From Cafeteria roenbergensis (taxonomy: Eukaryota > Sar > Bigyra > Bicosoecida > Cafeteriaceae): a stretch of DNA of 64,000 nt. The stretch spans positions 124,001 to 188,000 of the forward strand of contig VLTN01000046.1 in NCBI GenBank assembly GCA_008330645.1, in the 5' to 3' direction. The notes beneath the pieces were generated by a model, which was given only the letters and a program-made list of their open reading frames with translations, was not told where the DNA came from and did not search any database. This document shows, in pieces, positions 1 through 64,000 of the stretch. A program made the position numbers and the translations under genes. Numbering within the stretch: position 1 is the stretch's first letter; each line of letters opens with the position of its first letter.

Positions 1-309
1 ACCCGGCCAATTGCGGCAGCAAGCCCAACAAGCCCCCGAGGCAGTCTTGGCATTCCCTGAGCGCGTCGGCAGGCAGACTCTCTCAAGCGCTGGTGGCCGC
101 CTCTCGCGTTTCTCCAGCGGGGCATGCGGCGGGCTGCCATCGAGATTCACGTGAATCAGCTCTGCCCAGCCTTTGACGACTGCTGCCCAAGTTGAACCGG
201 CTGCTCAGCGCCTGCCCGCACCCAGCGCGTGCTCGTTTGCGAGCAGCGGGCATCGGGCAGCGAGAGCCTGCAACGCGCGTGCCGGGATAGGCCAATAGGC
301 GTGGCCGCG
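1..309. other. 5' flank, no gene seen
   Basis: Short open frames occur on both strands, as expected at this GC content. None resembles a known protein. It probably holds the promoter of the SCP2-ABC1K gene; no TATA-like or other motif stands out. Confidence 0.4.
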
Positions 310-3300
310 ATGGCATCGGCTGCTGTGGAGGTCAACGTGGAGGGGGTGGAGCCGGCGGTGGCCATTTTCTTTGTTGACGTGCGTGCAGTCGCCGAGACCC
401 ACCCAGCCCCCGCTGCGCTCCCTGTGCCACCGACGATGCCGTTGTGCCTGTGCTTGAGGTGGCTGGCCCGCGGCGCGATCCTTGCGGCGCTGCGGCGAGC
501 AAACCGGTGCCCTCGCCCTGTCTTTGCTGCGCCATGCCGCAGGTGGCGGAGGGACTGGCCAAGGACCCCAGTATTGCGGCCAGCGTCCAAGGCGTGATCC
601 AATTTGAGATCAAGGGCAGCAGCGAGTGGGTCGTGGACCTGCGCCGCCCCCCGGGGCGTGTCGTTCGCGTGAGTCGGGTCATTGTTTCTGCAGCACTCAG
701 CGCGTCGAGGCTGCGGGGCCACCTCGTGCAGCTCCCCACCGTGACCTTGCTGCATGGGTCGGTGCCTCAACTGCCGGCTCGTCCCGTGGCCAGCGCTAGC
801 GGGTGGGTGAGGGGCTTGAATGCTGAAGACTGCCATTCCCCCTCCCGCCTCCCTGCGGCGCCGTCGCGCCGAGTGCTCGCTGCCGTCCGACCCCGCCCCC
901 GCCCCCACCCCCGCCCCTCCCCGCAGGGGTCAACCCGGTCGCCAGACACGCGAATCGAGTACGCGAGCGCGCGCGTGTTCGAGGAGATCAACGCCGGCAA
1001 GCGCAGCGCCACCCTTGCCTTCACGACGGGCCAGGTCAAGGTGAAGGGCGACTTCGGGCTCGTGTCGTCGCTGCTCAAGCGGGTCCAGGAGTCCGCCAAG
1101 GCGGCCGACGCGGAGTCGCGGGTCAGGGCAGCGGCAGCGGCCCGCGCAAGGGAGGCCGAGCTCACCCCGCACTACGGCGGCACGAGCAAGGCGTCCGCGG
1201 CGCAGGCCGCGTCGCCTCAGCGCCGTGGCGCCCCCGCCGCTCACGCCAGCAAGGCGTCCTGGGTCGCTGACAAGGACGCCAAGGCGTGCATGGCGTGCGC
1301 AGTCCCCTTCACGTTCATGAATCGGAAGCACCACTGCCGCAGCTGCGGCGGCGTGTTTTGCAATCGCTGCTCCCCGCGCCGCGCCCCGGCCAACCAGCGC
1401 GTCTGCAACAGCTGCTTTGCGGGCTACTACGTGAACAACGGCCAGCCCCAGGCCCACGCGGCAGCAGCTCGCGCGAGGCAGACCCGCAGCGAGTCGGCTG
1501 TGGCAGCCTCCGCCCCGCGCTCCGGCTACGCCCACGCCCACGCAAGCGCTGCCCCGGCGGCCCAGGCCGGCGCTAGGCGCGCGGCGCAGCCATCGACCGG
1601 ACAGCTCCGAGCGGCCCCGCCGCCGCACGAGGGCTCCGGGCACGGCCACCAAGGGCTCCGCGGACCAGCGCCGCCCCCTGGGCCCGGCTCGTCTGTCGAC
1701 GGCCTGGGCGATCAAGTTGCGCTCGTTGGCGGCGCCGGCGCCGACGCCGAGACGGCCCAGCTGGCAGAGCGTATGGCGTTGCTGGACGAGAAGATCCGGC
1801 TTCTGAGGCAGGACGCAGAGGCCGCGACGCTGCCGCTGGCCCTGCCGCCCTCGCTGGAGGGCGCCGCCGCCTCGAGCGAGCTCGCCGCTGTTGTGGTCTA
1901 CCCGCTAGCGTACTTGCTGACGCTGGCCGGCTGGCGAACCGTGCCCATCTCGCTGCTCCTCGCCGGGCTCTGGGCATTCTTTGCCGGCGACCTCTGGCTC
2001 AACCTGTGGGCAGCTTGCCTGCTGCTGGCCGGCGGAGTCCTGTGGTTTGGCAGCGTGGCCACCGGCCCCTGGGAGCTGCTGCGCCGCCGCCTGCGGGTCT
2101 TCGGCACTGCCGGCGTCATCTTTGTGGACTACAAGCTCACCCAGCTGCGCGCCGCGGACCTGCAGGACCAGGAGTCCGGCCCCCTGTACAACGCCGTTCA
2201 CCGCAGGAGCGCCGTGCGGTCCCTCGTCGTGTTCCGGGAGCTGCAGGGCCTGTGGGTGAAGCTCGGGCAGTACCTCTCGTCCCGCGCCGACGTGATGCCG
2301 GACCAGTACACGGAGGTCTACGGCGCTCTTCAGGACAGCATGCCCGCCCGCCCGCTGGCCGAGGCGCAGCAGACTCTGGAGGAGGACCTGAAGAAACCCG
2401 CGACGGAGCTCTTCTCGTATCTGGAGGAGGAGGCCCTGGCGGCCGCGTCCATCGGGCAGGTTCACCGTGCCAAGACCAAGGCGGGTCTGGAGGTGGCGGT
2501 CAAGGTGAAGCACCGCTCCATCGACAAGGTGCTCAACCAGGACCTGGAGAACCTCAACATCATTCTGGGCATGATGGCCGCGCTGGAGCCCGACGTGGAC
2601 ATCTCCTCCGTGATGGAGGAGTGGTCCAAGGAGGTGCGCCGCGAGCTGGACCTCGAGAACGAGGCGAAGCAGATGATGGCCGTCCGCCTCAACCTGATCC
2701 GGGACGGCATCCCTGCCATCGTGCCCCGCATCCCGGACGACATGTTCGGCAAGCGCGTCCTGGTCATGCGCTTCGTCGAGGGCGTCAAGATGAGCACCCC
2801 GCTGGCGGAGCTGGACCGGATGGGCGTCGACCGGGAGGTGATCTGCCGCCACGTGCTGCGCGCCTTTGCCCAGCAGATTTACGTGGACGGCCTCTTCAAC
2901 GGCGACCCGCACCCCGGCAACATCATGGTCATCCAGCGAGGCACGCTGCGCGAGGGAGACCCCGCCGACGTGGCGGAGCACAGGGAGGCCGCCCGCCGCC
3001 GCGCCAGGTCCGGCGCCGTCCCGGCCGCGCTCGGGCCTGCGGGCGACGCTGCCGCCGCCGCGGCGTCCGCTGCCGCCGCCGCAAGCTCGGCTGAGGGCCA
3101 CAGCCCCGTGATGGACGGCGACGACGCCGAGTGGGTGCCCGTGCTGCTGGACTTTGGCCTGACCAAGCTGCTCCCGCGCCACGTGCGGCTGGCCTTCTGC
3201 AAGATGGTGCTCGCGGGGCAGGAGCTGGACGGCAACATGCTGATGGAGGCCTTTGAGGAGATGGGCATGCGCTTCAGCAACGAAAACGTGATGGAGGACA

Positions 3301-5663
3301 TGGAGGGGATCAAGCACATGTTCCGAGACGCCGTGCCAAAGGAGGAGGCCCGCGCACAGGCCAAGGCCAAGGCCAAGGAGGACGACGCGAAGAAGCAAAA
3401 GGCCAAGTCAGCGGGCAAGAAGGAGCGCAAGCTCGAAGCCTGGCCCGGAGAGCTCATCCTCTTCATGCGCGTGTCCGAGCTCCTCAACGGGCTGGCGGCC
3501 CTGCTCGAGGTGCGCGTGCCCACGCTGCAGATCATGGCGGCGGCGGCTCGGGTGGGAATGCTGCGCCGCTTCCCGCTGCCCAAGGTCGCGCCGACACCCA
3601 GCAGGGAGCAGATCGTCGCGTCTCGCCTCCGGCTGCTGCCCGGCGCTGTGTCCGCGGCCCGTGGCGAGATGGACCCAGACATCTTCTCCCGGCCAATGCC
3701 CGGGCTCGCCCCGGTGGACCGGTCCCTGGCCGCAACCGCGGCCGCCGGCGCGGCAGGCGCGCCCGGCGCCGCCTCCAGCCTCAAGTCCATCCCCCAGGCG
3801 CGCACCCCCATTGAGCTGGAGCGCGTGATCAGGGGCACCCTCCGCGCCCTCCGCGCCGACGGAGCCATCCTCGGGGCTCAGGTTGCCGTGTTCAAGAGCG
3901 GCACGTGCGTCGCCGACGTCTGCACGGGCAAGCTCGGCCCGCTCGACCACCGCCGGGTCACGCCTGCCTCGCGCTTTCCCGTGTTCGGCATGGGCCGCGC
4001 CCTGGCCGCAGCGTCGCTCTTCGAGCTCTCGCGCAGGGGCGCCTGCACGCTGGAGGGCGAGGTCGCCAACGTGTGGCCGGAGTTCGCGGCCAAGGGCAAG
4101 GGCGGCTGCACCATATCGGACCTGCTTCGCTGCCGCTCGGGCGTAGAGGGCTGGCTGCCCGACGACGTCCAGGTGTCCTCCCTGCTGAACAGCAAGGACA
4201 TGGCCGCGGCGGTCGCCCAGGCCACGCCCCGCCTCGTGCCGACGCTGGCAGACTTTGACAGGAAGCACAGCCCGGCCTCTGCGTCGGCGTCTGCGGGCCA
4301 GCTGGGCTCGTCCTCGGGCTCGCTCGTGCCGGTCGTGGCAGGGGTTCAGGCAGAGTCCAGGGCCGCCTCGGGCGGCAAGCGCGCCGGGGCGGACGACATG
4401 GACGACGCTTCGTCAGGCGCTTCCGGCGAGGACCTCGCTGTGGGACCGGAGGACGAGGCCGGCGCCGTTGCTGCCGAGGAGGACGTCCTGGCAGGCTCCG
4501 ACGCCGCCGACTCGGGGCCCAGCGCGATGACCTGGAGGGCCCTTCCGCAGGGCCCGACGGCGGACCAGGAGGCGTGCTCCCACCTCTACTTCGGGTGGGG
4601 ATGGGCCGCCGGCGAGCTGCTGCGGCGCGTGGGCGGGGAGGACACTGCGGGCGACGCCGTGGCCGCCAACGTGGCCAAACCCATGCAGGTGCTGGGAGAG
4701 GTCCGTCTCGGGCCGTGCCAGGCGCCCAAGGAGGGCATCGGCTCCACCGGTGCGCCCAGCGAGCGCGTGGAGGGAGGGGGCCAGGACGACGGGGCGGGCA
4801 GCCCTCCCGACGAGGACCTCTTTGCCCCCGTGGCCACCGTGGAGCTGTGCTCCGAAGACGAGCTCCGCACGGCCGCGAAGCGGGCGGCGCGTGCTGGCTC
4901 GGTGGCTGGGGCCCAGTCGGAGGCCTCGGACAGGCGGTCGCTGCTGCGGTCGGCAGGCTCGTCCAGCGGGCTCATGGGGGCAGGCGAGGCCACGGCTGTC
5001 GGCTCGGACGAGCGCGCCGCCGAGGAGGATGACGCCGCCGCCGACGCGCACGTCATGAAGACTCTCATGGCCGCTGTGGCTCTCCACTCCTCGCTCTCGC
5101 GGGCGGGCCTGGGCGACCTCGAGGGCCTCGCCACCGGCGGGAAGGAGCACCTGGTGGACCCCCGGGCGGTCAACGCGAAGCGCATCCGCGGGGCAGACCT
5201 GCCCAACGTCACCGCGTACGCAAGCGCGCGCGCAATGGCCTGCGCTGGGGCGGCGATCATGGAGCGCCTCGCCATCGAGGCGGCTGCCAACCGCTTCGCA
5301 ACCGTGACAGCCGAGGCCGACGGCCGCCTGACCACTCGCATGCACGCCGACGCCAGAGCCGACGCCTCGCCCACGCACGTGACCGTGGGCGCGGTCGCCT
5401 ACGAGGCCTGCAAGCGCCTCGGGTTCCGGTACTGCCCGTTCTCCCCGGCCGCGGGCTGCAGCGTCGAGGCTCGCGCCTTTGCGATGGGCGCCATGGGAGG
5501 CAGCATCCTCATCTGCGACCCCGCCTCGCGCGTGTCGGTGGCGATCACGGTGAACCGCCTGCTGCCGCAGCGCGGCCAGTCGATGCGCCTTGTCCGCGAC
5601 ATTTTCGGGTCGATGGGCTTGGGGGTCCCGCTTGAGTCGCTGGAAGCCGGCTCGTTTGCGTGA
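310..5663 (+). CDS. SCP2-FYVE-membrane-ABC1K-beta-lactamase-like fusion protein
   Basis: Proposed exons are 310-378, 543-668 and 927-5663, giving about 1643 aa. The first two introns (379-542, 258-nt 669-926) were placed because joining the exons restores one SCP2 lipid-binding domain: [15 protein letters not shown], then [14 protein letters not shown], then [19 protein letters not shown] zinc finger follows (about 176-230, core [16 protein letters not shown]), then a Pro/Ala-rich linker and hydrophobic segments (about 382-441). The ABC1/UbiB-type kinase has KLGQ near 509, the Ala-rich loop [11 protein letters not shown], the VAVKVK lysine near 590, NGDPHPGN and DFG near 806. From about 1023 the protein resembles the beta-lactamase-like tail of plant ABC1 proteins such as At5g24810, but the SxxK position reads GMGR (near 1085), so hydrolase activity is doubtful. 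Family knowledge suggests an atypical kinase in lipid or quinone biology; the SCP2 and FYVE parts suggest lipid carriage and PI3P membranes. The start and first exon are inferred; the ATG at 444 or 534 is the fallback. Confidence 0.82.
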
Positions 5664-6165
5664 CAAGCCCCGAACAAAACGTGCGGCGCCTGCGCGAGAA
5701 GTCGGCCCGCACTCGCGCCCATGCGTGCACGTGCGCCGGGCCACCCCCCGCAGCCAAGCTGCGGGCTCGCGACCGGCTGGGCGCAGGGCGCGCACATGGG
5801 GGGCACCAGGGGCCGACGGCAGCGGCGGCCAAGGCGTTGCCAGCGGCGCAAAGCTCTGCCGCCGCGGCTTGTCCGCCCGCCGAAACGGGGCTCTGCCGGC
5901 GGCGGCCTCTGCTGACAAGGGGCAAAAACGCCCGAACTTTGGCGCCTGCCTGGGGACGAGGGCCGAGTTGACGACCCTTGTTCCAGAGCATGCAGGTAAT
6001 GGCACCATTTTCCGAGGCAGGCGCGAAGTGCCGGGCCAAGACAGGCCTGGTGGGCGCTGCGCGCGACTTTGGCCGCGCCGCGCGGCTGCAGAGCGTGGCA
6101 CGGCGAGCAAATCGCACGTTGGAAAAAGCACTCTCCCCAACTTTTAGGGAACCACCTCGATCAAC
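5664..6165. other. Spacer between SCP2-ABC1K gene and G5K copy 1
   Basis: About 500 bp between two genes on the same strand. Open frames here are fragmentary and show no domain. It should contain the 3' end of the upstream gene and the promoter of the downstream one. No poly(A) signal or core promoter motif is clear. Confidence 0.4.
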
Positions 6166-8296
6166 ATGCGCATTGTGATCAAGGTTGGCACGTCATCACT
6201 ACTCAATGACGACGGCTCCGGCGTGCGCCTGGGCGTCCTCGCCCAGCTGTGCGAGACCGTCAAGGAGCTTCGCGCCGCGGGCCACGAAACTGTGATTGTC
6301 AGCTCGGGCGCCGTCGGCATGGGCTGCATCCGCATGGGCATTGACCGCCCCAAGGAGATCGGCAAGGTGCAGGCCATGGCTGCCGTGGGCGGCATGGCAC
6401 TGTCGCGACTGTTCGAACAGGCGTTCGAGCTCACCGGCGGAAAGTGCGCCCAGGTGCTCCTCACGTACTCCAACTTCGGCTCCAAGGTGCAGTTCCGCAC
6501 GGCAAAGGTGAGCGCTCGCCGTGTTTGCGCGCGCGCGCGCGTGGCAGCTTGCCGGGGGGCGTCGGACGCCGCGCAGGCCGAGATGCGATGTTCGCCCGTT
6601 GGGTCACCTCGCCGGAACAGTGGGTCAACGAAGAGCGCCTCGCTCCTCGAGCCCCGGTACTTTTTCTCGGCAAATGTTCCTCCCAGCCCCCTGGCCGCCC
6701 TGCCAACCCGCCCCTCCGCCCCGCCTGCTTGTTCCGCCTCCCATCGTCTCGCAGAGGGCCATCGAGCAGCTCATGGCCATGGAGATCACCCCCATCGTGA
6801 ACGAGAACGATGTTGTCAGCTGCGAGGAGGCAAAGGTGAGGCAGTTGCTCGCGCTCCTCCAGTTTTCCGTTGTGCCCCCTCCCTCGGCCTGCCCCCGGCC
6901 CGCGTAGCGGCCAGGGGGCACAAACGCTTCGTTTCTGGGGCCCTGGTGCGTGGGGCGCCGCGGCCGCGGCATGGGGGCGGTCGCAAGGCGAGCGGGCGAG
7001 CGAGGCCGAGACTTGGCGGCGACGGGGCGAACAGTCCATTGTTCCGGCCGATCGGCGAGCCCCTTCGCGCCGAGTTGGGCGCCGTTCCGCGGCGGGAAGC
7101 CCGGGCCTGGCCGTGCCAAGCTCGCCTTGCCCCGCAAAACCGCCCACGGGCTCGGGATTGGGGCTGCCCTTGCCCTTGCTGACACGCCGGCCAGGCGACG
7201 ACACGATGCGGCGCTTGGGCAGTGCAGCGAGCCGTTCGGTGAAGTTGTTTTTGCTCCTTCGACGTTGGCCCCCCTCTCAACCCCTCCCGTTGCCCGCTTG
7301 TTTCGCGCCCCGCTCGCGCAGATCGGCGACAACGATAACCTTGCCGCAATGGTGGCCACCATGGTGGACGCCGAGGTGCTGGTCCTCCTGACCGACGTGG
7401 ACGGCCTTTACACCGCCGACCCCGGATCCGACCCCTCGGCGCGCCGCATCGCGCGCGTGCACCACGGCTGCCTCCCCGAGCTGCGCCGCCGCTTCGCTGC
7501 CGGCGACGATTTCGACCCGCGTGAGGTGTCCAGCCTCACCAGCTACATCATGCTGGAGGGCGAAGACAAGGACTCGGCTGCCGGGTCCGTCTCTGGAAGC
7601 GAGACGTCTCCCAGGTACGCGGCAGCCGCCAAGGCCGCCGCCAAGGTCGCCACCGACGCCGCTGCCACCGCCGAGACCTACGCTGAGGCCAAGGCCGAGG
7701 CCAAGGCCGAGGCCAAGGCCGAGGCCAAGCCGGAGTCCAAGGCAGCCGCCTCGGGCGAGACGGAGCGCTCCGGCCAGTGGGGCACCGGCGGCATGGGCAC
7801 CAAGCTCGCCGCCGCCCAGATCGCCACCTCGTGCGGCGCCGATACCATCATCATGCGCGCCGAGGACGCGCACAACATCACCGAGCTCGTTGCGGACATC
7901 GTCGCCTCGGGCACCGGCGAGGGCGTGGGCACCATGTTCGCGGCCTCGGAGGAGCCGGCGCGCAAGGGCCACACGCGGTGGCTGACGACGCAGACGCCTC
8001 TGGGGCGCGTGGTTCTGGACGCCGGGGCCGCGGCCGCGGTCGCCGAGCACCGCTCGACTCTCTTCCCGGCCGGCGTGAAGGGCGTTGAGGGCAAGTTCAA
8101 CGTGAACGACGCGGTGGACCTGGTGGACCCGCTTGGGGAGACGGTGGCGCGTGCGCTGGTGAACTACTCGAGCGTGGAGATCGCCCGCATCGCCGGACAC
8201 AGCTCGGCCGAGATCGAGGAGGTTCTCGGCGAGGAGGCCTCTGACGAGGGCGTATGCGGTCGCGCCAACATCGCAGTGATGTGCAGGCAACCGTGA
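6166..8296 (+). CDS. Glutamate 5-kinase with PUA domain, copy 1
   Basis: ATP-dependent phosphorylation of glutamate to gamma-glutamyl phosphate, the first step of proline synthesis. Exons are 6166-6507, 6755-6835 and 7322-8296 (465 aa), all joined in phase 0. Splicing restores the amino-acid-kinase motifs in order: IKVGTSSL at the start, SSGAVGMG, NENDVVS, IGDNDNLAAM, LLTDVDGLYTADP and [15 protein letters not shown]. The C-terminus is a PUA domain ([11 protein letters not shown] to GHSSAEI) as in bacterial ProB. No glutamyl-phosphate reductase is fused, unlike the P5CS of animals and plants. A low-complexity linker with four AEAK-type repeats (12-bp units, about 7690-7737) sits just before GTGGMG. 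The introns are 247 and 486 nt. A paralog with the same intron positions lies at 10636-12638, and 439 bp of the 3' part is nearly identical to it. Confidence 0.93.
7765..8203 (+). repeat. Near-identical tract shared with 12107-12545
   Basis: These 439 bp of G5K copy 1 match 12107-12545 of copy 2 with only two substitutions (A at 7880 versus G at 12222; T at 8152 versus C at 12494). Identity stops abruptly on both sides, although the reading frame and homology continue. This is the signature of recent gene conversion or unequal exchange. Confidence 0.95.
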
Positions 8297-8716
8297 AGTG
8301 GGGAGGATCGTCCCGGCACTTTGGCGCTCGCTTGCAAGGGATAGAGGCGGCGAGCGCAGCCACTCCTATTTCGACATCCTCCTGGGCACCTGGACCCCCG
8401 TGGCTGCGCACTTTATATGTGTTCGCGCGCCGCCGGGCTCCAGGCCAGTCCGAACTTCGTCTTTAACAGCACCCTGGGGCAGGGGCGACTCTGACCCTCG
8501 GAATCAAGTGGCTGGACCTGATGATTGATTGCTTGAGTGGTGTCTTCGAGGCTCAGGCCTCTCGGCGCTTGTTTTGAACTCGCTCAGCTTTCGACTGCGG
8601 GTCGCTCTGCCTCTTGCATCACACACACTGCGCTCGCGCCGCGGTTGCGTTGCGGCCAGTTTTGGCTTTGCCCAGGTGCCATGGACGGGGCTGAGCCAGC
8701 ACGCAACCACGCTCGC
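8297..8716. other. Convergent 3' spacer
   Basis: This stretch lies between the stop codons of G5K copy 1 (+) and the TauE-like gene (-). I see no coding exon, RNA gene or repeat in it. It should hold both polyadenylation regions. Confidence 0.45.
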
Positions 8717-10272
8717 TCACACGCGGGCGGAGGCCTGGGAGGCGTCCGCAGCTGGCGACAACTCGCTCTTGGGCGGGCATTGCACCTGGGCCGCCTTGCG
8801 TGCCCTCCTGCGCTTCCATGTGCGCGCGACAATCAGCCCCACAACCCACACCGCGAGCGGCGAGAGCACCCCGGCCGCAATGACGCTGTCCTTCAGCACC
8901 CCCAGCTGCAGGCAGGCCGACACCAGCACCAGGCTCAGCAGCCCCTTGAGGATCGCAACCGTGTCGAAGAATCGCCGCAGCAGCGTCCCCGCGACAAATC
9001 CCGCGCAGGCCACGGAGCAAATCACGGCGATGGAGCCCCCGCTGAACTGCTCAGTGACGGCCTGGCCCTCGGCGCCGAAGACGGAGAGCCGCACGATGAG
9101 CTCCGACATGGAGTACCACACGTAAACCGCGCGCACGCGGTCCTTGTGCGTGCCCAGCACCGCAAACACAGCCATGAGGGGCGGGCCATTGGCGCCCGTG
9201 AGTCCTCCCAGCACGCCAGCCACAGTGCCGGCTAGCAGGAACGCGACCAGCTCGTGCCACACGGGGACGGCGTGGCGCCGGCACGCGAAGCGGTGCGCGC
9301 ACGACCTCGTCTCCGGCTCGCTCCCCGTTGGCGGGGGCGGCACGTCCAGCGCCTGCTCCTCGCCGCAGCCGGCCGCAGCGAGCGCCGCTGGCGCTGCCGT
9401 GGCGCTGCCGTCGTCGGCCCGGGGCGGGGTCGCCCGGCCGGCGCCGCGCTCGTCCTGAGCTGTGGCGGCGGCGGAGTCACTTGGGGCCTCGGCAAACTTG
9501 TCGCAGTCGGCACCATCGCCGTCGCGCTCGGGCGGGGCCAGAGCAGGTAGCTCGCCGATGGCCATGCTCGAGCGACCAGCAATGTGCCCTTTCCCCACGA
9601 GCGCGCGGGACGCAGCTGCAGACGTTTCGGGCAGCGGGGTGCCGGGGGCCTGGGGCGACTGCAGGGCTGCGCCGTCCGCCAGCTCGGGAGGAGACGAGGG
9701 GGGCCGCCCCACGACAACAGGGGCGAAACCGATCATGACCGTGAGCCTCCAAATGGCAAACGCCAAGAAGACGGATCCCATGGCAATTTCAATCGGGCGG
9801 GTGTCTCCGATTTCCAGCAGCACTTGCGTCATGATGGACGCCATGGTGACGCCAGGCACCACCACAGCCAGGCTAAGCGTCAACGAGTGCAGTGACACCT
9901 CCTTCCAGGCGGATGCGAGCATCAGCCACACGGCAGTGGCGGCAAGCAGGGTCGCCAAAAACGTCACGCGAGGAATCTCGTAAGGAACAGCGCCTGCTCC
10001 GCCCAGGATGACGAACACCACGTGCAACATGATGGCATCGCCAAAGGCTGCGACTCTCGCAATTGGCGGGGCGGGGGCAGCAGGGGAAGGGGTCGGGCTG
10101 GCCTGCTGTGGGCGCGAGCCCGTCGCTGACGGCTGGCGAGGAAAAATCACTTCCCCTTGCGCGGCGCGCAACCCACGCTCGGCGTCGAGGGCCCGTCCTC
10201 ACACGTCAGCCCCGACGAGACGGCGCAGAAGAACACAACCAGGGGCTCGATCCACAGCCTTGGGTCTTCCAT
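8717..10272 (-). CDS. TauE/SafE-type membrane permease
   Basis: Two exons on the minus strand, 10272-10203 and 10047-8717, give about 466 aa. The 155-nt intron was placed because joining yields one hydrophobic N-terminus, VVFFCAVSSGLTSFGDAIML, typical of the first TauE/SafE repeat. Several hydrophobic helices follow, then a long Ala/Pro-rich loop, then the second repeat with AGVLGGLTGANGPPLM and more helices. The family exports or takes up sulfite, sulfoacetate or related organic anions; substrate and membrane are not readable from sequence. The tail is basic (WKRRRARK). The gene lies between, and opposite to, two glutamate 5-kinase copies and probably shares a promoter region with copy 2. 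Confidence 0.8.
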
Positions 10273-10635
10273 GGCTTCAGGGCCCGGTGACGGCAACCAG
10301 CGCCGGCCACGTCGAAGCGGCGGGCTCTGCAACCGAGCGCCGCCAGCGCAACGCCGTGGCGGGCCAGCCTCCGCCAGCGCCGCGATGGCCAGGGGCGGGA
10401 GCCAAATGCTGCATTAGCAGCAGCCGCAAGCGGCGGGCTGCTATGTGCGCGCGAACGTGGCTCCGGAGGTGCAGTGAGAACGCCGCAGCAAGAGTTGGGG
10501 GAGTGTGCATCTGACTCGAGAACGGCAGCCCTCGAGCACGCAGTGACCCTCACCCTTCCGACGCACTCGGTGCCGGCAGCGTTCCGCCCCAGGAGCACAC
10601 TCTGTCTGCGCCTCACTGCGTGCCAGGGAGCAGCC
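10273..10635. promoter_or_regulatory. Bidirectional promoter region, TauE-like / G5K copy 2
   Basis: A 363-bp gap separates the divergent start codons at 10272 (minus) and 10636 (plus). No coding exon is visible inside. By position it must contain both 5' untranslated regions and promoters. Individual elements cannot be picked out. Confidence 0.5.
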
Positions 10636-12638
<2,003 letters not shown>

Positions 12639-12928
12639 CGGGCGCGGGACGCTGCTGCTGGCGTGTGTGTCTTGGCCGCGTTGTCGTGCTGCTGCAGCGC
12701 GGGGCAAGGCGATGTTCGTACCGATCGCAAATTTCGCGGGCAATTGCGTGTGAGCGATGCAAGCCGCGGCCACGCAGTGCTCGAACCTCAGCGCGTGGCG
12801 CAGCACAGCACCCAGCGGCGGGAGAAGCGGAGAGAAGGGATGGGGGGGGATGGGGGGGAAGAACGGTGAGATCTGTGCTTTATTCAGCGCAAGCGGCTGA
12901 GTCCGGAGCAGTCCCCAGCCAGGCGGCG

Positions 12929-13939
12929 TCAGCGCAGGAACCGGGCGGCAGAGATGTCCACCAGCCTGCCAATCTCGCCGTCATCCACGCCGGCCGCTCC
13001 CTCGCCGTCCAGCAGCGGCGAGTAGCGGGCCCTGACCTCTGCCCAGACGTCGGCAGCGGCTTTGCCGCAGGCGCACACGCGGAACAAGATGCGAAGCAGG
13101 TTCAGCAGGCTCAGGCGCGCACCCTTCCACACGATTCCACCGCACCGGACCTGGCCTTCGTCGCAGCCGGCCGGGTCGTCGAGGGAGTCTTCGGCGGGCG
13201 CTGCCGCCCGGGACGCACCTGCTTCTGCCGCGGCCAGCGCCGCGCTCTCGGACGGAACCACACGGCGCGCCTCCAGCGCCTGCAGGCAGCGCACGGGGTC
13301 CCGCAGGTTGCCCATGGCCAGCATCTGCAGGCAGGCGCGCACGAGCAGCAGCCCCCGCTCGGAAGGCTTGCAGGCCGAGCTCCAGGACACTAGGAACCCG
13401 GAATACCGGTCGGGACAGCACGCCCGGATGTAGTGCTCGTGCGCCGCCGTGATCTGGCCAGTGGCCCGCGCCACCTCTGCGCCGCAGCGGTGCAGCCTCG
13501 GCACCGCGTCGTCCTCCGCCCTCGCCGCCCGCTGGCCAGCCGCAGCCTCGATCGCACAGTCCACCGCGTCCAGCAAATGCACACCCGCCGCAGGCGGGGC
13601 CGAGCTCAGGCCAGCGCCCTCGCAGAGGGACTGCATGGCACCCGCAAGCGACTCGCGGACTGCCTCCTCCATCGGAGTGGCGCCCTTCAGCGCCGTTTTG
13701 ACGAGCTCGCTCGCTTCCTTGTAGGCACCGGCCGCAGCCAGCTCGGCACCGCATGCCATGGCCGTGCCCACGGCGTCCGCCTGCGTGCGTGCGCGGGCGA
13801 CGGTGGCGAGCGCAGACTGCAGCGCGCCGTAAGTGTCTCCCTGGCTCAGAGACTCGGCGATTCTGGCCCGGACTCGGGCCGTGCGGCGGGCGGGCGCCCC
13901 AGCAGCGGCCATCGCGTCGGGAGGGGCCGCGCGATGCAC
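12929..13939 (-). CDS. Get4/TRC35-like tail-anchored protein targeting factor
   Basis: A single-exon frame of 336 aa from the first ATG, or 327 aa from the second in-frame Met (13912). The protein is almost entirely alpha-helical repeats, beginning RIAESLSQGDTYGALQSA and AAAGAYKEASELVKTAL. It carries the spacing typical of Get4, including PRLH, a following AAHEHYIRAC helix and a later LLVRACLQMLAMGNLRD. In the GET/TRC pathway Get4 bridges Get5 and Get3 and hands tail-anchored proteins to the ATPase in the cytosol. Its 3' end converges on G5K copy 2 (290-bp gap). The assignment is by helical pattern and key segments; no catalytic motif exists to confirm it. Confidence 0.72.
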   Translation of the reverse strand: MHRAAPPDAMAAAGAPARRTARVRARIAESLSQGDTYGALQSALATVARARTQADAVGTAMACGAELAAAGAYKEASELVKTALKGATPMEEAVRESLAGAMQSLCEGAGLSSAPPAAGVHLLDAVDCAIEAAAGQRAARAEDDAVPRLHRCGAEVARATGQITAAHEHYIRACCPDRYSGFLVSWSSACKPSERGLLLVRACLQMLAMGNLRDPVRCLQALEARRVVPSESAALAAAEAGASRAAAPAEDSLDDPAGCDEGQVRCGGIVWKGARLSLLNLLRILFRVCACGKAAADVWAEVRARYSPLLDGEGAAGVDDGEIGRLVDISAARFLR

Positions 13940-14222
13940 CGAGCGCGTCCTCTCCGCCCCGTGTGGCAGGGACCGCAGTTGTCGTCGACGAGCCAGCAGC
14001 TCTGCCGGAACCCGGGCCGCGCTTGCACGTTCGTGTGGCCGCAGGCGGTGCTCCTGCGCTGCCCCAAGCCGGCGCTAGCTGTGGCAAGACACCACAACGA
14101 CGAGACCCACGCGAGTGGCAACACGCCGTTCAGATGCGATGCATACCGGTGGACACAAGCACAGGCAGCGTGCTCCGCGCTGAGCCGCGAGCCACGAGCA
14201 ATCACGAAACAGTTCCGCTCGG

Positions 14223-14924
14223 TCACGCGTCGGTCCTGCTTCTCCCGCGCATGAGGCCCAATGCCTCCTCCATGAGCGTCTCCATCCGCTTCAGCGTGGC
14301 AACGGCTTCAGGAGACGCCACTCCGGCCGCGGCCTCCGCTGCCGCATCCCCCGCCGCCGCTTTCGGCGCCGCACCACCGCTGCCCCCGCCCCTGAGCATC
14401 GCGCGCTTGGCCTCGAGCACTTTTCGCCGGAACGCCTCCACGTCCTTGACGCAGAACGCCACGAGCTCCGCCGACTTGGCCTTGCCGTCGCCTCCAGAGG
14501 AGCCCGCCGTCTGAACGTGCATCTGCCAGGGCACTCCGTCGCCGTCGCTGAAGCCGCAGCAGTCGCCGCAGCAGTCGCTCACCAGGGCAAGGTCCTGGAT
14601 CTTGTCCAGGGGGATGGACTTGCTCTCGGTCGTCTGGCAGCAGCAGCCGCAGGCGTAGAGCTTGCACTTGAAGTGAAGCGTCGAGGGAGTCAGCACCAGC
14701 TGCCAAGACTCGGCCTCCTCGGTGCGCGCCTTGCCGCAACACAGGGAGTAGATGGGCACGAAGAGCAGGCACGCGGGAATCCCGAACATCATGGGCGCCA
14801 TGGACGCGACGGAGCAAGTGCAGTTTCGATAGAAACGCCATTTCGACGACAGCTCGGCTGCCAGGAGCACAGGCTCCCCGTCGATTTCGGTGGGCATCTC
14901 GCCAGGGGCCACGGAGTGTGCCAT
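14223..14924 (-). CDS. Cys-rich membrane protein with PH-like segment, function unknown
   Basis: About 233 aa from the ATG at 14924; the frame is open further upstream to 15071, but that part is low-complexity. A short hydrophobic hairpin (MAPMMFGIPACLLFVPIY) follows a charged N-terminus. Next comes a predicted beta-rich stretch (WQLVLTPSTLHFKCKLY) with an unusual cysteine cluster, YACGCCCQTTESKSIPLD, and then SDCCGDCCGF. The order strand, cysteine loop, SIPLDKIQDLAL, helix resembles bacterial-type PH (bPH) membrane proteins, but I cannot name the family. The tail is Ala-rich with a final amphipathic helix. The clustered cysteines could bind metal or be lipidated; this is inference. Confidence 0.6.
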   Translation of the reverse strand: MAHSVAPGEMPTEIDGEPVLLAAELSSKWRFYRNCTCSVASMAPMMFGIPACLLFVPIYSLCCGKARTEEAESWQLVLTPSTLHFKCKLYACGCCCQTTESKSIPLDKIQDLALVSDCCGDCCGFSDGDGVPWQMHVQTAGSSGGDGKAKSAELVAFCVKDVEAFRRKVLEAKRAMLRGGGSGGAAPKAAAGDAAAEAAAGVASPEAVATLKRMETLMEEALGLMRGRSRTDA

Positions 14925-15416
14925 CGTGAAGGGATCGAGGGCTGCGCTGCGGCGTGGGTCAGGGGCCGAAGGGGGCGAAGGGCGGCGGTGGAAGGCGCGC
15001 AAGTGTGCGGCAGCCACTGTTCCTGCGCTCTCGGGCAGCTTCCCGGCAACTGCGTGCCGCGCACCGAACAAGGCGGGCGAGCTGCACTGAAGCCCCGGCG
15101 CTAGACCGTCTTGCGGAGCCCTCCGATGCGGGGCTCACCTCTGAGTCGCGACAGAGAGAGAGAGAGAGAGAGAGAGCGAGAGTGCGGTCCGACGGCCGCC
15201 CGTGCGACAGAGCGCGGAATGAGAACTGCCGCGATCCAAGGCCTGTCGCGTCTGTGCAACCGAGGCGTGAATGCGAGAACTGGGGCCAACCGCGAGCGTT
15301 TGGAGTCGGACACCGTTAGCCTCTAGCACCCAGAGCACACACGCCGCCACGGGACCGGCCGCGCTGCAGCAGGAGCGCGCGGACGCCCTGCGGACACGCA
15401 GCGGCCGGCTGCTGCG
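14925..15416. other. Spacer with GA microsatellite
   Basis: About 490 bp between two minus-strand genes. It holds an (AG)n run of roughly 24 bp at 15153-15176. No exon is recognised. It should carry the promoter of the Cys-rich membrane protein gene. Confidence 0.5.
15153..15176. repeat. (AG)n microsatellite
   Basis: An uninterrupted AG dinucleotide run of about 12 units followed by GCGAGAG. Non-coding. Confidence 0.95.
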
Positions 15417-17717
15417 TCACCCTGGGCACTCAAAGTCGAAGTGCCCGTGCCGTCGACACCGCTTGCACGCGAGGTACCACGGCGGGTGCGTCAGCGGCGG
15501 GAGCTCGCACCCGGCCTTGCCCCAGTCCGCGTCCGCCGCCGACAGGCAAAGCAGCTGCGCCGACGCCCGCGCCAGCTGGGATTCCGCCGACACTGCGGCC
15601 GGGGGGGCCCAGCCCGCGGCACTCGCGGCTGCCGACCGAACCGCAGCCGCAACGGCCCCCACGGCCCCGTCCACCAGCCCGAGCCCGGCCAGCAAGCGCA
15701 CCGCTTCTGCAGCCGATGCCTCCCCCGCGGCGCTCCCACGGCCAGGCGCGCGGCAGCCGCTAGCAACCTCCGCATTCACCAGGAACAGGCCGGCTTGGGC
15801 CGACAGGTCTGCGCACAGGTTCCCGAGATCGGCTGCCAGCTTGGTCACGCGAGCATCAAGCAGGATCGGCAGCGCTGGTTGCATCGCCGTCCGGTCCCCA
15901 ACGGGGTCGGCGCCGCGCCGGCTCCCTGTCTCAGCGTCAGCCACCGCGCCCGCAGCAGAGCGCGGGTCGAACCCCGCGACGAGCACCTGCACCCCTCGGG
16001 CCGCCGTGGCCGCGTCGCCCGTCGGCGTCCCGAGCGCCCCCTGCCCGACGCCCGCCGCCCCTCCCGCGACTGCCACCGCAAGGCCGTGGATGCGCCCGGT
16101 GCTCCCGCCGCGCACGGCCGAGACCCCGACCCGCCCCGCCGCCCTCGCAGCCTCCTCGAACCGGGCCCACTCCGCCGCCTCGTCGCCAGAGCCGCACACA
16201 ACAATCCCCCCTGACCCGCGCGGCGAGAGCCCGCTGGCAAGAACTGTCACCCTTGCCGGACACGCGCGCACCGCCTCTGGCGATGCGATGGCAGAGGCGG
16301 CCGCCTGCGCGGAGTCCGCCCCTGCCCCAGCGGACCAGGACAGCCAGTACTCGTCCGAACCAGCCGCCGAGCCCTCAGCAGAGCCAGAAGCCGGGGCCAG
16401 CACGACTGGCGCCCCCCCGGCCAGCCTGGCGCCTGCAGCTGCCGAAGCAGCGCGCTGCTGCTCCAGCCGCCGCAGCCGCGCTGCCGCGGCACCCGCCTCC
16501 CCCGGGATCTCCGCCGGTCCCGGCAGAGCCAGCACGCGACCCCGGTCGCCGGTCCGGTCGCCCGAGCGTGCCCTGCCACCGTCGGGGCGGCCAGCCCGCC
16601 CCGCGCAAGTCAGGCACTCCATCTCCGCGCTCGCGCGCTCGGCCGAGCCGGCCACTCCCGCCGGCGAGCATCGCCGCAGGATCCCCTGAAGCGCCCTCGC
16701 GGCTCCCCCAGCCCCCGCCGCGGCTTCCACGATGGGAACCGGGACCGACAGCAGAGCCCCCCGGCCGCCGGCAGAGAGGCTGCTGCCCCCGCTCCAGGCG
16801 CGTGGCAACTCCAGGCGCGTGGAAGCGGACAGCGACGCCGCCTGGAGCAACACCGCGTCGCTCACCCTCTCCGGCAGCGTCACAGCCCGTTCGAGCTCAA
16901 CGGCGTCATCATCAGCAGCAGCGCCGCCATCGGCCGCAGCAATCGCCGCCGCGGCGAAGTGGATCACCGCATGCGAGTGCGGGTGCCGAGGCTGGACCAT
17001 CACCATGGCAGAGCCGTACTTGGCGAAGCGGCAGAGCCGATGCTTCTGCAGAGCCGATGCAAGCGAGCTGACGCCAACGCCCTGGCCGCAGCCAGCGAGC
17101 TGGCAGCACATCGCGAGCAGGTCGGCCACGGGCACAAACCCCAGGTGGTCTGCGACGGAGGCGAGGCGGTCGCGGATGGCGGCATCGCCCGCCCCCCAGC
17201 ACAGCAGCGCCTCGGCCACGGCCGCCACAGCAGGGGCGTCTTGCCCAGCGATGGCCGCGGCCAGGCTCGCCTGGCGCTTCATGTTGCGGGCAGAGCAGCG
17301 GCCGCCGGCGCCGCACTGGCACCAGCCTGCCGCGGGTCCGTCCGGAAGGGGGCACATGGCGTGGCCCGCGTGGCAACTCCTCGCGCACCCCACGCAAACA
17401 CGGTCGGCGGCGCAGGTCAGACACCGCAGCAGCGGCTGCCGCGCCTGCTGAAAGCCGCTTTGCTCAAAAGTGCACAGCCCGGCCTCCGGCGCAGCCGCCA
17501 GCGCCGCCTCAACACTGGACGCAGCCAGCGACGACGCCAGCAGCCCTTCCAGGCGAGCGCAGGCCCTCTCGCCCTGAAGGCCAAGCTCTCTCGCCAGCAA
17601 TGCGGCGTCGGAGCGCACTGCCAGCGACGGGGAGGCAAGCAGCACCTGCTGAGCCGGGTCGTCCCACGCATCGCTAGGCCCCCTCTGGCGCTTTGGCTGT
17701 CTGGAAGGTGCGGCCAT
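15417..17717 (-). CDS. UBR-box zinc finger protein with C-terminal zinc knuckle
   Basis: 766 aa from the ATG at 17717; upstream in-frame sequence looks non-coding and lacks a better start. Residues 82-141 form a UBR-type zinc finger: CTFEQSGF, LRCLTC, VCVGCARSCHAGH and GWCQCGAGGRC give the expected Cys/His ladder. UBR boxes of N-recognins bind N-terminal degrons, and some UBR/F-box proteins carry the domain without N-degron binding. The long middle part is Ala/Gly-rich with mixed helices and no RING, HECT or F-box that I can see, so an E3 role is unproven. The last residues contain CKRCRRHGHFDFEC, a perfect CX2CX4HX4C zinc knuckle, which suggests RNA or protein binding. Single exon. The gene is divergent from the small + frame at 18307. 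Confidence 0.72.
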   Translation of the reverse strand: MAAPSRQPKRQRGPSDAWDDPAQQVLLASPSLAVRSDAALLARELGLQGERACARLEGLLASSLAASSVEAALAAAPEAGLCTFEQSGFQQARQPLLRCLTCAADRVCVGCARSCHAGHAMCPLPDGPAAGWCQCGAGGRCSARNMKRQASLAAAIAGQDAPAVAAVAEALLCWGAGDAAIRDRLASVADHLGFVPVADLLAMCCQLAGCGQGVGVSSLASALQKHRLCRFAKYGSAMVMVQPRHPHSHAVIHFAAAAIAAADGGAAADDDAVELERAVTLPERVSDAVLLQAASLSASTRLELPRAWSGGSSLSAGGRGALLSVPVPIVEAAAGAGGAARALQGILRRCSPAGVAGSAERASAEMECLTCAGRAGRPDGGRARSGDRTGDRGRVLALPGPAEIPGEAGAAAARLRRLEQQRAASAAAGARLAGGAPVVLAPASGSAEGSAAGSDEYWLSWSAGAGADSAQAAASAIASPEAVRACPARVTVLASGLSPRGSGGIVVCGSGDEAAEWARFEEAARAAGRVGVSAVRGGSTGRIHGLAVAVAGGAAGVGQGALGTPTGDAATAARGVQVLVAGFDPRSAAGAVADAETGSRRGADPVGDRTAMQPALPILLDARVTKLAADLGNLCADLSAQAGLFLVNAEVASGCRAPGRGSAAGEASAAEAVRLLAGLGLVDGAVGAVAAAVRSAAASAAGWAPPAAVSAESQLARASAQLLCLSAADADWGKAGCELPPLTHPPWYLACKRCRRHGHFDFECPG

Positions 17718-18306
17718 GCGACCCAACCCCACCCGCTTGCGCCCGGGGCGCCGCCTGTGGGCGTGAAGAGGTGGCGCGGAGGGGGGAGGGGCTGCTCCGC
17801 CTGCGCAAGTGCCTCGCCGCTGTGCAGAGCTGCAGGCTCGAGTTGTGCGAGCCCGCACACAGTCGCAACGCGGAACGCTGAGCAACGCGGGCCGCGAGAG
17901 GGCCACAGAAAGGCCTTCAGACGCAACCGCTCCTCGGTGCAAAGGCCGGCGCTTGTCGCGACAGCGAAGGCATGTTGCTTGTGGTGCAATCGCGAGTCGG
18001 CGCAGCGATATTGGCTGCTGAAGGTCCCCAGCAGTTGTTTGAGGCGAACGCGCCGGACGAGGCGTGTTCACATGCGTGTGTGGCGAGGACAGAGACACAG
18101 CCCGAGCACAGCTAGGTCCAAGCGGGCGCTTGCGACACAAGTGTGCATCTTGCCGCGTGCACAGCCGGCTGGGCTCTGCCGGCGGGACGGCTGGCCAACA
18201 CTCGTGCTGCACTCAGCTTGCCGCATGTTGGCCCGGTCACGACTGTCCCTTTCCGAAAGCTCCCAGCCCATACTCTAGACGTTCGCCTTGCCGCCTGGGC
18301 AAGGCG
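17718..18306. other. Divergent upstream region
   Basis: About 590 bp between the UBR-box gene start (minus) and a possible + gene at 18307. Frames on both strands run through it, but their composition gives no domain. It probably contains the promoter of the UBR-box gene. Confidence 0.4.
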
Positions 18307-19083
18307 ATGCGCCGCGGTTGCTGGCTTCCGGCGGTCGCCGGCAGGCGCACCCGTGGGCGGCGTGCAGGCCGCGTTGCGCTCTGGCTGTCTGTCATGGCCG
18401 CCGCCGTTGCGACGCCTGCTGCTGGCGGGCACTGCTCCTGCGAAGAAGTTGCGCCGACGTTTGCCAGGACAATGCGACTGCTGCAGCGCGAGGAGGTGCC
18501 GGTCGGCGCTGGTCTTGTCCCGTCGCCATCCTCGTACGACCCACGCCGCCGCTGGGACGCGGTGCAGGTCGTCGAGCTGAACGCCTCTGCTACCCCCACC
18601 CGTGCCGCATTTGCACTGGCCGCTCCCGGGTGAGCGATGCTCGCTGGGGAGACGGCCCATTTTCGCGTGGACGTTGCGGCACTGCGCTCCGCGGCCTGCG
18701 GCACGGAGGAAAGGCCAAGCACTGGGTCGAGGGCCGTGCAGCTGCGGGTTTGCGTTGCGCCGTGGGACCACGGCGGGGGCGTTCCCCCGGGCGACGGGGA
18801 CCTGTCGGCGTCCCTCTCCCAGCCCTGCCCCTCCCGGGGCTCTGCCGACTTCATCTCGGCTTTGCCGGGAGCAGACGGCTTGACGGTTACGTCTGACATG
18901 GCCGAGTGGGTGGCCGCGGTGCCGGGCGGGAGCCAGTGCCGCGGTGCTCCTGCAAGAGGGCGAGGGGAGGAGGAGGCCGCCAAGGTGGCCGTTGCGGGGT
19001 CACTGCACGGGACGGTGTGGGTGCGGAGCGGCGGCGGCGTTGTTGTGTGCGCCGAGGCGCGCCTGGTGAGGGTGTCGACGTGA
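18307..19083 (+). pseudogene. Hypothetical secreted protein, frame interrupted by TGA at 18631
   Basis: From ATG 18307 the frame codes a basic N-terminus, a hydrophobic stretch (VALWLSVMAAAVATPAAGG) like a signal peptide, then a Cys-containing domain. The frame stops at TGA 18631-18633 and continues in the same frame to 19083 with protein-like sequence (VQLRVCVAPW, GSLHGTVWVRSGGG). The stop lies in GGGTGAGC, a good GTGAG donor, so a short intron could remove it; AG sites at 18713, 18719 or 18731 would keep the frame. None matches the GCAG acceptor seen elsewhere in the window, so a broken gene is equally possible. I do not recognise the family. Confidence 0.35.
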
Positions 19084-19588
19084 CGGCGGCAGTGCGCTGC
19101 ACACGTGCGCGCGTCTGAGGGCGAGGGTTGTTGTGCGTTGCAGTCAGCGCGCCGGGCTGCGTCGGCGTGGACTTGAGTTGGGGACGCCTCAGTGGAACAC
19201 AATTCTGGCACTCAGTCAGCAAAGACGCACTTCTCAAAAGACGGCCAGAGTTGGTCGGCTGGGCAGAGCCTTCGCAACGGAGTCTCACGCGGACGAAGGG
19301 TGGAGAGCATGCAAAGACCATGCACTTCACTTCCCTTTCAGGCAAGCTCGAGCAAAGAAGAACAGATGCAGCTCGGGAAGCAGTCGAGAACGAACACGGA
19401 GGAGGACGGCGCGCAGGAGGGGGGCAGGTGAACAGGGTTGGGGGGATGATGGGGAGATGATGGGGGGAGCAGGACCTGGAGAGGGGTGGGTTGGCGGGCG
19501 TACGGGGGGGGGGGGGGGGTGGCAGGACTGAACCCCCACCCCCACCCCCACCCCCAGCCCCATCCCTTTGCAATAACCCACGAGCCAA
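19084..19588. other. Spacer with homopolymer G and C tracts
   Basis: About 505 bp between the doubtful + frame and the 3' end of the PH-kinase gene. It contains a run of 16 G (19504-19519) and a C-rich CCCCCA repeat (19533-19557). No gene is seen. Confidence 0.5.
19504..19557. repeat. G16 run and (CCCCCA)n tract
   Basis: A 16-bp G run is followed 13 bp later by four C5 blocks separated by single A. The C tract on this strand is a four-block G-quadruplex pattern on the minus strand, the strand of the kinase transcript, just past its stop codon. Confidence 0.9.
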
Positions 19589-22500
19589 CTAGTGCCGCCG
19601 AGGCGGCGGCGACTCGGGCGGGGGCAAGGGGACGACGCCGGGTGGCGCCGCGGCTGACCCCGCGGCGGAGGGCGCGGCGCCCGACGTTGACCAGGACGTC
19701 GCTGCGGGTGAGGCCGCGACGGACAGTGCTGAGCTGGCAGGGGCAGCGCGCGCCATTGCCGGGCGGAGGTCTCGCCCCGAGAGGAGGCTGCCGGTGGTGG
19801 CAGCGGCCCCGTCGCCAGGCAGGTCCAGGAAGTCGTCATCCGGGGCAGTCACGGAGCGGGGCCGGGGGGCCAAGTGGCTTCCCAGGGGGCCGTCGAAGGC
19901 GGTGCCTGTGGGCTCAACCGAGTCAGCTGTGACCTTGGGCGAGTCGACGATGCCGTTGAAGCGGGTGGTGTCGTCGGCGGGGTCGGCGTTGATGGCCATC
20001 GAGACGGCGGGGGAGGAGGGGGGGGCGTCGTAGTCGTCCAGGAGGGCGCCGGCAGCAGCGCGCGTCAGTCCCATGTGCCGGAGGGCTGTGCGGCGGGGGG
20101 TGGTGGCGGCTGTGGTCCTGCTCCCAGGCGAGGGCTGCGGCAGAGCCATGGAGGCCCGGCGGCCAAGGTGCACGGCGCGGACGGCGTTTCGCAGCATGCT
20201 GGTGCGGCGGCGGGTGTGGAAGGAGCGGAGCTTCGACACGGACCGGGACAGGTGAGCGTCGGAGAGGTCGGTGGTCGTGATCCACCGATGGCGCAGAGCC
20301 GCATCGGCCGTGAGCCGCGCTCGCGGGTCCACCCGGAGCAGGCTGGCGACGAAGTCCTTCGCCTCGGGGGAGACCCCTCCCCATTCCCGCTCCGGAAAGG
20401 CGAAGGTGCCGGCCGCGATTTTGCGGAAGAGCTCCCGCTGGTTTGGGGCGTCGAAGGGCATGTAGCCGCAGAGCAGGATGTAGGTCACCACGCCCAGCGA
20501 CCACATGTCCACCGCAGTGCCGTAGGGCTGGTTCTCCACGATCTCGGGCGCGAGGTAGTTTGGGGAGCCCGCCAGCGAGCGGAGGGTCTCGCCCGTGCCG
20601 CTGTGCACCGCGAAGCCAAAGTCGGCGATCTTCATGGGGGCGTCGGGGCGCGTGTCCTGGAACAGGATGTTCTCGGGCTTGATGTCCCGATGCACGATGC
20701 CGTGCTTGTGGAAGTAGCTGACGGCGTCGAGCAGGATGTACACTGCGCCGGCAGCCTTCTTCTCAGAGAACCTGGCCTGCGAAACCACGCGGTCGAACAG
20801 CTCGCCGCCCTTGCAGAGCTCGGTGACGAGGTAGAAGTGCGTGGGGTCGTTGTCGAAGAAGGCCACGAGGCGCACGATGTTGGGGTGCCGCATCCAGCGC
20901 TGCGCGGACACCTCGCCGACCAGGCTCTGCACGTCGTCCCCGGTCATGGCTGCGCGATCGAGCACCTTCACGGCAAACTCCCTGCCCGACCTGCGGTGTC
21001 TCGTCTTGTGCACCACGCTGAAGGCGCCCCTGCCGAGGACCTCCCCCAGCTGGAACAGGTCCTCGAACCGCGCCTGCTGCTGGGTCGACGCGGAGGAGTT
21101 GGACGGCATGCGGGAGGGCCCCTCAGAGCAGTCTGCCGACGTCGACCGGGCCGAGCGGCCGCTTCCAGCGAGGCTGTCGGTGCTGGCGCCGCTCCCAGCC
21201 GCCTCCTTGCTCTCGATGCCCTCGCCGAGCATGGTGCCCCGCAGCGGGACGCGAGGGCCAGCAGACCTAGCGGCCAGGCGCGGCGGAGCAAGCGGGGGCA
21301 CGCCGGCGCCGCGAGCGCCGCTGGCTGGGCTGGAGCTCGCGCCGCCCAGCCGCAAATGGGCGGGCGACGCGCTGATCGACAGGCCCATCCTCCCGGCAGA
21401 GCGGGCGGAGCCAAGCGTCCCTGCAGAGCCCGGGGCGGCAGCAGCGCCCCCGGCCGCCCCGGAGGACGACCCGAGGAGGCCGCCGAGCCTGCCACTGGCG
21501 GAGTCTGGAGTGCGGATGGGCGGAGGCCGAAACCGCGGCGGCGCGGACCGGCCTGTGGCGGGAGTCACTGCAGAGCCAGCGCCCGATGCAGGCGGCGAGA
21601 GCGCAGCGGCCACGGAGCGCTGGCCAGCCGGCGTGATCCTCAGAGGGGAGGGGCGGCCGCGGTGCGGGCTGGGCGTGGTGTTGGCCGAGGTGCCTGGCGT
21701 GGTGCCAGGGGTGGCGGGAGGTGGCGGGCAGCCTGGCGACACGGGAAAGACTGGCCGGCGGGGCGGCGGCGGCGGCTCTGCTGCCTGGGCCTGGGAAGTG
21801 GCGAGCGCGGCGGCAGCGGATGCGACTGCCGTGGCTGCCGATCGCGCCTCGGCAGTCGAAGCCGCAGCCGCCGACACAGGCGTGGTCTCGCAATGCGAGG
21901 CGTCCTCGCCGCCGCTGCCTGCCGACGCGGTCAGAGACTGCAGAGTGCTCGCGCTCCCCGCCCGAGGGGGACTGCCGCCGCCGCTGCCGTTGCCGCCCGC
22001 GCTGCCGCTGCCGCTACTCACGTCCCCGGCCTGCCGGGGTGCCAGCGTAGGCAGCGACGTGGGTGGAGTGGATGCTAGGCCTCGGCCTCGGCCTGGCCTG
22101 GCGGGCGAGGGAGCCGCGTCCGCTGCAGCCAGCGCCCCCGAGCGCTCCACCGCCCTCCTGCTCGACCCTGGAGCCGCGATGGGAGTTCCGGCAGTGCGGG
22201 ACTCTGCACCGGGGGCCCCAGTGACGGCCGCGGGCGCGTGGTCGCCTGGCCCGCTCTGGTCCGGGCCGCGGGTCGCGCCGCGGGCCGAGCCCGCGTGCGC
22301 AGCGGATCCGGCCAGGCGCTCCCTGGCCGCCGTCTGCGCCGCCGCGTGAGCAACGAGGCCGTTCATGGCAGGGGGCGGGCAAGAGGCGGCCGCCCCGCTG
22401 AGCGAGGACATCGCGCGCGCGTTCGCAGCCGCCGTTGTGTCGGAGCGTCGGCGCATCGGCCGAGCGCTCGGTGAGAGCATCGGCCTGCGCGCCTGCTGCT

Positions 22501-23428
22501 TGTGGGAGATGATGCCGAGGAGGCGCTTCACCTGGGCCGCGTGGCCCTGCGACCAGATCTCAGGGTGGGCTGCCTGCGACGCCGCGATGACGCGGAGAAA
22601 GCGGCGGCGGAGCTCGGCGAGCTCCGGGGGCGACTGCGTTGAGTCGTCCACGACGGCGCGCTCGAGCCCCGACAGCGCCACGCCGACCAGCATGGGGCGG
22701 TCGGCGATGCCAAGGACCTCAAGCTCCCGCGAAAAGGGGGCAAGGTCCGCAGTTCCGGGCATTGCAAGGTCGTCGTCCTCGCGGTCCACCGAAGAAGCAT
22801 CCGACGCGCTGCCCTGCGCCGGGCCCGAGCCGGCCGCGCCGCCCGCGAGCCAGCCAAGCCCGGGAAAGCCTCCCAGAGCAGCCTTGCTCCGAGGCTTGGC
22901 AGGGGGCGGGGCCTCGGTGGCGGCCGCGCTGACCCCGGAGCGGACGACCGCGCTGGCCATGGGGTTGATGTGCGTGAGCGGCGCGCCCGTGGCCAGCGCC
23001 CGGCACGCGCTCCGGATAGCGCCCATCCAGTGAGGCAAGTCCTCGCCCACGATCATAAAGTCTTTCTGTCCGGGGAGGGTGAAGACGGCCATTCCCTGCA
23101 CTCCTCGCAGCGGCACGGGAGCAACCGAAGTAATGGAATTCAGGTCGATTCGCCCCCGTGAGCGAATCGCGCTGGGCCGGATGGTGTAGATGAGAAAGTC
23201 TGGCGTCAAGACGAACCACCGCCGGCGCCAGGACTTCCAGAAGCGGTGGCCTTGCTTCGTCAGCCAGCCGGAGCGCAGCACCACAGTCAGCTTGCCGTCG
23301 ATCACGCATGATGCCTCCGTTCCGTCATCCGCCCTCGATGGCCTGGGGGGCTCCGAGAACCGCCGATTTCGCGCCCCTGAGCCCTGCTCCATCACCCAGG
23401 CGGGCGCCGGCGACGCCAGGCAGGACAA
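19589..23428 (-). CDS. PH-domain, CaMK-like serine/threonine kinase
   Basis: A single exon of 1279 aa; an alternative start 12 codons downstream is possible. The N-terminal PH domain (about 53-145) begins SGWLTKQGHRFWKSWRRRWF and ends before MGAIRSACRA. A disordered Ser/Pro/Ala-rich middle of roughly 600 residues follows. The kinase domain (about 795-1050) has LGRGAFSVVH, the AVKVL lysine at 821, HRDIKPEN with Asp915, DFG with Asp936 and SPNYLAPE, so it should be active. GGELFDRVV and the closing LTADAALRHRWI place it in the CaMK group. The C-terminal extension is low-complexity, and no calmodulin-binding helix or EF-hand is obvious. The PH domain suggests phosphoinositide-directed membrane recruitment. 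PH-CaMK combinations occur in stramenopile protists; the substrate is unknown. Confidence 0.9.
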   Translation of the reverse strand: MSCLASPAPAWVMEQGSGARNRRFSEPPRPSRADDGTEASCVIDGKLTVVLRSGWLTKQGHRFWKSWRRRWFVLTPDFLIYTIRPSAIRSRGRIDLNSITSVAPVPLRGVQGMAVFTLPGQKDFMIVGEDLPHWMGAIRSACRALATGAPLTHINPMASAVVRSGVSAAATEAPPPAKPRSKAALGGFPGLGWLAGGAAGSGPAQGSASDASSVDREDDDLAMPGTADLAPFSRELEVLGIADRPMLVGVALSGLERAVVDDSTQSPPELAELRRRFLRVIAASQAAHPEIWSQGHAAQVKRLLGIISHKQQARRPMLSPSARPMRRRSDTTAAANARAMSSLSGAAASCPPPAMNGLVAHAAAQTAARERLAGSAAHAGSARGATRGPDQSGPGDHAPAAVTGAPGAESRTAGTPIAAPGSSRRAVERSGALAAADAAPSPARPGRGRGLASTPPTSLPTLAPRQAGDVSSGSGSAGGNGSGGGSPPRAGSASTLQSLTASAGSGGEDASHCETTPVSAAAASTAEARSAATAVASAAAALATSQAQAAEPPPPPRRPVFPVSPGCPPPPATPGTTPGTSANTTPSPHRGRPSPLRITPAGQRSVAAALSPPASGAGSAVTPATGRSAPPRFRPPPIRTPDSASGRLGGLLGSSSGAAGGAAAAPGSAGTLGSARSAGRMGLSISASPAHLRLGGASSSPASGARGAGVPPLAPPRLAARSAGPRVPLRGTMLGEGIESKEAAGSGASTDSLAGSGRSARSTSADCSEGPSRMPSNSSASTQQQARFEDLFQLGEVLGRGAFSVVHKTRHRRSGREFAVKVLDRAAMTGDDVQSLVGEVSAQRWMRHPNIVRLVAFFDNDPTHFYLVTELCKGGELFDRVVSQARFSEKKAAGAVYILLDAVSYFHKHGIVHRDIKPENILFQDTRPDAPMKIADFGFAVHSGTGETLRSLAGSPNYLAPEIVENQPYGTAVDMWSLGVVTYILLCGYMPFDAPNQRELFRKIAAGTFAFPEREWGGVSPEAKDFVASLLRVDPRARLTADAALRHRWITTTDLSDAHLSRSVSKLRSFHTRRRTSMLRNAVRAVHLGRRASMALPQPSPGSRTTAATTPRRTALRHMGLTRAAAGALLDDYDAPPSSPAVSMAINADPADDTTRFNGIVDSPKVTADSVEPTGTAFDGPLGSHLAPRPRSVTAPDDDFLDLPGDGAAATTGSLLSGRDLRPAMARAAPASSALSVAASPAATSWSTSGAAPSAAGSAAAPPGVVPLPPPESPPPRRH

Positions 23429-24048
23429 GAGGCAGGCGTGTCAGGTGACGGGCACGAACGGGCCGGTTGTCAGCCACGCGCTGCTGCCTCGACACCGCCG
23501 GGCAGACCCCCTCAGCGGCCTGGCGGGGCCGGGGGGCAAGGCTCGCGAAGCGGAGACAAGCGTCCCGGCGCGGCAGGGAGCTTCGGCTCGCCTGGGCGCG
23601 GGCAAGGTGCCATGCTGGCACGCCTCTCCAATGTGGTTCTTTTTCGCTGCTCTGTCGGCAGGCTACGCCGGAAACTGCCTGCCCGCCGCGGACGCGGAGG
23701 CAGCAAATCCGGCTGGCGCTCCCGCACGTCGGCCCCCTGGAACATCTTTGCCCCGCTGTGAGCCCAGCGCCGGTGGTCTCGGCACCAAACTAGTGACCGG
23801 GAGCCATTTCGACCGGAAACGTCATCTAGCGCTCAAGCGACAGCATCGTTGTCCGAGCAAAGCGCGTTGCGCAAGCCCGAGCCCGCCGGAGAAGCGGCAC
23901 CCGTGTGGCGGGACAGAGTTTGCTGTGTGCAGGGGGCGCGCTTTTGGCAAGGGGGGCGCTGCTTGGGAGGCAGCGGCCGCGGCCAGAGGTCACACTTTCA
24001 TGCTGGGGCGCTGCCACGGCCAATCAGCGCATTTGTCCGGCAGCTGGA
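23429..24048. other. Spacer between ALDH 3' end and PH-kinase start
   Basis: About 620 bp between two minus-strand genes. It should contain the kinase promoter and the ALDH polyadenylation region. No exon, repeat or RNA is recognised. Confidence 0.4.
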
Positions 24049-26566
24049 TCACATCTGCTGGATGATGCCCGAGATGCCCAGCTTGCTGACCATGGTGAAC
24101 ACGCCGCTCAGGATCTGCAGGGGGGAGGTGCCGTAGAAGGAGTCCATCATGCCGCCGATGAAGGCGTGCGAGTGTTCCGTGATGGGGTAGCGCAGCGCGC
24201 CGGGGAGAATCGTGGGCTTGCCGGAAGTGATGCTCTTCACGTAGCAGCACGCGCGCAGGCCCTCGCGGCCCGCAAAGCGGCCAAACCCGGAGTCCTTGAC
24301 GCCGCCAAACGGAAGGGACTGCGCCATGTAGTTGAGGGCCATGTCGTTCACGTTGGTCATGCCGGCGTGGATGAAGGAGCCGATGCGCTCCGCACGGGGG
24401 ATGTTCGGGGAGTAAACGTTGGAGCCGAGGCCGTAGCTGGTGCCGTTCGCCAGGCGGATGGCCTCCGCATCGTTGTCGGCGGCCACGCGTATCACGGTCA
24501 TCACCGGGCCGAAGACTTCCTCGTTGAAGATGCGCATCGAATCCGTCACGCCGACGAGCAGAGTGGGCGTGACGAAGACACCGCCGCCCGCAGCCTTGGT
24601 TGCCTCCTCGTTGAGGCAGCCGCCGTGCAGAAGCGTGGCGCCGTTCTCCACGGCGTCCTTGACGAGCTCCAGGATGTGCTTGGCCTGCGCGGCAGTCACG
24701 GTCGCGCCCATGTCCACGTCGGTCCAGTTGCCGTCTTCGTCCATGGGTGCGCCCTGGCGCAGGCGCTTGACCTGGGCGAAGGCCTTGTCGACGAACTCGT
24801 CGTAGATGGAGTCGTACACGATGACGCGCTCGATGCCGATGCAGTTCTGGCCGGAGCCCTGGAAGGTGCCGCGCATCACGATGGGGAGCACAGAGTCAAC
24901 GTCGGCATCCTCGCAAAGGATGACGGGGTCCTTGCCGCCGAGCTCCAGCACGACCGGCTTGAGGCCCATGGCTGCGCCGCGCATGATGTGCTTGCCCACG
25001 CCGGGGCTGCCGGTGAAGATGACCTTGTCCACGCTGCAGACGAGGGCCTGGCCAGTGGCGGCGAAGCCGTTGACGCTGCCGATGAGGTTGGGGTGGCCGT
25101 GGCTCTCGAGCACGGCGCGGGCGATGCGGAGCATGCGCTCCACGGTGAAGCAGGAGAACTCGGACATCTTGAGGACGATGCCGTTGCCGGCAAAGAGGCA
25201 GCTCAGGATGTGGTTGTACATGTTGTGGAAGGCTGCGCCGGAACGGGGGCAGCGTGGGCACAGCACGGCGGCCATGGCGGGCGGGCAGCGCAGCGAGGGC
25301 GGGCAGGGCCATGGCTCGCCCTTGCCAAAGGGGGAGGGGCGGGGTCGCGACGGGAGCGGGGCGGGGCGGGGCGCCACGGCGCTGCTCACGGTAGTTCCAG
25401 GGCGCGATGACGCCGAACACGCCGACGGGGTGGTACTCGACGCGGCACTCCTTGCTGGCAATGACCGCGCCGGGGGTGCGGCGCTCGGGGAGCAGGCAGG
25501 CCTCGCCCTCCTGGCAGAGCCACTTCGCCTTCTCGAGGGTCACGAGGATCTCGCCAAAGGTGCAGTCCAGCTCTGCGGCCAGGCGCATGCAGGCAGGGGC
25601 GGAGGAGGGGGAGCTTGGCGAGGAGGAGGCGGGCTGGGCGCAGGGCGGGTTGGCGAGGGGCGAGCAGGCAGCACTGCGGGCCGAAGCAGATCCGCGGCCC
25701 CTCCTGACACAGAGCGCCACTCACTGGTCTTTCCGGTGTCGAGGGCTGAGAGCTTGCAGATGGCGTCGCGGTGCTTGTGCACGGCCTTGGCGATCTTCCG
25801 AACGACAAGGCGGCGCTCCTGGAAGGAGGTGCGGGCCCACTTTGCCTGGGCCTTGCGTGCGGCGCTGACGACTTCGGTGACCTTCTCGGCTGAATCGACG
25901 GGGACGGTGCCAAGCATATGGCCGGTTGCGGGGTTGAAGCAACGGATGACCTTGGGGTCGTCGCCGGCCGGGTTCATGGCATCCAGGCCCGTCGCGCGGG
26001 TGCGCTTGGTCATCTTCACGATGGAGTCTGCGGCGATCGGGGAGGCGCGCGTTGAGGCGGGAGGCGGGGCGAAGTCGGGTGCAACGGGCGAGGGGAAGGC
26101 CATTCCGCTGCCGCTTCGCATCCTGGCGAGCTCTCACCAACGTCCAGGTCGACATCGATGTCAGGCACGCTCATCTGCGAAGGGCACCAGTTGACCAGGC
26201 GGCGATAGACAAGAGCTGTGGCTTGGGGGGCGAGGGTGGGGCCAGCGGGGCAGGCCTGCCGGGCGCGCAGGGAATAGGAGTGCGGAGCCGATGGCACCAG
26301 CGGACGCAAAAGCCGCTCGAGCGCGCCACGCGCGGGCCTCGAAGAGCAACGGGACTGGTGAATCCAACCGACCTCACGCCCACGATGGCCACGATGGCCC
26401 AGATGATCAGGCTGGTGACGAGGAAAGCCGCGGCCACGAGCAAGGCAACGTGCGCTTCCTTCGTTGCGAGGAGCTTGCTGGCCTCCGAGACGATCTCCGA
26501 CTGCACCACATCGGCCCACGTCGTAGAGGACACAGAGGAGATGATGCCACGAAAGAAGTCCTGCAT
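24049..26566 (-). CDS. ALDH22A1/Msc7-like membrane aldehyde dehydrogenase
   Basis: Five exons (26566-26378, 26174-26138, 26027-25725, 25572-25390, 25232-24049) give 631 aa with every junction in frame. Exon 1 codes a membrane anchor, VALLVAAAFLVTSLIIWAIV. The 37-nt exon 2 codes SVPDIDVDLDV, matching the segment after the anchor in plant ALDH22A1. The rest is a full aldehyde dehydrogenase: FGVIAPWNYPFHN, FTGSPGVGK, catalytic Glu334 in LELGGKDP, catalytic Cys368 in GQNCIGIER (the usual 34-residue spacing) and GFGRFAGREGLRACC, a hallmark of this subfamily. It should oxidise aldehydes with NAD(P)+, probably long-chain or lipid-derived, at the ER or another membrane; the substrate is inferred. The introns are 203, 110, 152 and 157 nt. 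The start is 167 bp from a divergent SDR gene. Confidence 0.93.
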
Positions 26567-26733
26567 GTTCGCGCGAGTTCCAAGGCCCTTGCAGTGCTAC
26601 CGGCGCAGCAGCCGCCGGAAAAGCTCTTTTTGCGTGCCGCTTTTGACAGAGCCCGTGTTGCCGACATCCAACAGCGGCGGCGGCTGTCGGAGCCGCCCCC
26701 GCCCCCGGGCACTCTGCGATCGCCGCGGGAAGC
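26567..26733. promoter_or_regulatory. Bidirectional promoter, ALDH22-like / SDR
   Basis: Only 167 bp separate the two divergent start codons, so the genes must share promoter space. No element can be named. Co-expression is a reasonable inference because both products are membrane-anchored oxidoreductases. Confidence 0.55.
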
Positions 26734-27974
26734 ATGGAGGCTGCAGCAGGGCTCTTGCAGCAAATCCTCTCGGGCGCGTGGGAGCACCCCGTCATCGGCG
26801 CCGCGCTCGTGGGCGTGGTGTTTGCCATCATCTTCACCAGCGCGAGCCTCGGCACGTACTTTTTGCCGTGGCTCGCGTCCTTTGCCTTCGGCGCACAGGA
26901 CCTCCGGAAGAAGTACGACGCACAGTGGGCGCTTGTGACTGGTGGCAGCAGCGGCATCGGAAAGGCCATCACCAAGCGCCTTGCCGCGCAGGGCCTCAAC
27001 GTGGTCGTTGCCGCCTACGGCGACAGGCTGCTCGAGGCCGCCAAGGTGGACTTCCCCAAGGAGTTCCCGGGCGTCAAGTTCCGCTTTGTGGCCGTGGACC
27101 TCTCCACCGCCGACGAGCAGGTGTACCTCAAGCCCATCCGCGACGTGACTGACGACATTGCCGTGCAGGTGGTCTTCTCCAACGCCGGTTACATCCAGAC
27201 CGGCCTGTTCGACGGCTCCCCCATGCCAGTGCAGCTCCGCAACCTGCGCTGCAACGCCACCAGCGGCGCTGTGCTCTCCCACCACTTCATCCAGCGCATG
27301 CGCAAGGAGAGGCTCCGCGGCTGCGTCGTCTTCACCTCCTCCCCCGCCATGCTCACCCCATGCCCTCTGTCTGCGATGTACGGCGCCACCAAGGCGTTCC
27401 TCACCGAGCTGGCCGTCTCCGTGGCGCCGGAGGTCGTCGAGTTTGGCATCGACGTGGCCGTGCTGGTGAGGTCCAGTCAGCGCACCGCCTCGCGCTCGCT
27501 CCCTCGCGCTGACTGCCACACTGCGCCCCCTCCCCTTCCTCCCCCCGTCGCTGCGCCCTGTGTTGCCGTGCCAAGCCCCGCCCCCCCTCTGATACCGCGC
27601 TCCGTGGCCCGCCAATCCTGCCCTGCGCCTCCGCCCCCCGGCTCCCTGCGATGCCTGTCGCGCAGCACCCCTCGCCGGCCGACACCGGCTTCTTCGCCAA
27701 GGCTGACGCCATCGGCGTGCTCGACTTCTTCAAGGCCACCGCCACCACGCCCGACAACATCGCCGCCACCGCCTTCCGGCTCATCGGCCGGCGCGTGGTC
27801 ATGGACCAGGGCTACTATGGCCCGCTCATGCGCGTCAGCGACAAGCTCATCGACCAGTGCTTCATGGCCGAGATCGTGCGCTCCCAGGCGCCCTCCATGG
27901 CCGACTACCGCGCCATCCGCGACAAGGCCACTGCGGCGGAGCTCGCGGCAGCCAAGTCGCCCAAGCGCGATTGA
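26734..27974 (+). CDS. Membrane-anchored short-chain dehydrogenase/reductase (17-beta-HSD/ketoacyl reductase-like)
   Basis: Exons are 26734-27465 and 27666-27974 (346 aa); the 200-nt intron joins in phase 0 to read VAVLHPSPADTGFF. An N-terminal hydrophobic helix (IGAALVGVVFAIIFTSASLG) precedes the Rossmann fold. The cofactor motif TGGSSGIG starts at residue 69, FSNAGY follows, and the catalytic YxxxK is Y216-GAT-K220, with the serine in VVFTSSPAML. The layout fits ER reductases of the HSD17B12/KAR type, which act in fatty acid elongation or steroid reduction. Substrate is not determinable. The divergent partner is a membrane aldehyde dehydrogenase. Confidence 0.87.
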
Positions 27975-27989
27975 GCCGCGCGCCCAAGC

Positions 27990-28010
27990 AGTGTGAGTGT
28001 GTGTGTGTGC
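27990..28010. repeat. (GT)n microsatellite
   Basis: A short GT-rich run just after the SDR stop codon, in the 272-bp convergent gap before the frataxin-like gene. Confidence 0.8.
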
Positions 28011-28246
28011 TGGGTGACTAGCGCCTTGCTCCCCCAGCCCCCATCCACCCTGGTAGCTGCCGCCGCCTGCAGACACCAGCTCATTGGCCGGAACCGCCGC
28101 GCGGGGCACCCATTCCCGGGCGCAGGGCACACGCAGACACACGCAGCGCAACTCGTGCTTCGGGCCAGGAAGCGCGCAATCCGTCCCACGGGCACACACC
28201 AAGTCGCACGGGGGCCTTGCCAGGCCTCCGCAGCTCAACCGCCCCA

Positions 28247-28777
28247 TCAGAAGGCGGGCACGCCTCGCAGCGAGAAGATCAAGTCGCGAGCCAGCAGCTC
28301 CAGCGCGTTGTGGCCATCGATGATGGAGACGAACTGCTCGCGGGTCTCGTCCCAGCTGTAGTGGGCCATGGTGCCCGTCTTGGCCGGCGACAGCACTGCG
28401 AGCCGCTTCCCGTCCTGCTCCATGAACACTTTGAACGTGCCCACATCGCCAGCGTGCACGGTCACCGACGTTGCGCCGTGCCGCTCCACGCGCATGCCCG
28501 GGTTGAAGCGCACCATGGCCTCAGTGCCCCGGCACACCATGTCAACAAAAGCAACGACCTGCTCAATGGGAAGGTCGGCCTCGGCGCCCAAGTCGTGCGG
28601 CAGCGTCACCGCGCGAGAGTCTCCGCGAGGCGTGTACTCTTTGCGAAAGGTGCGCACTCGCTTGCGCTCCGCCTTGCCCGACAGAGACGTCGACATCGGC
28701 GCAGCTGTGCCCACCGCTCGTGCGACGAGTCCGGCCCGCAAGGCCTGCCGGGCCCCTGAGGCGCACGATCGGAGCAT
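28247..28777 (-). CDS. Frataxin-like mitochondrial protein
   Basis: 176 aa from the ATG at 28777; the frame is open to 28891. The N-terminus, MLRSCASGARQALRAGLVAR, is an Arg/Ala-rich amphipathic presequence. The C-terminal 65 residues follow the frataxin pattern: GDVGTFKVF, LAVLSPAKTG, HYSWDE, FVSIIDG, then ELLARDL. Frataxins assist Fe-S cluster assembly in the mitochondrial matrix. Two departures stand out: the Trp of the usual IWLSSP strand is missing (LAVLSP), and the first helix (IEQVVAFVDMVCRG) lacks the dense acidic ridge that binds iron and the Isu-Nfs1 complex. It may be a divergent frataxin or a related-fold protein with another task. Confidence 0.6.
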   Translation of the reverse strand: MLRSCASGARQALRAGLVARAVGTAAPMSTSLSGKAERKRVRTFRKEYTPRGDSRAVTLPHDLGAEADLPIEQVVAFVDMVCRGTEAMVRFNPGMRVERHGATSVTVHAGDVGTFKVFMEQDGKRLAVLSPAKTGTMAHYSWDETREQFVSIIDGHNALELLARDLIFSLRGVPAF

Positions 28778-29057
28778 TCGACACACTCGGGCGTTCCGCA
28801 ACGGCGCGGCGCTCCACCCAACAGAGGCGCGGGGGAAAAGGCAGCGGGTCCTCCGACGCGTGGCTCGCCGCTGGCCTCGTCGCTGCGACAAGCGTGCGAG
28901 CGGGGCGCGCCCGCCGCCGCGGCGGCGGCCAGGGGCGTTCCGGGGCGGGCCGGCCAGGAGAGCAGAGCCGGCGCTCGGGACGCCGGCGGCGGCCCTCGGC
29001 GGGACGCGGGCACTCGGTCTTTCTTTTCTCGCCGCTGGCGGGACGCTCTGGCCTGGA

Positions 29058-30884
29058 ATGGCATCCCACGAGGCAGCGGCACCGCCCGCGTCGGTGGACG
29101 ACGCGCTGGAGGACGTCGCGATGAGGTTCCTGGCGAACCTGCCGGTCGAGGAGAAGGCGGCGTTTTTCGCGGAGCGCCTGTTCTTTCAGCTCCAGCAGGC
29201 CCACTGGTTCTACGAGGACTTCTTCGTGGACGACCTGGACCACATCCCGCACATGAGGTTTCGGGAGTTCACCACGGCCATGTTTGAGCGCTGCTCGCTG
29301 CTGGAGGAGTACACGGCGAAGCACGACGATTTTATGGATTTGTTCAAGGAGTACAGTGCCAGCATCCCCTCGTTCGGGGCGTTCGTCCTGAACCCCTCGA
29401 TGACCAAGGTTTTGCTGGTGCAATCGTACCGCGGGAAGAGCTGGGGTCTGCCCAAGGGCAAGATCAACGAGGGCGAGACGGAACTGCAGTGCGCGATTCG
29501 CGAGGTTGCCGAGGAAACGGGAGTGGACATTCTGCCTTTTGCCCGCGCCGAGGACTTCGTGGCGTACTACAACGGTGGCCAGTTGGTGAAGATGTTCATC
29601 GCCAGGGGAGTCCCGGCTTCGACCAAGGCGGCGCCGCAAACACGCAAGGAGATCAAGCGAGCGGACTGGCACGACATCGCCTCCATTCCGGTCAGGTCCG
29701 GCGTCGCTGGTGCAAGCAAGTACTGGACTGTGCGGCCGATGATGCGCGACCTGCTCAAGTGGATCAGGCGCCAAAAAGGGGGCAAGCGGGCTGCCAAGGG
29801 CGGTGGCGGCGGCGGCGGCGGCGACGACCACGCCGGGTCCCGAGGCAAGCACAGCCAAGCGGCGAGGCGGAAGGCGGCCAAGGCAGCCGGCGCCGGCCTG
29901 TCTGCGGCGGGGGCGCCATCCGGGTCCAAAAAGTCCGGAAAGCGCCGGCCTCGCGCCGACTGCGCAGCCGCAAGCGGCGCAGCCAGCGGCTCGGGAAGCC
30001 ACGCTGCCACGTTCGGGGAGGACGCCGGCGTGGGGTGGAGCGTGGCAGACATGTTCCGAGCCAACGCTGAGCTGCTGGACGTCAAGTTCCGGTACGACGG
30101 CAACCCCCAAACCTTCGGCAGCCCCAGCGAGGACGCCGTGCCCCTATCCGGCGCAGGGGCACCGAGCAAGAAGCGCAAGGGCGCGAAGGGCAAGGGCAGC
30201 GGGGCCAAGGGCGGTGGAGGCGCCGCCACCGCGGCTCGGCGCAAGGGTCGCGGCGCAGCGGCGGCGGCGTCGAACCCCCCTGGAGGCAGCGGTGGCGGAG
30301 ATCGGACCAGGAAGCGCCGGCAGCGCCGGGACAGCTTTGACGCCGATGAGCACGAAGCGACCTTTGGCGCCGGCTCGGGTGGCGGCTGGGCGGCAGCGGA
30401 CATGTTCAAGGCGAATGCGATGCTTGGCGTCGACTTCACGTACGACGGCGACCCGCAAAAGTTCGGTGACGTGCCAATGGGCCGGTCTGCCCTAGCTCAC
30501 ACGTCAGCTCCGGAGACGAAGTCGCGATCCCGCACCAGCGATGAGGACGAGGACATGGCCTTCGGTGGCGACGACGCAGGCAGCCAGTGCGCCAGCCCCG
30601 ACGATGAGGACGACGAGCGTGATGGCGACGGCGACGGCGACGATGACAGCGCTGACGACGACGACGACGACGCCGATAGCGACAGCGGCGACGAAGACAG
30701 CGGCGACGACGACGGCGGCTCCCCTGTTCTGGACGCCGTTCCAGTCACCTCGGCCCCCGCCGACCTCTCCCCCGACGATCCCGTGGCTGGAATGTGGGCC
30801 TTCGAGCCAGACATGGACCTTGTCATGGCAGCCTTCAGCCAGGCCCTCTCCCCGAAGTCGCGAGAGTACTTGGTGCAGGCCTGA
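29058..30884 (+). CDS. DCP2: mRNA-decapping enzyme Dcp2 (Nudix)
   Basis: A single exon of 608 aa; the start at 29058 is the Met just before the conserved domain. Residues about 12-95 form the Dcp2 regulatory Box A domain (MRFLANLPVEEKAAFFAERL, AHWFYEDF). The Nudix box GKINEGETELQCAIREVAEE follows at about 134-156 with all catalytic glutamates, then Box B (MRDLLKWIRRQ). Dcp2 removes the 5' cap in 5'-3' mRNA decay in cytoplasmic P-bodies. After a Gly/Lys/Ala-rich linker the tail has two copies of a short motif (about 320-355 and 435-470) sharing ADMF(R/K)ANA, a hydrophobic FxYDG and PQxFG. A very acidic Asp-rich stretch comes near the end, then a final short helix. Confidence 0.95.
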   Translation: MASHEAAAPPASVDDALEDVAMRFLANLPVEEKAAFFAERLFFQLQQAHWFYEDFFVDDLDHIPHMRFREFTTAMFERCSLLEEYTAKHDDFMDLFKEYSASIPSFGAFVLNPSMTKVLLVQSYRGKSWGLPKGKINEGETELQCAIREVAEETGVDILPFARAEDFVAYYNGGQLVKMFIARGVPASTKAAPQTRKEIKRADWHDIASIPVRSGVAGASKYWTVRPMMRDLLKWIRRQKGGKRAAKGGGGGGGGDDHAGSRGKHSQAARRKAAKAAGAGLSAAGAPSGSKKSGKRRPRADCAAASGAASGSGSHAATFGEDAGVGWSVADMFRANAELLDVKFRYDGNPQTFGSPSEDAVPLSGAGAPSKKRKGAKGKGSGAKGGGGAATAARRKGRGAAAAASNPPGGSGGGDRTRKRRQRRDSFDADEHEATFGAGSGGGWAAADMFKANAMLGVDFTYDGDPQKFGDVPMGRSALAHTSAPETKSRSRTSDEDEDMAFGGDDAGSQCASPDDEDDERDGDGDGDDDSADDDDDDADSDSGDEDSGDDDGGSPVLDAVPVTSAPADLSPDDPVAGMWAFEPDMDLVMAAFSQALSPKSREYLVQA

Positions 30885-31619
30885 GCTGCACCTCAGCCCC
30901 CCCCTTCACGCTTCGGCGACGGCCACTGCGGCGCCGTTTGTTGCGGAGGGGGTGACCCTGTGCGGCCCGTTGGCTGCCTCTCCCATTCTCTCGAGGCACC
31001 AGCGGTTTCGTGTTCAGCCTTCACGGCGGCGCCTCCTTGGGCCGCCTGGCTCTGTGCTCTCTGTGCTCGTTCTTGTGCATGTGCGACGTGCTTGCCCCCT
31101 TCCCCCCTTGGTGCTGGGCCCGTCTGCTCCACGATCCATTGACTCCCTTGATTTTTTTTACCAGCCCGGACGTGCTTGAAGGTGGCCCATTAGTTTCGTG
31201 GTGCTGCTTGGACTGGGAGTTCGGTCGTTCTGCGCGGGCGGCCGGCTCCTCATGGTCTCTGCAAGCCACCGCTGGTTGGGCGGCCCCACCCGCCCACGGG
31301 CAGCCTTGGGCGCGCTGAGCTGAGCCTGCCATCTCCTCTCGCCCCGGCCCCGGCTCCGGCCCGACAGCAGCAGGAGCTGCCGCCACTGCGGCAGATGGCG
31401 CCGCAGCAGCCAGGCCAAGTACTCTCCCCCCCCCACACCTGTGCCATTTCATGGTCACTTCATACTTTCATGTTTCTGCATCGGCGTGGTATTCACGCCA
31501 CAAACACCCGCACCTGCCGGCCCAGCGGCAGCACGCTGCTCAGCGCGAGGCCCAGAGCAAGCCAGCGTCGCAGCGAGCACCCCGCAAGCCGCCTCGCCCT
31601 CAGCAACGACACGCAACCT
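30885..31619. other. Convergent spacer, no gene seen
   Basis: About 735 bp between the Dcp2 stop (+) and the JmjC-protein stop (-). Small frames are present but carry no domain and differ from neighbours in composition. A short T-run (31150-31159) is the only feature. Confidence 0.4.
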
Positions 31620-33515
31620 TCACAGCGAGAAGCCGTACGCTCCCTTGTCCAGCGCAAAGGGACACTCTTCTGCAGGGCACGGGAAGGCGCGGTTCACCGC
31701 TGCGCGGAACCACGAGTTGACGGCCAAGCTGACCTCAGGCTCGCCGGCGCCTGCGAGCGTGGGCCCCGGGCCGCTCTGCACCTCGTGCCACCAATGGGCC
31801 GGGATGAACAGGGACTCGCCAGGCCCCACCTCGCACTCGATTCGGCTGGCCCACAGCGCTGCCGCACCGGGCGCGTTGCGCCGCGCTGAGGGGCAGACCG
31901 CAGCGAGGCCAGGGTCGGACTGGACGGCAGTCGCATTGGAGCACGCGGCGGGCGGCGTGACGAGGTCCACGACGGAGTGAACGATGGATGTGGCCTCAGA
32001 GAGCGCGCCGCGGGCAAGAGAGGGTGCTCCAGCTCCCTTTCCGCCGGCTGCCGCGCCGTCCCACCCCGCCGACGAGAGCGTGCCCTCCCGGATGTGCCCT
32101 TCCCCCAGAAGCTCGTTGGCGTACGGCGGCAGAAGCACCACGCGCTTTGTCCCCGCCACGGGGGACAGGAGGCCCTCGCTGGGGTCGAAGTGGAGCTTGC
32201 CCAGGGCCCGGCCGTCGCCGATCCACACGTTGGACGACTCGTGGTGCAGCGCCGATTCCACGCGCAGCGGAGGGGCGTCCTCGGCCATGGCGGGCACCCA
32301 CTCGCGCAGCGACGTGTACTCGATATAGAGCGACGCGTTCGCCAGGCCAACCGCGCCCTGCGACGCGGGGGGCGTTGCAAGCCCCGCGCGCTGGGCTTTG
32401 CCCACTTGCGAGCCGGCGGCTCGGGGCCGCTCGGAGGCGCGGCCCAGCCAGTCGAGGAACGTGCCCAGACGCATCTCAAGGCCAGCGGCCCGCGCCACCA
32501 CAACGTGCCGCGAAGCGAGGCCGGCCCGCACGTCAGCGGGGATATCGGCCGCGGGCTCGCCTGGCCCGGGCCGCCACGCGGACAGCGGCTCCACGCCCTC
32601 GAACACGCCGTCATCAGTCGCCTTCACGTGCACCACGCGGTCGCCCGCCAGGCCCCGGAGGGATGACGGCGCCCAGCTGCTGCGCGCGCGCCACGCCTCG
32701 CTCCCGGAGCCTTCCAGCACCACCGGCCAGTGCCGCAGCACCACCTCCCGCAGGAAGGCCCGACCGGGATCGTGGCCTGCCTCGAAGGCAGAAGCAGGAA
32801 CGCGCAAGCAGCGTCTCTCACCGACGGCAGAGCCGGACGCGCGCGACCCCACCCCCCCGGCTCGCCCTGCTGCCCCTGTCGCAAGCAGGCCAGCCGGCGC
32901 ACGGAGGCCACTGTCCTCGCCCAGCAGCTCCCTCCAGCCACGCACGAGCGCGGCGCCCCCCGCCTCAGCGCCCATCCGGCGGCGCGCCTCCCCCGCTAGC
33001 TGCAGCAGCGCATCTCGACGGCCGGCCAGCTCCAGCGACAGCGCCCGCCCCAGCTCGCCAGCACGAGACTCGGTGCCGTTCACGAAGCGAGCCGTCCCGC
33101 AGACCTGGTTGACCCACGCGGACGCGGCCACCAGGCTGGACAACGCTCCCGTTGGCGCGCGCCTGCGCTTCCACGGGGACCACCCAGCCGCACGCACGAG
33201 GCACGACCGCTGGGGGTCCTGGCGCACAAGGAGCGCAAACTCCCCGCTGGTCGTGGCCGGTTGCCTCATCGCCTGCGGCGCCCACGAGCCGCTGTTCGGC
33301 GACTGCCACGCGTCCATCAAGTCGGTGTCGTTGAAGACCTCCGGCGCCCCGCCGCAGCCTGCCACAGTCACCAACGGCTCGTTGTGGAACGTTTCGCACA
33401 AGCCATTGCTCAGGGCAGGCCCAGGGGAGAGCACGCAGCGCGGCGGGGTGGCGGCAGCTGCTCCCCACAGCGCGGCTGCGAGAAGCGCAGCGGCAAGAGA
33501 GCTGGGCGCCCCCAT
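31620..33515 (-). CDS. Secreted or ER-lumenal JmjC/cupin-8 family protein
   Basis: A single exon of 631 aa starting at 33515 with a clear signal peptide (SLAAALLAAALWGAAAA). The C-terminal half is a JmjC-type cupin domain: it opens with WPVVLEGSGSEAW, has the metal pair H442-x-D444 in LGKLHFDPSEG, and the later GESLFIPAHWWHEV supplying His577. Such Fe(II)/2-oxoglutarate enzymes hydroxylate proteins, and a few members (for example JMJD8) reside in the ER lumen. The signal peptide argues for the secretory route rather than the nucleus. The N-terminal half contains cysteines and N-glycosylation sequons and no known domain. The gene is divergent from a RING membrane protein. Confidence 0.82.
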   Translation of the reverse strand: MGAPSSLAAALLAAALWGAAAATPPRCVLSPGPALSNGLCETFHNEPLVTVAGCGGAPEVFNDTDLMDAWQSPNSGSWAPQAMRQPATTSGEFALLVRQDPQRSCLVRAAGWSPWKRRRAPTGALSSLVAASAWVNQVCGTARFVNGTESRAGELGRALSLELAGRRDALLQLAGEARRRMGAEAGGAALVRGWRELLGEDSGLRAPAGLLATGAAGRAGGVGSRASGSAVGERRCLRVPASAFEAGHDPGRAFLREVVLRHWPVVLEGSGSEAWRARSSWAPSSLRGLAGDRVVHVKATDDGVFEGVEPLSAWRPGPGEPAADIPADVRAGLASRHVVVARAAGLEMRLGTFLDWLGRASERPRAAGSQVGKAQRAGLATPPASQGAVGLANASLYIEYTSLREWVPAMAEDAPPLRVESALHHESSNVWIGDGRALGKLHFDPSEGLLSPVAGTKRVVLLPPYANELLGEGHIREGTLSSAGWDGAAAGGKGAGAPSLARGALSEATSIVHSVVDLVTPPAACSNATAVQSDPGLAAVCPSARRNAPGAAALWASRIECEVGPGESLFIPAHWWHEVQSGPGPTLAGAGEPEVSLAVNSWFRAAVNRAFPCPAEECPFALDKGAYGFSL

Positions 33516-33738
33516 GGGTTCACACGGGGCCGCTGCCGTCGCCGTAGCGCTGGCGCCCGGTGTCCCTCCGCCGTCCCCTGGCCAGCGCCGCGTGCCGGTG
33601 ACTGGTCGCGGCGGGCCGGCAGAGCCCGGCGGTCGCAGCGCCAGCAACGTCGGAGATTCCCACGGCGACCGGCGCAACTCGCACCGCAGCAGGCCGCAGA
33701 CGGTGCACGCGCAGCCCTCTCGGGCGAACCGCGGGCTC
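33516..33738. promoter_or_regulatory. Bidirectional promoter, JmjC / RING-H2
   Basis: A 223-bp gap between divergent starts at 33515 (minus) and 33739 (plus). The palindrome CCATGG at 33512-33517 holds the minus start and also a + strand ATG at 33514 in frame with the RING gene. If that ATG were used, the two start codons would overlap. Confidence 0.5.
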
Positions 33739-35154
33739 ATGGCTTGTGCGCACTCCTTTGCATCGTCGCCGCGCGGCGCGGTGGCCGCCGCAGCCTGGTC
33801 CTTGGCCGTGGCGGCGATTCGGCTGGTTGCGGGCGGCGTCGTGCTTGCACTGACCCGCTCAGCAGTGCGCGCGCCCAGGTTCGGCCCGGCTGGCCAGGAA
33901 TCTGCCGACCTCGTCGGCACCGCATGGTGGTGGATCGTGCTGCTCGCGGTGTGGGACTTTGTGCGCGTTGCCCTTCGGCTTCGGCTGCTGCTCTTCGTCA
34001 AAAACGTCGGCGACGTGTCAGGCCTCGACGACGACTCGGCGATTCGCCTCCCGGGCGAGCTGGTGCGCTTCGAGCAGCGACTGCAGGCGAGTGCATTTGT
34101 CAACCGGTTTCAGTGGAGCTGGCACACGCTGGTGCTGCCGGACGTGGCTCTTGCTGGGCTTGACACGGCTGCGTTTCGACTTGACTGGGCGGCAACCAGC
34201 CTCGCAGCGCTCTGGCAGGTGCCAGTTGGGGCCGTGCTCCTCGCGCTGTGGTCGGGGCACGACCTTGCACCCGTGGCGCTGGGCGGGGCGGGCGGCAACG
34301 TCGCTGCCACGAGCTGGGAGGCCAACACGATTTCGGTTTTCGTCGTCATCTGCGTCGCGCTCGCGGCGATGCGCATGCTCATGGCGCTGTCGTGCTCATC
34401 AGCCAGGTGCGTACAAGACGGGTGCCGCCCGACCGACAGCCTCGCCTGCATCGTGTGCTGCTGCTTTCGTCGCCCGCTGCCCCGTGCACGAACGCGACCC
34501 GACGACGGAAGCTCCACCCCGCTGCCCTCCGCCGGCTGGGGCTCGCTGTTCGAGTCCCCTCGCCGCGCCGTCGTCTTCCCGTCCGGCGGCACGGACGATG
34601 CGGCGACTCGTGGCCTGCCGGCTCCCCCGCTGACGCCCGCGGCCATCAGCCGGCTGCGGTTGCTCGTTGTGCAGCCCGCTGCCGGGCCCGAGCCAGGCGC
34701 ATCCAGCGCGTCTCCGGGGTCGCCAGAGGCGTCCTCCTCCAGGCGCCCCTCGGTTGCCGCCGCGTCCGAAGCAGCCCCCTCCGGCGCATCGGCGTCCTCT
34801 CAGCCGTGCGTCCACTCAGAGGTTCCGCGGGAGGGCGACTCCTGCTCCATCTGCCTGTCCGCGCTCGAGGCGGGGCAGGCAGCTCGCCGGCTCGAGCCGT
34901 GCATGCACGCCGCTTTCCACAGCGAGTGCGCCGACCGCTGGCTGGGTCGCACCGCCACGTGCCCCGTTTGCAGGGCTGCCGTCGTGCCGCCGAGCTCTGC
35001 CGGGGCGGCGTGCTCCCAGCCAGCGGCGAAGAAGGCGACGGCCCAGGGCGCAGGCGCGGAGAAGGACGCCAAGGCCGACACCGCGGGCGGCGCGGCAGCC
35101 CCTCGCATGCCGCCCTCGTGCGAGACGGACGGCACAGCAGGGGGCCGGTGCTAG
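33739..35154 (+). CDS. Multi-pass membrane RING-H2 protein, probable E3 ubiquitin ligase
   Basis: 471 aa from ATG 33739; an in-frame ATG at 33514 would add 75 low-complexity residues. Hydrophobic helices occur early (AAAAWSLAVAAIRLVAGGVV, WWWIVLLAVWDFVRVAL) and near the middle (FVVICVALAAMRMLMAL), with a Cys-rich patch CIVCCCF after the last. A disordered Ser/Pro region follows. The RING-H2 finger spans about 369-411: CSICLSALEAG, CMHAAFHSECADRW and CPVC, with all eight ligands. The architecture is that of membrane E3 ligases for organelle or ER protein turnover; the compartment and target are unknown. Confidence 0.85.
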   Translation: MACAHSFASSPRGAVAAAAWSLAVAAIRLVAGGVVLALTRSAVRAPRFGPAGQESADLVGTAWWWIVLLAVWDFVRVALRLRLLLFVKNVGDVSGLDDDSAIRLPGELVRFEQRLQASAFVNRFQWSWHTLVLPDVALAGLDTAAFRLDWAATSLAALWQVPVGAVLLALWSGHDLAPVALGGAGGNVAATSWEANTISVFVVICVALAAMRMLMALSCSSARCVQDGCRPTDSLACIVCCCFRRPLPRARTRPDDGSSTPLPSAGWGSLFESPRRAVVFPSGGTDDAATRGLPAPPLTPAAISRLRLLVVQPAAGPEPGASSASPGSPEASSSRRPSVAAASEAAPSGASASSQPCVHSEVPREGDSCSICLSALEAGQAARRLEPCMHAAFHSECADRWLGRTATCPVCRAAVVPPSSAGAACSQPAAKKATAQGAGAEKDAKADTAGGAAAPRMPPSCETDGTAGGRC

Positions 35155-35396
35155 TTTTGGTTTGAAGCGGCGAGCGTGTGGTGGACGTTGCGGGCCCGAC
35201 GGAAAGGCAGTGGCGGTGCGAGCTTGGGCGCCGGCCGGCAGCACTGCGCTGGGAAGAAGTTGCTGAAAGCCAAGGCTGAAGCGGCACTCACTGCCTCGCG
35301 CTGGCGCCACACGACACGAGCGGTGGCTTCAGCCACGCCGCAACAGAGAGGTCCCAGGCGAGCGAGCTCGCCCGCGCCAGAGCCGACTGGGCTTGC

Positions 35397-37177
35397 TCAC
35401 TTGCGGGCGCGCCGGCGCACACGGATGGGAGTCCCGACGTCGGGGCCAACCACGATGGCCGCAAAGTTGGGCTTGGGCATGGGGCCGACGGGCTCGATCT
35501 CCCAGTCGCGGAGCATCACGCTGAGCACGGCCTTGGCCTGGACGCGCGCGAACTGCTCCCCGCGGCACGAGTGGTGCCCGCCGCCGAAGCCGATGAAGTT
35601 CTTGACGGACTTGCCAGTCTCGCCCAGGCCCGAGGGGCGGCCCTTGTGCTCCTCGCGGCCCTCCTTGAAGCGGTCCGGGTCGAAGGTGTCGGGCTTGGTG
35701 AAGACCTGGTCGGGGCCCTCGGGGAGGCGGTGCGAGACCTGGGGGGACGCCACGACGATGTCGCCCACGGGAACGTTGTACTTGCCGACCTTGAGCGGCT
35801 TGCCCATCACCTTGCGCATGAGCATGACGAGAGGGGGGTAGAGGCGGAGCGTCTCCAGGAAGCAGCGGTTGAGCTCCTCGAGGGCGTCCACGCGGGCGAA
35901 GTCGAGCTCGGAGCCGCCCTCGGCGGCGAGGGAGTCCCAGGCGGCGTCAACCTCCTTGCGGACGGCGGCGAAGCTTGCGGGGTTGCGGCTGAGGAGGAGA
36001 GTGAGCCACGTGGTGGTGATGCTGGAGGTGTGCTGGCCGGCGAAGAGCAGGGCGACCATCAGGCCGCAGACCTGCTCCTCCGTGGTGGAGCTGCCGTCCT
36101 TGTACTTGGAGTCGACGAAGACCTGGAGCACGTCGTGGTACTTCTTGCTGGAGGTGGGGTCGGCGCGGCGCTTCTGCACGAGCTCGGAGAAGATCTTGCC
36201 CATGTCGGCGCGTGCGGCGTCGCGGTCCCAGTGGGCGGGGATGGGGGCGGTCGGCCAGAAGAACGAGAGCGGGGTGATGCCGTCGTCAAGGCGCTTGAAG
36301 ATGCTGGCCACCTTGTCGAACAGGGTCTCGCGGACCTCGGTGCCCATGAGGCAGCTGGAGGCGGTCAGGATGATGAGCTCTGCCATGGACTCGTGCAGGT
36401 CGACGATCTCGCCGTCCTTCCAGTGCTTCTCGAAGTAGTCCTCGGCCTCCTTCACGATGATGGGCACGTAGCGGTGGAGCGCGTCGCCCTTGAGGGCGCC
36501 CTTGATGAAGGCCATTTGGCTGCTCATCATCTTGGGCGGAGCGTCGTACACGATGCCCTTGCCGAACACGGGCGTCATGAACTTGTACACCTCGCTCTGG
36601 CTAAGGAAGCGGTCGTCCTCGGAAAAGAAGCGGTCGTGGGCGATGGGGCCGAGGAGGAAGGTCATGTTCTGGCCAAAGATGTTCATGGAGTAGCACGAGC
36701 CGTGCTTCTCGTAGCCCTGGGCCACGAGGGCCACAGGGTTCTTCGCGAACTCGAGGAAGGTGCCGATGAACGGGAGGTTGCCCACAGTGTACATGGGGGG
36801 AGCGTCCGAAGGACGGCCGCCGGACAAGGTCACGATGGCGATCAGGAGGATGGCAGCGACGCTGCGAGGGCGAGGGCGCACGAAGTCATCACGAGCGAAA
36901 ATTGGCCCCTGACGCCGGCAGCAGCGCGAGCGAGCGCGCGCCAGCCGGGTCCAGGGCGGGCCGCCCGGGCTACTGGCGGCCAAGCGCGACGCCGGGGCCG
37001 CTTGGCGCGGCGGCCACTCGGGCCAATCAGCACGCGCGACGGGCGGGGGCAGAGTGCTGTCATCGCCGCGTGCCCCACCGTTGCTGCCCGTCCGGATCGC
37101 GCGGCAGCCCCGACTCACACCACCGCAATGGAAGCCTCCACCCAGCCAATCTGCTGCAGCATGCTCATGTCAAGCAT
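35397..37177 (-). CDS. CYP51: Sterol 14-alpha-demethylase, CYP51 family
   Basis: Two exons, 37177-37119 and 36861-35397, give 507 aa. The 257-nt intron was placed because joining creates an unbroken membrane anchor, VEASIAVVVAAILLIAIVTL. CYP51 signatures are clear: I-helix LLFAGQHTSSITTTW, the ExxR helix FLETLRLYPP, and heme loop FGGGHHSCRGEQ with Cys452. The enzyme removes the 14-alpha methyl group of lanosterol or obtusifoliol at the ER and marks this organism as a sterol maker. It is head-to-head with a second P450. An upstream in-frame reading without splicing would give a 573-aa product with a poor N-terminus, and was rejected. Confidence 0.94.
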
Positions 37178-37375
37178 GGCGCGAGTCCCCTCGGCTGCCA
37201 CGCGAGGCTGCGAGTGCCGACTGACGGCAGGCTGACAGATTCGGGGCAGCACACCTCGCGCCTCTGCCGCCTGTTTGCTCAAAGCGCTGCCCGCCAATCA
37301 GTCGTCAGCCCCGAGTCCCGAGGCACTCCAGCTCGCCCGTAGGGCTCCCAGCGCGGGCCCTTGGACCTGGCTGCG
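37178..37375. promoter_or_regulatory. Bidirectional promoter of the P450 pair
   Basis: 198 bp between the divergent start codons of CYP51 and the second P450. Shared regulation is likely from the distance alone. No sterol-response element was identified by eye. Confidence 0.55.
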
Positions 37376-39399
37376 ATGGCTGCCCAGATGCTGGACGTGG
37401 ACGCCCTTTGGCACCAGCTGCAGGCCTCGCCGCCCCTGATGTGAGGCGGCCGGCGCGGCAGGCTGCCGGCAACGACGCCCCCCGACCGCCCTCTGCCGGG
37501 GGTCTGTGGCGTGCCACGTCCCCACCCCGAAGCGCTCGGGCCCGTCGCGGCCCGGTTGTGCTTGTGCCTGCTGTGCGGACGGTGGCAGGCACTGCGGCGC
37601 GCGTGGATGCTGCCTCGCTGTTGATCTCGGGCTTCCCCTTCTGCCGCGGCTGCTCGCAACGCAGGTACGCCACCGCCGGTGTGGCCGTCCTCGTGCTCAT
37701 CCTGAGCGTGATCCTGCTCCGGGACACCATCATGGCTTGCCGCGTGTCCGCCGTGCCCGGCCCTGCGGCGCTGCCCTTCGTCGGTCACATCCCCTTCCTC
37801 CTGTCTGAGCCCTGGAACCGCTTCGGCGAGTGGGCGCGCAAGTACGGCGACATCTACAAGATGTGAGAGTCCGAGGCTTGTGCGAGCGCCCGCCCGCACG
37901 CGCCGCCGACGCCAGCTGGAGCGCGGCGCAGATGCGAGCCTCGGCCTTCCTTGGCTGCGGCAAAACTCCGGCAGGGACCCGCCAACTCTGCCCCGCTGAA
38001 CCCACTCCCTGCCAACGAACCCCGCAGCTTCATCTGGGGCACTCCCATGGTCATCGTGAGCAGCCCGGAGCTTGTGAAGCACATCCTGCGCGACGCCCGC
38101 GACCGCTTCCCGAAGGACAACTGGAGCTACAGCTTCTTCGGCCCCATTCTCGGCGAGGGCCTCGTCACTGCCTCCGGCGCCAGCTGGGCCAAGCAGAACC
38201 AGGCTCTCAAGCCCAAGTTCAAGCACGCCGCCCTGCGCCAGTACATGCGCGCCTTCACCGGCGCCGCCAGCCGCCTCCGCGAGGCCTGGGCCGCCATGCC
38301 CAGCGGCTCCGTGGTGGAGCTCGACTCGACCTTCCGCCAGGTGACCCTGGAGGTCATCGCCGAGGTGTCTCTCGGACTGACCCCCGCCGACGCAAGCGTG
38401 CTCCCCGAGCTCTTCGGCGAGATCATCGACGAGCTGAACCAGCGCATGTGGAAGCCCTGGAGGGCCTTCATGCCCGGGGAGATCACCCACCAGCGCCGCA
38501 TCCGCGAGCTGAACGACATTGTGCTGGGACTCATCCGCAAGCGCAAGCAGGAGTACGCGGAGGCCGAGGGCATCCCCGCCGGCCGCCGCGTCCTCGACGA
38601 GGACGAGGTCCTGGCCGCGGGCGCCTCCGTCGACACCGGCCCCCGCGGCGGCGACTTCCTGGACATCATGCTGCAGAGCGAGTCCGAGTTCACCGACACG
38701 GAGATGCTCGACGAGCTCAAGACGATGCTCATGGCCGGCCACGAGACCACGGCCATGATGCTGACCTGGTGCACCTTCCTCCTCGCCAAGCACCCCGACG
38801 AGATGCGCAAGGCCGTCGCCGAGGTTGACGCCGCGTGGGAGGCCTCCGGCGTGGACGGCCCCAAGGACGGCAAGCTGGGCTGGGCCGGCATCGACCGCAT
38901 GACCAAGGACAGCGACGCCTCCGGCGCCCCCGTCGACACGTACCTGCACTACGCCCTGCACGAGGCCATGCGCATCTACACGCCCGTCCCCGTGCTCGCC
39001 AAGTGCACCCGGGACGAGGGCGAGGTGCTCGGCGGCGCCCCGCTCCCCGCCGGCACCAAGGTGATGCTCTGCTGCGTGGCCCTCCACAGCGACCCCAAGC
39101 TCTGGGGCAGCGACGTCCAGGCCTTCCGCCCGGAGCGCCACCGCGGCAGCGAGCACCGCAAGCTCCCCGGCAAGCTGTACCCCTTCACGTTCATCCCCTT
39201 CTCGCAGGGCCGCCGCGAGTGCGTCGGCCGCCGCCTTGCGCTTGTTGAGGCAAAGACCATCCTCTCCTACATGCTCCGCGACTTCGAGATCACCCTCGCC
39301 CCCGGCCAGACGGCCGAGCCTCGCACGGACTGCTACATGATGCCTCTCCGCCCCGAGGGCGGCATGCGCGTGCAGATTAAGCCTCGTGTGCGCCACTGA
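37376..39399 (+). CDS. Cytochrome P450, family unassigned
   Basis: Exons are 37376-37440, 37665-37862 and 38028-39399 (544 aa), with both junctions preserving frame (LMYATAGVAV and DIYKIFIWGTP). An N-terminal anchor (VAVLVLILSVILL) and Pro-rich hinge (VPGPAALPFVGHIP) are followed by I-helix LMAGHETTAMMLTW, ExxR in HEAMRIYTP, and heme loop FSQGRRECVGRR with Cys486. Sequence flavour is that of the CYP4/CYP97-type clans, but I will not assign one. ER monooxygenase; the substrate could be a fatty acid or sterol given the divergent CYP51 neighbour. Confidence 0.9.
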
Positions 39400-40144
39400 G
39401 CCGCTCGCTTCGCTGTGTGGTGCCGGCCGCACCCGCCCCACCACCCGCCTCGCAGCGCTCGCGAAGACTGCCTCCTTGGCCTCCGGTGTCCGGCGTCCAA
39501 GCATGCATCGCACGCGTCGCAACCAGCAAGCAGCGGCTTCGCCCGCGCAGCCGGTGCGGCACCTTTGAACGAACACCAGCGCGCAGCCGCGGGGCGATGG
39601 CGCTGGGCCACGCCGGAGGTGGGGGCTGCAGATTGGGGGAGCGTGGAGCCTTCGCGACCAGGACTCGCAAGCGCTGACGCTGCTCCTTGCCGGCCGCACC
39701 TTCGAGCGGCGTTGCTGAACCGCGCTGGGTGGGAGGCATTCATCGCATGGGGTTTGTCTCCGGGGCTGCGCCCGGCGAGCAGGACGGCGCTCGAGGCGGC
39801 CGGGCCGCGCCCCAGGGCATCGGCGGCGTTGCCGACGGCGCCCGCAGACGATCGACCGGCGCACCGCGCTTGCGATCGGCGACCAGTTCATCAATCGTCC
39901 GCTCGCCTCCGACGATCGACAAGGTGCACAAGTGGCGAGCACGCGTGCGGGCACGCGCAGCCCCGATTCCGCGCGGCCTGGGGCATGGGCGCGCAGCGCA
40001 TCCGTTCCCCACCCCCGCTGCGCTTGCTGCGCTGATGTCGGGCCCGTCACGAATCCAGTGCCACGGGCAGGCGGAAGGGTGCTGCCGCTTTCGTTCACTC
40101 CGCGCACTCCTCAAACCCTTCGAGCAGCCCCCCCTCGCCCAGCC
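39400..40144. other. Spacer between P450 and ZIP transporter
   Basis: About 745 bp between two + genes. Open frames exist but show no domain, membrane segment or splice-supported exon. It should contain the ZIP gene promoter. Confidence 0.4.
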
Positions 40145-41179
40145 ATGGACCTGGTCGACGAGAAGGCGATCGCGATTGGAGTCATCGCGGCGGCGGCCAG
40201 CCTGGGCGCCGTGGCGGGCTGCTGCCTTCACGATCGCGTCCCCGACGGGTCGCCCTCGTGCGTGAAGCGGGCTCACGCGGCCTGCTGCGGCAGCACCCGC
40301 GCTGCCTCGCGCGCCAGCTGGGCAAGCATCTCCTATCTGCTCAGTGGCGGTGTCCTCACGGCTGCGGCTCTGGTGCACCTGCTTCCCGAGTCGAGCGAGA
40401 CGCTCGGCGAAGCCTTCCCAGGCTTTCCCGTCGCTCACACACTTTGCGGCGCCGGCCTGCTGCTGACCATGGCGGTTGAGTCCGCCGGGCGCTCCCTGAC
40501 CGAGTGCCGAGCAGTCTCATCCGAGGCCCCCGGCTACGCCGGAGGCCACTCCACAAGCGGCCGCTCGGCCCCCGACGCTGAAAGCACGCGGCCGGCCGAG
40601 GGTGCTAGCACCCCGGCGAGCCACTGCCTGGAGCACGGCACCGTCTCGGTGCTCATGCAGGCCCGCCGCAAGTCCGGCACCACGTCCCAGTGGATGGTGG
40701 CGCTCCTCGTGCTCGGCTGCCTGTCATTCCACTCCTTCGTCGCCGGCCTGGCGCTCGGCGTCGCCACGGACTCGGCCGCCGTGCTCAACATCCTCGTGGC
40801 CATTGCCGCGCACAAGACGCTGGCCACTTCGGCCCTGGCCACGGCGCTGCTCCGGGGGGGCGCCACGTGGCGGGCAGCGTCCATCCTCCTCCTCTGCTTC
40901 TCGCTCGTTACGCCGCTCGGCATCGGCGTCGGCATGGGCCTCTCCGAAGGCCTAGACGAGTCCCCCTGGGCTGCCGGCCTGCTCGCCTTCGCCTCCGGCA
41001 CCTTCCTGCACGTCGGTGTGGTGGAGATGATCGTGCGCGAGACGGAGCACCTCGAGTCTGTCAGGGCCGACGCGGCCGACGGCGACGAGGCGCCCTCCTG
41101 CTTCAGCGGCGTCGCGGTCGGCTACCTCGCGACGTGCGTGGGCTTCGCTGCCATGTCTGTTCTCGCTCTCTGGGTGTGA
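40145..41179 (+). CDS. ZIP-family metal (zinc/iron) transporter
   Basis: 344 aa, single exon. The start at 40145 is followed at once by the first hydrophobic segment (AIAIGVIAAAASLGAVAG). The metal-binding helices are evident: LSFHSFVAGLALG (about 193-205) and AAHKTLATSALATALL (about 219-234), the paired His-containing motifs of ZIP helices 4 and 5. The loop between helices 3 and 4 is Ser/His/Ala-rich (HSTSGRS, SHCLEHG) and could bind zinc. ZIPs move divalent metals into the cytosol from outside or from organelles. The final helix ends at the C-terminus, as is typical. Confidence 0.9.
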   Translation: MDLVDEKAIAIGVIAAAASLGAVAGCCLHDRVPDGSPSCVKRAHAACCGSTRAASRASWASISYLLSGGVLTAAALVHLLPESSETLGEAFPGFPVAHTLCGAGLLLTMAVESAGRSLTECRAVSSEAPGYAGGHSTSGRSAPDAESTRPAEGASTPASHCLEHGTVSVLMQARRKSGTTSQWMVALLVLGCLSFHSFVAGLALGVATDSAAVLNILVAIAAHKTLATSALATALLRGGATWRAASILLLCFSLVTPLGIGVGMGLSEGLDESPWAAGLLAFASGTFLHVGVVEMIVRETEHLESVRADAADGDEAPSCFSGVAVGYLATCVGFAAMSVLALWV

Positions 41180-41381
41180 GTGCGAGCTGTTGTCCCGTTC
41201 ATCGTCCCGATTCTATCATTCCCGATCCAATCATATGTCCCAATCCAGCTCCTACACGCACGCTTGCACTCGATGCCGCCGCGCCGGACTACCATCGCTG
41301 CTTCGATCACAAGGCCGGCAACGCGAGCGATGCCGCAGCCCACGCAAACACCGTCACACACGCAGACACGCTCACGCAGCG

Positions 41382-41960
41382 CTAGCCGCGTCGCCCCCCA
41401 GGCCCGCCTCTGCGCAGCGACGTGCTCAGCTCGCCCGGGTGCCCCGCTCCGCCTCCACCGTCGCGCGAGGCGCCGACTGGCGGCAGCCTCACGGCCGAAG
41501 CCCGCAGCCGCAGCCCTGCCGCAGCCGACATGGGCCGCGCCCCTCCGCGGGTGTCGCCACTGACTGGCCTGCTTGATGTCGGCGTCCTCGTTGCGGCCAC
41601 CCCCGTGGGCCCAGCGGCGCTGGCACTTGCGCTTTTGCGCTCGGCCTCCTCGGCCGCGGCCCGGGCCAGCTCAAGCTCCCGGCGCAGAGACTGGTTCTCT
41701 TGGTCAAGCATGGCTTCCCGCACCCTGCAAAGGTGAAGCTCCTGCCGTGCCACCTCCAGGGCGCGCTGCGTGCGCTTCAGCTCGGCATCCGAATCCTCGC
41801 GCGCAGCCTCGAGAACCGCGAGCGCGCCCGCCTGCGTCGCCATGTCGTCGGCAAGCATGGCCACTGCGCTTGCCACCTGCTCTACAAACTGAGAGTCCTC
41901 CGAGGCAGCGGCCGTGGCGGCCGCGAGCGCGCGGTCGGCGTCAGCGGTTGCTCCGCTCAT
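41382..41960 (-). CDS. Small coiled-coil protein, unknown
   Basis: 192 aa. The first two thirds form a long heptad-rich coiled coil (AELKRTQRALEVARQELHL, LDQENQSLRRELELARAA). The tail is Pro/Arg/Gly-rich and disordered. No family is recognised. The frame is open upstream, but the composition there is not protein-like. It is divergent from the acetyl-CoA carboxylase gene by 321 bp. Confidence 0.55.
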   Translation of the reverse strand: MSGATADADRALAAATAAASEDSQFVEQVASAVAMLADDMATQAGALAVLEAAREDSDAELKRTQRALEVARQELHLCRVREAMLDQENQSLRRELELARAAAEEAERKSASASAAGPTGVAATRTPTSSRPVSGDTRGGARPMSAAAGLRLRASAVRLPPVGASRDGGGGAGHPGELSTSLRRGGPGGRRG

Positions 41961-42281
41961 CGCATCCCAGCACCCGGCGTGGCCTTCCGGGGGGGGCACT
42001 GGTCTCCGGCAGGCCCCGGCGGGAAAGCGCAATGCGGTCTGCCCGCGCAGGCGCGCAGGGCCGGTGGTTCGCGTGCCGCAGCTCGCGAGGGGGGCGACGC
42101 CGCGCCCAAAGGCAACTGAACTGGCCGACGAGCCGCCAAAAAAAGCGCCGAGAGCAGAGCTTTTGCGGACGACAGGCGCAGCGACGGCCAGTCGCAAGCG
42201 CGCTCCCGGCGGCGGCCCACTCGGGAAGGCAAGAGGTCGGTCCCAGGACGCCAAGGGGTCCGCACGACAGCGGCTCTGACG
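41961..42281. promoter_or_regulatory. Bidirectional promoter, coiled-coil / acetyl-CoA carboxylase
   Basis: 321 bp between divergent starts, with no coding exon seen. It must hold the acetyl-CoA carboxylase promoter. Confidence 0.45.
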
Positions 42282-45200
42282 ATGGCAGCCGCTAGCTCGG
42301 CTCGCCCCCGCAGCGAGACGGCCCGCCCCAGTTTCGACAGCGTCGACGAGTTTGTGGCCGCCAGCGGGGGCATCCGGGCCATCCACAAGGTGCTCATCGC
42401 GAACAATGGAATCGCAGCAGTCAAGTGCATGCGCTCGGTGCGCACGTGGGCGTACGAGACGTTTGGGGACGACCGAGCGGTGAGACTGGGGGACAGGGGC
42501 AGCACCCGATGAGTTGGCCGGCCCTTCGCCTGGATTGCCCTGAGCTGCGCGGGAACCGTGGCTGCGGGCCGCGCACCCCGGGCCCGGCGGCGCCGCCCCC
42601 TTCCCGCCTGTTGCTGCAATGCTACTCGCGCGACTGGCCCGGGAGCGGGAGGGCGGCGCGGCGAGTGGCTGGGCAGTCTTGGACGGGCTGGCTGCTTGAC
42701 GCGGCGGCAGTCGCACGGGCGCCAGCGCAGAATCGCCGCGCCCGACGAGGCACGAGCGCCGCCGGGCGTGGCGGTTGTGCCCGCCACCGCAAGGCAGGCA
42801 CGCCGGCGGACCGGGGGTGCCTCCGTCCGCCTCGCGGCTGTGACAGCGTGCGCTCGCGCACGCGCCTGCACTCCGTGGTTGCCCCTACGCGCGCGCGTCC
42901 CCGTCCCTCACCCCCCCATCACTCCCCAGTGCGCCCCCGCCCCCGCCCCCGCCCCCGTCTTCGCCCCTTCCTCCCGACACTCCCACCTTCGCCTCCGGAA
43001 TGCTCTCTTCCGTTTGCCGCAGGTTCGCTTCACGGTGATGACCACGCCGGAGGACCTGCGCGCCAACGCCGAGTACGTTCGCATGGCCGACGAGGTCATC
43101 GAGGTTCCGGGCGGCGCCAACAACAACAACTTCGCAAACGTGCGGCTCATCTGCGAGCTTGCGGAGACCTGCCGCGCAGACGCTGTGTGGGCCGGCTGGG
43201 GGCACGCGTCGGAGAACCCTGCGCTGCCAGACGGGCTTCGTGATCGCGGGATCGCCTTCATCGGCCCGCCGTCCGGCCCCATGCGCGCGCTTGGCGACAA
43301 GATCGGGAGCACCATCATCGCTCAGAGCGCCGGGGTGCCAACGATCGCCTGGAACGGCGCCAGCATCCGCGTTGACTACAAGGCCACCGGCCTCAGCGAC
43401 GAGGTTTACGCGCAGGCCAACGTCAAGACTGCAGAGCAGGCGGAGCGCGTGGCTCCAGACGTGGGCTTCCCGCTCATGGTCAAGGCCTCCGAGGGCGGCG
43501 GCGGCAAGGGCATCCGCAAGGTGGAGGACCTGGAGGGGCTGGCCGCGGCCTTCCGCCAGGTGCAGGGCGAGGTTCCCGGTTCGCCCATCTTCCTCATGCG
43601 GCTCGCTTCGCGCGCGCGCCACCTTGAGGTCCAGCTCCTGGCAGACGAGTACGGCGAGGCCATCTCCCTTTCGGGCCGCGACTGCTCCGTGCAGCGCCGC
43701 CACCAGAAGATCGTGGAGGAGGGCCCGCCGGTCGCCGCCGACCCGCACGTGTGGCGCGAGATGGAGCGCGCTGCCGTGCGCCTCGCCAAGGAGGTCGGCT
43801 ACGTCAACGCCGGCACCGTGGAGTACCTGTACACGGAGCACCCGCCCGAGGGCGCCGCCACCAAGTTCGCCTTCCTCGAGCTCAACCCGCGCCTGCAGGT
43901 GGAGCACCCCGTCACTGAAATGATCACCGGCGTCAACTTGCCGGCCGCTCAGCTCCAGGTGGCCATGGGGCTCCCCCTCCACCGCATCGCCGACGTCCGC
44001 AAGCTCTTCGGCGCCTCCGCCACCGGCAGCGAGCCCATCAACTTCGACGAGACGGAGCAGGTGCCGCCCCTCGGCCACGTCATCGCCTCCCGCATCACGG
44101 CAGAGAACCCCGACTCGGGCTTCCAGCCCACCTCGGGCGCCATCACGGAGCTCAACTTCCGCTCGACCCCCAACGTGTGGGGCTACTTCAGCGTGGACTC
44201 CTCCGGGCGAGTGCACGAGTACGCCGACTCGCAGATCGGCCACCTCTTCGGCTTCGGGCCCAGCCGCGAGGCGGCCCGTCGGAACATGGTGCTCGCCCTC
44301 CGGGAGCTCAGCATCCGCGGCGACATCCGCACCACCGTGGAGTACCTGGCGCACATGATGGAGAGCCGAGACTTCCGCCGCAACGCTATCGACACGCAGT
44401 GGCTTGACCGCCGCATCACCGCCAACGTGGGCGTCGGCAAGCCGCCCGCGACCTTCGTCGCCCTCATCGGCGGCGTGGTGCGCTGCCACGTCACCGTCAC
44501 CAGCCGCGCGCGCGAGTTCTGCGCCCAGCTGGAGCGCGGCCAGTGCCCCTCCCCCTCGCTGCTCAGCGTGGAGGACGAGGTCAAGATGGTCTACGAGGGC
44601 GTGCGCTACACGATGCAGGTCGCCCAGGCTGGCGAGAACCTCATCGTCGTGTCCTGCAACGGCGTGTACGTCATGGTGGAGGCGCGCGCCCTGTCCGACG
44701 GCGGCCTCCTCGTCCTCCTCAACGGCCGCTCCCACGTGGTGTACTGGAAGGAGGAGGCGACCGGCCTCCGCGTGGCCCTCGACGGCGCGACCTGCGTCTT
44801 CACGGCCGAGAGCGACCCCTCCAAGCTGCTCGCCGACGTCAGCGGCAAGCTGGTCCGCTTCCTCGTCGAGGACGGCGCACACGTGGACAAGGGCCAGGGC
44901 TACGCAGAGGTGGAGGTGATGAAGATGTACATGCCGCTGCTGGCGCCTGAGGCGGGCGTGCTCCGCCACGTGCAGCCAGAGGGCGCCATCCTCGAGGCGG
45001 GCGCGCTCATCGGCCGCCTGGACCTCGACGACCCCTCCAGAGTGCCGCAGGCGGAGCCTTTCAAGGGCACCCTGGCCGGCGCCGGGCCCGCTCCCGCAGG
45101 CGTTCAGGCTGCGGCTGAGGCCGCGGCCGCGGCCTCAGCCGGCACCTCCGCGTCGTCCGGCGGCGCGGCCGCCCCCGCCCCTGCCTCTTCGTCCGCCGGC

Positions 45201-48200
45201 GAGCACAGCGCCGCCCACTCCACGGGCAGCAGCCCCGGCGCCTCGCCCGCTGAGGCCGCACCGACGGCCAGCCGCCGCGCCCACACCGTGACGCGGTCCG
45301 CCGAGCGCACGCTCCGCTCTGTCCTGAGCGGCTTCGTCGTGCCGAGCGAGGTCTTCGAGGCCGCCGTGAGCGACTTTGACCAGGCCTGGCGGAACGAGCA
45401 CCTCCCGCTGCTGGAGCTGGAGGAGCAGCACGCTGTCCTGGCCGCGCGCCTCCCCGGCACCCTCGGTGCCGACCTCGCACGCATCATCGCGTCCCACCGC
45501 GACGCCATCGGCGCCCGGCGCCCCTCCCTCCTGGCCGACGACGCTGCGCTCGCGGCCGCGGCGGACGGCGCCCTCGCTGGCGCCGCCTCCTCGCCGCAGG
45601 AGCGCCCGGCCTTCCTCGCCAACGACGAGCTCGACCTCCGCCCCGTGCGGGACGCGGTTCAGGCAGCGCTGGCCGCCGTGCCCGCGGGCCGCGAGCGCAC
45701 CACCGCCGCCGCCACCGCCAAGCCCATCCTTGACCTGTGCTCCAAGTACGCCGAGGGGGTGCGGGGCGCGCGCCGCGCCGCCCTCTGCGACCTGCTCGCC
45801 GTCTACTCCGAGGTGGAGCGCCTCTTCGGCGGTGGCACCGAGGGCCGCCGCCGGGAGGACGTGCTCATGGAGCTGCGCGCAGCCAACATGGACGCCGACC
45901 GCGGCGCCGCGGCGCTCGCGCCAGTCTACGCCACCGTCCGCGCCCACGAGCACGTGCGCGAGCGCAACGTCCTGGTGCTCCGCCTGCTCCGCCGCGTCGC
46001 TGCCGAGATCGAGGAGGACAAGAACGCAGCCGCCCTGTCCGCGTCGGCGCTCGCGGCGGCCGCGCAGGAGGCCGGCACCGCCACCGCGGGCGGCCCCTCC
46101 AGCGTGGACGCCTCCTCCGGCGTCGTGGGCGGCGAGGGCCCCGGCTCCCGCGGGGTGAGCCCCGGCCCCAACGCCGCGGACCTGGACGGCAGCGTCGGCC
46201 TCGGCCTCGACGCCGACCAGCTGATCAGCAGCGCCCTCTCCATCGCGGACAACATCTCCGATGCCGGCCGCTCCGACGCCGACAGCGGCCGCGGCACGGA
46301 GGCCGCCTCCCAGGCTGCCTCCGGCGGCGCAGCCGCGGCGGCCTCCCAGGCCGCCTCCGCCGCCCCCACCACCGGCGCATGGGACCGCGAAGAGGCCCTC
46401 CTCTACACCCTGGCGGAGCTGCGCGGCGCTGCCTTCGCCGAGGTCACGCTGGAGGCCCGCCAGCTGCTCATCCTCGCGCGCCAGCCCTCCGCCCGCCAGC
46501 GCGTGGCCGCCATCGAGACCGTTCTGCGCACCATCGCGGCGGCTGGCGACTCACGCCGGTCCGCCCGCCGCCCCGGCGTGGCCGACCACCCGGTCATTGC
46601 GGAGGAGGACGGCACCGCCGACGACGCGACCGTCCCGCCGGCCGACGACGTCGCCCCCCCAGCGTACCCCGCCTCCGCCTCGGCCTCTGCGCGCGCCTCC
46701 TCCCAGATGCGCGGCCTCGTTCGGGCGGAGCTGTCCCTCGTCGACGTCCTCATGCGCTTCTTCGGGCACGAGGACGAAGCGCTCCGTCGCGCAGCCGTGG
46801 AGGTGCACGTGCGCCGGCTCTACCGCGCGTACGCGATCCGCTCCATCACCTTCCCGGATGCCGAGGCCGAGGCCGAGGCCGAGGCCGAGGCTGGGGCCGA
46901 GGCTGGGGCCGGGGCCGGCGCGGAGGCGGCAGCCTCGCCCGCGCTGCTGGAGGCTGTGTTCCGCTTCTCGTCCAGCGGCTCTGCCTCGGACGAGCTCGCT
47001 CCCGACGCCCGCTTCGGGGGCGGCATCGGCAGCTCCTTCGGCAGCGGTCCCAGCTCCGGCGCGTCTGGCGGCTCCGGCGGCGGCATGCGCAAGTCCGGGT
47101 CGCTGGGCGGCGGCAAGCGCTCCCTCCTCTACGCCGCAGGCGCCGCTGACTCGGTGGACAACCTCCAGGCGCTCTCCAAGCGCGCCACTGCCTCTGGCGC
47201 CTCGAGGTCTGGCGCCGCGGACGGCGCCTCCCCGCCGCCGCACGCCGACGGCGGCTCCTCCCTCGGGGCCTCTCAGCGGGTGGGCATCTTCGCCGTGTTC
47301 GCCAACGCGGACGCGCTGGCGGCCGGCGCTGCCCGTCTGGCCGCGCTGGTGCGCCGCAGCGGCGGCGGGTCCGGTGGGCCCGCGGGGGCTGTCCACGTCA
47401 TCCACGTCGCCGTCCTGACCCGGCCGCGCAAGCCGGACCAGCCCGCAGCCGAAACCGACGACGCCGAGTGCTCAGCCGTGCTCAGCGCGGCTGTGGCGCC
47501 GCAGATGGCCGCCCTCACCGCTGCAGGGGTGCGGCGCGTCACGGTGTTGGTGCCGCCCGACTCCTCGTCCGCGGCGTCCCAGCGCGCCCACATGGCGCTG
47601 CCGTCCCACGCCGGCGCAGCCGCTCCCGGCCACGCCGCGCTGCGCTCCAGCACCAGCGTTCACGCCTCGGCAGAGGGCGGCGCCGCCCCCGCGGGCCGGC
47701 ACGGCTCCTCCGGCGGGGCCCGCGTCGCATCGGACCTGCCCGGCTCGGTGGTCCCCGCCTGCATCGGCGGCGTCTGCGGCAACGCCGGCATGGTCGGCGA
47801 CGACGGGCCCGTTGCGATGGCGGCGGCTGCCGCCGCGGCTGCGGCTCGCGACGACGCCTCCTCTGGCGACGCCAGCGATGTCCCCCCTACGCACCCGTGC
47901 GCGTTCACCCTTCGCGGCTCTGCCGGGTTCACGGAGGACGAGCGCGTGCGGCACCTGGAGCCCCCGCTGAGCGGGTACCTGGAGCTGAACCGACTGTCCA
48001 ACTTCAGCGTGCAGCTCGTGCCCACGCCCAACAGGGCGGTGCACGTCTACGAGGCGAGGCCCTCGGGGGCCAAGGCCTCTGCCGGCCGCGGCGGCCCCAG
48101 GAGCCGATTCTTCGTGCGCGCCATCGTGCGCCACACCGAGCGCCTGCCCACGCTGGACTCGGTGCTGGAGCAGTTCCCGGGCCCCGAGCGCATGTTCGTC

Positions 48201-51200
48201 GAGTCGCTCAACGCCCTGGGCGTGGCCATGGGCGGCGCTGCCAAGGCCGGCGCCAGCGGCATGGCCGTGGGCAACAACCACGTCTTCCTCAACGTGCTGC
48301 CCACCGCCTCGGTTCACCCCGAGTACGTCGTCTCCGTCATCCGCACGCTGGCTCGCCGCTACGCCGACCGCCTCCGCGTGCTCCGCGTGGCCAGCGTGGA
48401 GTTCCGCATCCTCACGCGCCTCCGCCCCACCGCCCAGCCGCTCGCGCTGCGCCTCCTCTGCTCCAACCCCACCGGCTACGTGCTGCGGGTGGACGCCTAC
48501 GTCGAGGTGCGCGACGACCGCCGCCCCGACGCCGAGCCCGTGCTCGCGTCCATCCCGACCACGGGCCCCGACTCGGTGGTCATGGGAAGCTACGGCGGCG
48601 ACCCCGCGGACATGGCAGCGGCCCGCGCAGCCGTGCACGCCCAGGCCACGGAGGCGGTTCGGGCCAGCGGCGGCAGCGCTGCCTGGCCCGCCGCCAGCGT
48701 GGGGGCGTTCTCCACCGTGCGCGCCATCGCCCGCACCCACAACGCGTCCCACTCGGGGGGCAGCGACGCGGCCGGCTCCGGCGCGGCCAGCGGGGAGCTG
48801 GACGGCCGCCCCGTGAGCTTCGCCTACCCCGTGACCACGCCCTTCGAGCGCCGCCGGGCGCTGGCGGCGCACATGACCGAGTCCGTCTTCGTGTACGACT
48901 TCATCGAGCTGATGCAGCGCGCCCTGGAGACGGAGTGGGACCGCTACGGCAGGCAGGCGGCCCGCGCGGCGGCCGCTGCGCGCACGGGCGCGGGCTCGGT
49001 GCGCCGGCCGCGCCGCATGCTCGTGGCCAGGGAGCTCGTTCTGGTGCCGCGCCGCGCCGGCGGCGCTGGTGCGGGAGGGGCCACCTCTGCCACCGGCAGC
49101 GCTCCGGCGTCGGACCCCTTCGGAACGGAGCTGGGGGGCGTGTCCGAGGCGTCAATGGCTCGCTTCGCAGCCGTGGAGGGCAGCGACAGCCCGCGCAACG
49201 ACCCCAGCGGGCGGGCCGCCGGCAGCCGCGCTGCCCCTGCTCGCGATGCCAGCGGCGCGAATTCGCAGTCGTCGGACGTCTGGGCCTGGGACATTGAGGA
49301 GACCTCCCGCCCCGCCGGGCAGAACGACATCGCCATGGTCGCCTGGCGCATCACCTTCTTCACCCCCGAGTGCCCCGAGGAGGCCGGCGGCCGCGAGATG
49401 GTCGTCATCGCCAACGACATCACGTCCTCCGCCGGCTCCTTCGGCGTGCTCGAGGACGCCCTCTTCTTCCACGCGTCGCGCCTGGCCCGCGAGGCCGGCC
49501 TCCCCCGCATCTTCCTCGCGGCCAACAGCGGCGCCCGCATCGGCCTCGCCGAGGAGGTCAAGGCTCGCTTCCGCGTGGCCTGGTCCCGCGCCGACGACGC
49601 CACAAAGGGCTTCCGCTACCTCTACCTCTCGCCGGAGGACTACGCCGCGCTCGGCGGCGACAGCGACAGCGCAGACGCGTCCGCGTCGGCGGGCGCTGGC
49701 TCCTCGGCAAGCGGCGCCGGCGCCGGCGCCCAGGGCTCCGGCTCTGCCGGTGGCGCGGCCTCCTCGGGCAGCTCCGGTGCTGCGGCCGGCGGCGAGTCGC
49801 GCGCCGCTGGGGCGTCGGCAGCCAGCTCCGGCTCCACGTCGGGCGGCGATGGCCTGGCGGCGTCGGGCGGCGCCACCGGCCGCCGCGCTCCCAGCGTGCG
49901 CTGCCACCTGGTGGTGGAGGACGGCGAGGAGCGCTGGGTCCTCGATGACGTCATCGGCAAGGACGACGGTTTGGGCGTGGAGAACCTGCGCGGGTCCGGC
50001 CTCATCGCCGGCGAGACGAGCCGCTCCTACCGCGACAACTTCACCCTCACGTACGTCACGGGCCGCTCCGTGGGCATCGGCGCCTACCTGGTGCGGCTGG
50101 GCCAGCGGACGATCCAGAAGCGGACCGCCGCGCCGATCCTGCTCACCGGCTACCAAGCGCTGAACAAGCTCATCGGGGCGGAGGTGTACACGTCTAACGA
50201 GCAGCTGGGCGGGCCCAAGATCATGTACCACAACGGCGTCACGCACCAGGTGGTGGAGGACGACCTGCACGGCATGGCCGCGGTCCTCCGCTGGCTCTCG
50301 TACGTGCCCCGCAGCAAGGGCGCGTCGCTCCCCTTCTCGCCCGGCACGGCCTCCATCGACCCCGTGGACCGCACGATCGGCTTCGTGCCGCGCGGCGAGC
50401 CCTACGACCCGCGCCACCTCATCGCCGGGACCACGGACTCGGCGGCGGACGGGGCGGACGCCGGCACCGCTGCCTCCTCGGCAGCCGCGGCGGGCACCGC
50501 TGCTGCCGCGTCTGACCCCGAGGCCTCCTGGACGTCGGGCTTCTTCGACCGCGGGTCCTGGACCGAGGCGCTGGCCGGGTGGGCCCGCACCGTGGTGGTG
50601 GGCCGCGCGCGCCTGGGAGGCATCCCGCTGGGCGTCATCATCGCGGAGACGCGCACCGTTGCGGCCACGCGCCCCGCGGACCCCGCCACGCCCCAGTCGA
50701 TGGAGACCACGGTGCAGCAGGCCGGCCAGGTCTGGTTCCCGGACTCGGCGTACAAGACCGCGCAGGCGATCCGGGACTTTGCCGCCGAGGAGCTGCCCCT
50801 CTTCATCTTCGCCAACTGGCGCGGCTTCTCGGGCGGGCAGCGCGACATGTTCGACGAGGTGCTCAAGTTCGGCTCCTACATCGTGGACGCCCTCACCGAG
50901 TACAAGCAGCCTGTCTTCGTCTACATCCCGCCCTTTGGCGAGCTGCGCGGCGGGGCGTGGGTGGTGGTGGACCCGACGATCAACGAGGACGTCATGGAGA
51001 TGTACGCTGCGCCCGAGGGCCGTGGCGGCGTGCTGGAGCCGGCCGGTATCGCGTCGATCAAGTTCAAGGCGCGCGACATTCGCGAGGCCGCCTTCAGGCT
51101 CGACCCCGCCATGCAGGCCCTGGCGCACGCGGCGCGCGCTGCCCGCGCCTCGGGCGACGAGGCGGCGGCTGCCAAGGCCGAGGCCGAGGCGGAGGAGCGC

Positions 51201-51773
51201 CTGCGCCGGCTGAGCGGCGTGTTCACCCAGATCTCGCACCACTTCGCCGACCTGCACGACCGCCCCGGCCGCATGATGGCCAAGGGCGTCATCAGGAACG
51301 CCGTGCCCTGGGAGCGCGCCCGGCCCTTCTTCTACTGGCGCCTGCGCCGCCGGCTCGCAGAGTTCGCGCTCCGCGGCCGCATCACCGCCGCAGCGCCGCA
51401 GCTCAGCTTCGCCGCGGCCGGCCACCTCCTGCGCTCCTGGCACGACTCGACGGCCACCTCGCGCGGCAGCACCGGCACGGGCCTGTGGGACCAGGACCTG
51501 CGGGTGTTGCAGTGGCTGGCCGACTCGCGGGACACGCTCGAGGCGCGGGTCGCCGCCCTGCGCCGCGACAGCATCGCCGACCGCGTGCTCGAGCTCGGCA
51601 CCACCGACTCGGGGGCCGCCATCGACGGAATCCTCGCCCTGATCAACCGCCTGCCCGTGGACCAACGCGAGGCTGTGGTGGGAAGGCTGCGCAGGGAAGT
51701 CCTCTTCGGCCCCATGCCCGGAAGCGCCTTCGGGGGCGGCGACCCGCTCCTGGCTGGCCTCCCGCGCCCTTGA
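42282..51773 (+). CDS. ACC: Acetyl-CoA carboxylase, single-chain eukaryotic type
   Basis: Exon 1 is 42282-42479 and exon 2 is 43023-51773 (about 2982 aa); the 543-nt intron lies inside the biotin carboxylase domain and its removal joins FGDDRA to [12 protein letters not shown]. Domains in order: biotin carboxylase (about 24-560, ATP loop [11 protein letters not shown]), biotin carrier with biotin Lys700 in EVMKMYMP, the long central domain, and the carboxyltransferase (about 2150-2860, [15 protein letters not shown] and [13 protein letters not shown]). It makes malonyl-CoA for fatty acid synthesis and elongation. There is no targeting peptide, so it is probably cytosolic. Homologs are usually near 2300 aa; the excess is Ala/Gly/Ser-rich inserts, including an EA-repeat near 46860-46935 and one inside the carboxyltransferase (about 2279-2355). 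Confidence 0.96.
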
Positions 51774-52365
51774 GCGTGGCCCCCCCCGCCCCCGCTCCAG
51801 TGATCCGGATCCGCCGACCTTGGAAACCCACACCGCACCGGCGGCTGCGGGCGCAGCCTCGGAGCGGTGTGCCAACGACTTGCAATGTGTGCCGCACTCG
51901 CGCGCACAACAATCCTGCGCTTGCCCTCGCACGCGTTGCACGGCTCCCATGCGCGGCAGCCCTCGCCAATCGCACTGCACAGCACTGCACAGCTCAATCA
52001 CGCACACACGTCCGCCGGCGTCATGCCTCGCCGAGCGCCTGGCGATGGGACCGTCCCCGTCCCGCAGCGCCGCGGCAGAGACGGAGGGGGGGGGGGGGGC
52101 GCGAAGTTCCCCACGCCCGGTGTCCCGATGCGGTTCGCGGACCCAGAGAGCCCGGGGACCTCCACGGGCCAACTCCCACGACAGCAGCCACGCGCCGCTG
52201 GCAAGGACACACAAATGTGCGGCGGGCCCTGCGGGAGACTGCAACTGCCGGTCGAGCAATGCTTGTCTCGCGCCGCAGATATTTGGCTCGAGCCCACTCC
52301 CCGCCAGAGCGGCCACCGCGCGCTTCCAGAGAGCGGGGCTCCCGCGTGCCGCCTCGTGACCGCTG
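51774..52365. other. Spacer with G14 run
   Basis: About 590 bp between two + genes. It contains a run of 14 G at 52086-52099. No exon is recognised. It should carry the promoter of the Vps39-like gene. Confidence 0.45.
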
Positions 52366-55300
52366 ATGGCGGCGCTTGGCGCGGCCAATGGGGCCGTCGG
52401 CCCCGACGGGGAGTTCCTGCCATTTGTTGCAGCTCGCGTCGCGCTCAGCCGAGGCGCCATCCCCGGAGACATCACGAGCATCGCTGCCCTCGGTGAGCGC
52501 GGCCCCGGTGCGCAGCGTGGCGGCGGTCGCTGATGAGGTCGCTGCGCCCGGCTCGCGTCGGCCCGGAGCCGCGGAGTGACGGCGCACGCTGCTTTCGGAC
52601 GAGAGTTTGCGGGCTCGAGGCCGCCGTGCCCAGCCGCACGGTCCGACGGCAGCCGGCCGCTGGGCGCGCGCCAGACGGGCGGGCTGGCGCTTTCCTCGGC
52701 GGTCGGAGGCGCGCCAGCGGCATGCGAGGCCGATGCCTCGGCAGCGGCGCGGAGGCCTGCCGATCAGCATTTTGCAGTCCGCGCCTGCGCCGAGCCAGCG
52801 CTCGCCTGGCCGCAGGTGCGATCCCGATCACGACCTCGCGCTGCGCGCTTGCCGATTCTGTGCGTTTCCGCCGCGCAGGGTCGTCCTTGTTCGTGGGCAC
52901 GTCCAAGGGCAGGATCGTTCGCGTGGACTACCGAACGCCCGACCCCACCGCCTCGCCGCCCGGGTCGCTCTCGCCGACGCGCGTCTGCCCCGAAGTCACG
53001 GTGGCGTCCGGGTATCCGGTGACGCGCCTCATCGCGATCACGCGCCGGCGCCTGCTGCTCGCGGTGGCCGGCGGCACGCTGGCGCTGTTCGAGCCGGGGG
53101 ACGACTCCCCGGTGCTGCGATACACCAACTCGAGCTTCAAGGCGTCGCAGGCCTGCGTGGACGAGCGCCCCTCCGGCGAGGTGATGGTGGCGGTGCTGTG
53201 CCCCGGCCAGGTGAAGCTCCTCCGCCTGGAGGGGTTCGCCTTCACCGAGCGGATCGACATCTCCACGCCCGGCAAGGTGGTCTCTCTGGAGCTGGTCGGG
53301 GAGCGGGTCGCGCTCGCGTACGTGCTCCCGGCGAAGGAGTACAACATCGTCGACACGGCGGACCTGGGCAAGGTCAAGACCGTGGTCCTCGCCGTCGACA
53401 AGCGAGACCTCCCCGTTCTGGCGCGGACAGGGCCCGAGGAGCTGGTTGCGACCACCCGCCCCGGGGGCTCTTCCCACGGGGGTGCGGAAAGTATGGGAAT
53501 CTTCCTCACGCGCAGCGGAGACCCCGCCCATCGCCCGCCCATCACCTGGGCGTCTGCCCCCTCTCACGTGGTGGTTTGCGCGCCGTACGTGCTTGGCGTG
53601 ACGGGCAAGGACGGGGACGTGTATGTGCACTGGCACTCGCTACCGACGGCGTCCGAGCAGCAGGGGGGGCCCAGCAGCCGGATGGTCGGCCGGCTCATGC
53701 AGCGCATCCCGCTGAGAACGGCGCCGGTGGCGGCCTGCGACGCGTCGGCGGGGTGTCTGGGCCGGCGGGACGGTCGCAACCCCGTGTTCATCGCTGGGGC
53801 AAGCGAAGTGTTTGCGCTGCTGCCGCAGCCGCACGCTGCGCAGAGCACCGCGCTGCTGTCCGCGGGCGTCCACGAGGCTGCGGAGGAGCTGGCGGTGATG
53901 GTGGCGCGGGCGGAGCAGGTGGAGGCCGCGTCGGCCAGCGGGCGGGGCGGCGACCGCGGCTGGGCCGGGGCGGCTGCCGCGGCCGCCAGCGCCGGCAGCC
54001 GCCTTGCGTTCGGCCGGGGCGCAGCAGCGGCGGCGGCCGCAGGCGCCGCCAGCCGGCGGGAGGACGAGGACGAGGCGTCTGAGGCGGTGCCTGTGGACGA
54101 CGCCATCGCGGCGTCGTGGAGGCCGCCGCCGCCCCTGCCCGCGCCCGTCGAGGCGGCCAGGCGGACGGCCGTGCTGCTGTCCGACCCGCCCCCGCCCCTG
54201 GCGTCGGCGCCGGCTGAGATTCGCGACCGGGCGCTCGCCCTGGCTGGCGTGGCCCCGGACGACCTGGCGATGCTTGAGGCCCTGGCTGCAACGGACGCGA
54301 GAGCCGCTGAGGCGGCCTGCGGACCCCGGCTGTGCGGCTCCGGGCTGCCCGCGAGCATGCGCGCGTTCCACCAGCGCGCGGGGTGCGTGCTGCTGCTGCG
54401 GCTGCAGTTCGACGCGGCGCTGCGACACCTGTGCCTCAGCGGGATTGACCCACGGGAGGTGACGTCGCTCTTCCCGGGGGCGCTGCACCCCGCGGGGTTC
54501 AGCTTCGCGGGGAGCGTGCTATCGGCAGAGCTGCTGGCCGGAGTGGTGGACGGCACTCGATCCCCGGCCGCGGCGGCGGAGCCGCTGGGTGAGGGCGAGG
54601 CCGACCTCGTGCCGTTCGCCGTGAGCTCTGCCGGCGGGGCCGGGGCGGCGGGTATGGAAGCCATCATCCGCGCGGTGCGGGAGCAGCAGCGGGCCGCGGG
54701 GGCGGAGGGCGGGCGCGCCGCCGGCGGGCGGAGCTCTCGGCGCGACTTGCAGCCTTTGCGGCTGGATGACGTGTGGGGCGCGGCGGAGATGGCAGCGCTG
54801 CAGCGGCGGGCGGCGGCAGGGCGCGGCCGCAAGCGCGGCGAGGAGGCCGACTCGGCCGCTGTGCCGGACACCTCACTGCTCCGAGACGCCATGGCGATGG
54901 TGGCGGAGTTCCTCCTGCAGCGCAGGCAGCAGCACGAGCCCGCGTGGGACTCTGCGAGGGCGAGGGAGGCCCTGGACACCGCGCTCTGCCGCGCGCTTAC
55001 CCTAACCGGCAGAGCCGCAGAGCTGTGCGCAGTGCTGGCCCGGGAGAGCGACGTCAACCTGGAGGACGCCACGGCGTTCCTCGCGAAGCAGGGCATGAGG
55101 CACGCGCTGGCACTGCTGCTGCGGTCGCGGGGCGCGAACGCTGAGGCGCTTGCGGAGTGGGAGCGCATTGCAACCGCGTCGGCGGCCGACCGCACCGCCG
55201 CCAAGCTGCTTGAGGGTGACTGGCTCGCGGGCCTGGTCCCCAAGGGCGCGAGCTTGGAGGCGGCGGCAGAGCGGCTCGCACTGGCCTGCACGTTCGAGAC

Positions 55301-56540
55301 GCTGCGGACCGCTGACGACGTGGACGCCCTTCGCCGGGGGCTCGGCTGGGTGTTGGAGAGGTTCCCCATCACCGCCCTGTCAGTGGCCTGCACTCCGCGC
55401 CGCATCAGCCTGCCCGCGGTAGAGCTGCTGTCGCTCCTGCAGCAGGCGCAGTCGGAGCGGTCGCTGGCGCGGAAGCACCCTGAGCTGCTGTTCCGCTCGC
55501 TGCCGCACCGCCTGCTGCTTCACCTCGTCCTCGTCGTGGGGTCGCGAGACCAGTACCTCCACACCGCGCTGGCCACCGACCTGGCGGAGGCGGTGCTGCG
55601 GTGCCGGGGCGAGACGCCGGGCGGCGAGCAGCGGGGAGGGTCGGCGGCTGCGGCTGCCGCCAGCAGTGCGGCGGCGGCCGGGCTGCGGGCGACGGCAGCC
55701 GCGGCGCAGCGAGGGGCCAGCGCCTCCGAGGCGGCGGCGGCGGGGCTGCGCACCATAGAGGGGACCTCGGGCCCCTCCGGCAAGCGCGCCGCCCCCGGGG
55801 AAGAGGAGGGTATCGCCGGGGAGCTGCGGCGCGACCTGCTGCAGCTGCTGCGCTGGTCGCGATTCTACGACCCGCGAAAGCTGTCGGCCATCGTGGCGGG
55901 CACCACGCTGGACGAGGAGCGCGTGCTGCTTCACAGCCGGGCGGGCGAGCACGAGGCTGCCCTGCGCGTCTGCCTGCTGGAGATGGGGGACTTGCCCCGC
56001 GCGGAGGCATATTGCGTGGAAGCCTTCGCTGCGTCCCCCGGCAGCAGGGACGGCGAGACGGCGGCCGAGGCGGCAACTCTTGGCCGCCACGCGAAGCACA
56101 ATCCGTTCCTCGTCCTCTTCACCCTGCTGCTGGACGGGCTGCCCGGCACCGGACCCATGCGCCACGAGGCGCTCGGCCTCATGGAGCGCCACGCAGGCAA
56201 CGTCGCGGTGCGGCAGGCGCTGGACGTGCTGCCCTCCGACATCCCCGTGGCAAAGATGCGCAGGCTGCTGCGGCGCATGATCCCGACCGCTGAAACGCGC
56301 TGGAGGCAGGCCAGGGTCGCCCAGCAGGTGGCGGAGCTTGACAGGCTCGAAACCAACGTGGCTCTCACTCGCGCCCAGCGCCACTATGCAGTCGTGGACC
56401 GCGACACCGTTTGCGCCGAGTCGGGCCAGAGGGTACAAGGGCAGCCCTTCGTGCTCCGCGCACCGCCGTCCGCTCACGTGCTGGCCGAGTCCAAGCTTGT
56501 GCGGCCCGTGCTGCAGTCCGCCCTCTCGAAACGGCGCTGA
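52366..56540 (+). CDS. Vps39/Vam6 or Vps3-like subunit of HOPS/CORVET
   Basis: Exons are 52366-52492 and 52879-56540 (1262 aa). The 386-nt intron was placed because joining gives DITSIAALGSSLFVGTSKGR, the typical opening of a citron-homology (CNH) beta-propeller. The CNH domain runs to about residue 360 and includes WASAPSHVVVCAPYVLGV. Clathrin-like helical repeats follow, with the family's LSGIDPREVTSLFP segment. The last 80 residues resemble the C-terminal Vps39 zinc-ribbon region (VCAESGQRVQGQPFVL), although only one of the usual cysteines is evident. In HOPS/CORVET these subunits bind Rab7 or Rab5 and tether endosomes and lysosomes. Choice between Vps39 and Vps3/TGFBRAP1 is open. Ala-rich inserts break the helical region. 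Confidence 0.8.
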
Positions 56541-58385
56541 ATGGTCGCCGTGTCTCCCGCGTGCCGTGGTGGTTCGCCTGCCAGCATGGCACTCAATCCT
56601 GCGGCACAGGCCTGGAAAGCATTCCGTCAATCACTCGCCAGGCTGCCAGCCTGCACGATGAAGGGTCGCCGGCGCTTTCGTCGGGCCCATGCGAATGGCT
56701 GGCCCTCAGTGGCAGAAGAGGCCGGACAATGCCAGGCTCAAGCTTGCGACTTGGTGGCTTGCCGAGAAGGCAGCACAAAATGCTCAGGTGCCGGTGAGCT
56801 TCGCCAGGCATTGTGATCGCAGCGGCCCAAGCGTACAGTGGCGGTGACTCACCCTCGGCCCCACTCAAAACACTCCCGAGAAAGACGCTGCCGTGCGGAG
56901 AGCTTCGCTTGCACACTCAATGTCGAGCTGCACCTAAGCACCGCCTGGCTTGGAGCTGCCGCCGAACCTCCGAATCCCATCGTCAGCGCAGATTCATCGC
57001 AAAGGTTCTGTGTGTTCCCGCTACGCACAAGGATGTGGGAATCGCGAGTCTGCGGCCCGGGATGGAACCAGAGAGCCAAACCGAGACATCTACCACAAAC
57101 GCCCCACACGGTTCGTTTGCTGACTAACCCCACAGCACCAGACCGGCATTCGCAATGGTGAATGCATGGCCGATAGGTGCTCCAGCGTCCCCGCCCTTGG
57201 TTGAACGCAGCCAACGAACCTCGCGCTGTAAGCCGTGTAGCTCTCAGAAGCACTTTGAGGAATGGGCACGTTTGTGTCTTCTGAGTATCGAGTTCACAGG
57301 ACTTTGACAACTGTCAATGAAGTCTGCGCGAGTGGTCAGTCTGTGGTGGCGTTGGTCTGGACTTCACGCAAAGCAACCGAGCAAGAGAGCCAGGTGATGG
57401 TGTTCTATCAGCCTGGCGGAGCCGATTCCTCTATTCCATCCAATGTCAAAAGTCGTGAGTCCTGCCGCAAGCACTGACTGAAGGTCTGGCGCCAGCACAG
57501 CAAGCGGGATCACTTCAAGTCACGCGGTGTGGAAGTTTGGCGCAGCCGAAGTGTTTGGTGGCCATGCACCTGGGAACAATGGGAATACGGGTAGCGACAA
57601 AGGCGGCTCAGGTGTTGCGGTCTAAAGAGAGACACCTGCTACCTTGAAAATGCTCCTTGGGGGACTCACAGTGCCGAGCTGACGTGGCTTTGGCTGTTGA
57701 CAGACCTCGCGACTTTGTCTGTCGCCAAATGCTGAGCGCGTCCTGCAGCCAACCCACGGCGAGCTGTGTGCTTGACTCCATGCCGAAAGTGATGGCACCT
57801 GCACCGTACAGATGTTGCATCCAAGAGTCCTCAATCCCAAAGCCGGAACACGAGCCTTGAAGTGTTGACCATTGGAAACATGGATTTCGACTCAGCAAAG
57901 GGAAGACGACGCAGTTTGCAATTCGCAGCCGTCCACCCGTTCGGGCGTCGCTTGGCAACACATGAGACGTGCGACTGTTTACCCAAGCGCGTCCTGCGTT
58001 ATTCGATGTTGCGAAGTCCATCTGGCAAGATTTTGATCGGCTCCGCAGTTCGCCTTTGTCGACTTCTTGTCCTGGAGAGCATCAAAGCCGACGTGAGAGC
58101 GGAGTAGGTAAAGGCTTTGGACAATCGAGTGGGCTCATGCTGGCCAAGCATTCTGGAAAGCGAAGCATTTGACCTATCATGCCAGTGCAAGTCTTCCTGA
58201 CTCACCTTGCAAACTGTCTCGCGACGTTTCGCCTGCTTGGCGAAATGTCGTGTGGCTATCGCAACGAATGACAAGTCTTCGCTTGCTGATATAGGGTTGC
58301 TTGAGTGGATCACGTGCTAAGCCTTGCGCCGGCGCGAGTCCAAATCGCTGTGTGTGCCGTTGGTGGAGTGGGGAACTTGGATCAT
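56541..58385. other. AT-richer gene-poor island
   Basis: 1.85 kb whose base composition is visibly less GC-rich than the flanks. Frames up to about 150 codons occur on both strands, but none resembles a known domain and their codons do not show the G/C third-position preference of neighbours. No terminal repeats, integrase, polymerase, capsid or transposase fragments are visible. It could be a decayed insertion or an old intergenic spacer. Confidence 0.5.
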
Positions 58386-59652
58386 TCAGAAAGCAGACAG
58401 CGCATGCAGGTAAGCCGAGGTCAAACTCGAGGCCATGCCCCTGCCGAACACCGCGTCCATCTCCCAAGCACCCGTGCCTCGCAGGCCCATGAGGCCGGCC
58501 AAGTTGGCCTTGAGTGCAAGCGACGCTGGGTTGTCAAACCACACCTGGTTCACGCCTCCGTCAGAGTCAACCACATTGAACCAAGGAGTTTCGGACTCGG
58601 AATCCCACTGCCAGCCAGTCGACGAGCCCTTGATCCATGGCTCCACCTCTGACATGTCGTGCTCGCGGCCGACCGCGTCTGCGACAGCGTGCAGGTGACG
58701 AGCAGGAAGCCAGCACGTCGCATCGTGACTGCGGCAGCCGCCGCAGGCTCTGAAGTTTCAAATGCAATGGGTCGCAGCTCAGCGCTGGGCACTCACCTGA
58801 GCATGTGGCGTTGCGCCAGTGTGTGGTGGGAATGCGGCAGTCCTTGCTGGTTGGCAGGGTGCCGTTGAGGCAGGGGTACTTGTAGCCGTAGAGTGGCAGC
58901 CCGAGGACGAGCTTGTCCGGGGAGGCAATGTTGGTCCAGTTGCGCAAGCCAGCTTCGACCAGGGGCTTGGGAGAGTTAGCCCATGCGGTGCATGGCCCTG
59001 GCGCGAAGACCTGCGAGCGCATGTCGTAGGCCATGACGAAGCCAATGTCGACGATTGCGGCGAGCTGCTGATAGGGGTAACAGCGCTCGTCGACGCCGCA
59101 GCCGCCGCCCTGCCCGTCTGGTGACCAGGCGAAGTCCCAGGAAAGCTGCATGGTTCCGCCCCTGGCCCGGCCCTGTTCGTCGATGGCGGTGCGCAGCTCC
59201 TTGGTCAGATCGACGAGCCCATTCCGGGTTGCAGTGTCGTCCGGCAGCACGTAGTCTTCGAAGTCCACGTTGACCCCGTCCAGGCCGGCTTGCGCCACTT
59301 GGTCCATCGTTTCGGCGATCCACTCAGCGCGAGCCGTGCGGTTGGGGACCTGCTGCTTGGACATGGACGTCAGGATGACGACTCGGGTGTTGGAGGCGTG
59401 CGCGTGGCACACCATTTCGCTCGTGACTCCGTCCCACCCCGCCACCGCCACAGTGGTGAGGCTGTCCCACGGGTACTGCTCCCAGTTTGTCTGCGCGGCG
59501 GTGGCGAACATGAAAAGCTCGCGGGACGCCGCCGGCGGCCCAGCCAGAGGCTTGCACAGGCTCGGATCGGAGCACTGGCAGGTTGGGACAGCCCCGGCCT
59601 GCGATGCCGCCAGGCACGCCAGCGCCGCGGTGGCTGTAGCAAACGTGCGCAT
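58386..59652 (-). CDS. Di-N-acetylchitobiase-like glycoside hydrolase family 18
   Basis: Exons 59652-58797 and 58678-58386 (382 aa); the 118-nt intron joins in phase 1 to read CSDAAVGREH-like sequence, precisely NATCSDAVGREHD. The start at 59652 opens a signal peptide (FATATAALACLAASQAGA). The GH18 catalytic motif is LDGVNVDFED with Glu132 as acid. Further family segments are FVMAYDMRSQ, LVLGLPLYGY, VWFDNPASLALKA and GLRGTGAWEMD, the last pair typical of lysosomal chitobiase. It trims the reducing-end GlcNAc of chitobiose cores in lysosomes, which fits digestion of ingested material. Its length equals that of animal chitobiases. It is the only gene here whose intron sits near the 3' end. Confidence 0.94.
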
Positions 59653-59872
59653 TGTGCTTGGAGCAGCGCGCCGTGCTGCCGCTGGTGTGACGCCGTGTGC
59701 GGGCTTGCACTTGCTGTTGGAGCAAAGCTCTGCCCGGCACCCTCGTTGTGGCTTGCACACTGGGCCACGCCGATCCGAGCGAACAGACTGACAACACAAT
59801 CCCTAGCTTAGCAAGTCACCCACGCGCGCCACCCGTGCATGGGGCAACCACACACGCGCCAGCTGCACCGCG

Positions 59873-62800
59873 TCACGGCAGCGCGTCAAGCCAGACGTCC
59901 CTGCGAGGATCCCACCAAGCCTGCAGCGCCTCGTCCCAGAGCAGCCCGTTGGCGGGGGGGGTTCTTGCCGCGCGGGCGCTGGTCTCCGCGTCCGCGCGCT
60001 GCACGACCGACCCCGCTGCTGGGGCGAGCGCGGGGGGCGCTGCGCCCTCGAGAGACACGTCGGCGCCTCCCGACTCGTCGCTGCTGCGCTGCCCCGGAGA
60101 CCATGCGGTCAGCGGGTCCGCTCTCTGGGGCGTCGCGACGACGCCCGCTGTGTCCGCCTCTGCGGGCAGGCTTGCAGGGCCCGTGGCGGCCGTGCCACGG
60201 CCTTGAGCGGAGAGCGCGCTGTCTCCAGCCCCCCCAACGGGCCACCTCTGCCCGACGTCGCCTGGTCCGCTAGCTCGTCGCGGTTTCGTCTGCGCGTCAG
60301 CGTCTCGTGTGACGTCGGTCGCGACCTCCGCCGCCGCGCCGCCCGCCAGCGCCCGGGCCACCTCAGCCAGCCGCGCTGCCAGCCGGCTCTGCCTCCTCCC
60401 GATGGAGGTCCTTGCCCACGCGGCCCGCGCCCCGCCCCCGTCTGGTGGCGACGGGGCGGCGCGCCCCGCCGCTGCCATCGACCCCTCGCCGCCCTCGTCG
60501 TCCGTGCTGGGCGGGACGGGCTGAGACGTGCCGTCGCCACCAGTGCCCGCCACATCCAACGCAGCGTGCACCGCCTGGCGCGCCCACCCTTGGCTGGACA
60601 GCTGCGACGGCCCCGCCGACGTCGGTGCGGCTCTGCCTGCCAGGCCTGGGCCGCTGCCGGCGGGGCTCTGCCGGTTCAGGAGGCCGAGCAGCTCATCGAT
60701 CGACGAGCCGGCAGAACGTTGGCCCGACGAATGGGACTCGGCAACCGACCCCGCGTCGCTCCGCCCGACAGAGCTGTCGTCACTGGTGTCGACGTCGCTC
60801 ACGCAGGCGCTGGCGGCGCCGGCGCCGGTGCGGGGGCCGGTGCCAGCGGCGGCGCCGGTGCGGGGGCTCTGGCTCCGGCTGTGCCAAGCACCGGCGGCGT
60901 CCCCGGCGAGGCTGCTGGCGGCACTGTGGAGGGCGGAATGGCGGCGGGACCCGGCCCCGCTGTCCTCGCCCCAGCTCTGCTCACCGGACAGAGCGCAGTC
61001 CGTCGGAGCAGCAGACGGCCTGCGCACAGGGCTGCCCATGCTGCTGCTGTCTGGCGACGCAACGGCGCCTGAAGCGGGACCATCCGTGACCGCCCCCGCC
61101 GCCCCCGCCGCCCCCGCCGCCCCCGCCGCCCCCGCCGCCCCCGCCGCCCCCGCCGCCCCCGCCGCCCCCGCCGCCCCCGCCGCCCCCGCCGCCCCCGCCG
61201 CCCCCGCCGCCCCCGCCGCCCCCGCCGCCCCCGCCGCCCCCGCCGCCCCCGCCGCCCCTACGTCGGCCGGTGGTCGACATCCCGCTGTGCTGGGTGGGGG
61301 CACGCTCGCCGCCTCCGCCTCGAGCCGAGCTACGAGCGCACGCAGGGGCGACGCCGCCGCCTCGCCAGCCCACAGCGACGAGGCGCGAGCGGAGGCCGAG
61401 GCGGCAGCCGCCCGGGCCGCGGGGTGGGGCTCTGCCGTGCGCGGAGCGGGCCTGCGGCGGGGCGATGGCGAGCCGGTGGGCTCCGGCAGAGCCGGCGCCC
61501 GGTACCGGTGTGCCGCAGCGGGCCGAGGGGTGGCTCTGCCGGGGCTTGGGGTGGCTCTGCCGGCGCGGGTCCGCTTTGGAGTCGCTCGCGTGGGCGTTGC
61601 CGGCGCTTCCGGCCTCGTCCCGGCAGCTGCGGCTGGCGGGTCCACGCCTCGCCGCCTAGGGCTGTGCCGGCCGGCGGCAGGGTTTGCAGTCCAGCTGGAC
61701 GAAGGGGACGATCGGCTGACGTGCGAATGACGCGCCGGTGACCGTGGGGGGCGCCCTGCCGGGCTGCCAGACTGCGCGCCCGCCCGGTTGCCGCGAGCGC
61801 CAGCAGAGGCCGGGCCGCAGGCCGCCCTCCCGAGTGAAGGTGGCGTTGCTGCTGCAGGCGCAGTTGCAGGCGCGGTTGCTGGCGTAGTTGAAGCTGTTCT
61901 TGGGGCTGTAGTTGCTGGCGTAGTTGAAGCTGTGGCGTCGCCTTGTGGGGCGCGAGCGAGGCGAGGAATGCGGCTAGGCGGGGGCGGGGGTGCCCCTGCG
62001 GGGGACGGCCGCGCTGCGGCGGCTGCGGCGGAGGGCTTGAGGCGTCCGGCCCGCGGGGCCAACCGCAGCGGTGCCGGGCCGGGAGGCGGGGCCGAGGCTG
62101 CGAGCGACGCTGGGCGGGGCATGCTGGGGCTGCCAGCACGGGCGCCTTCAGTGGCAGCGGCGGCGGCCCCGGTGCCTGCATCGCTCAGCGGGTCGCGTGA
62201 CTCGCTGACGGCCTCTGCAGGGACTACGGCCACATCTGCCTCTGCCCGGGGTGGGAGCGCGACGGCGTCGATTTCGGCGCGGGAGGGAGCCGCCACGTCG
62301 CCCCGGACGGGAGGCACGGGGCGGCCTGCCGCTGCGGCGGCCAGCTGCTTGGCCGCCTGAAGCGTGGGCATCACGGCGACTGCGCGAATCAGCATTCCGC
62401 CGGTGATGTTGATTCCGCCCACGCTCAGCGGGGGAGAACTTCCACCGCCGGGCTGCAAAGCCGCCGCGCAGTCGATGATCAGAACACGGAAGCGCGCCCC
62501 TGCCGTCGCGGGGCAGGCCACAAGGGGCAGCTGCACGTGCAGCGCAGTTGACTTGGCTGCCGAAAATCGCGGCGACACAAGCACGCGTACGCGCCGCTGC
62601 CCACCGATGCGGACCACAATCTCGACTCTGGCAGTTGGGCAAATGCGGGCGACTTGCAGCACCACAAACGCGCCGGAGCGAGAGGATGCCAGCCGGCCGC
62701 CAGACTCCAGAGCAGCACGCTTGCGCGCCGGAACCTCGGCCATGACGCTGCGGGGAGGGAGCCGGGAATCACGATCGCAGTTTTTCGGTTGCCGTGAAAA

Positions 62801-62986
62801 GACAAGCATGGGCACCGTGGCTTCGGCTGCTGCGGGAGGACCGCGCGCAAGAGCAGCGTTGCCAGCCGCTGGCGTTTCAAATGCTCACGCCTTGAGGGCC
62901 GGGACGAAGCCGGTGGCGACAGCCCCTGACTTGGTCCACTCGGTGAGGGGCTGCTTCTCGCGGGTCGACAGCCAAATTCGCGTCAT
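59873..62986 (-). CDS. CFAP20-domain protein with long disordered repeats
   Basis: Exons are 62986-62889 and 62747-59873 (about 990 aa). The 141-nt intron was placed because exon 1 (IWLSTREKQPLTEWTKSGAV) and exon 2 together give the CFAP20/CFAP20DC fold: FVVLQVARIC, GQRRVRVLVSPRF, ALHVQLPLV, FRVLIIDCAAAL and MLIRAVAVMP. This domain occurs in ciliary doublet-microtubule proteins. A further 5' exon is possible, because a splice-like GCAG lies just upstream of ATG 62986. The remaining 800 residues are Ala/Pro/Ser-rich, with a pure Gly-Ala-Ala run coded by a 9-bp minisatellite and a short Trp-rich end (LQAWWDPRRDVWLDALP) that looks like a binding motif. Confidence 0.75.
61091..61258. repeat. 9-bp minisatellite (CCCCCGCCG)n
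   Basis: About 18 perfect copies of a 9-bp unit in the coding strand complement, coding repeated Gly-Ala-Ala in the CFAP20-domain protein. The unit keeps frame. It is likely to vary in length between alleles. Confidence 0.96.
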
Positions 62987-63392
62987 GCTGGCTGCGGCGC
63001 CGAGGGGCAACAGCGGCAGTGCCGCTTCTGCGACCGGCGGAATTCGAATTCGTCCCAATCTGAGCTTCAAATATCGCACAGTCTAACCAACAACATCGCC
63101 AAGGGACTGGCTACCCAGCTGATTGGGCAGACGCAGTACCTGCGACAGCAGGTGGAGCGCATGCGGTGAGCAGGGACGGCTGAGTGGCGACTCGTGGCAG
63201 CGTGGTGGAAGTGATTTGGGCTTGGGACTTTGGATTGCGGGTCTGGCGCGGTTGGTGATTGATTCGTGATGGAGTTGCTGGATTGGTTCTTGATGAGTCT
63301 GTGAATCGAGTGTGTGGCAAGGCGACGCGAATTTTTCCACTCCCTCAACGAAGTTCATTCGCTAAGTTCACTTGGTGAATTCACGCTACAAC
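62987..63392. other. AT-richer spacer at window edge
   Basis: About 400 bp between the CFAP20-domain gene and the partial gene at the edge. GC content drops along it. A + strand stretch at 63066-63170 (NNIAKGLATQLIGQTQYLRQ in one frame) ends at a GTGAGC donor-like site and might be an exon, but nothing joins to it. No call is made. Confidence 0.4.
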
Positions 63393-64000
63393 TCAAGTTT
63401 CAGCCTGGTCCGCGGCCCCGTCTGCCTCTGCGGCTGTGCGTCCGCCCCATGCTTGCAGCTCCACCTTTCTGGCCCAGTCAAGGACAGCAGGCGGCAGTCC
63501 GCTGAGCAGGTGATCGCCAAAAGCGACAACCCAGTGCGGGCCGTGGATTTTTCCGCCGGACGACGTTGCTTTTGCCTCCAGACCCCCGAACATTGCCATT
63601 CTGAGAGCACCCTCGTGCTTGCCGATTTCAGCAGGCACCTTGCCGTGCAATGCTCTCTCGGTGACGTCCTTGTTAGTGACCACCACGTTCCAAACCACGA
63701 GGGACTCACCGTCTCTCAAGAGCGAGAGCGAGACAGTGTGGAAGTCATCCCAACTCTCTACCTGAGCTGTGAATCCCGGGACGATCTTATTCCAGCCAGT
63801 GAGGGATACGTTGGTTGATTTGTCTGCAGCTGCTGCTCCGGACGATGTTGCTTTGGCTTGAAGCAGCAAAAGGTGGACGAGCCGGGACTCGAGGTCCCGA
63901 ACCAGAAGCATGATGTCCACACCCTTGTCAGGAGACGGCTTGAACAGCATTCCCGTTCGAAGCACCGAAGAGTTTGCCCGCACATCGTCCCACTTGAGAT
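63393..64000 (-). CDS. Partial gene: possible PD-(D/E)xK nuclease-like protein, Crinkler-type
   Basis: The 3' end of a frame that continues beyond the window; about 202 residues are seen and the reading is open at 64000. It begins LKWDDVRANSSVLRTGMLF, then GVDIMLLVRD and LVHLLLLQAKA. An Asp, a hydrophobic strand and QxK in this order resemble the core of PD-(D/E)xK nucleases, a fold common in the C-terminal domains of Crinkler (CRN) proteins that are multiplied in many protists. The remainder (WNVVVTNKDV, HWVVAFGDHLLSGLPP) is also compatible with that group. Codon use is less GC-rich than in neighbours. The assignment is pattern-based and uncertain. Confidence 0.4.
   Translation of the reverse strand, partial: LKWDDVRANSSVLRTGMLFKPSPDKGVDIMLLVRDLESRLVHLLLLQAKATSSGAAAADKSTNVSLTGWNKIVPGFTAQVESWDDFHTVSLSLLRDGESLVVWNVVVTNKDVTERALHGKVPAEIGKHEGALRMAMFGGLEAKATSSGGKIHGPHWVVAFGDHLLSGLPPAVLDWARKVELQAWGGRTAAEADGAADQAET

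Follow-up and report, generated by a model that had tools for sequence, protein, structure and literature searches.

We analysed a window of 64,000 nucleotides from the marine flagellate Cafeteria roenbergensis (contig VLTN01000046.1, positions 124,001 to 188,000 of the forward strand). A gene at positions 310..5663 of the window (+ strand) has a predicted product of 1643 aa, joined across two phase-0 introns. Pfam searches and hydropathy analysis of the spliced product confirmed that the five domains named in the original prediction are present within this gene in the order given there, namely, from N to C terminus, SCP2, FYVE, a hydrophobic (membrane) block, an ABC1 kinase (ABC1K) and a beta-lactamase-like domain. 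Exon 1 (310..378, +) contributes 23 codons from the ATG, contains no recognised domain and is followed directly by the donor GTGCGT. It is the least certain piece of the gene model, resting on codon use (own-frame z 4.06, with 0 of 2000 shuffles as high) and splice-site letters rather than homology. Intron 1 (379..542, +; 164 bases, phase 0, GTGCGT...CCGCAG) scores negatively for codon use in each of the six frames. Exon 2 (543..668, +) encodes the N-terminal half of the SCP2 domain. The length of intron 2 (669..926, +; 258 bases, phase 0, GTGAGT...CCGCAG) is divisible by three, so the frame stays open if the intron is retained; its own-frame codon use has a z of 1.93 (48 of 2000 shuffles). 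In one of its frames the 3' flank of the gene has a z as high as 2.59 (2 of 2000 shuffles), which indicates that the codon-shuffle null is imperfectly calibrated. Exon 3 starts at 927 (+) and its frame is open to the stop codon at 5661-5663, a run of 1578 codons without a stop (chance 2.4e-13 by base composition). The FYVE, kinase and last domains share this single frame and no intron is required between them.

An SCP2 search of 310-1100 had been set as a refuting test of the original prediction, and the domain was found there by Pfam, at 564-668 plus 927-1070 (+), split by intron 2. The match has an E-value of 5.9e-9 in the whole product (36.6 bits) and 1.1e-10 in the N-terminal piece (42.1 and 42.6 bits in two such pieces), above the Pfam gathering cut-off of 21.3 bits, with the initial 11-12 of the 101 profile positions unmatched. 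Exon 2 alone gave no Pfam match. With intron 2 retained the domain scores 30.2 bits in two stretches, rising to 42.6 bits once the intron is removed and exon 2 is joined to exon 3. A chance match was rejected on the E-value of 1.1e-10 and on the contiguity of the domain after splicing. The joined piece matches the SCP2 chain 2c0l (E 1.9e-5); the PDB chains that rank highest for it are of the SCP2, HSD17B4 and similar peroxisomal types, and UbiJ is not named among them. The piece had no match at E 0.01 in NCBIfam, which may not include a UbiJ model. Nothing beyond a shared superfamily appears to tie this domain to the SCP2 domain of UbiJ, with no sequence evidence for a recent common origin of the two. 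A six-frame search of the genome for SCP2 overlooked the window's own exon-split copy, so other copies may have been overlooked too.

The FYVE zinc finger lies at 1260-1421 (+; Pfam 1.8e-16) and matches the Vps27 FYVE domain 1vfy (E 2.3e-13). FYVE fingers are characterised by the signatures WxxD, R(R/K)HHCR and RVC and by eight Cys. The window product has WVAD (aa 177), RKHHCR (aa 198), RVC (aa 223) and eight Cys as four CxxC pairs (aa 186, 202, 210 and 225), as expected of the PI3P-type finger that had been predicted. The finger carries the residues for PI3P binding, and binding itself is predicted. PI3P belongs to the cytosolic leaflet of endosomal membranes. The host genome contains PI3K-C2 at four places and FYVE at eight, which makes a PI3P system likely. 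An Ala/Gly/Pro-rich linker of ~147 residues (1422..1862, +), coding by codon use, leads to the hydrophobic block (~1863-2069, +), in which hydropathy indicates 2 or 3 possible membrane segments. The membrane helices have low confidence in the structure model, and with an odd number of passes the kinase would lie on the opposite side of the membrane.

The ABC1K (UbiB-type) atypical kinase region spans 2205..3704 (+), with a Pfam ABC1 match at 2328-2948 (E 6.8e-54) and a low-complexity insert at ~2949-3119 (+). KxGQ and an Ala-rich loop are motifs of ABC1K/UbiB kinases. In the window product these are KLGQ (aa 510, position 2259) and AAASIGQ (aa 570), together with VAVK (aa 588), GDPHPGN (aa 724) and DFG (aa 807, position 3150). 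Across 32 aligned sequences, DP-PGN does not vary, nor do the D and G of DFG; VAVK is likewise invariant there, partly through selection, because EVAVKV[KQ]H was one of the two search patterns of the scan. The domain keeps the active-site residues of the family. Compared with COQ8A 7udq, its structure model gives E 5.3e-15 and a TM-score (by target length) of 0.75, and all 12 matches of the model at E 0.001 or better are to COQ8A, MSMEG_1954 or Rv3197. The domain missed the cut-off of the UbiB equivalog TIGR01982 in NCBIfam (195.5 bits vs 487.55). KxGQ, the Ala-rich loop and the fold are common to the window kinase, COQ8A and UbiB; to our knowledge, SCP2, FYVE and beta-lactamase parts are foreign to the COQ8A and UbiB families.

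The beta-lactamase-like domain (3831..5660, +; Pfam 9.1e-17, over 3831-4232 plus a second stretch) contains low-complexity inserts at ~4240-4560 and ~4700-5040 (+). Serine beta-lactamases and the LACTB family carry the motifs SxxK, YxN and HxG. All three are lost in the window gene, which has FGMGR (3984), YFG (4587) and AMGA (5481) at these sites, whereas a sister gene elsewhere in the genome has FSATK, YLN and FGHAG at the corresponding places. This comparison upholds the prediction that the domain is catalytically dead. A single-sequence structure model of the domain (mean pLDDT 37) was uninformative on its fold. The sister gene (C4:19168-23835; L017:2669-7336) encodes hydrophobic segments, an ABC1K domain and a beta-lactamase domain, and its kinase is 36% identical to that of the window gene over 387 kinase columns; the two are joined at 100/97 support in our kinase tree. 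The sister gene's frame gave no Pfam match to SCP2 or FYVE. A text-pattern search of the 2.6 kb upstream, in the three forward frames, found no FYVE motif; an exon-split SCP2 is possible in that stretch. The sister gene has kept the beta-lactamase motifs, whereas the window gene has lost them and carries SCP2 and FYVE.

A prokaryotic scan by two motif patterns found 82 relatives, of which 80 were kept. None of the 80 kinase frames leaves room for a beta-lactamase domain, none extending more than 548 residues from the match start (4 of the 80 are truncated by the 3' end of the contig), and no SCP2, FYVE or beta-lactamase match was found at E 0.01 in the ten that were scanned with Pfam. Inheritance of the whole fusion from prokaryotes found no support within these kinase frames. 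One scan of viral contigs gave no pattern match and another gave 33, with no relative among them. The kinase tree has 80 rows, made up of 75 of the 80 prokaryotic loci and five host ABC1 genes. L023, L053, L071, L095 and L097 were omitted before tree building because their frames were cut short, and host ABC1 places on C47, C10, C25 and C59 were left out. The window kinase sits on one of the tree's long branches, and its row has an unusual letter make-up. Elsewhere in the tree, a long-branch join warning was raised for L018 with L027.

Plant proteins of the At5g24810/ABC1K11 type have a kinase followed by a beta-lactamase-like domain. Set against this plant architecture, the window gene would have extra parts ahead of the kinase (SCP2, FYVE and a membrane block), and its beta-lactamase catalytic motifs are gone. 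At5g24810 is listed as ABC1K11 in one paper, in text that does not give its domains. In E. coli, coenzyme Q intermediates bind to the SCP2 domain of UbiJ, the same pathway requires UbiB, which has ATPase activity, and a single deletion covers ubiE-ubiJ-ubiB-ubiD (PMC6747719). There, an SCP2 lipid binder and an ABC1K ATPase serve one lipid pathway as two proteins, whereas in the window an SCP2 and an ABC1K domain are predicted to form one chain. Neither this parallel nor the sister gene, which lies outside the window, was part of the original prediction. Yeast Cqd1 and Cqd2 influence the cellular distribution of coenzyme Q, depending on their kinase/ATPase domains (PMC8346625), and tether mitochondria to the ER when overexpressed (PMC10214851). 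The exit of coenzyme Q from its membrane has been termed a longstanding mystery in which UbiB proteins are implicated (PMC8346625). The characterised relatives that we invoke for function are mitochondrial. Leishmania LdBPK_281800.1 (PMC10341546) combines PX and FYVE with an AGC kinase domain and a lipocalin; it resembles the window product in combining a lipid-binding pocket, FYVE and a kinase in a single protein, but its pocket is a lipocalin and its kinase belongs to another family. A literature search found no described protein with the order SCP2-FYVE-membrane-ABC1K-beta-lactamase; the search covered papers rather than eukaryotic protein databases, and the order may occur elsewhere.

We tentatively propose, with somewhat less than even confidence, that this one gene encodes one membrane-anchored lipid-handling protein, a UbiB-like ATPase with an SCP2 carrier in cis and a FYVE tether to PI3P. 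The shared pathway of UbiJ and UbiB and the effects of the yeast UbiB proteins make such a combination possible. The anchor would be set in a single membrane, on whose cytosolic side SCP2, FYVE and the kinase would lie. The finger would bind endosomal or phagosomal PI3P, close to the anchor or else across a gap. The ABC1K domain would use ATP to lift an isoprenoid-like lipid from the bilayer, an action already proposed for COQ8. The SCP2 pocket would receive the lipid and pass it on, and the dead beta-lactamase-like domain may help in binding or act as a scaffold. What bacteria divide between two proteins, UbiJ (SCP2) and UbiB (ABC1K), would then fall to a single chain that has an endosomal address. 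A more specific version, in which the protein is a self-contained ATP-driven extractor and carrier whose UbiB-type ATPase pulls a prenyl lipid out of the anchor membrane and loads the SCP2 pocket of its own chain for FYVE-directed delivery to endosomes or phagosomes, is possible but rather doubtful. If true, it would give a bacterivorous flagellate a single-chain counterpart of UbiJ plus UbiB, and a UbiB protein active outside mitochondria and plastids. The fusion of a UbiB-type kinase with a lipid carrier and a membrane address hints that the extraction of a lipid and its transport may be one job, and it offers a single protein in which to assay that idea.

The locus might instead produce two transcripts, one for an SCP2-FYVE protein and one for a separate TM-ABC1K-beta-lactamase protein, the open frame between them being a GC-rich by-product. 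The 148-codon FYVE-membrane linker would be stop-free by chance with a probability of 0.066 by base composition, so the open frame alone is insufficient proof of a join there. The sister gene, in which no SCP2 or FYVE was detected, suggests that the kinase part can stand alone, and in a cruder codon test the first linker half reached only 0.07, yet ranked top of the six frames. Both linker halves, however, have coding-type codon use in the same frame (z 3.57 and 5.06, with 0 of 2000 shuffles each), and FYVE and kinase lie in one stop-free frame that requires no intron; two transcripts are in our judgement improbable. A chance open frame was rejected on the same codon use through the linkers. 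Decay of the last domain, with the entire gene heading for loss, is in our view very unlikely. The missing catalytic motifs and the long, compositionally unusual kinase branch would fit such decay, but the 1578 codons without a stop, the own-frame codon use of the last 621 bases (z 10.02) and the intact kinase motifs argue against it.

As to location, the product could be an ABC1K protein of mitochondria that carries extra domains and acts in coenzyme Q supply like COQ8 or Cqd1/Cqd2. We regard this as unlikely, given that residues 1-40 would, provided exon 1 is correct, have a net charge of -5, in contrast to a mitochondrial presequence, and given a finger with the residues for a cytosolic-leaflet endosomal lipid, even though plant ABC1Ks are mostly chloroplast or mitochondrial (PMC12568898) and yeast Cqd1 and Cqd2 are mitochondrial (PMC8346625). 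No light-harvesting family match was found in the host genome, which makes a plastid unlikely, and a plastid kinase was rejected on this ground. Another possibility is an endosome-resident regulator, with FYVE and anchor in the same PI3P membrane and SCP2 sensing a lipid and controlling ABC1K without transport. FYVE is fused to two AGC kinases in Phytophthora infestans (PMC3019232), and the Leishmania protein described above (PMC10341546) is a further precedent, but the UbiB relatives described in the sources cited here act on lipid synthesis or distribution, and we hold this reading to be somewhat unlikely. The original prediction, which placed the kinase on PI3P endosomal membranes and not in mitochondria or plastids, is partly supported overall: the charge and the lack of a light-harvesting match favour its exclusion of the two organelles, but an endosomal seat for the kinase itself does not follow. 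For the lipid-handling protein that we propose, an anchor and a FYVE finger on a 147-residue linker would fit the tethering of two membranes as well as the placement of the kinase on endosomes.

The host genome assembly (G000) comprises 167 contigs and 36,303,456 bases, and the window (G000:C46:124001-188000) has a GC content of 70.7%. The fusion gene was modelled on the forward strand as three exons (310-378, 543-668, and 927-5663) joined via two phase-0 GT-AG introns, which gives a spliced product of 1643 aa. With intron 2 retained, the Pfam match to SCP2 was split into two stretches and scored 30.2 bits, and with it removed the match became a single stretch of 42.6 bits; the Pfam cut-off of 21.3 bits was reached by neither of the SCP2-bearing exons alone. 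Exon 1 is backed by codon use and splice-site letters only.

The five-part order of the original prediction was recovered in the spliced product. Pfam matched SCP2 in the N-terminal part, as had been anticipated (aa 31-113, E = 1.1e-10 in the first 130 aa and 5.9e-9 in the whole product), followed by FYVE (aa 177-230, E = 1.8e-16), ABC1 (aa 533-739, E = 6.8e-54), and Beta-lactamase (aa 1034-1167 and a second stretch, E = 9.1e-17), with a hydrophobic block of two or three possible segments (about aa 378-446) between FYVE and ABC1. The SCP2 piece resembles SCP2-type chains, the best of which is 2c0l (E = 1.9e-5). The FYVE finger retains the WVAD, RKHHCR, and RVC residues and four CxxC pairs, and its closest match is the PI3P-binding finger of Vps27 (E = 2.3e-13), in agreement with its prediction as a PI3P-type finger. 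The kinase motifs are also present (KLGQ, AAASIGQ, VAVK, GDPHPGN, and DFG). A 608-residue model that takes in the membrane helices and the kinase (mean pLDDT 76) has 211 residues with pLDDT of at least 90, most of them within the kinase, while the membrane helices have pLDDT in the 50s; the model matches COQ8A (7udq) with E = 5.3e-15.

The FYVE finger, the hydrophobic block, the kinase, and the last domain share a single frame, which no stop interrupts between 927 and its terminal codon at 5661. They may be encoded as one protein, the alternative being that the SCP2/FYVE part and the kinase part are separate. The chance of the 148-codon linker between FYVE and the membrane segments being stop-free is 0.066, and an open frame across so short a linker is weak evidence of one protein in GC-rich DNA. 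Codon use was therefore tested with a model whose training set comprised four coding stretches outside the fusion gene (those with acetyl-CoA carboxylase, a PH-kinase, and Dcp2, as identified by Pfam, and the sister gene, a second ABC1K-beta-lactamase gene in the same genome). In the gene's frame, the two halves of the linker had z scores of 3.57 and 5.06, the second half of SCP2 had 4.63, and FYVE had 4.01, with none of 2000 shuffles scoring as high in each case. Intron 2 scored 1.93 in the same frame, with 48 of 2000 shuffles as high. The three frames of the 3' flank gave z scores of 0.02, 2.37, and 2.59, so values near 2.5 carry little meaning. In a cruder codon test the gene's frame ranked first of six in all blocks across 543-5660, intron 2 included, and its lead in the first linker half was only 0.07 bits per codon.

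The sister gene (G000:C4:19168-23835, equivalent to L017:2669-7336) matched ABC1 (E = 8.7e-40) and Beta-lactamase (E = 6.1e-23) over the 1555 aa scanned and has two hydrophobic stretches; neither SCP2 nor FYVE was found in it. Its SxxK, YxN, and HxG motifs are intact. The last domain of the fusion protein matches esterase A-type chains (5gkv; the best E among these is 1.2e-8) and carries FGMGR, YFG, and AMGA in place of the FSATK, YLN, and GHAG of the sister gene. Because of these replacements it should not function as a serine hydrolase of the esterase A-type family, in line with its description as a dead beta-lactamase-like domain.

In a tree of 80 rows, the kinases of the fusion gene and the sister gene grouped together with support of 100/97. 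The closest prokaryotic rows by path length were L020, from a Dehalococcoidia MAG, and L025, from a Myxococcales MAG, in neither of which did Pfam detect a further fused domain. The top-scoring prokaryotic relative of the kinase was L020:2701-4275 (35% identity, matched to query residues 8-491). The simplest history would be that a kinase-hydrolase gene was duplicated and that one copy gained SCP2 and FYVE and lost its hydrolase residues.

The architecture of SCP2, FYVE, ABC1 or UbiB, and beta-lactamase is apparently undescribed in the portions of the open-licence literature searched, including those of PMC10341546, and the gene may already be deposited, unnamed, among published assemblies. 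In E. coli, UbiJ has an SCP2 domain with which it binds intermediates of coenzyme Q, and UbiB, another accessory factor of that pathway, has ATPase activity (PMC6747719). The fusion protein joins an anchor and a UbiB-type kinase to an SCP2 pocket and to a PI3P finger set on a long linker, and this layout would fit extraction, carriage, and docking within one protein: the kinase on its anchored chain would extract, the SCP2 pocket would carry, and the finger would dock. If the protein does act at contact sites, its role would be protrudin-like, protrudin being a protein with a FYVE domain and a membrane hairpin.

Elsewhere in the genome, the sole matches of a six-frame SCP2 search, which missed the exon-split copy of the fusion gene and may miss others, were a tandem pair of SCP2 stretches in the frame L016:2826-3968 (G000:C8). 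Downstream of the fusion gene, the window contains a glutamate 5-kinase-like gene (6166-8296, introns judged by eye only), of which the frame 6908-8293 has AA_kinase and PUA matches. A protein kinase preceded by a PH domain is located on the minus strand at 19592-23440, and a multidomain acetyl-CoA carboxylase at 42513-51773 is encoded in one frame of 3086 aa with matches to seven Pfam families.
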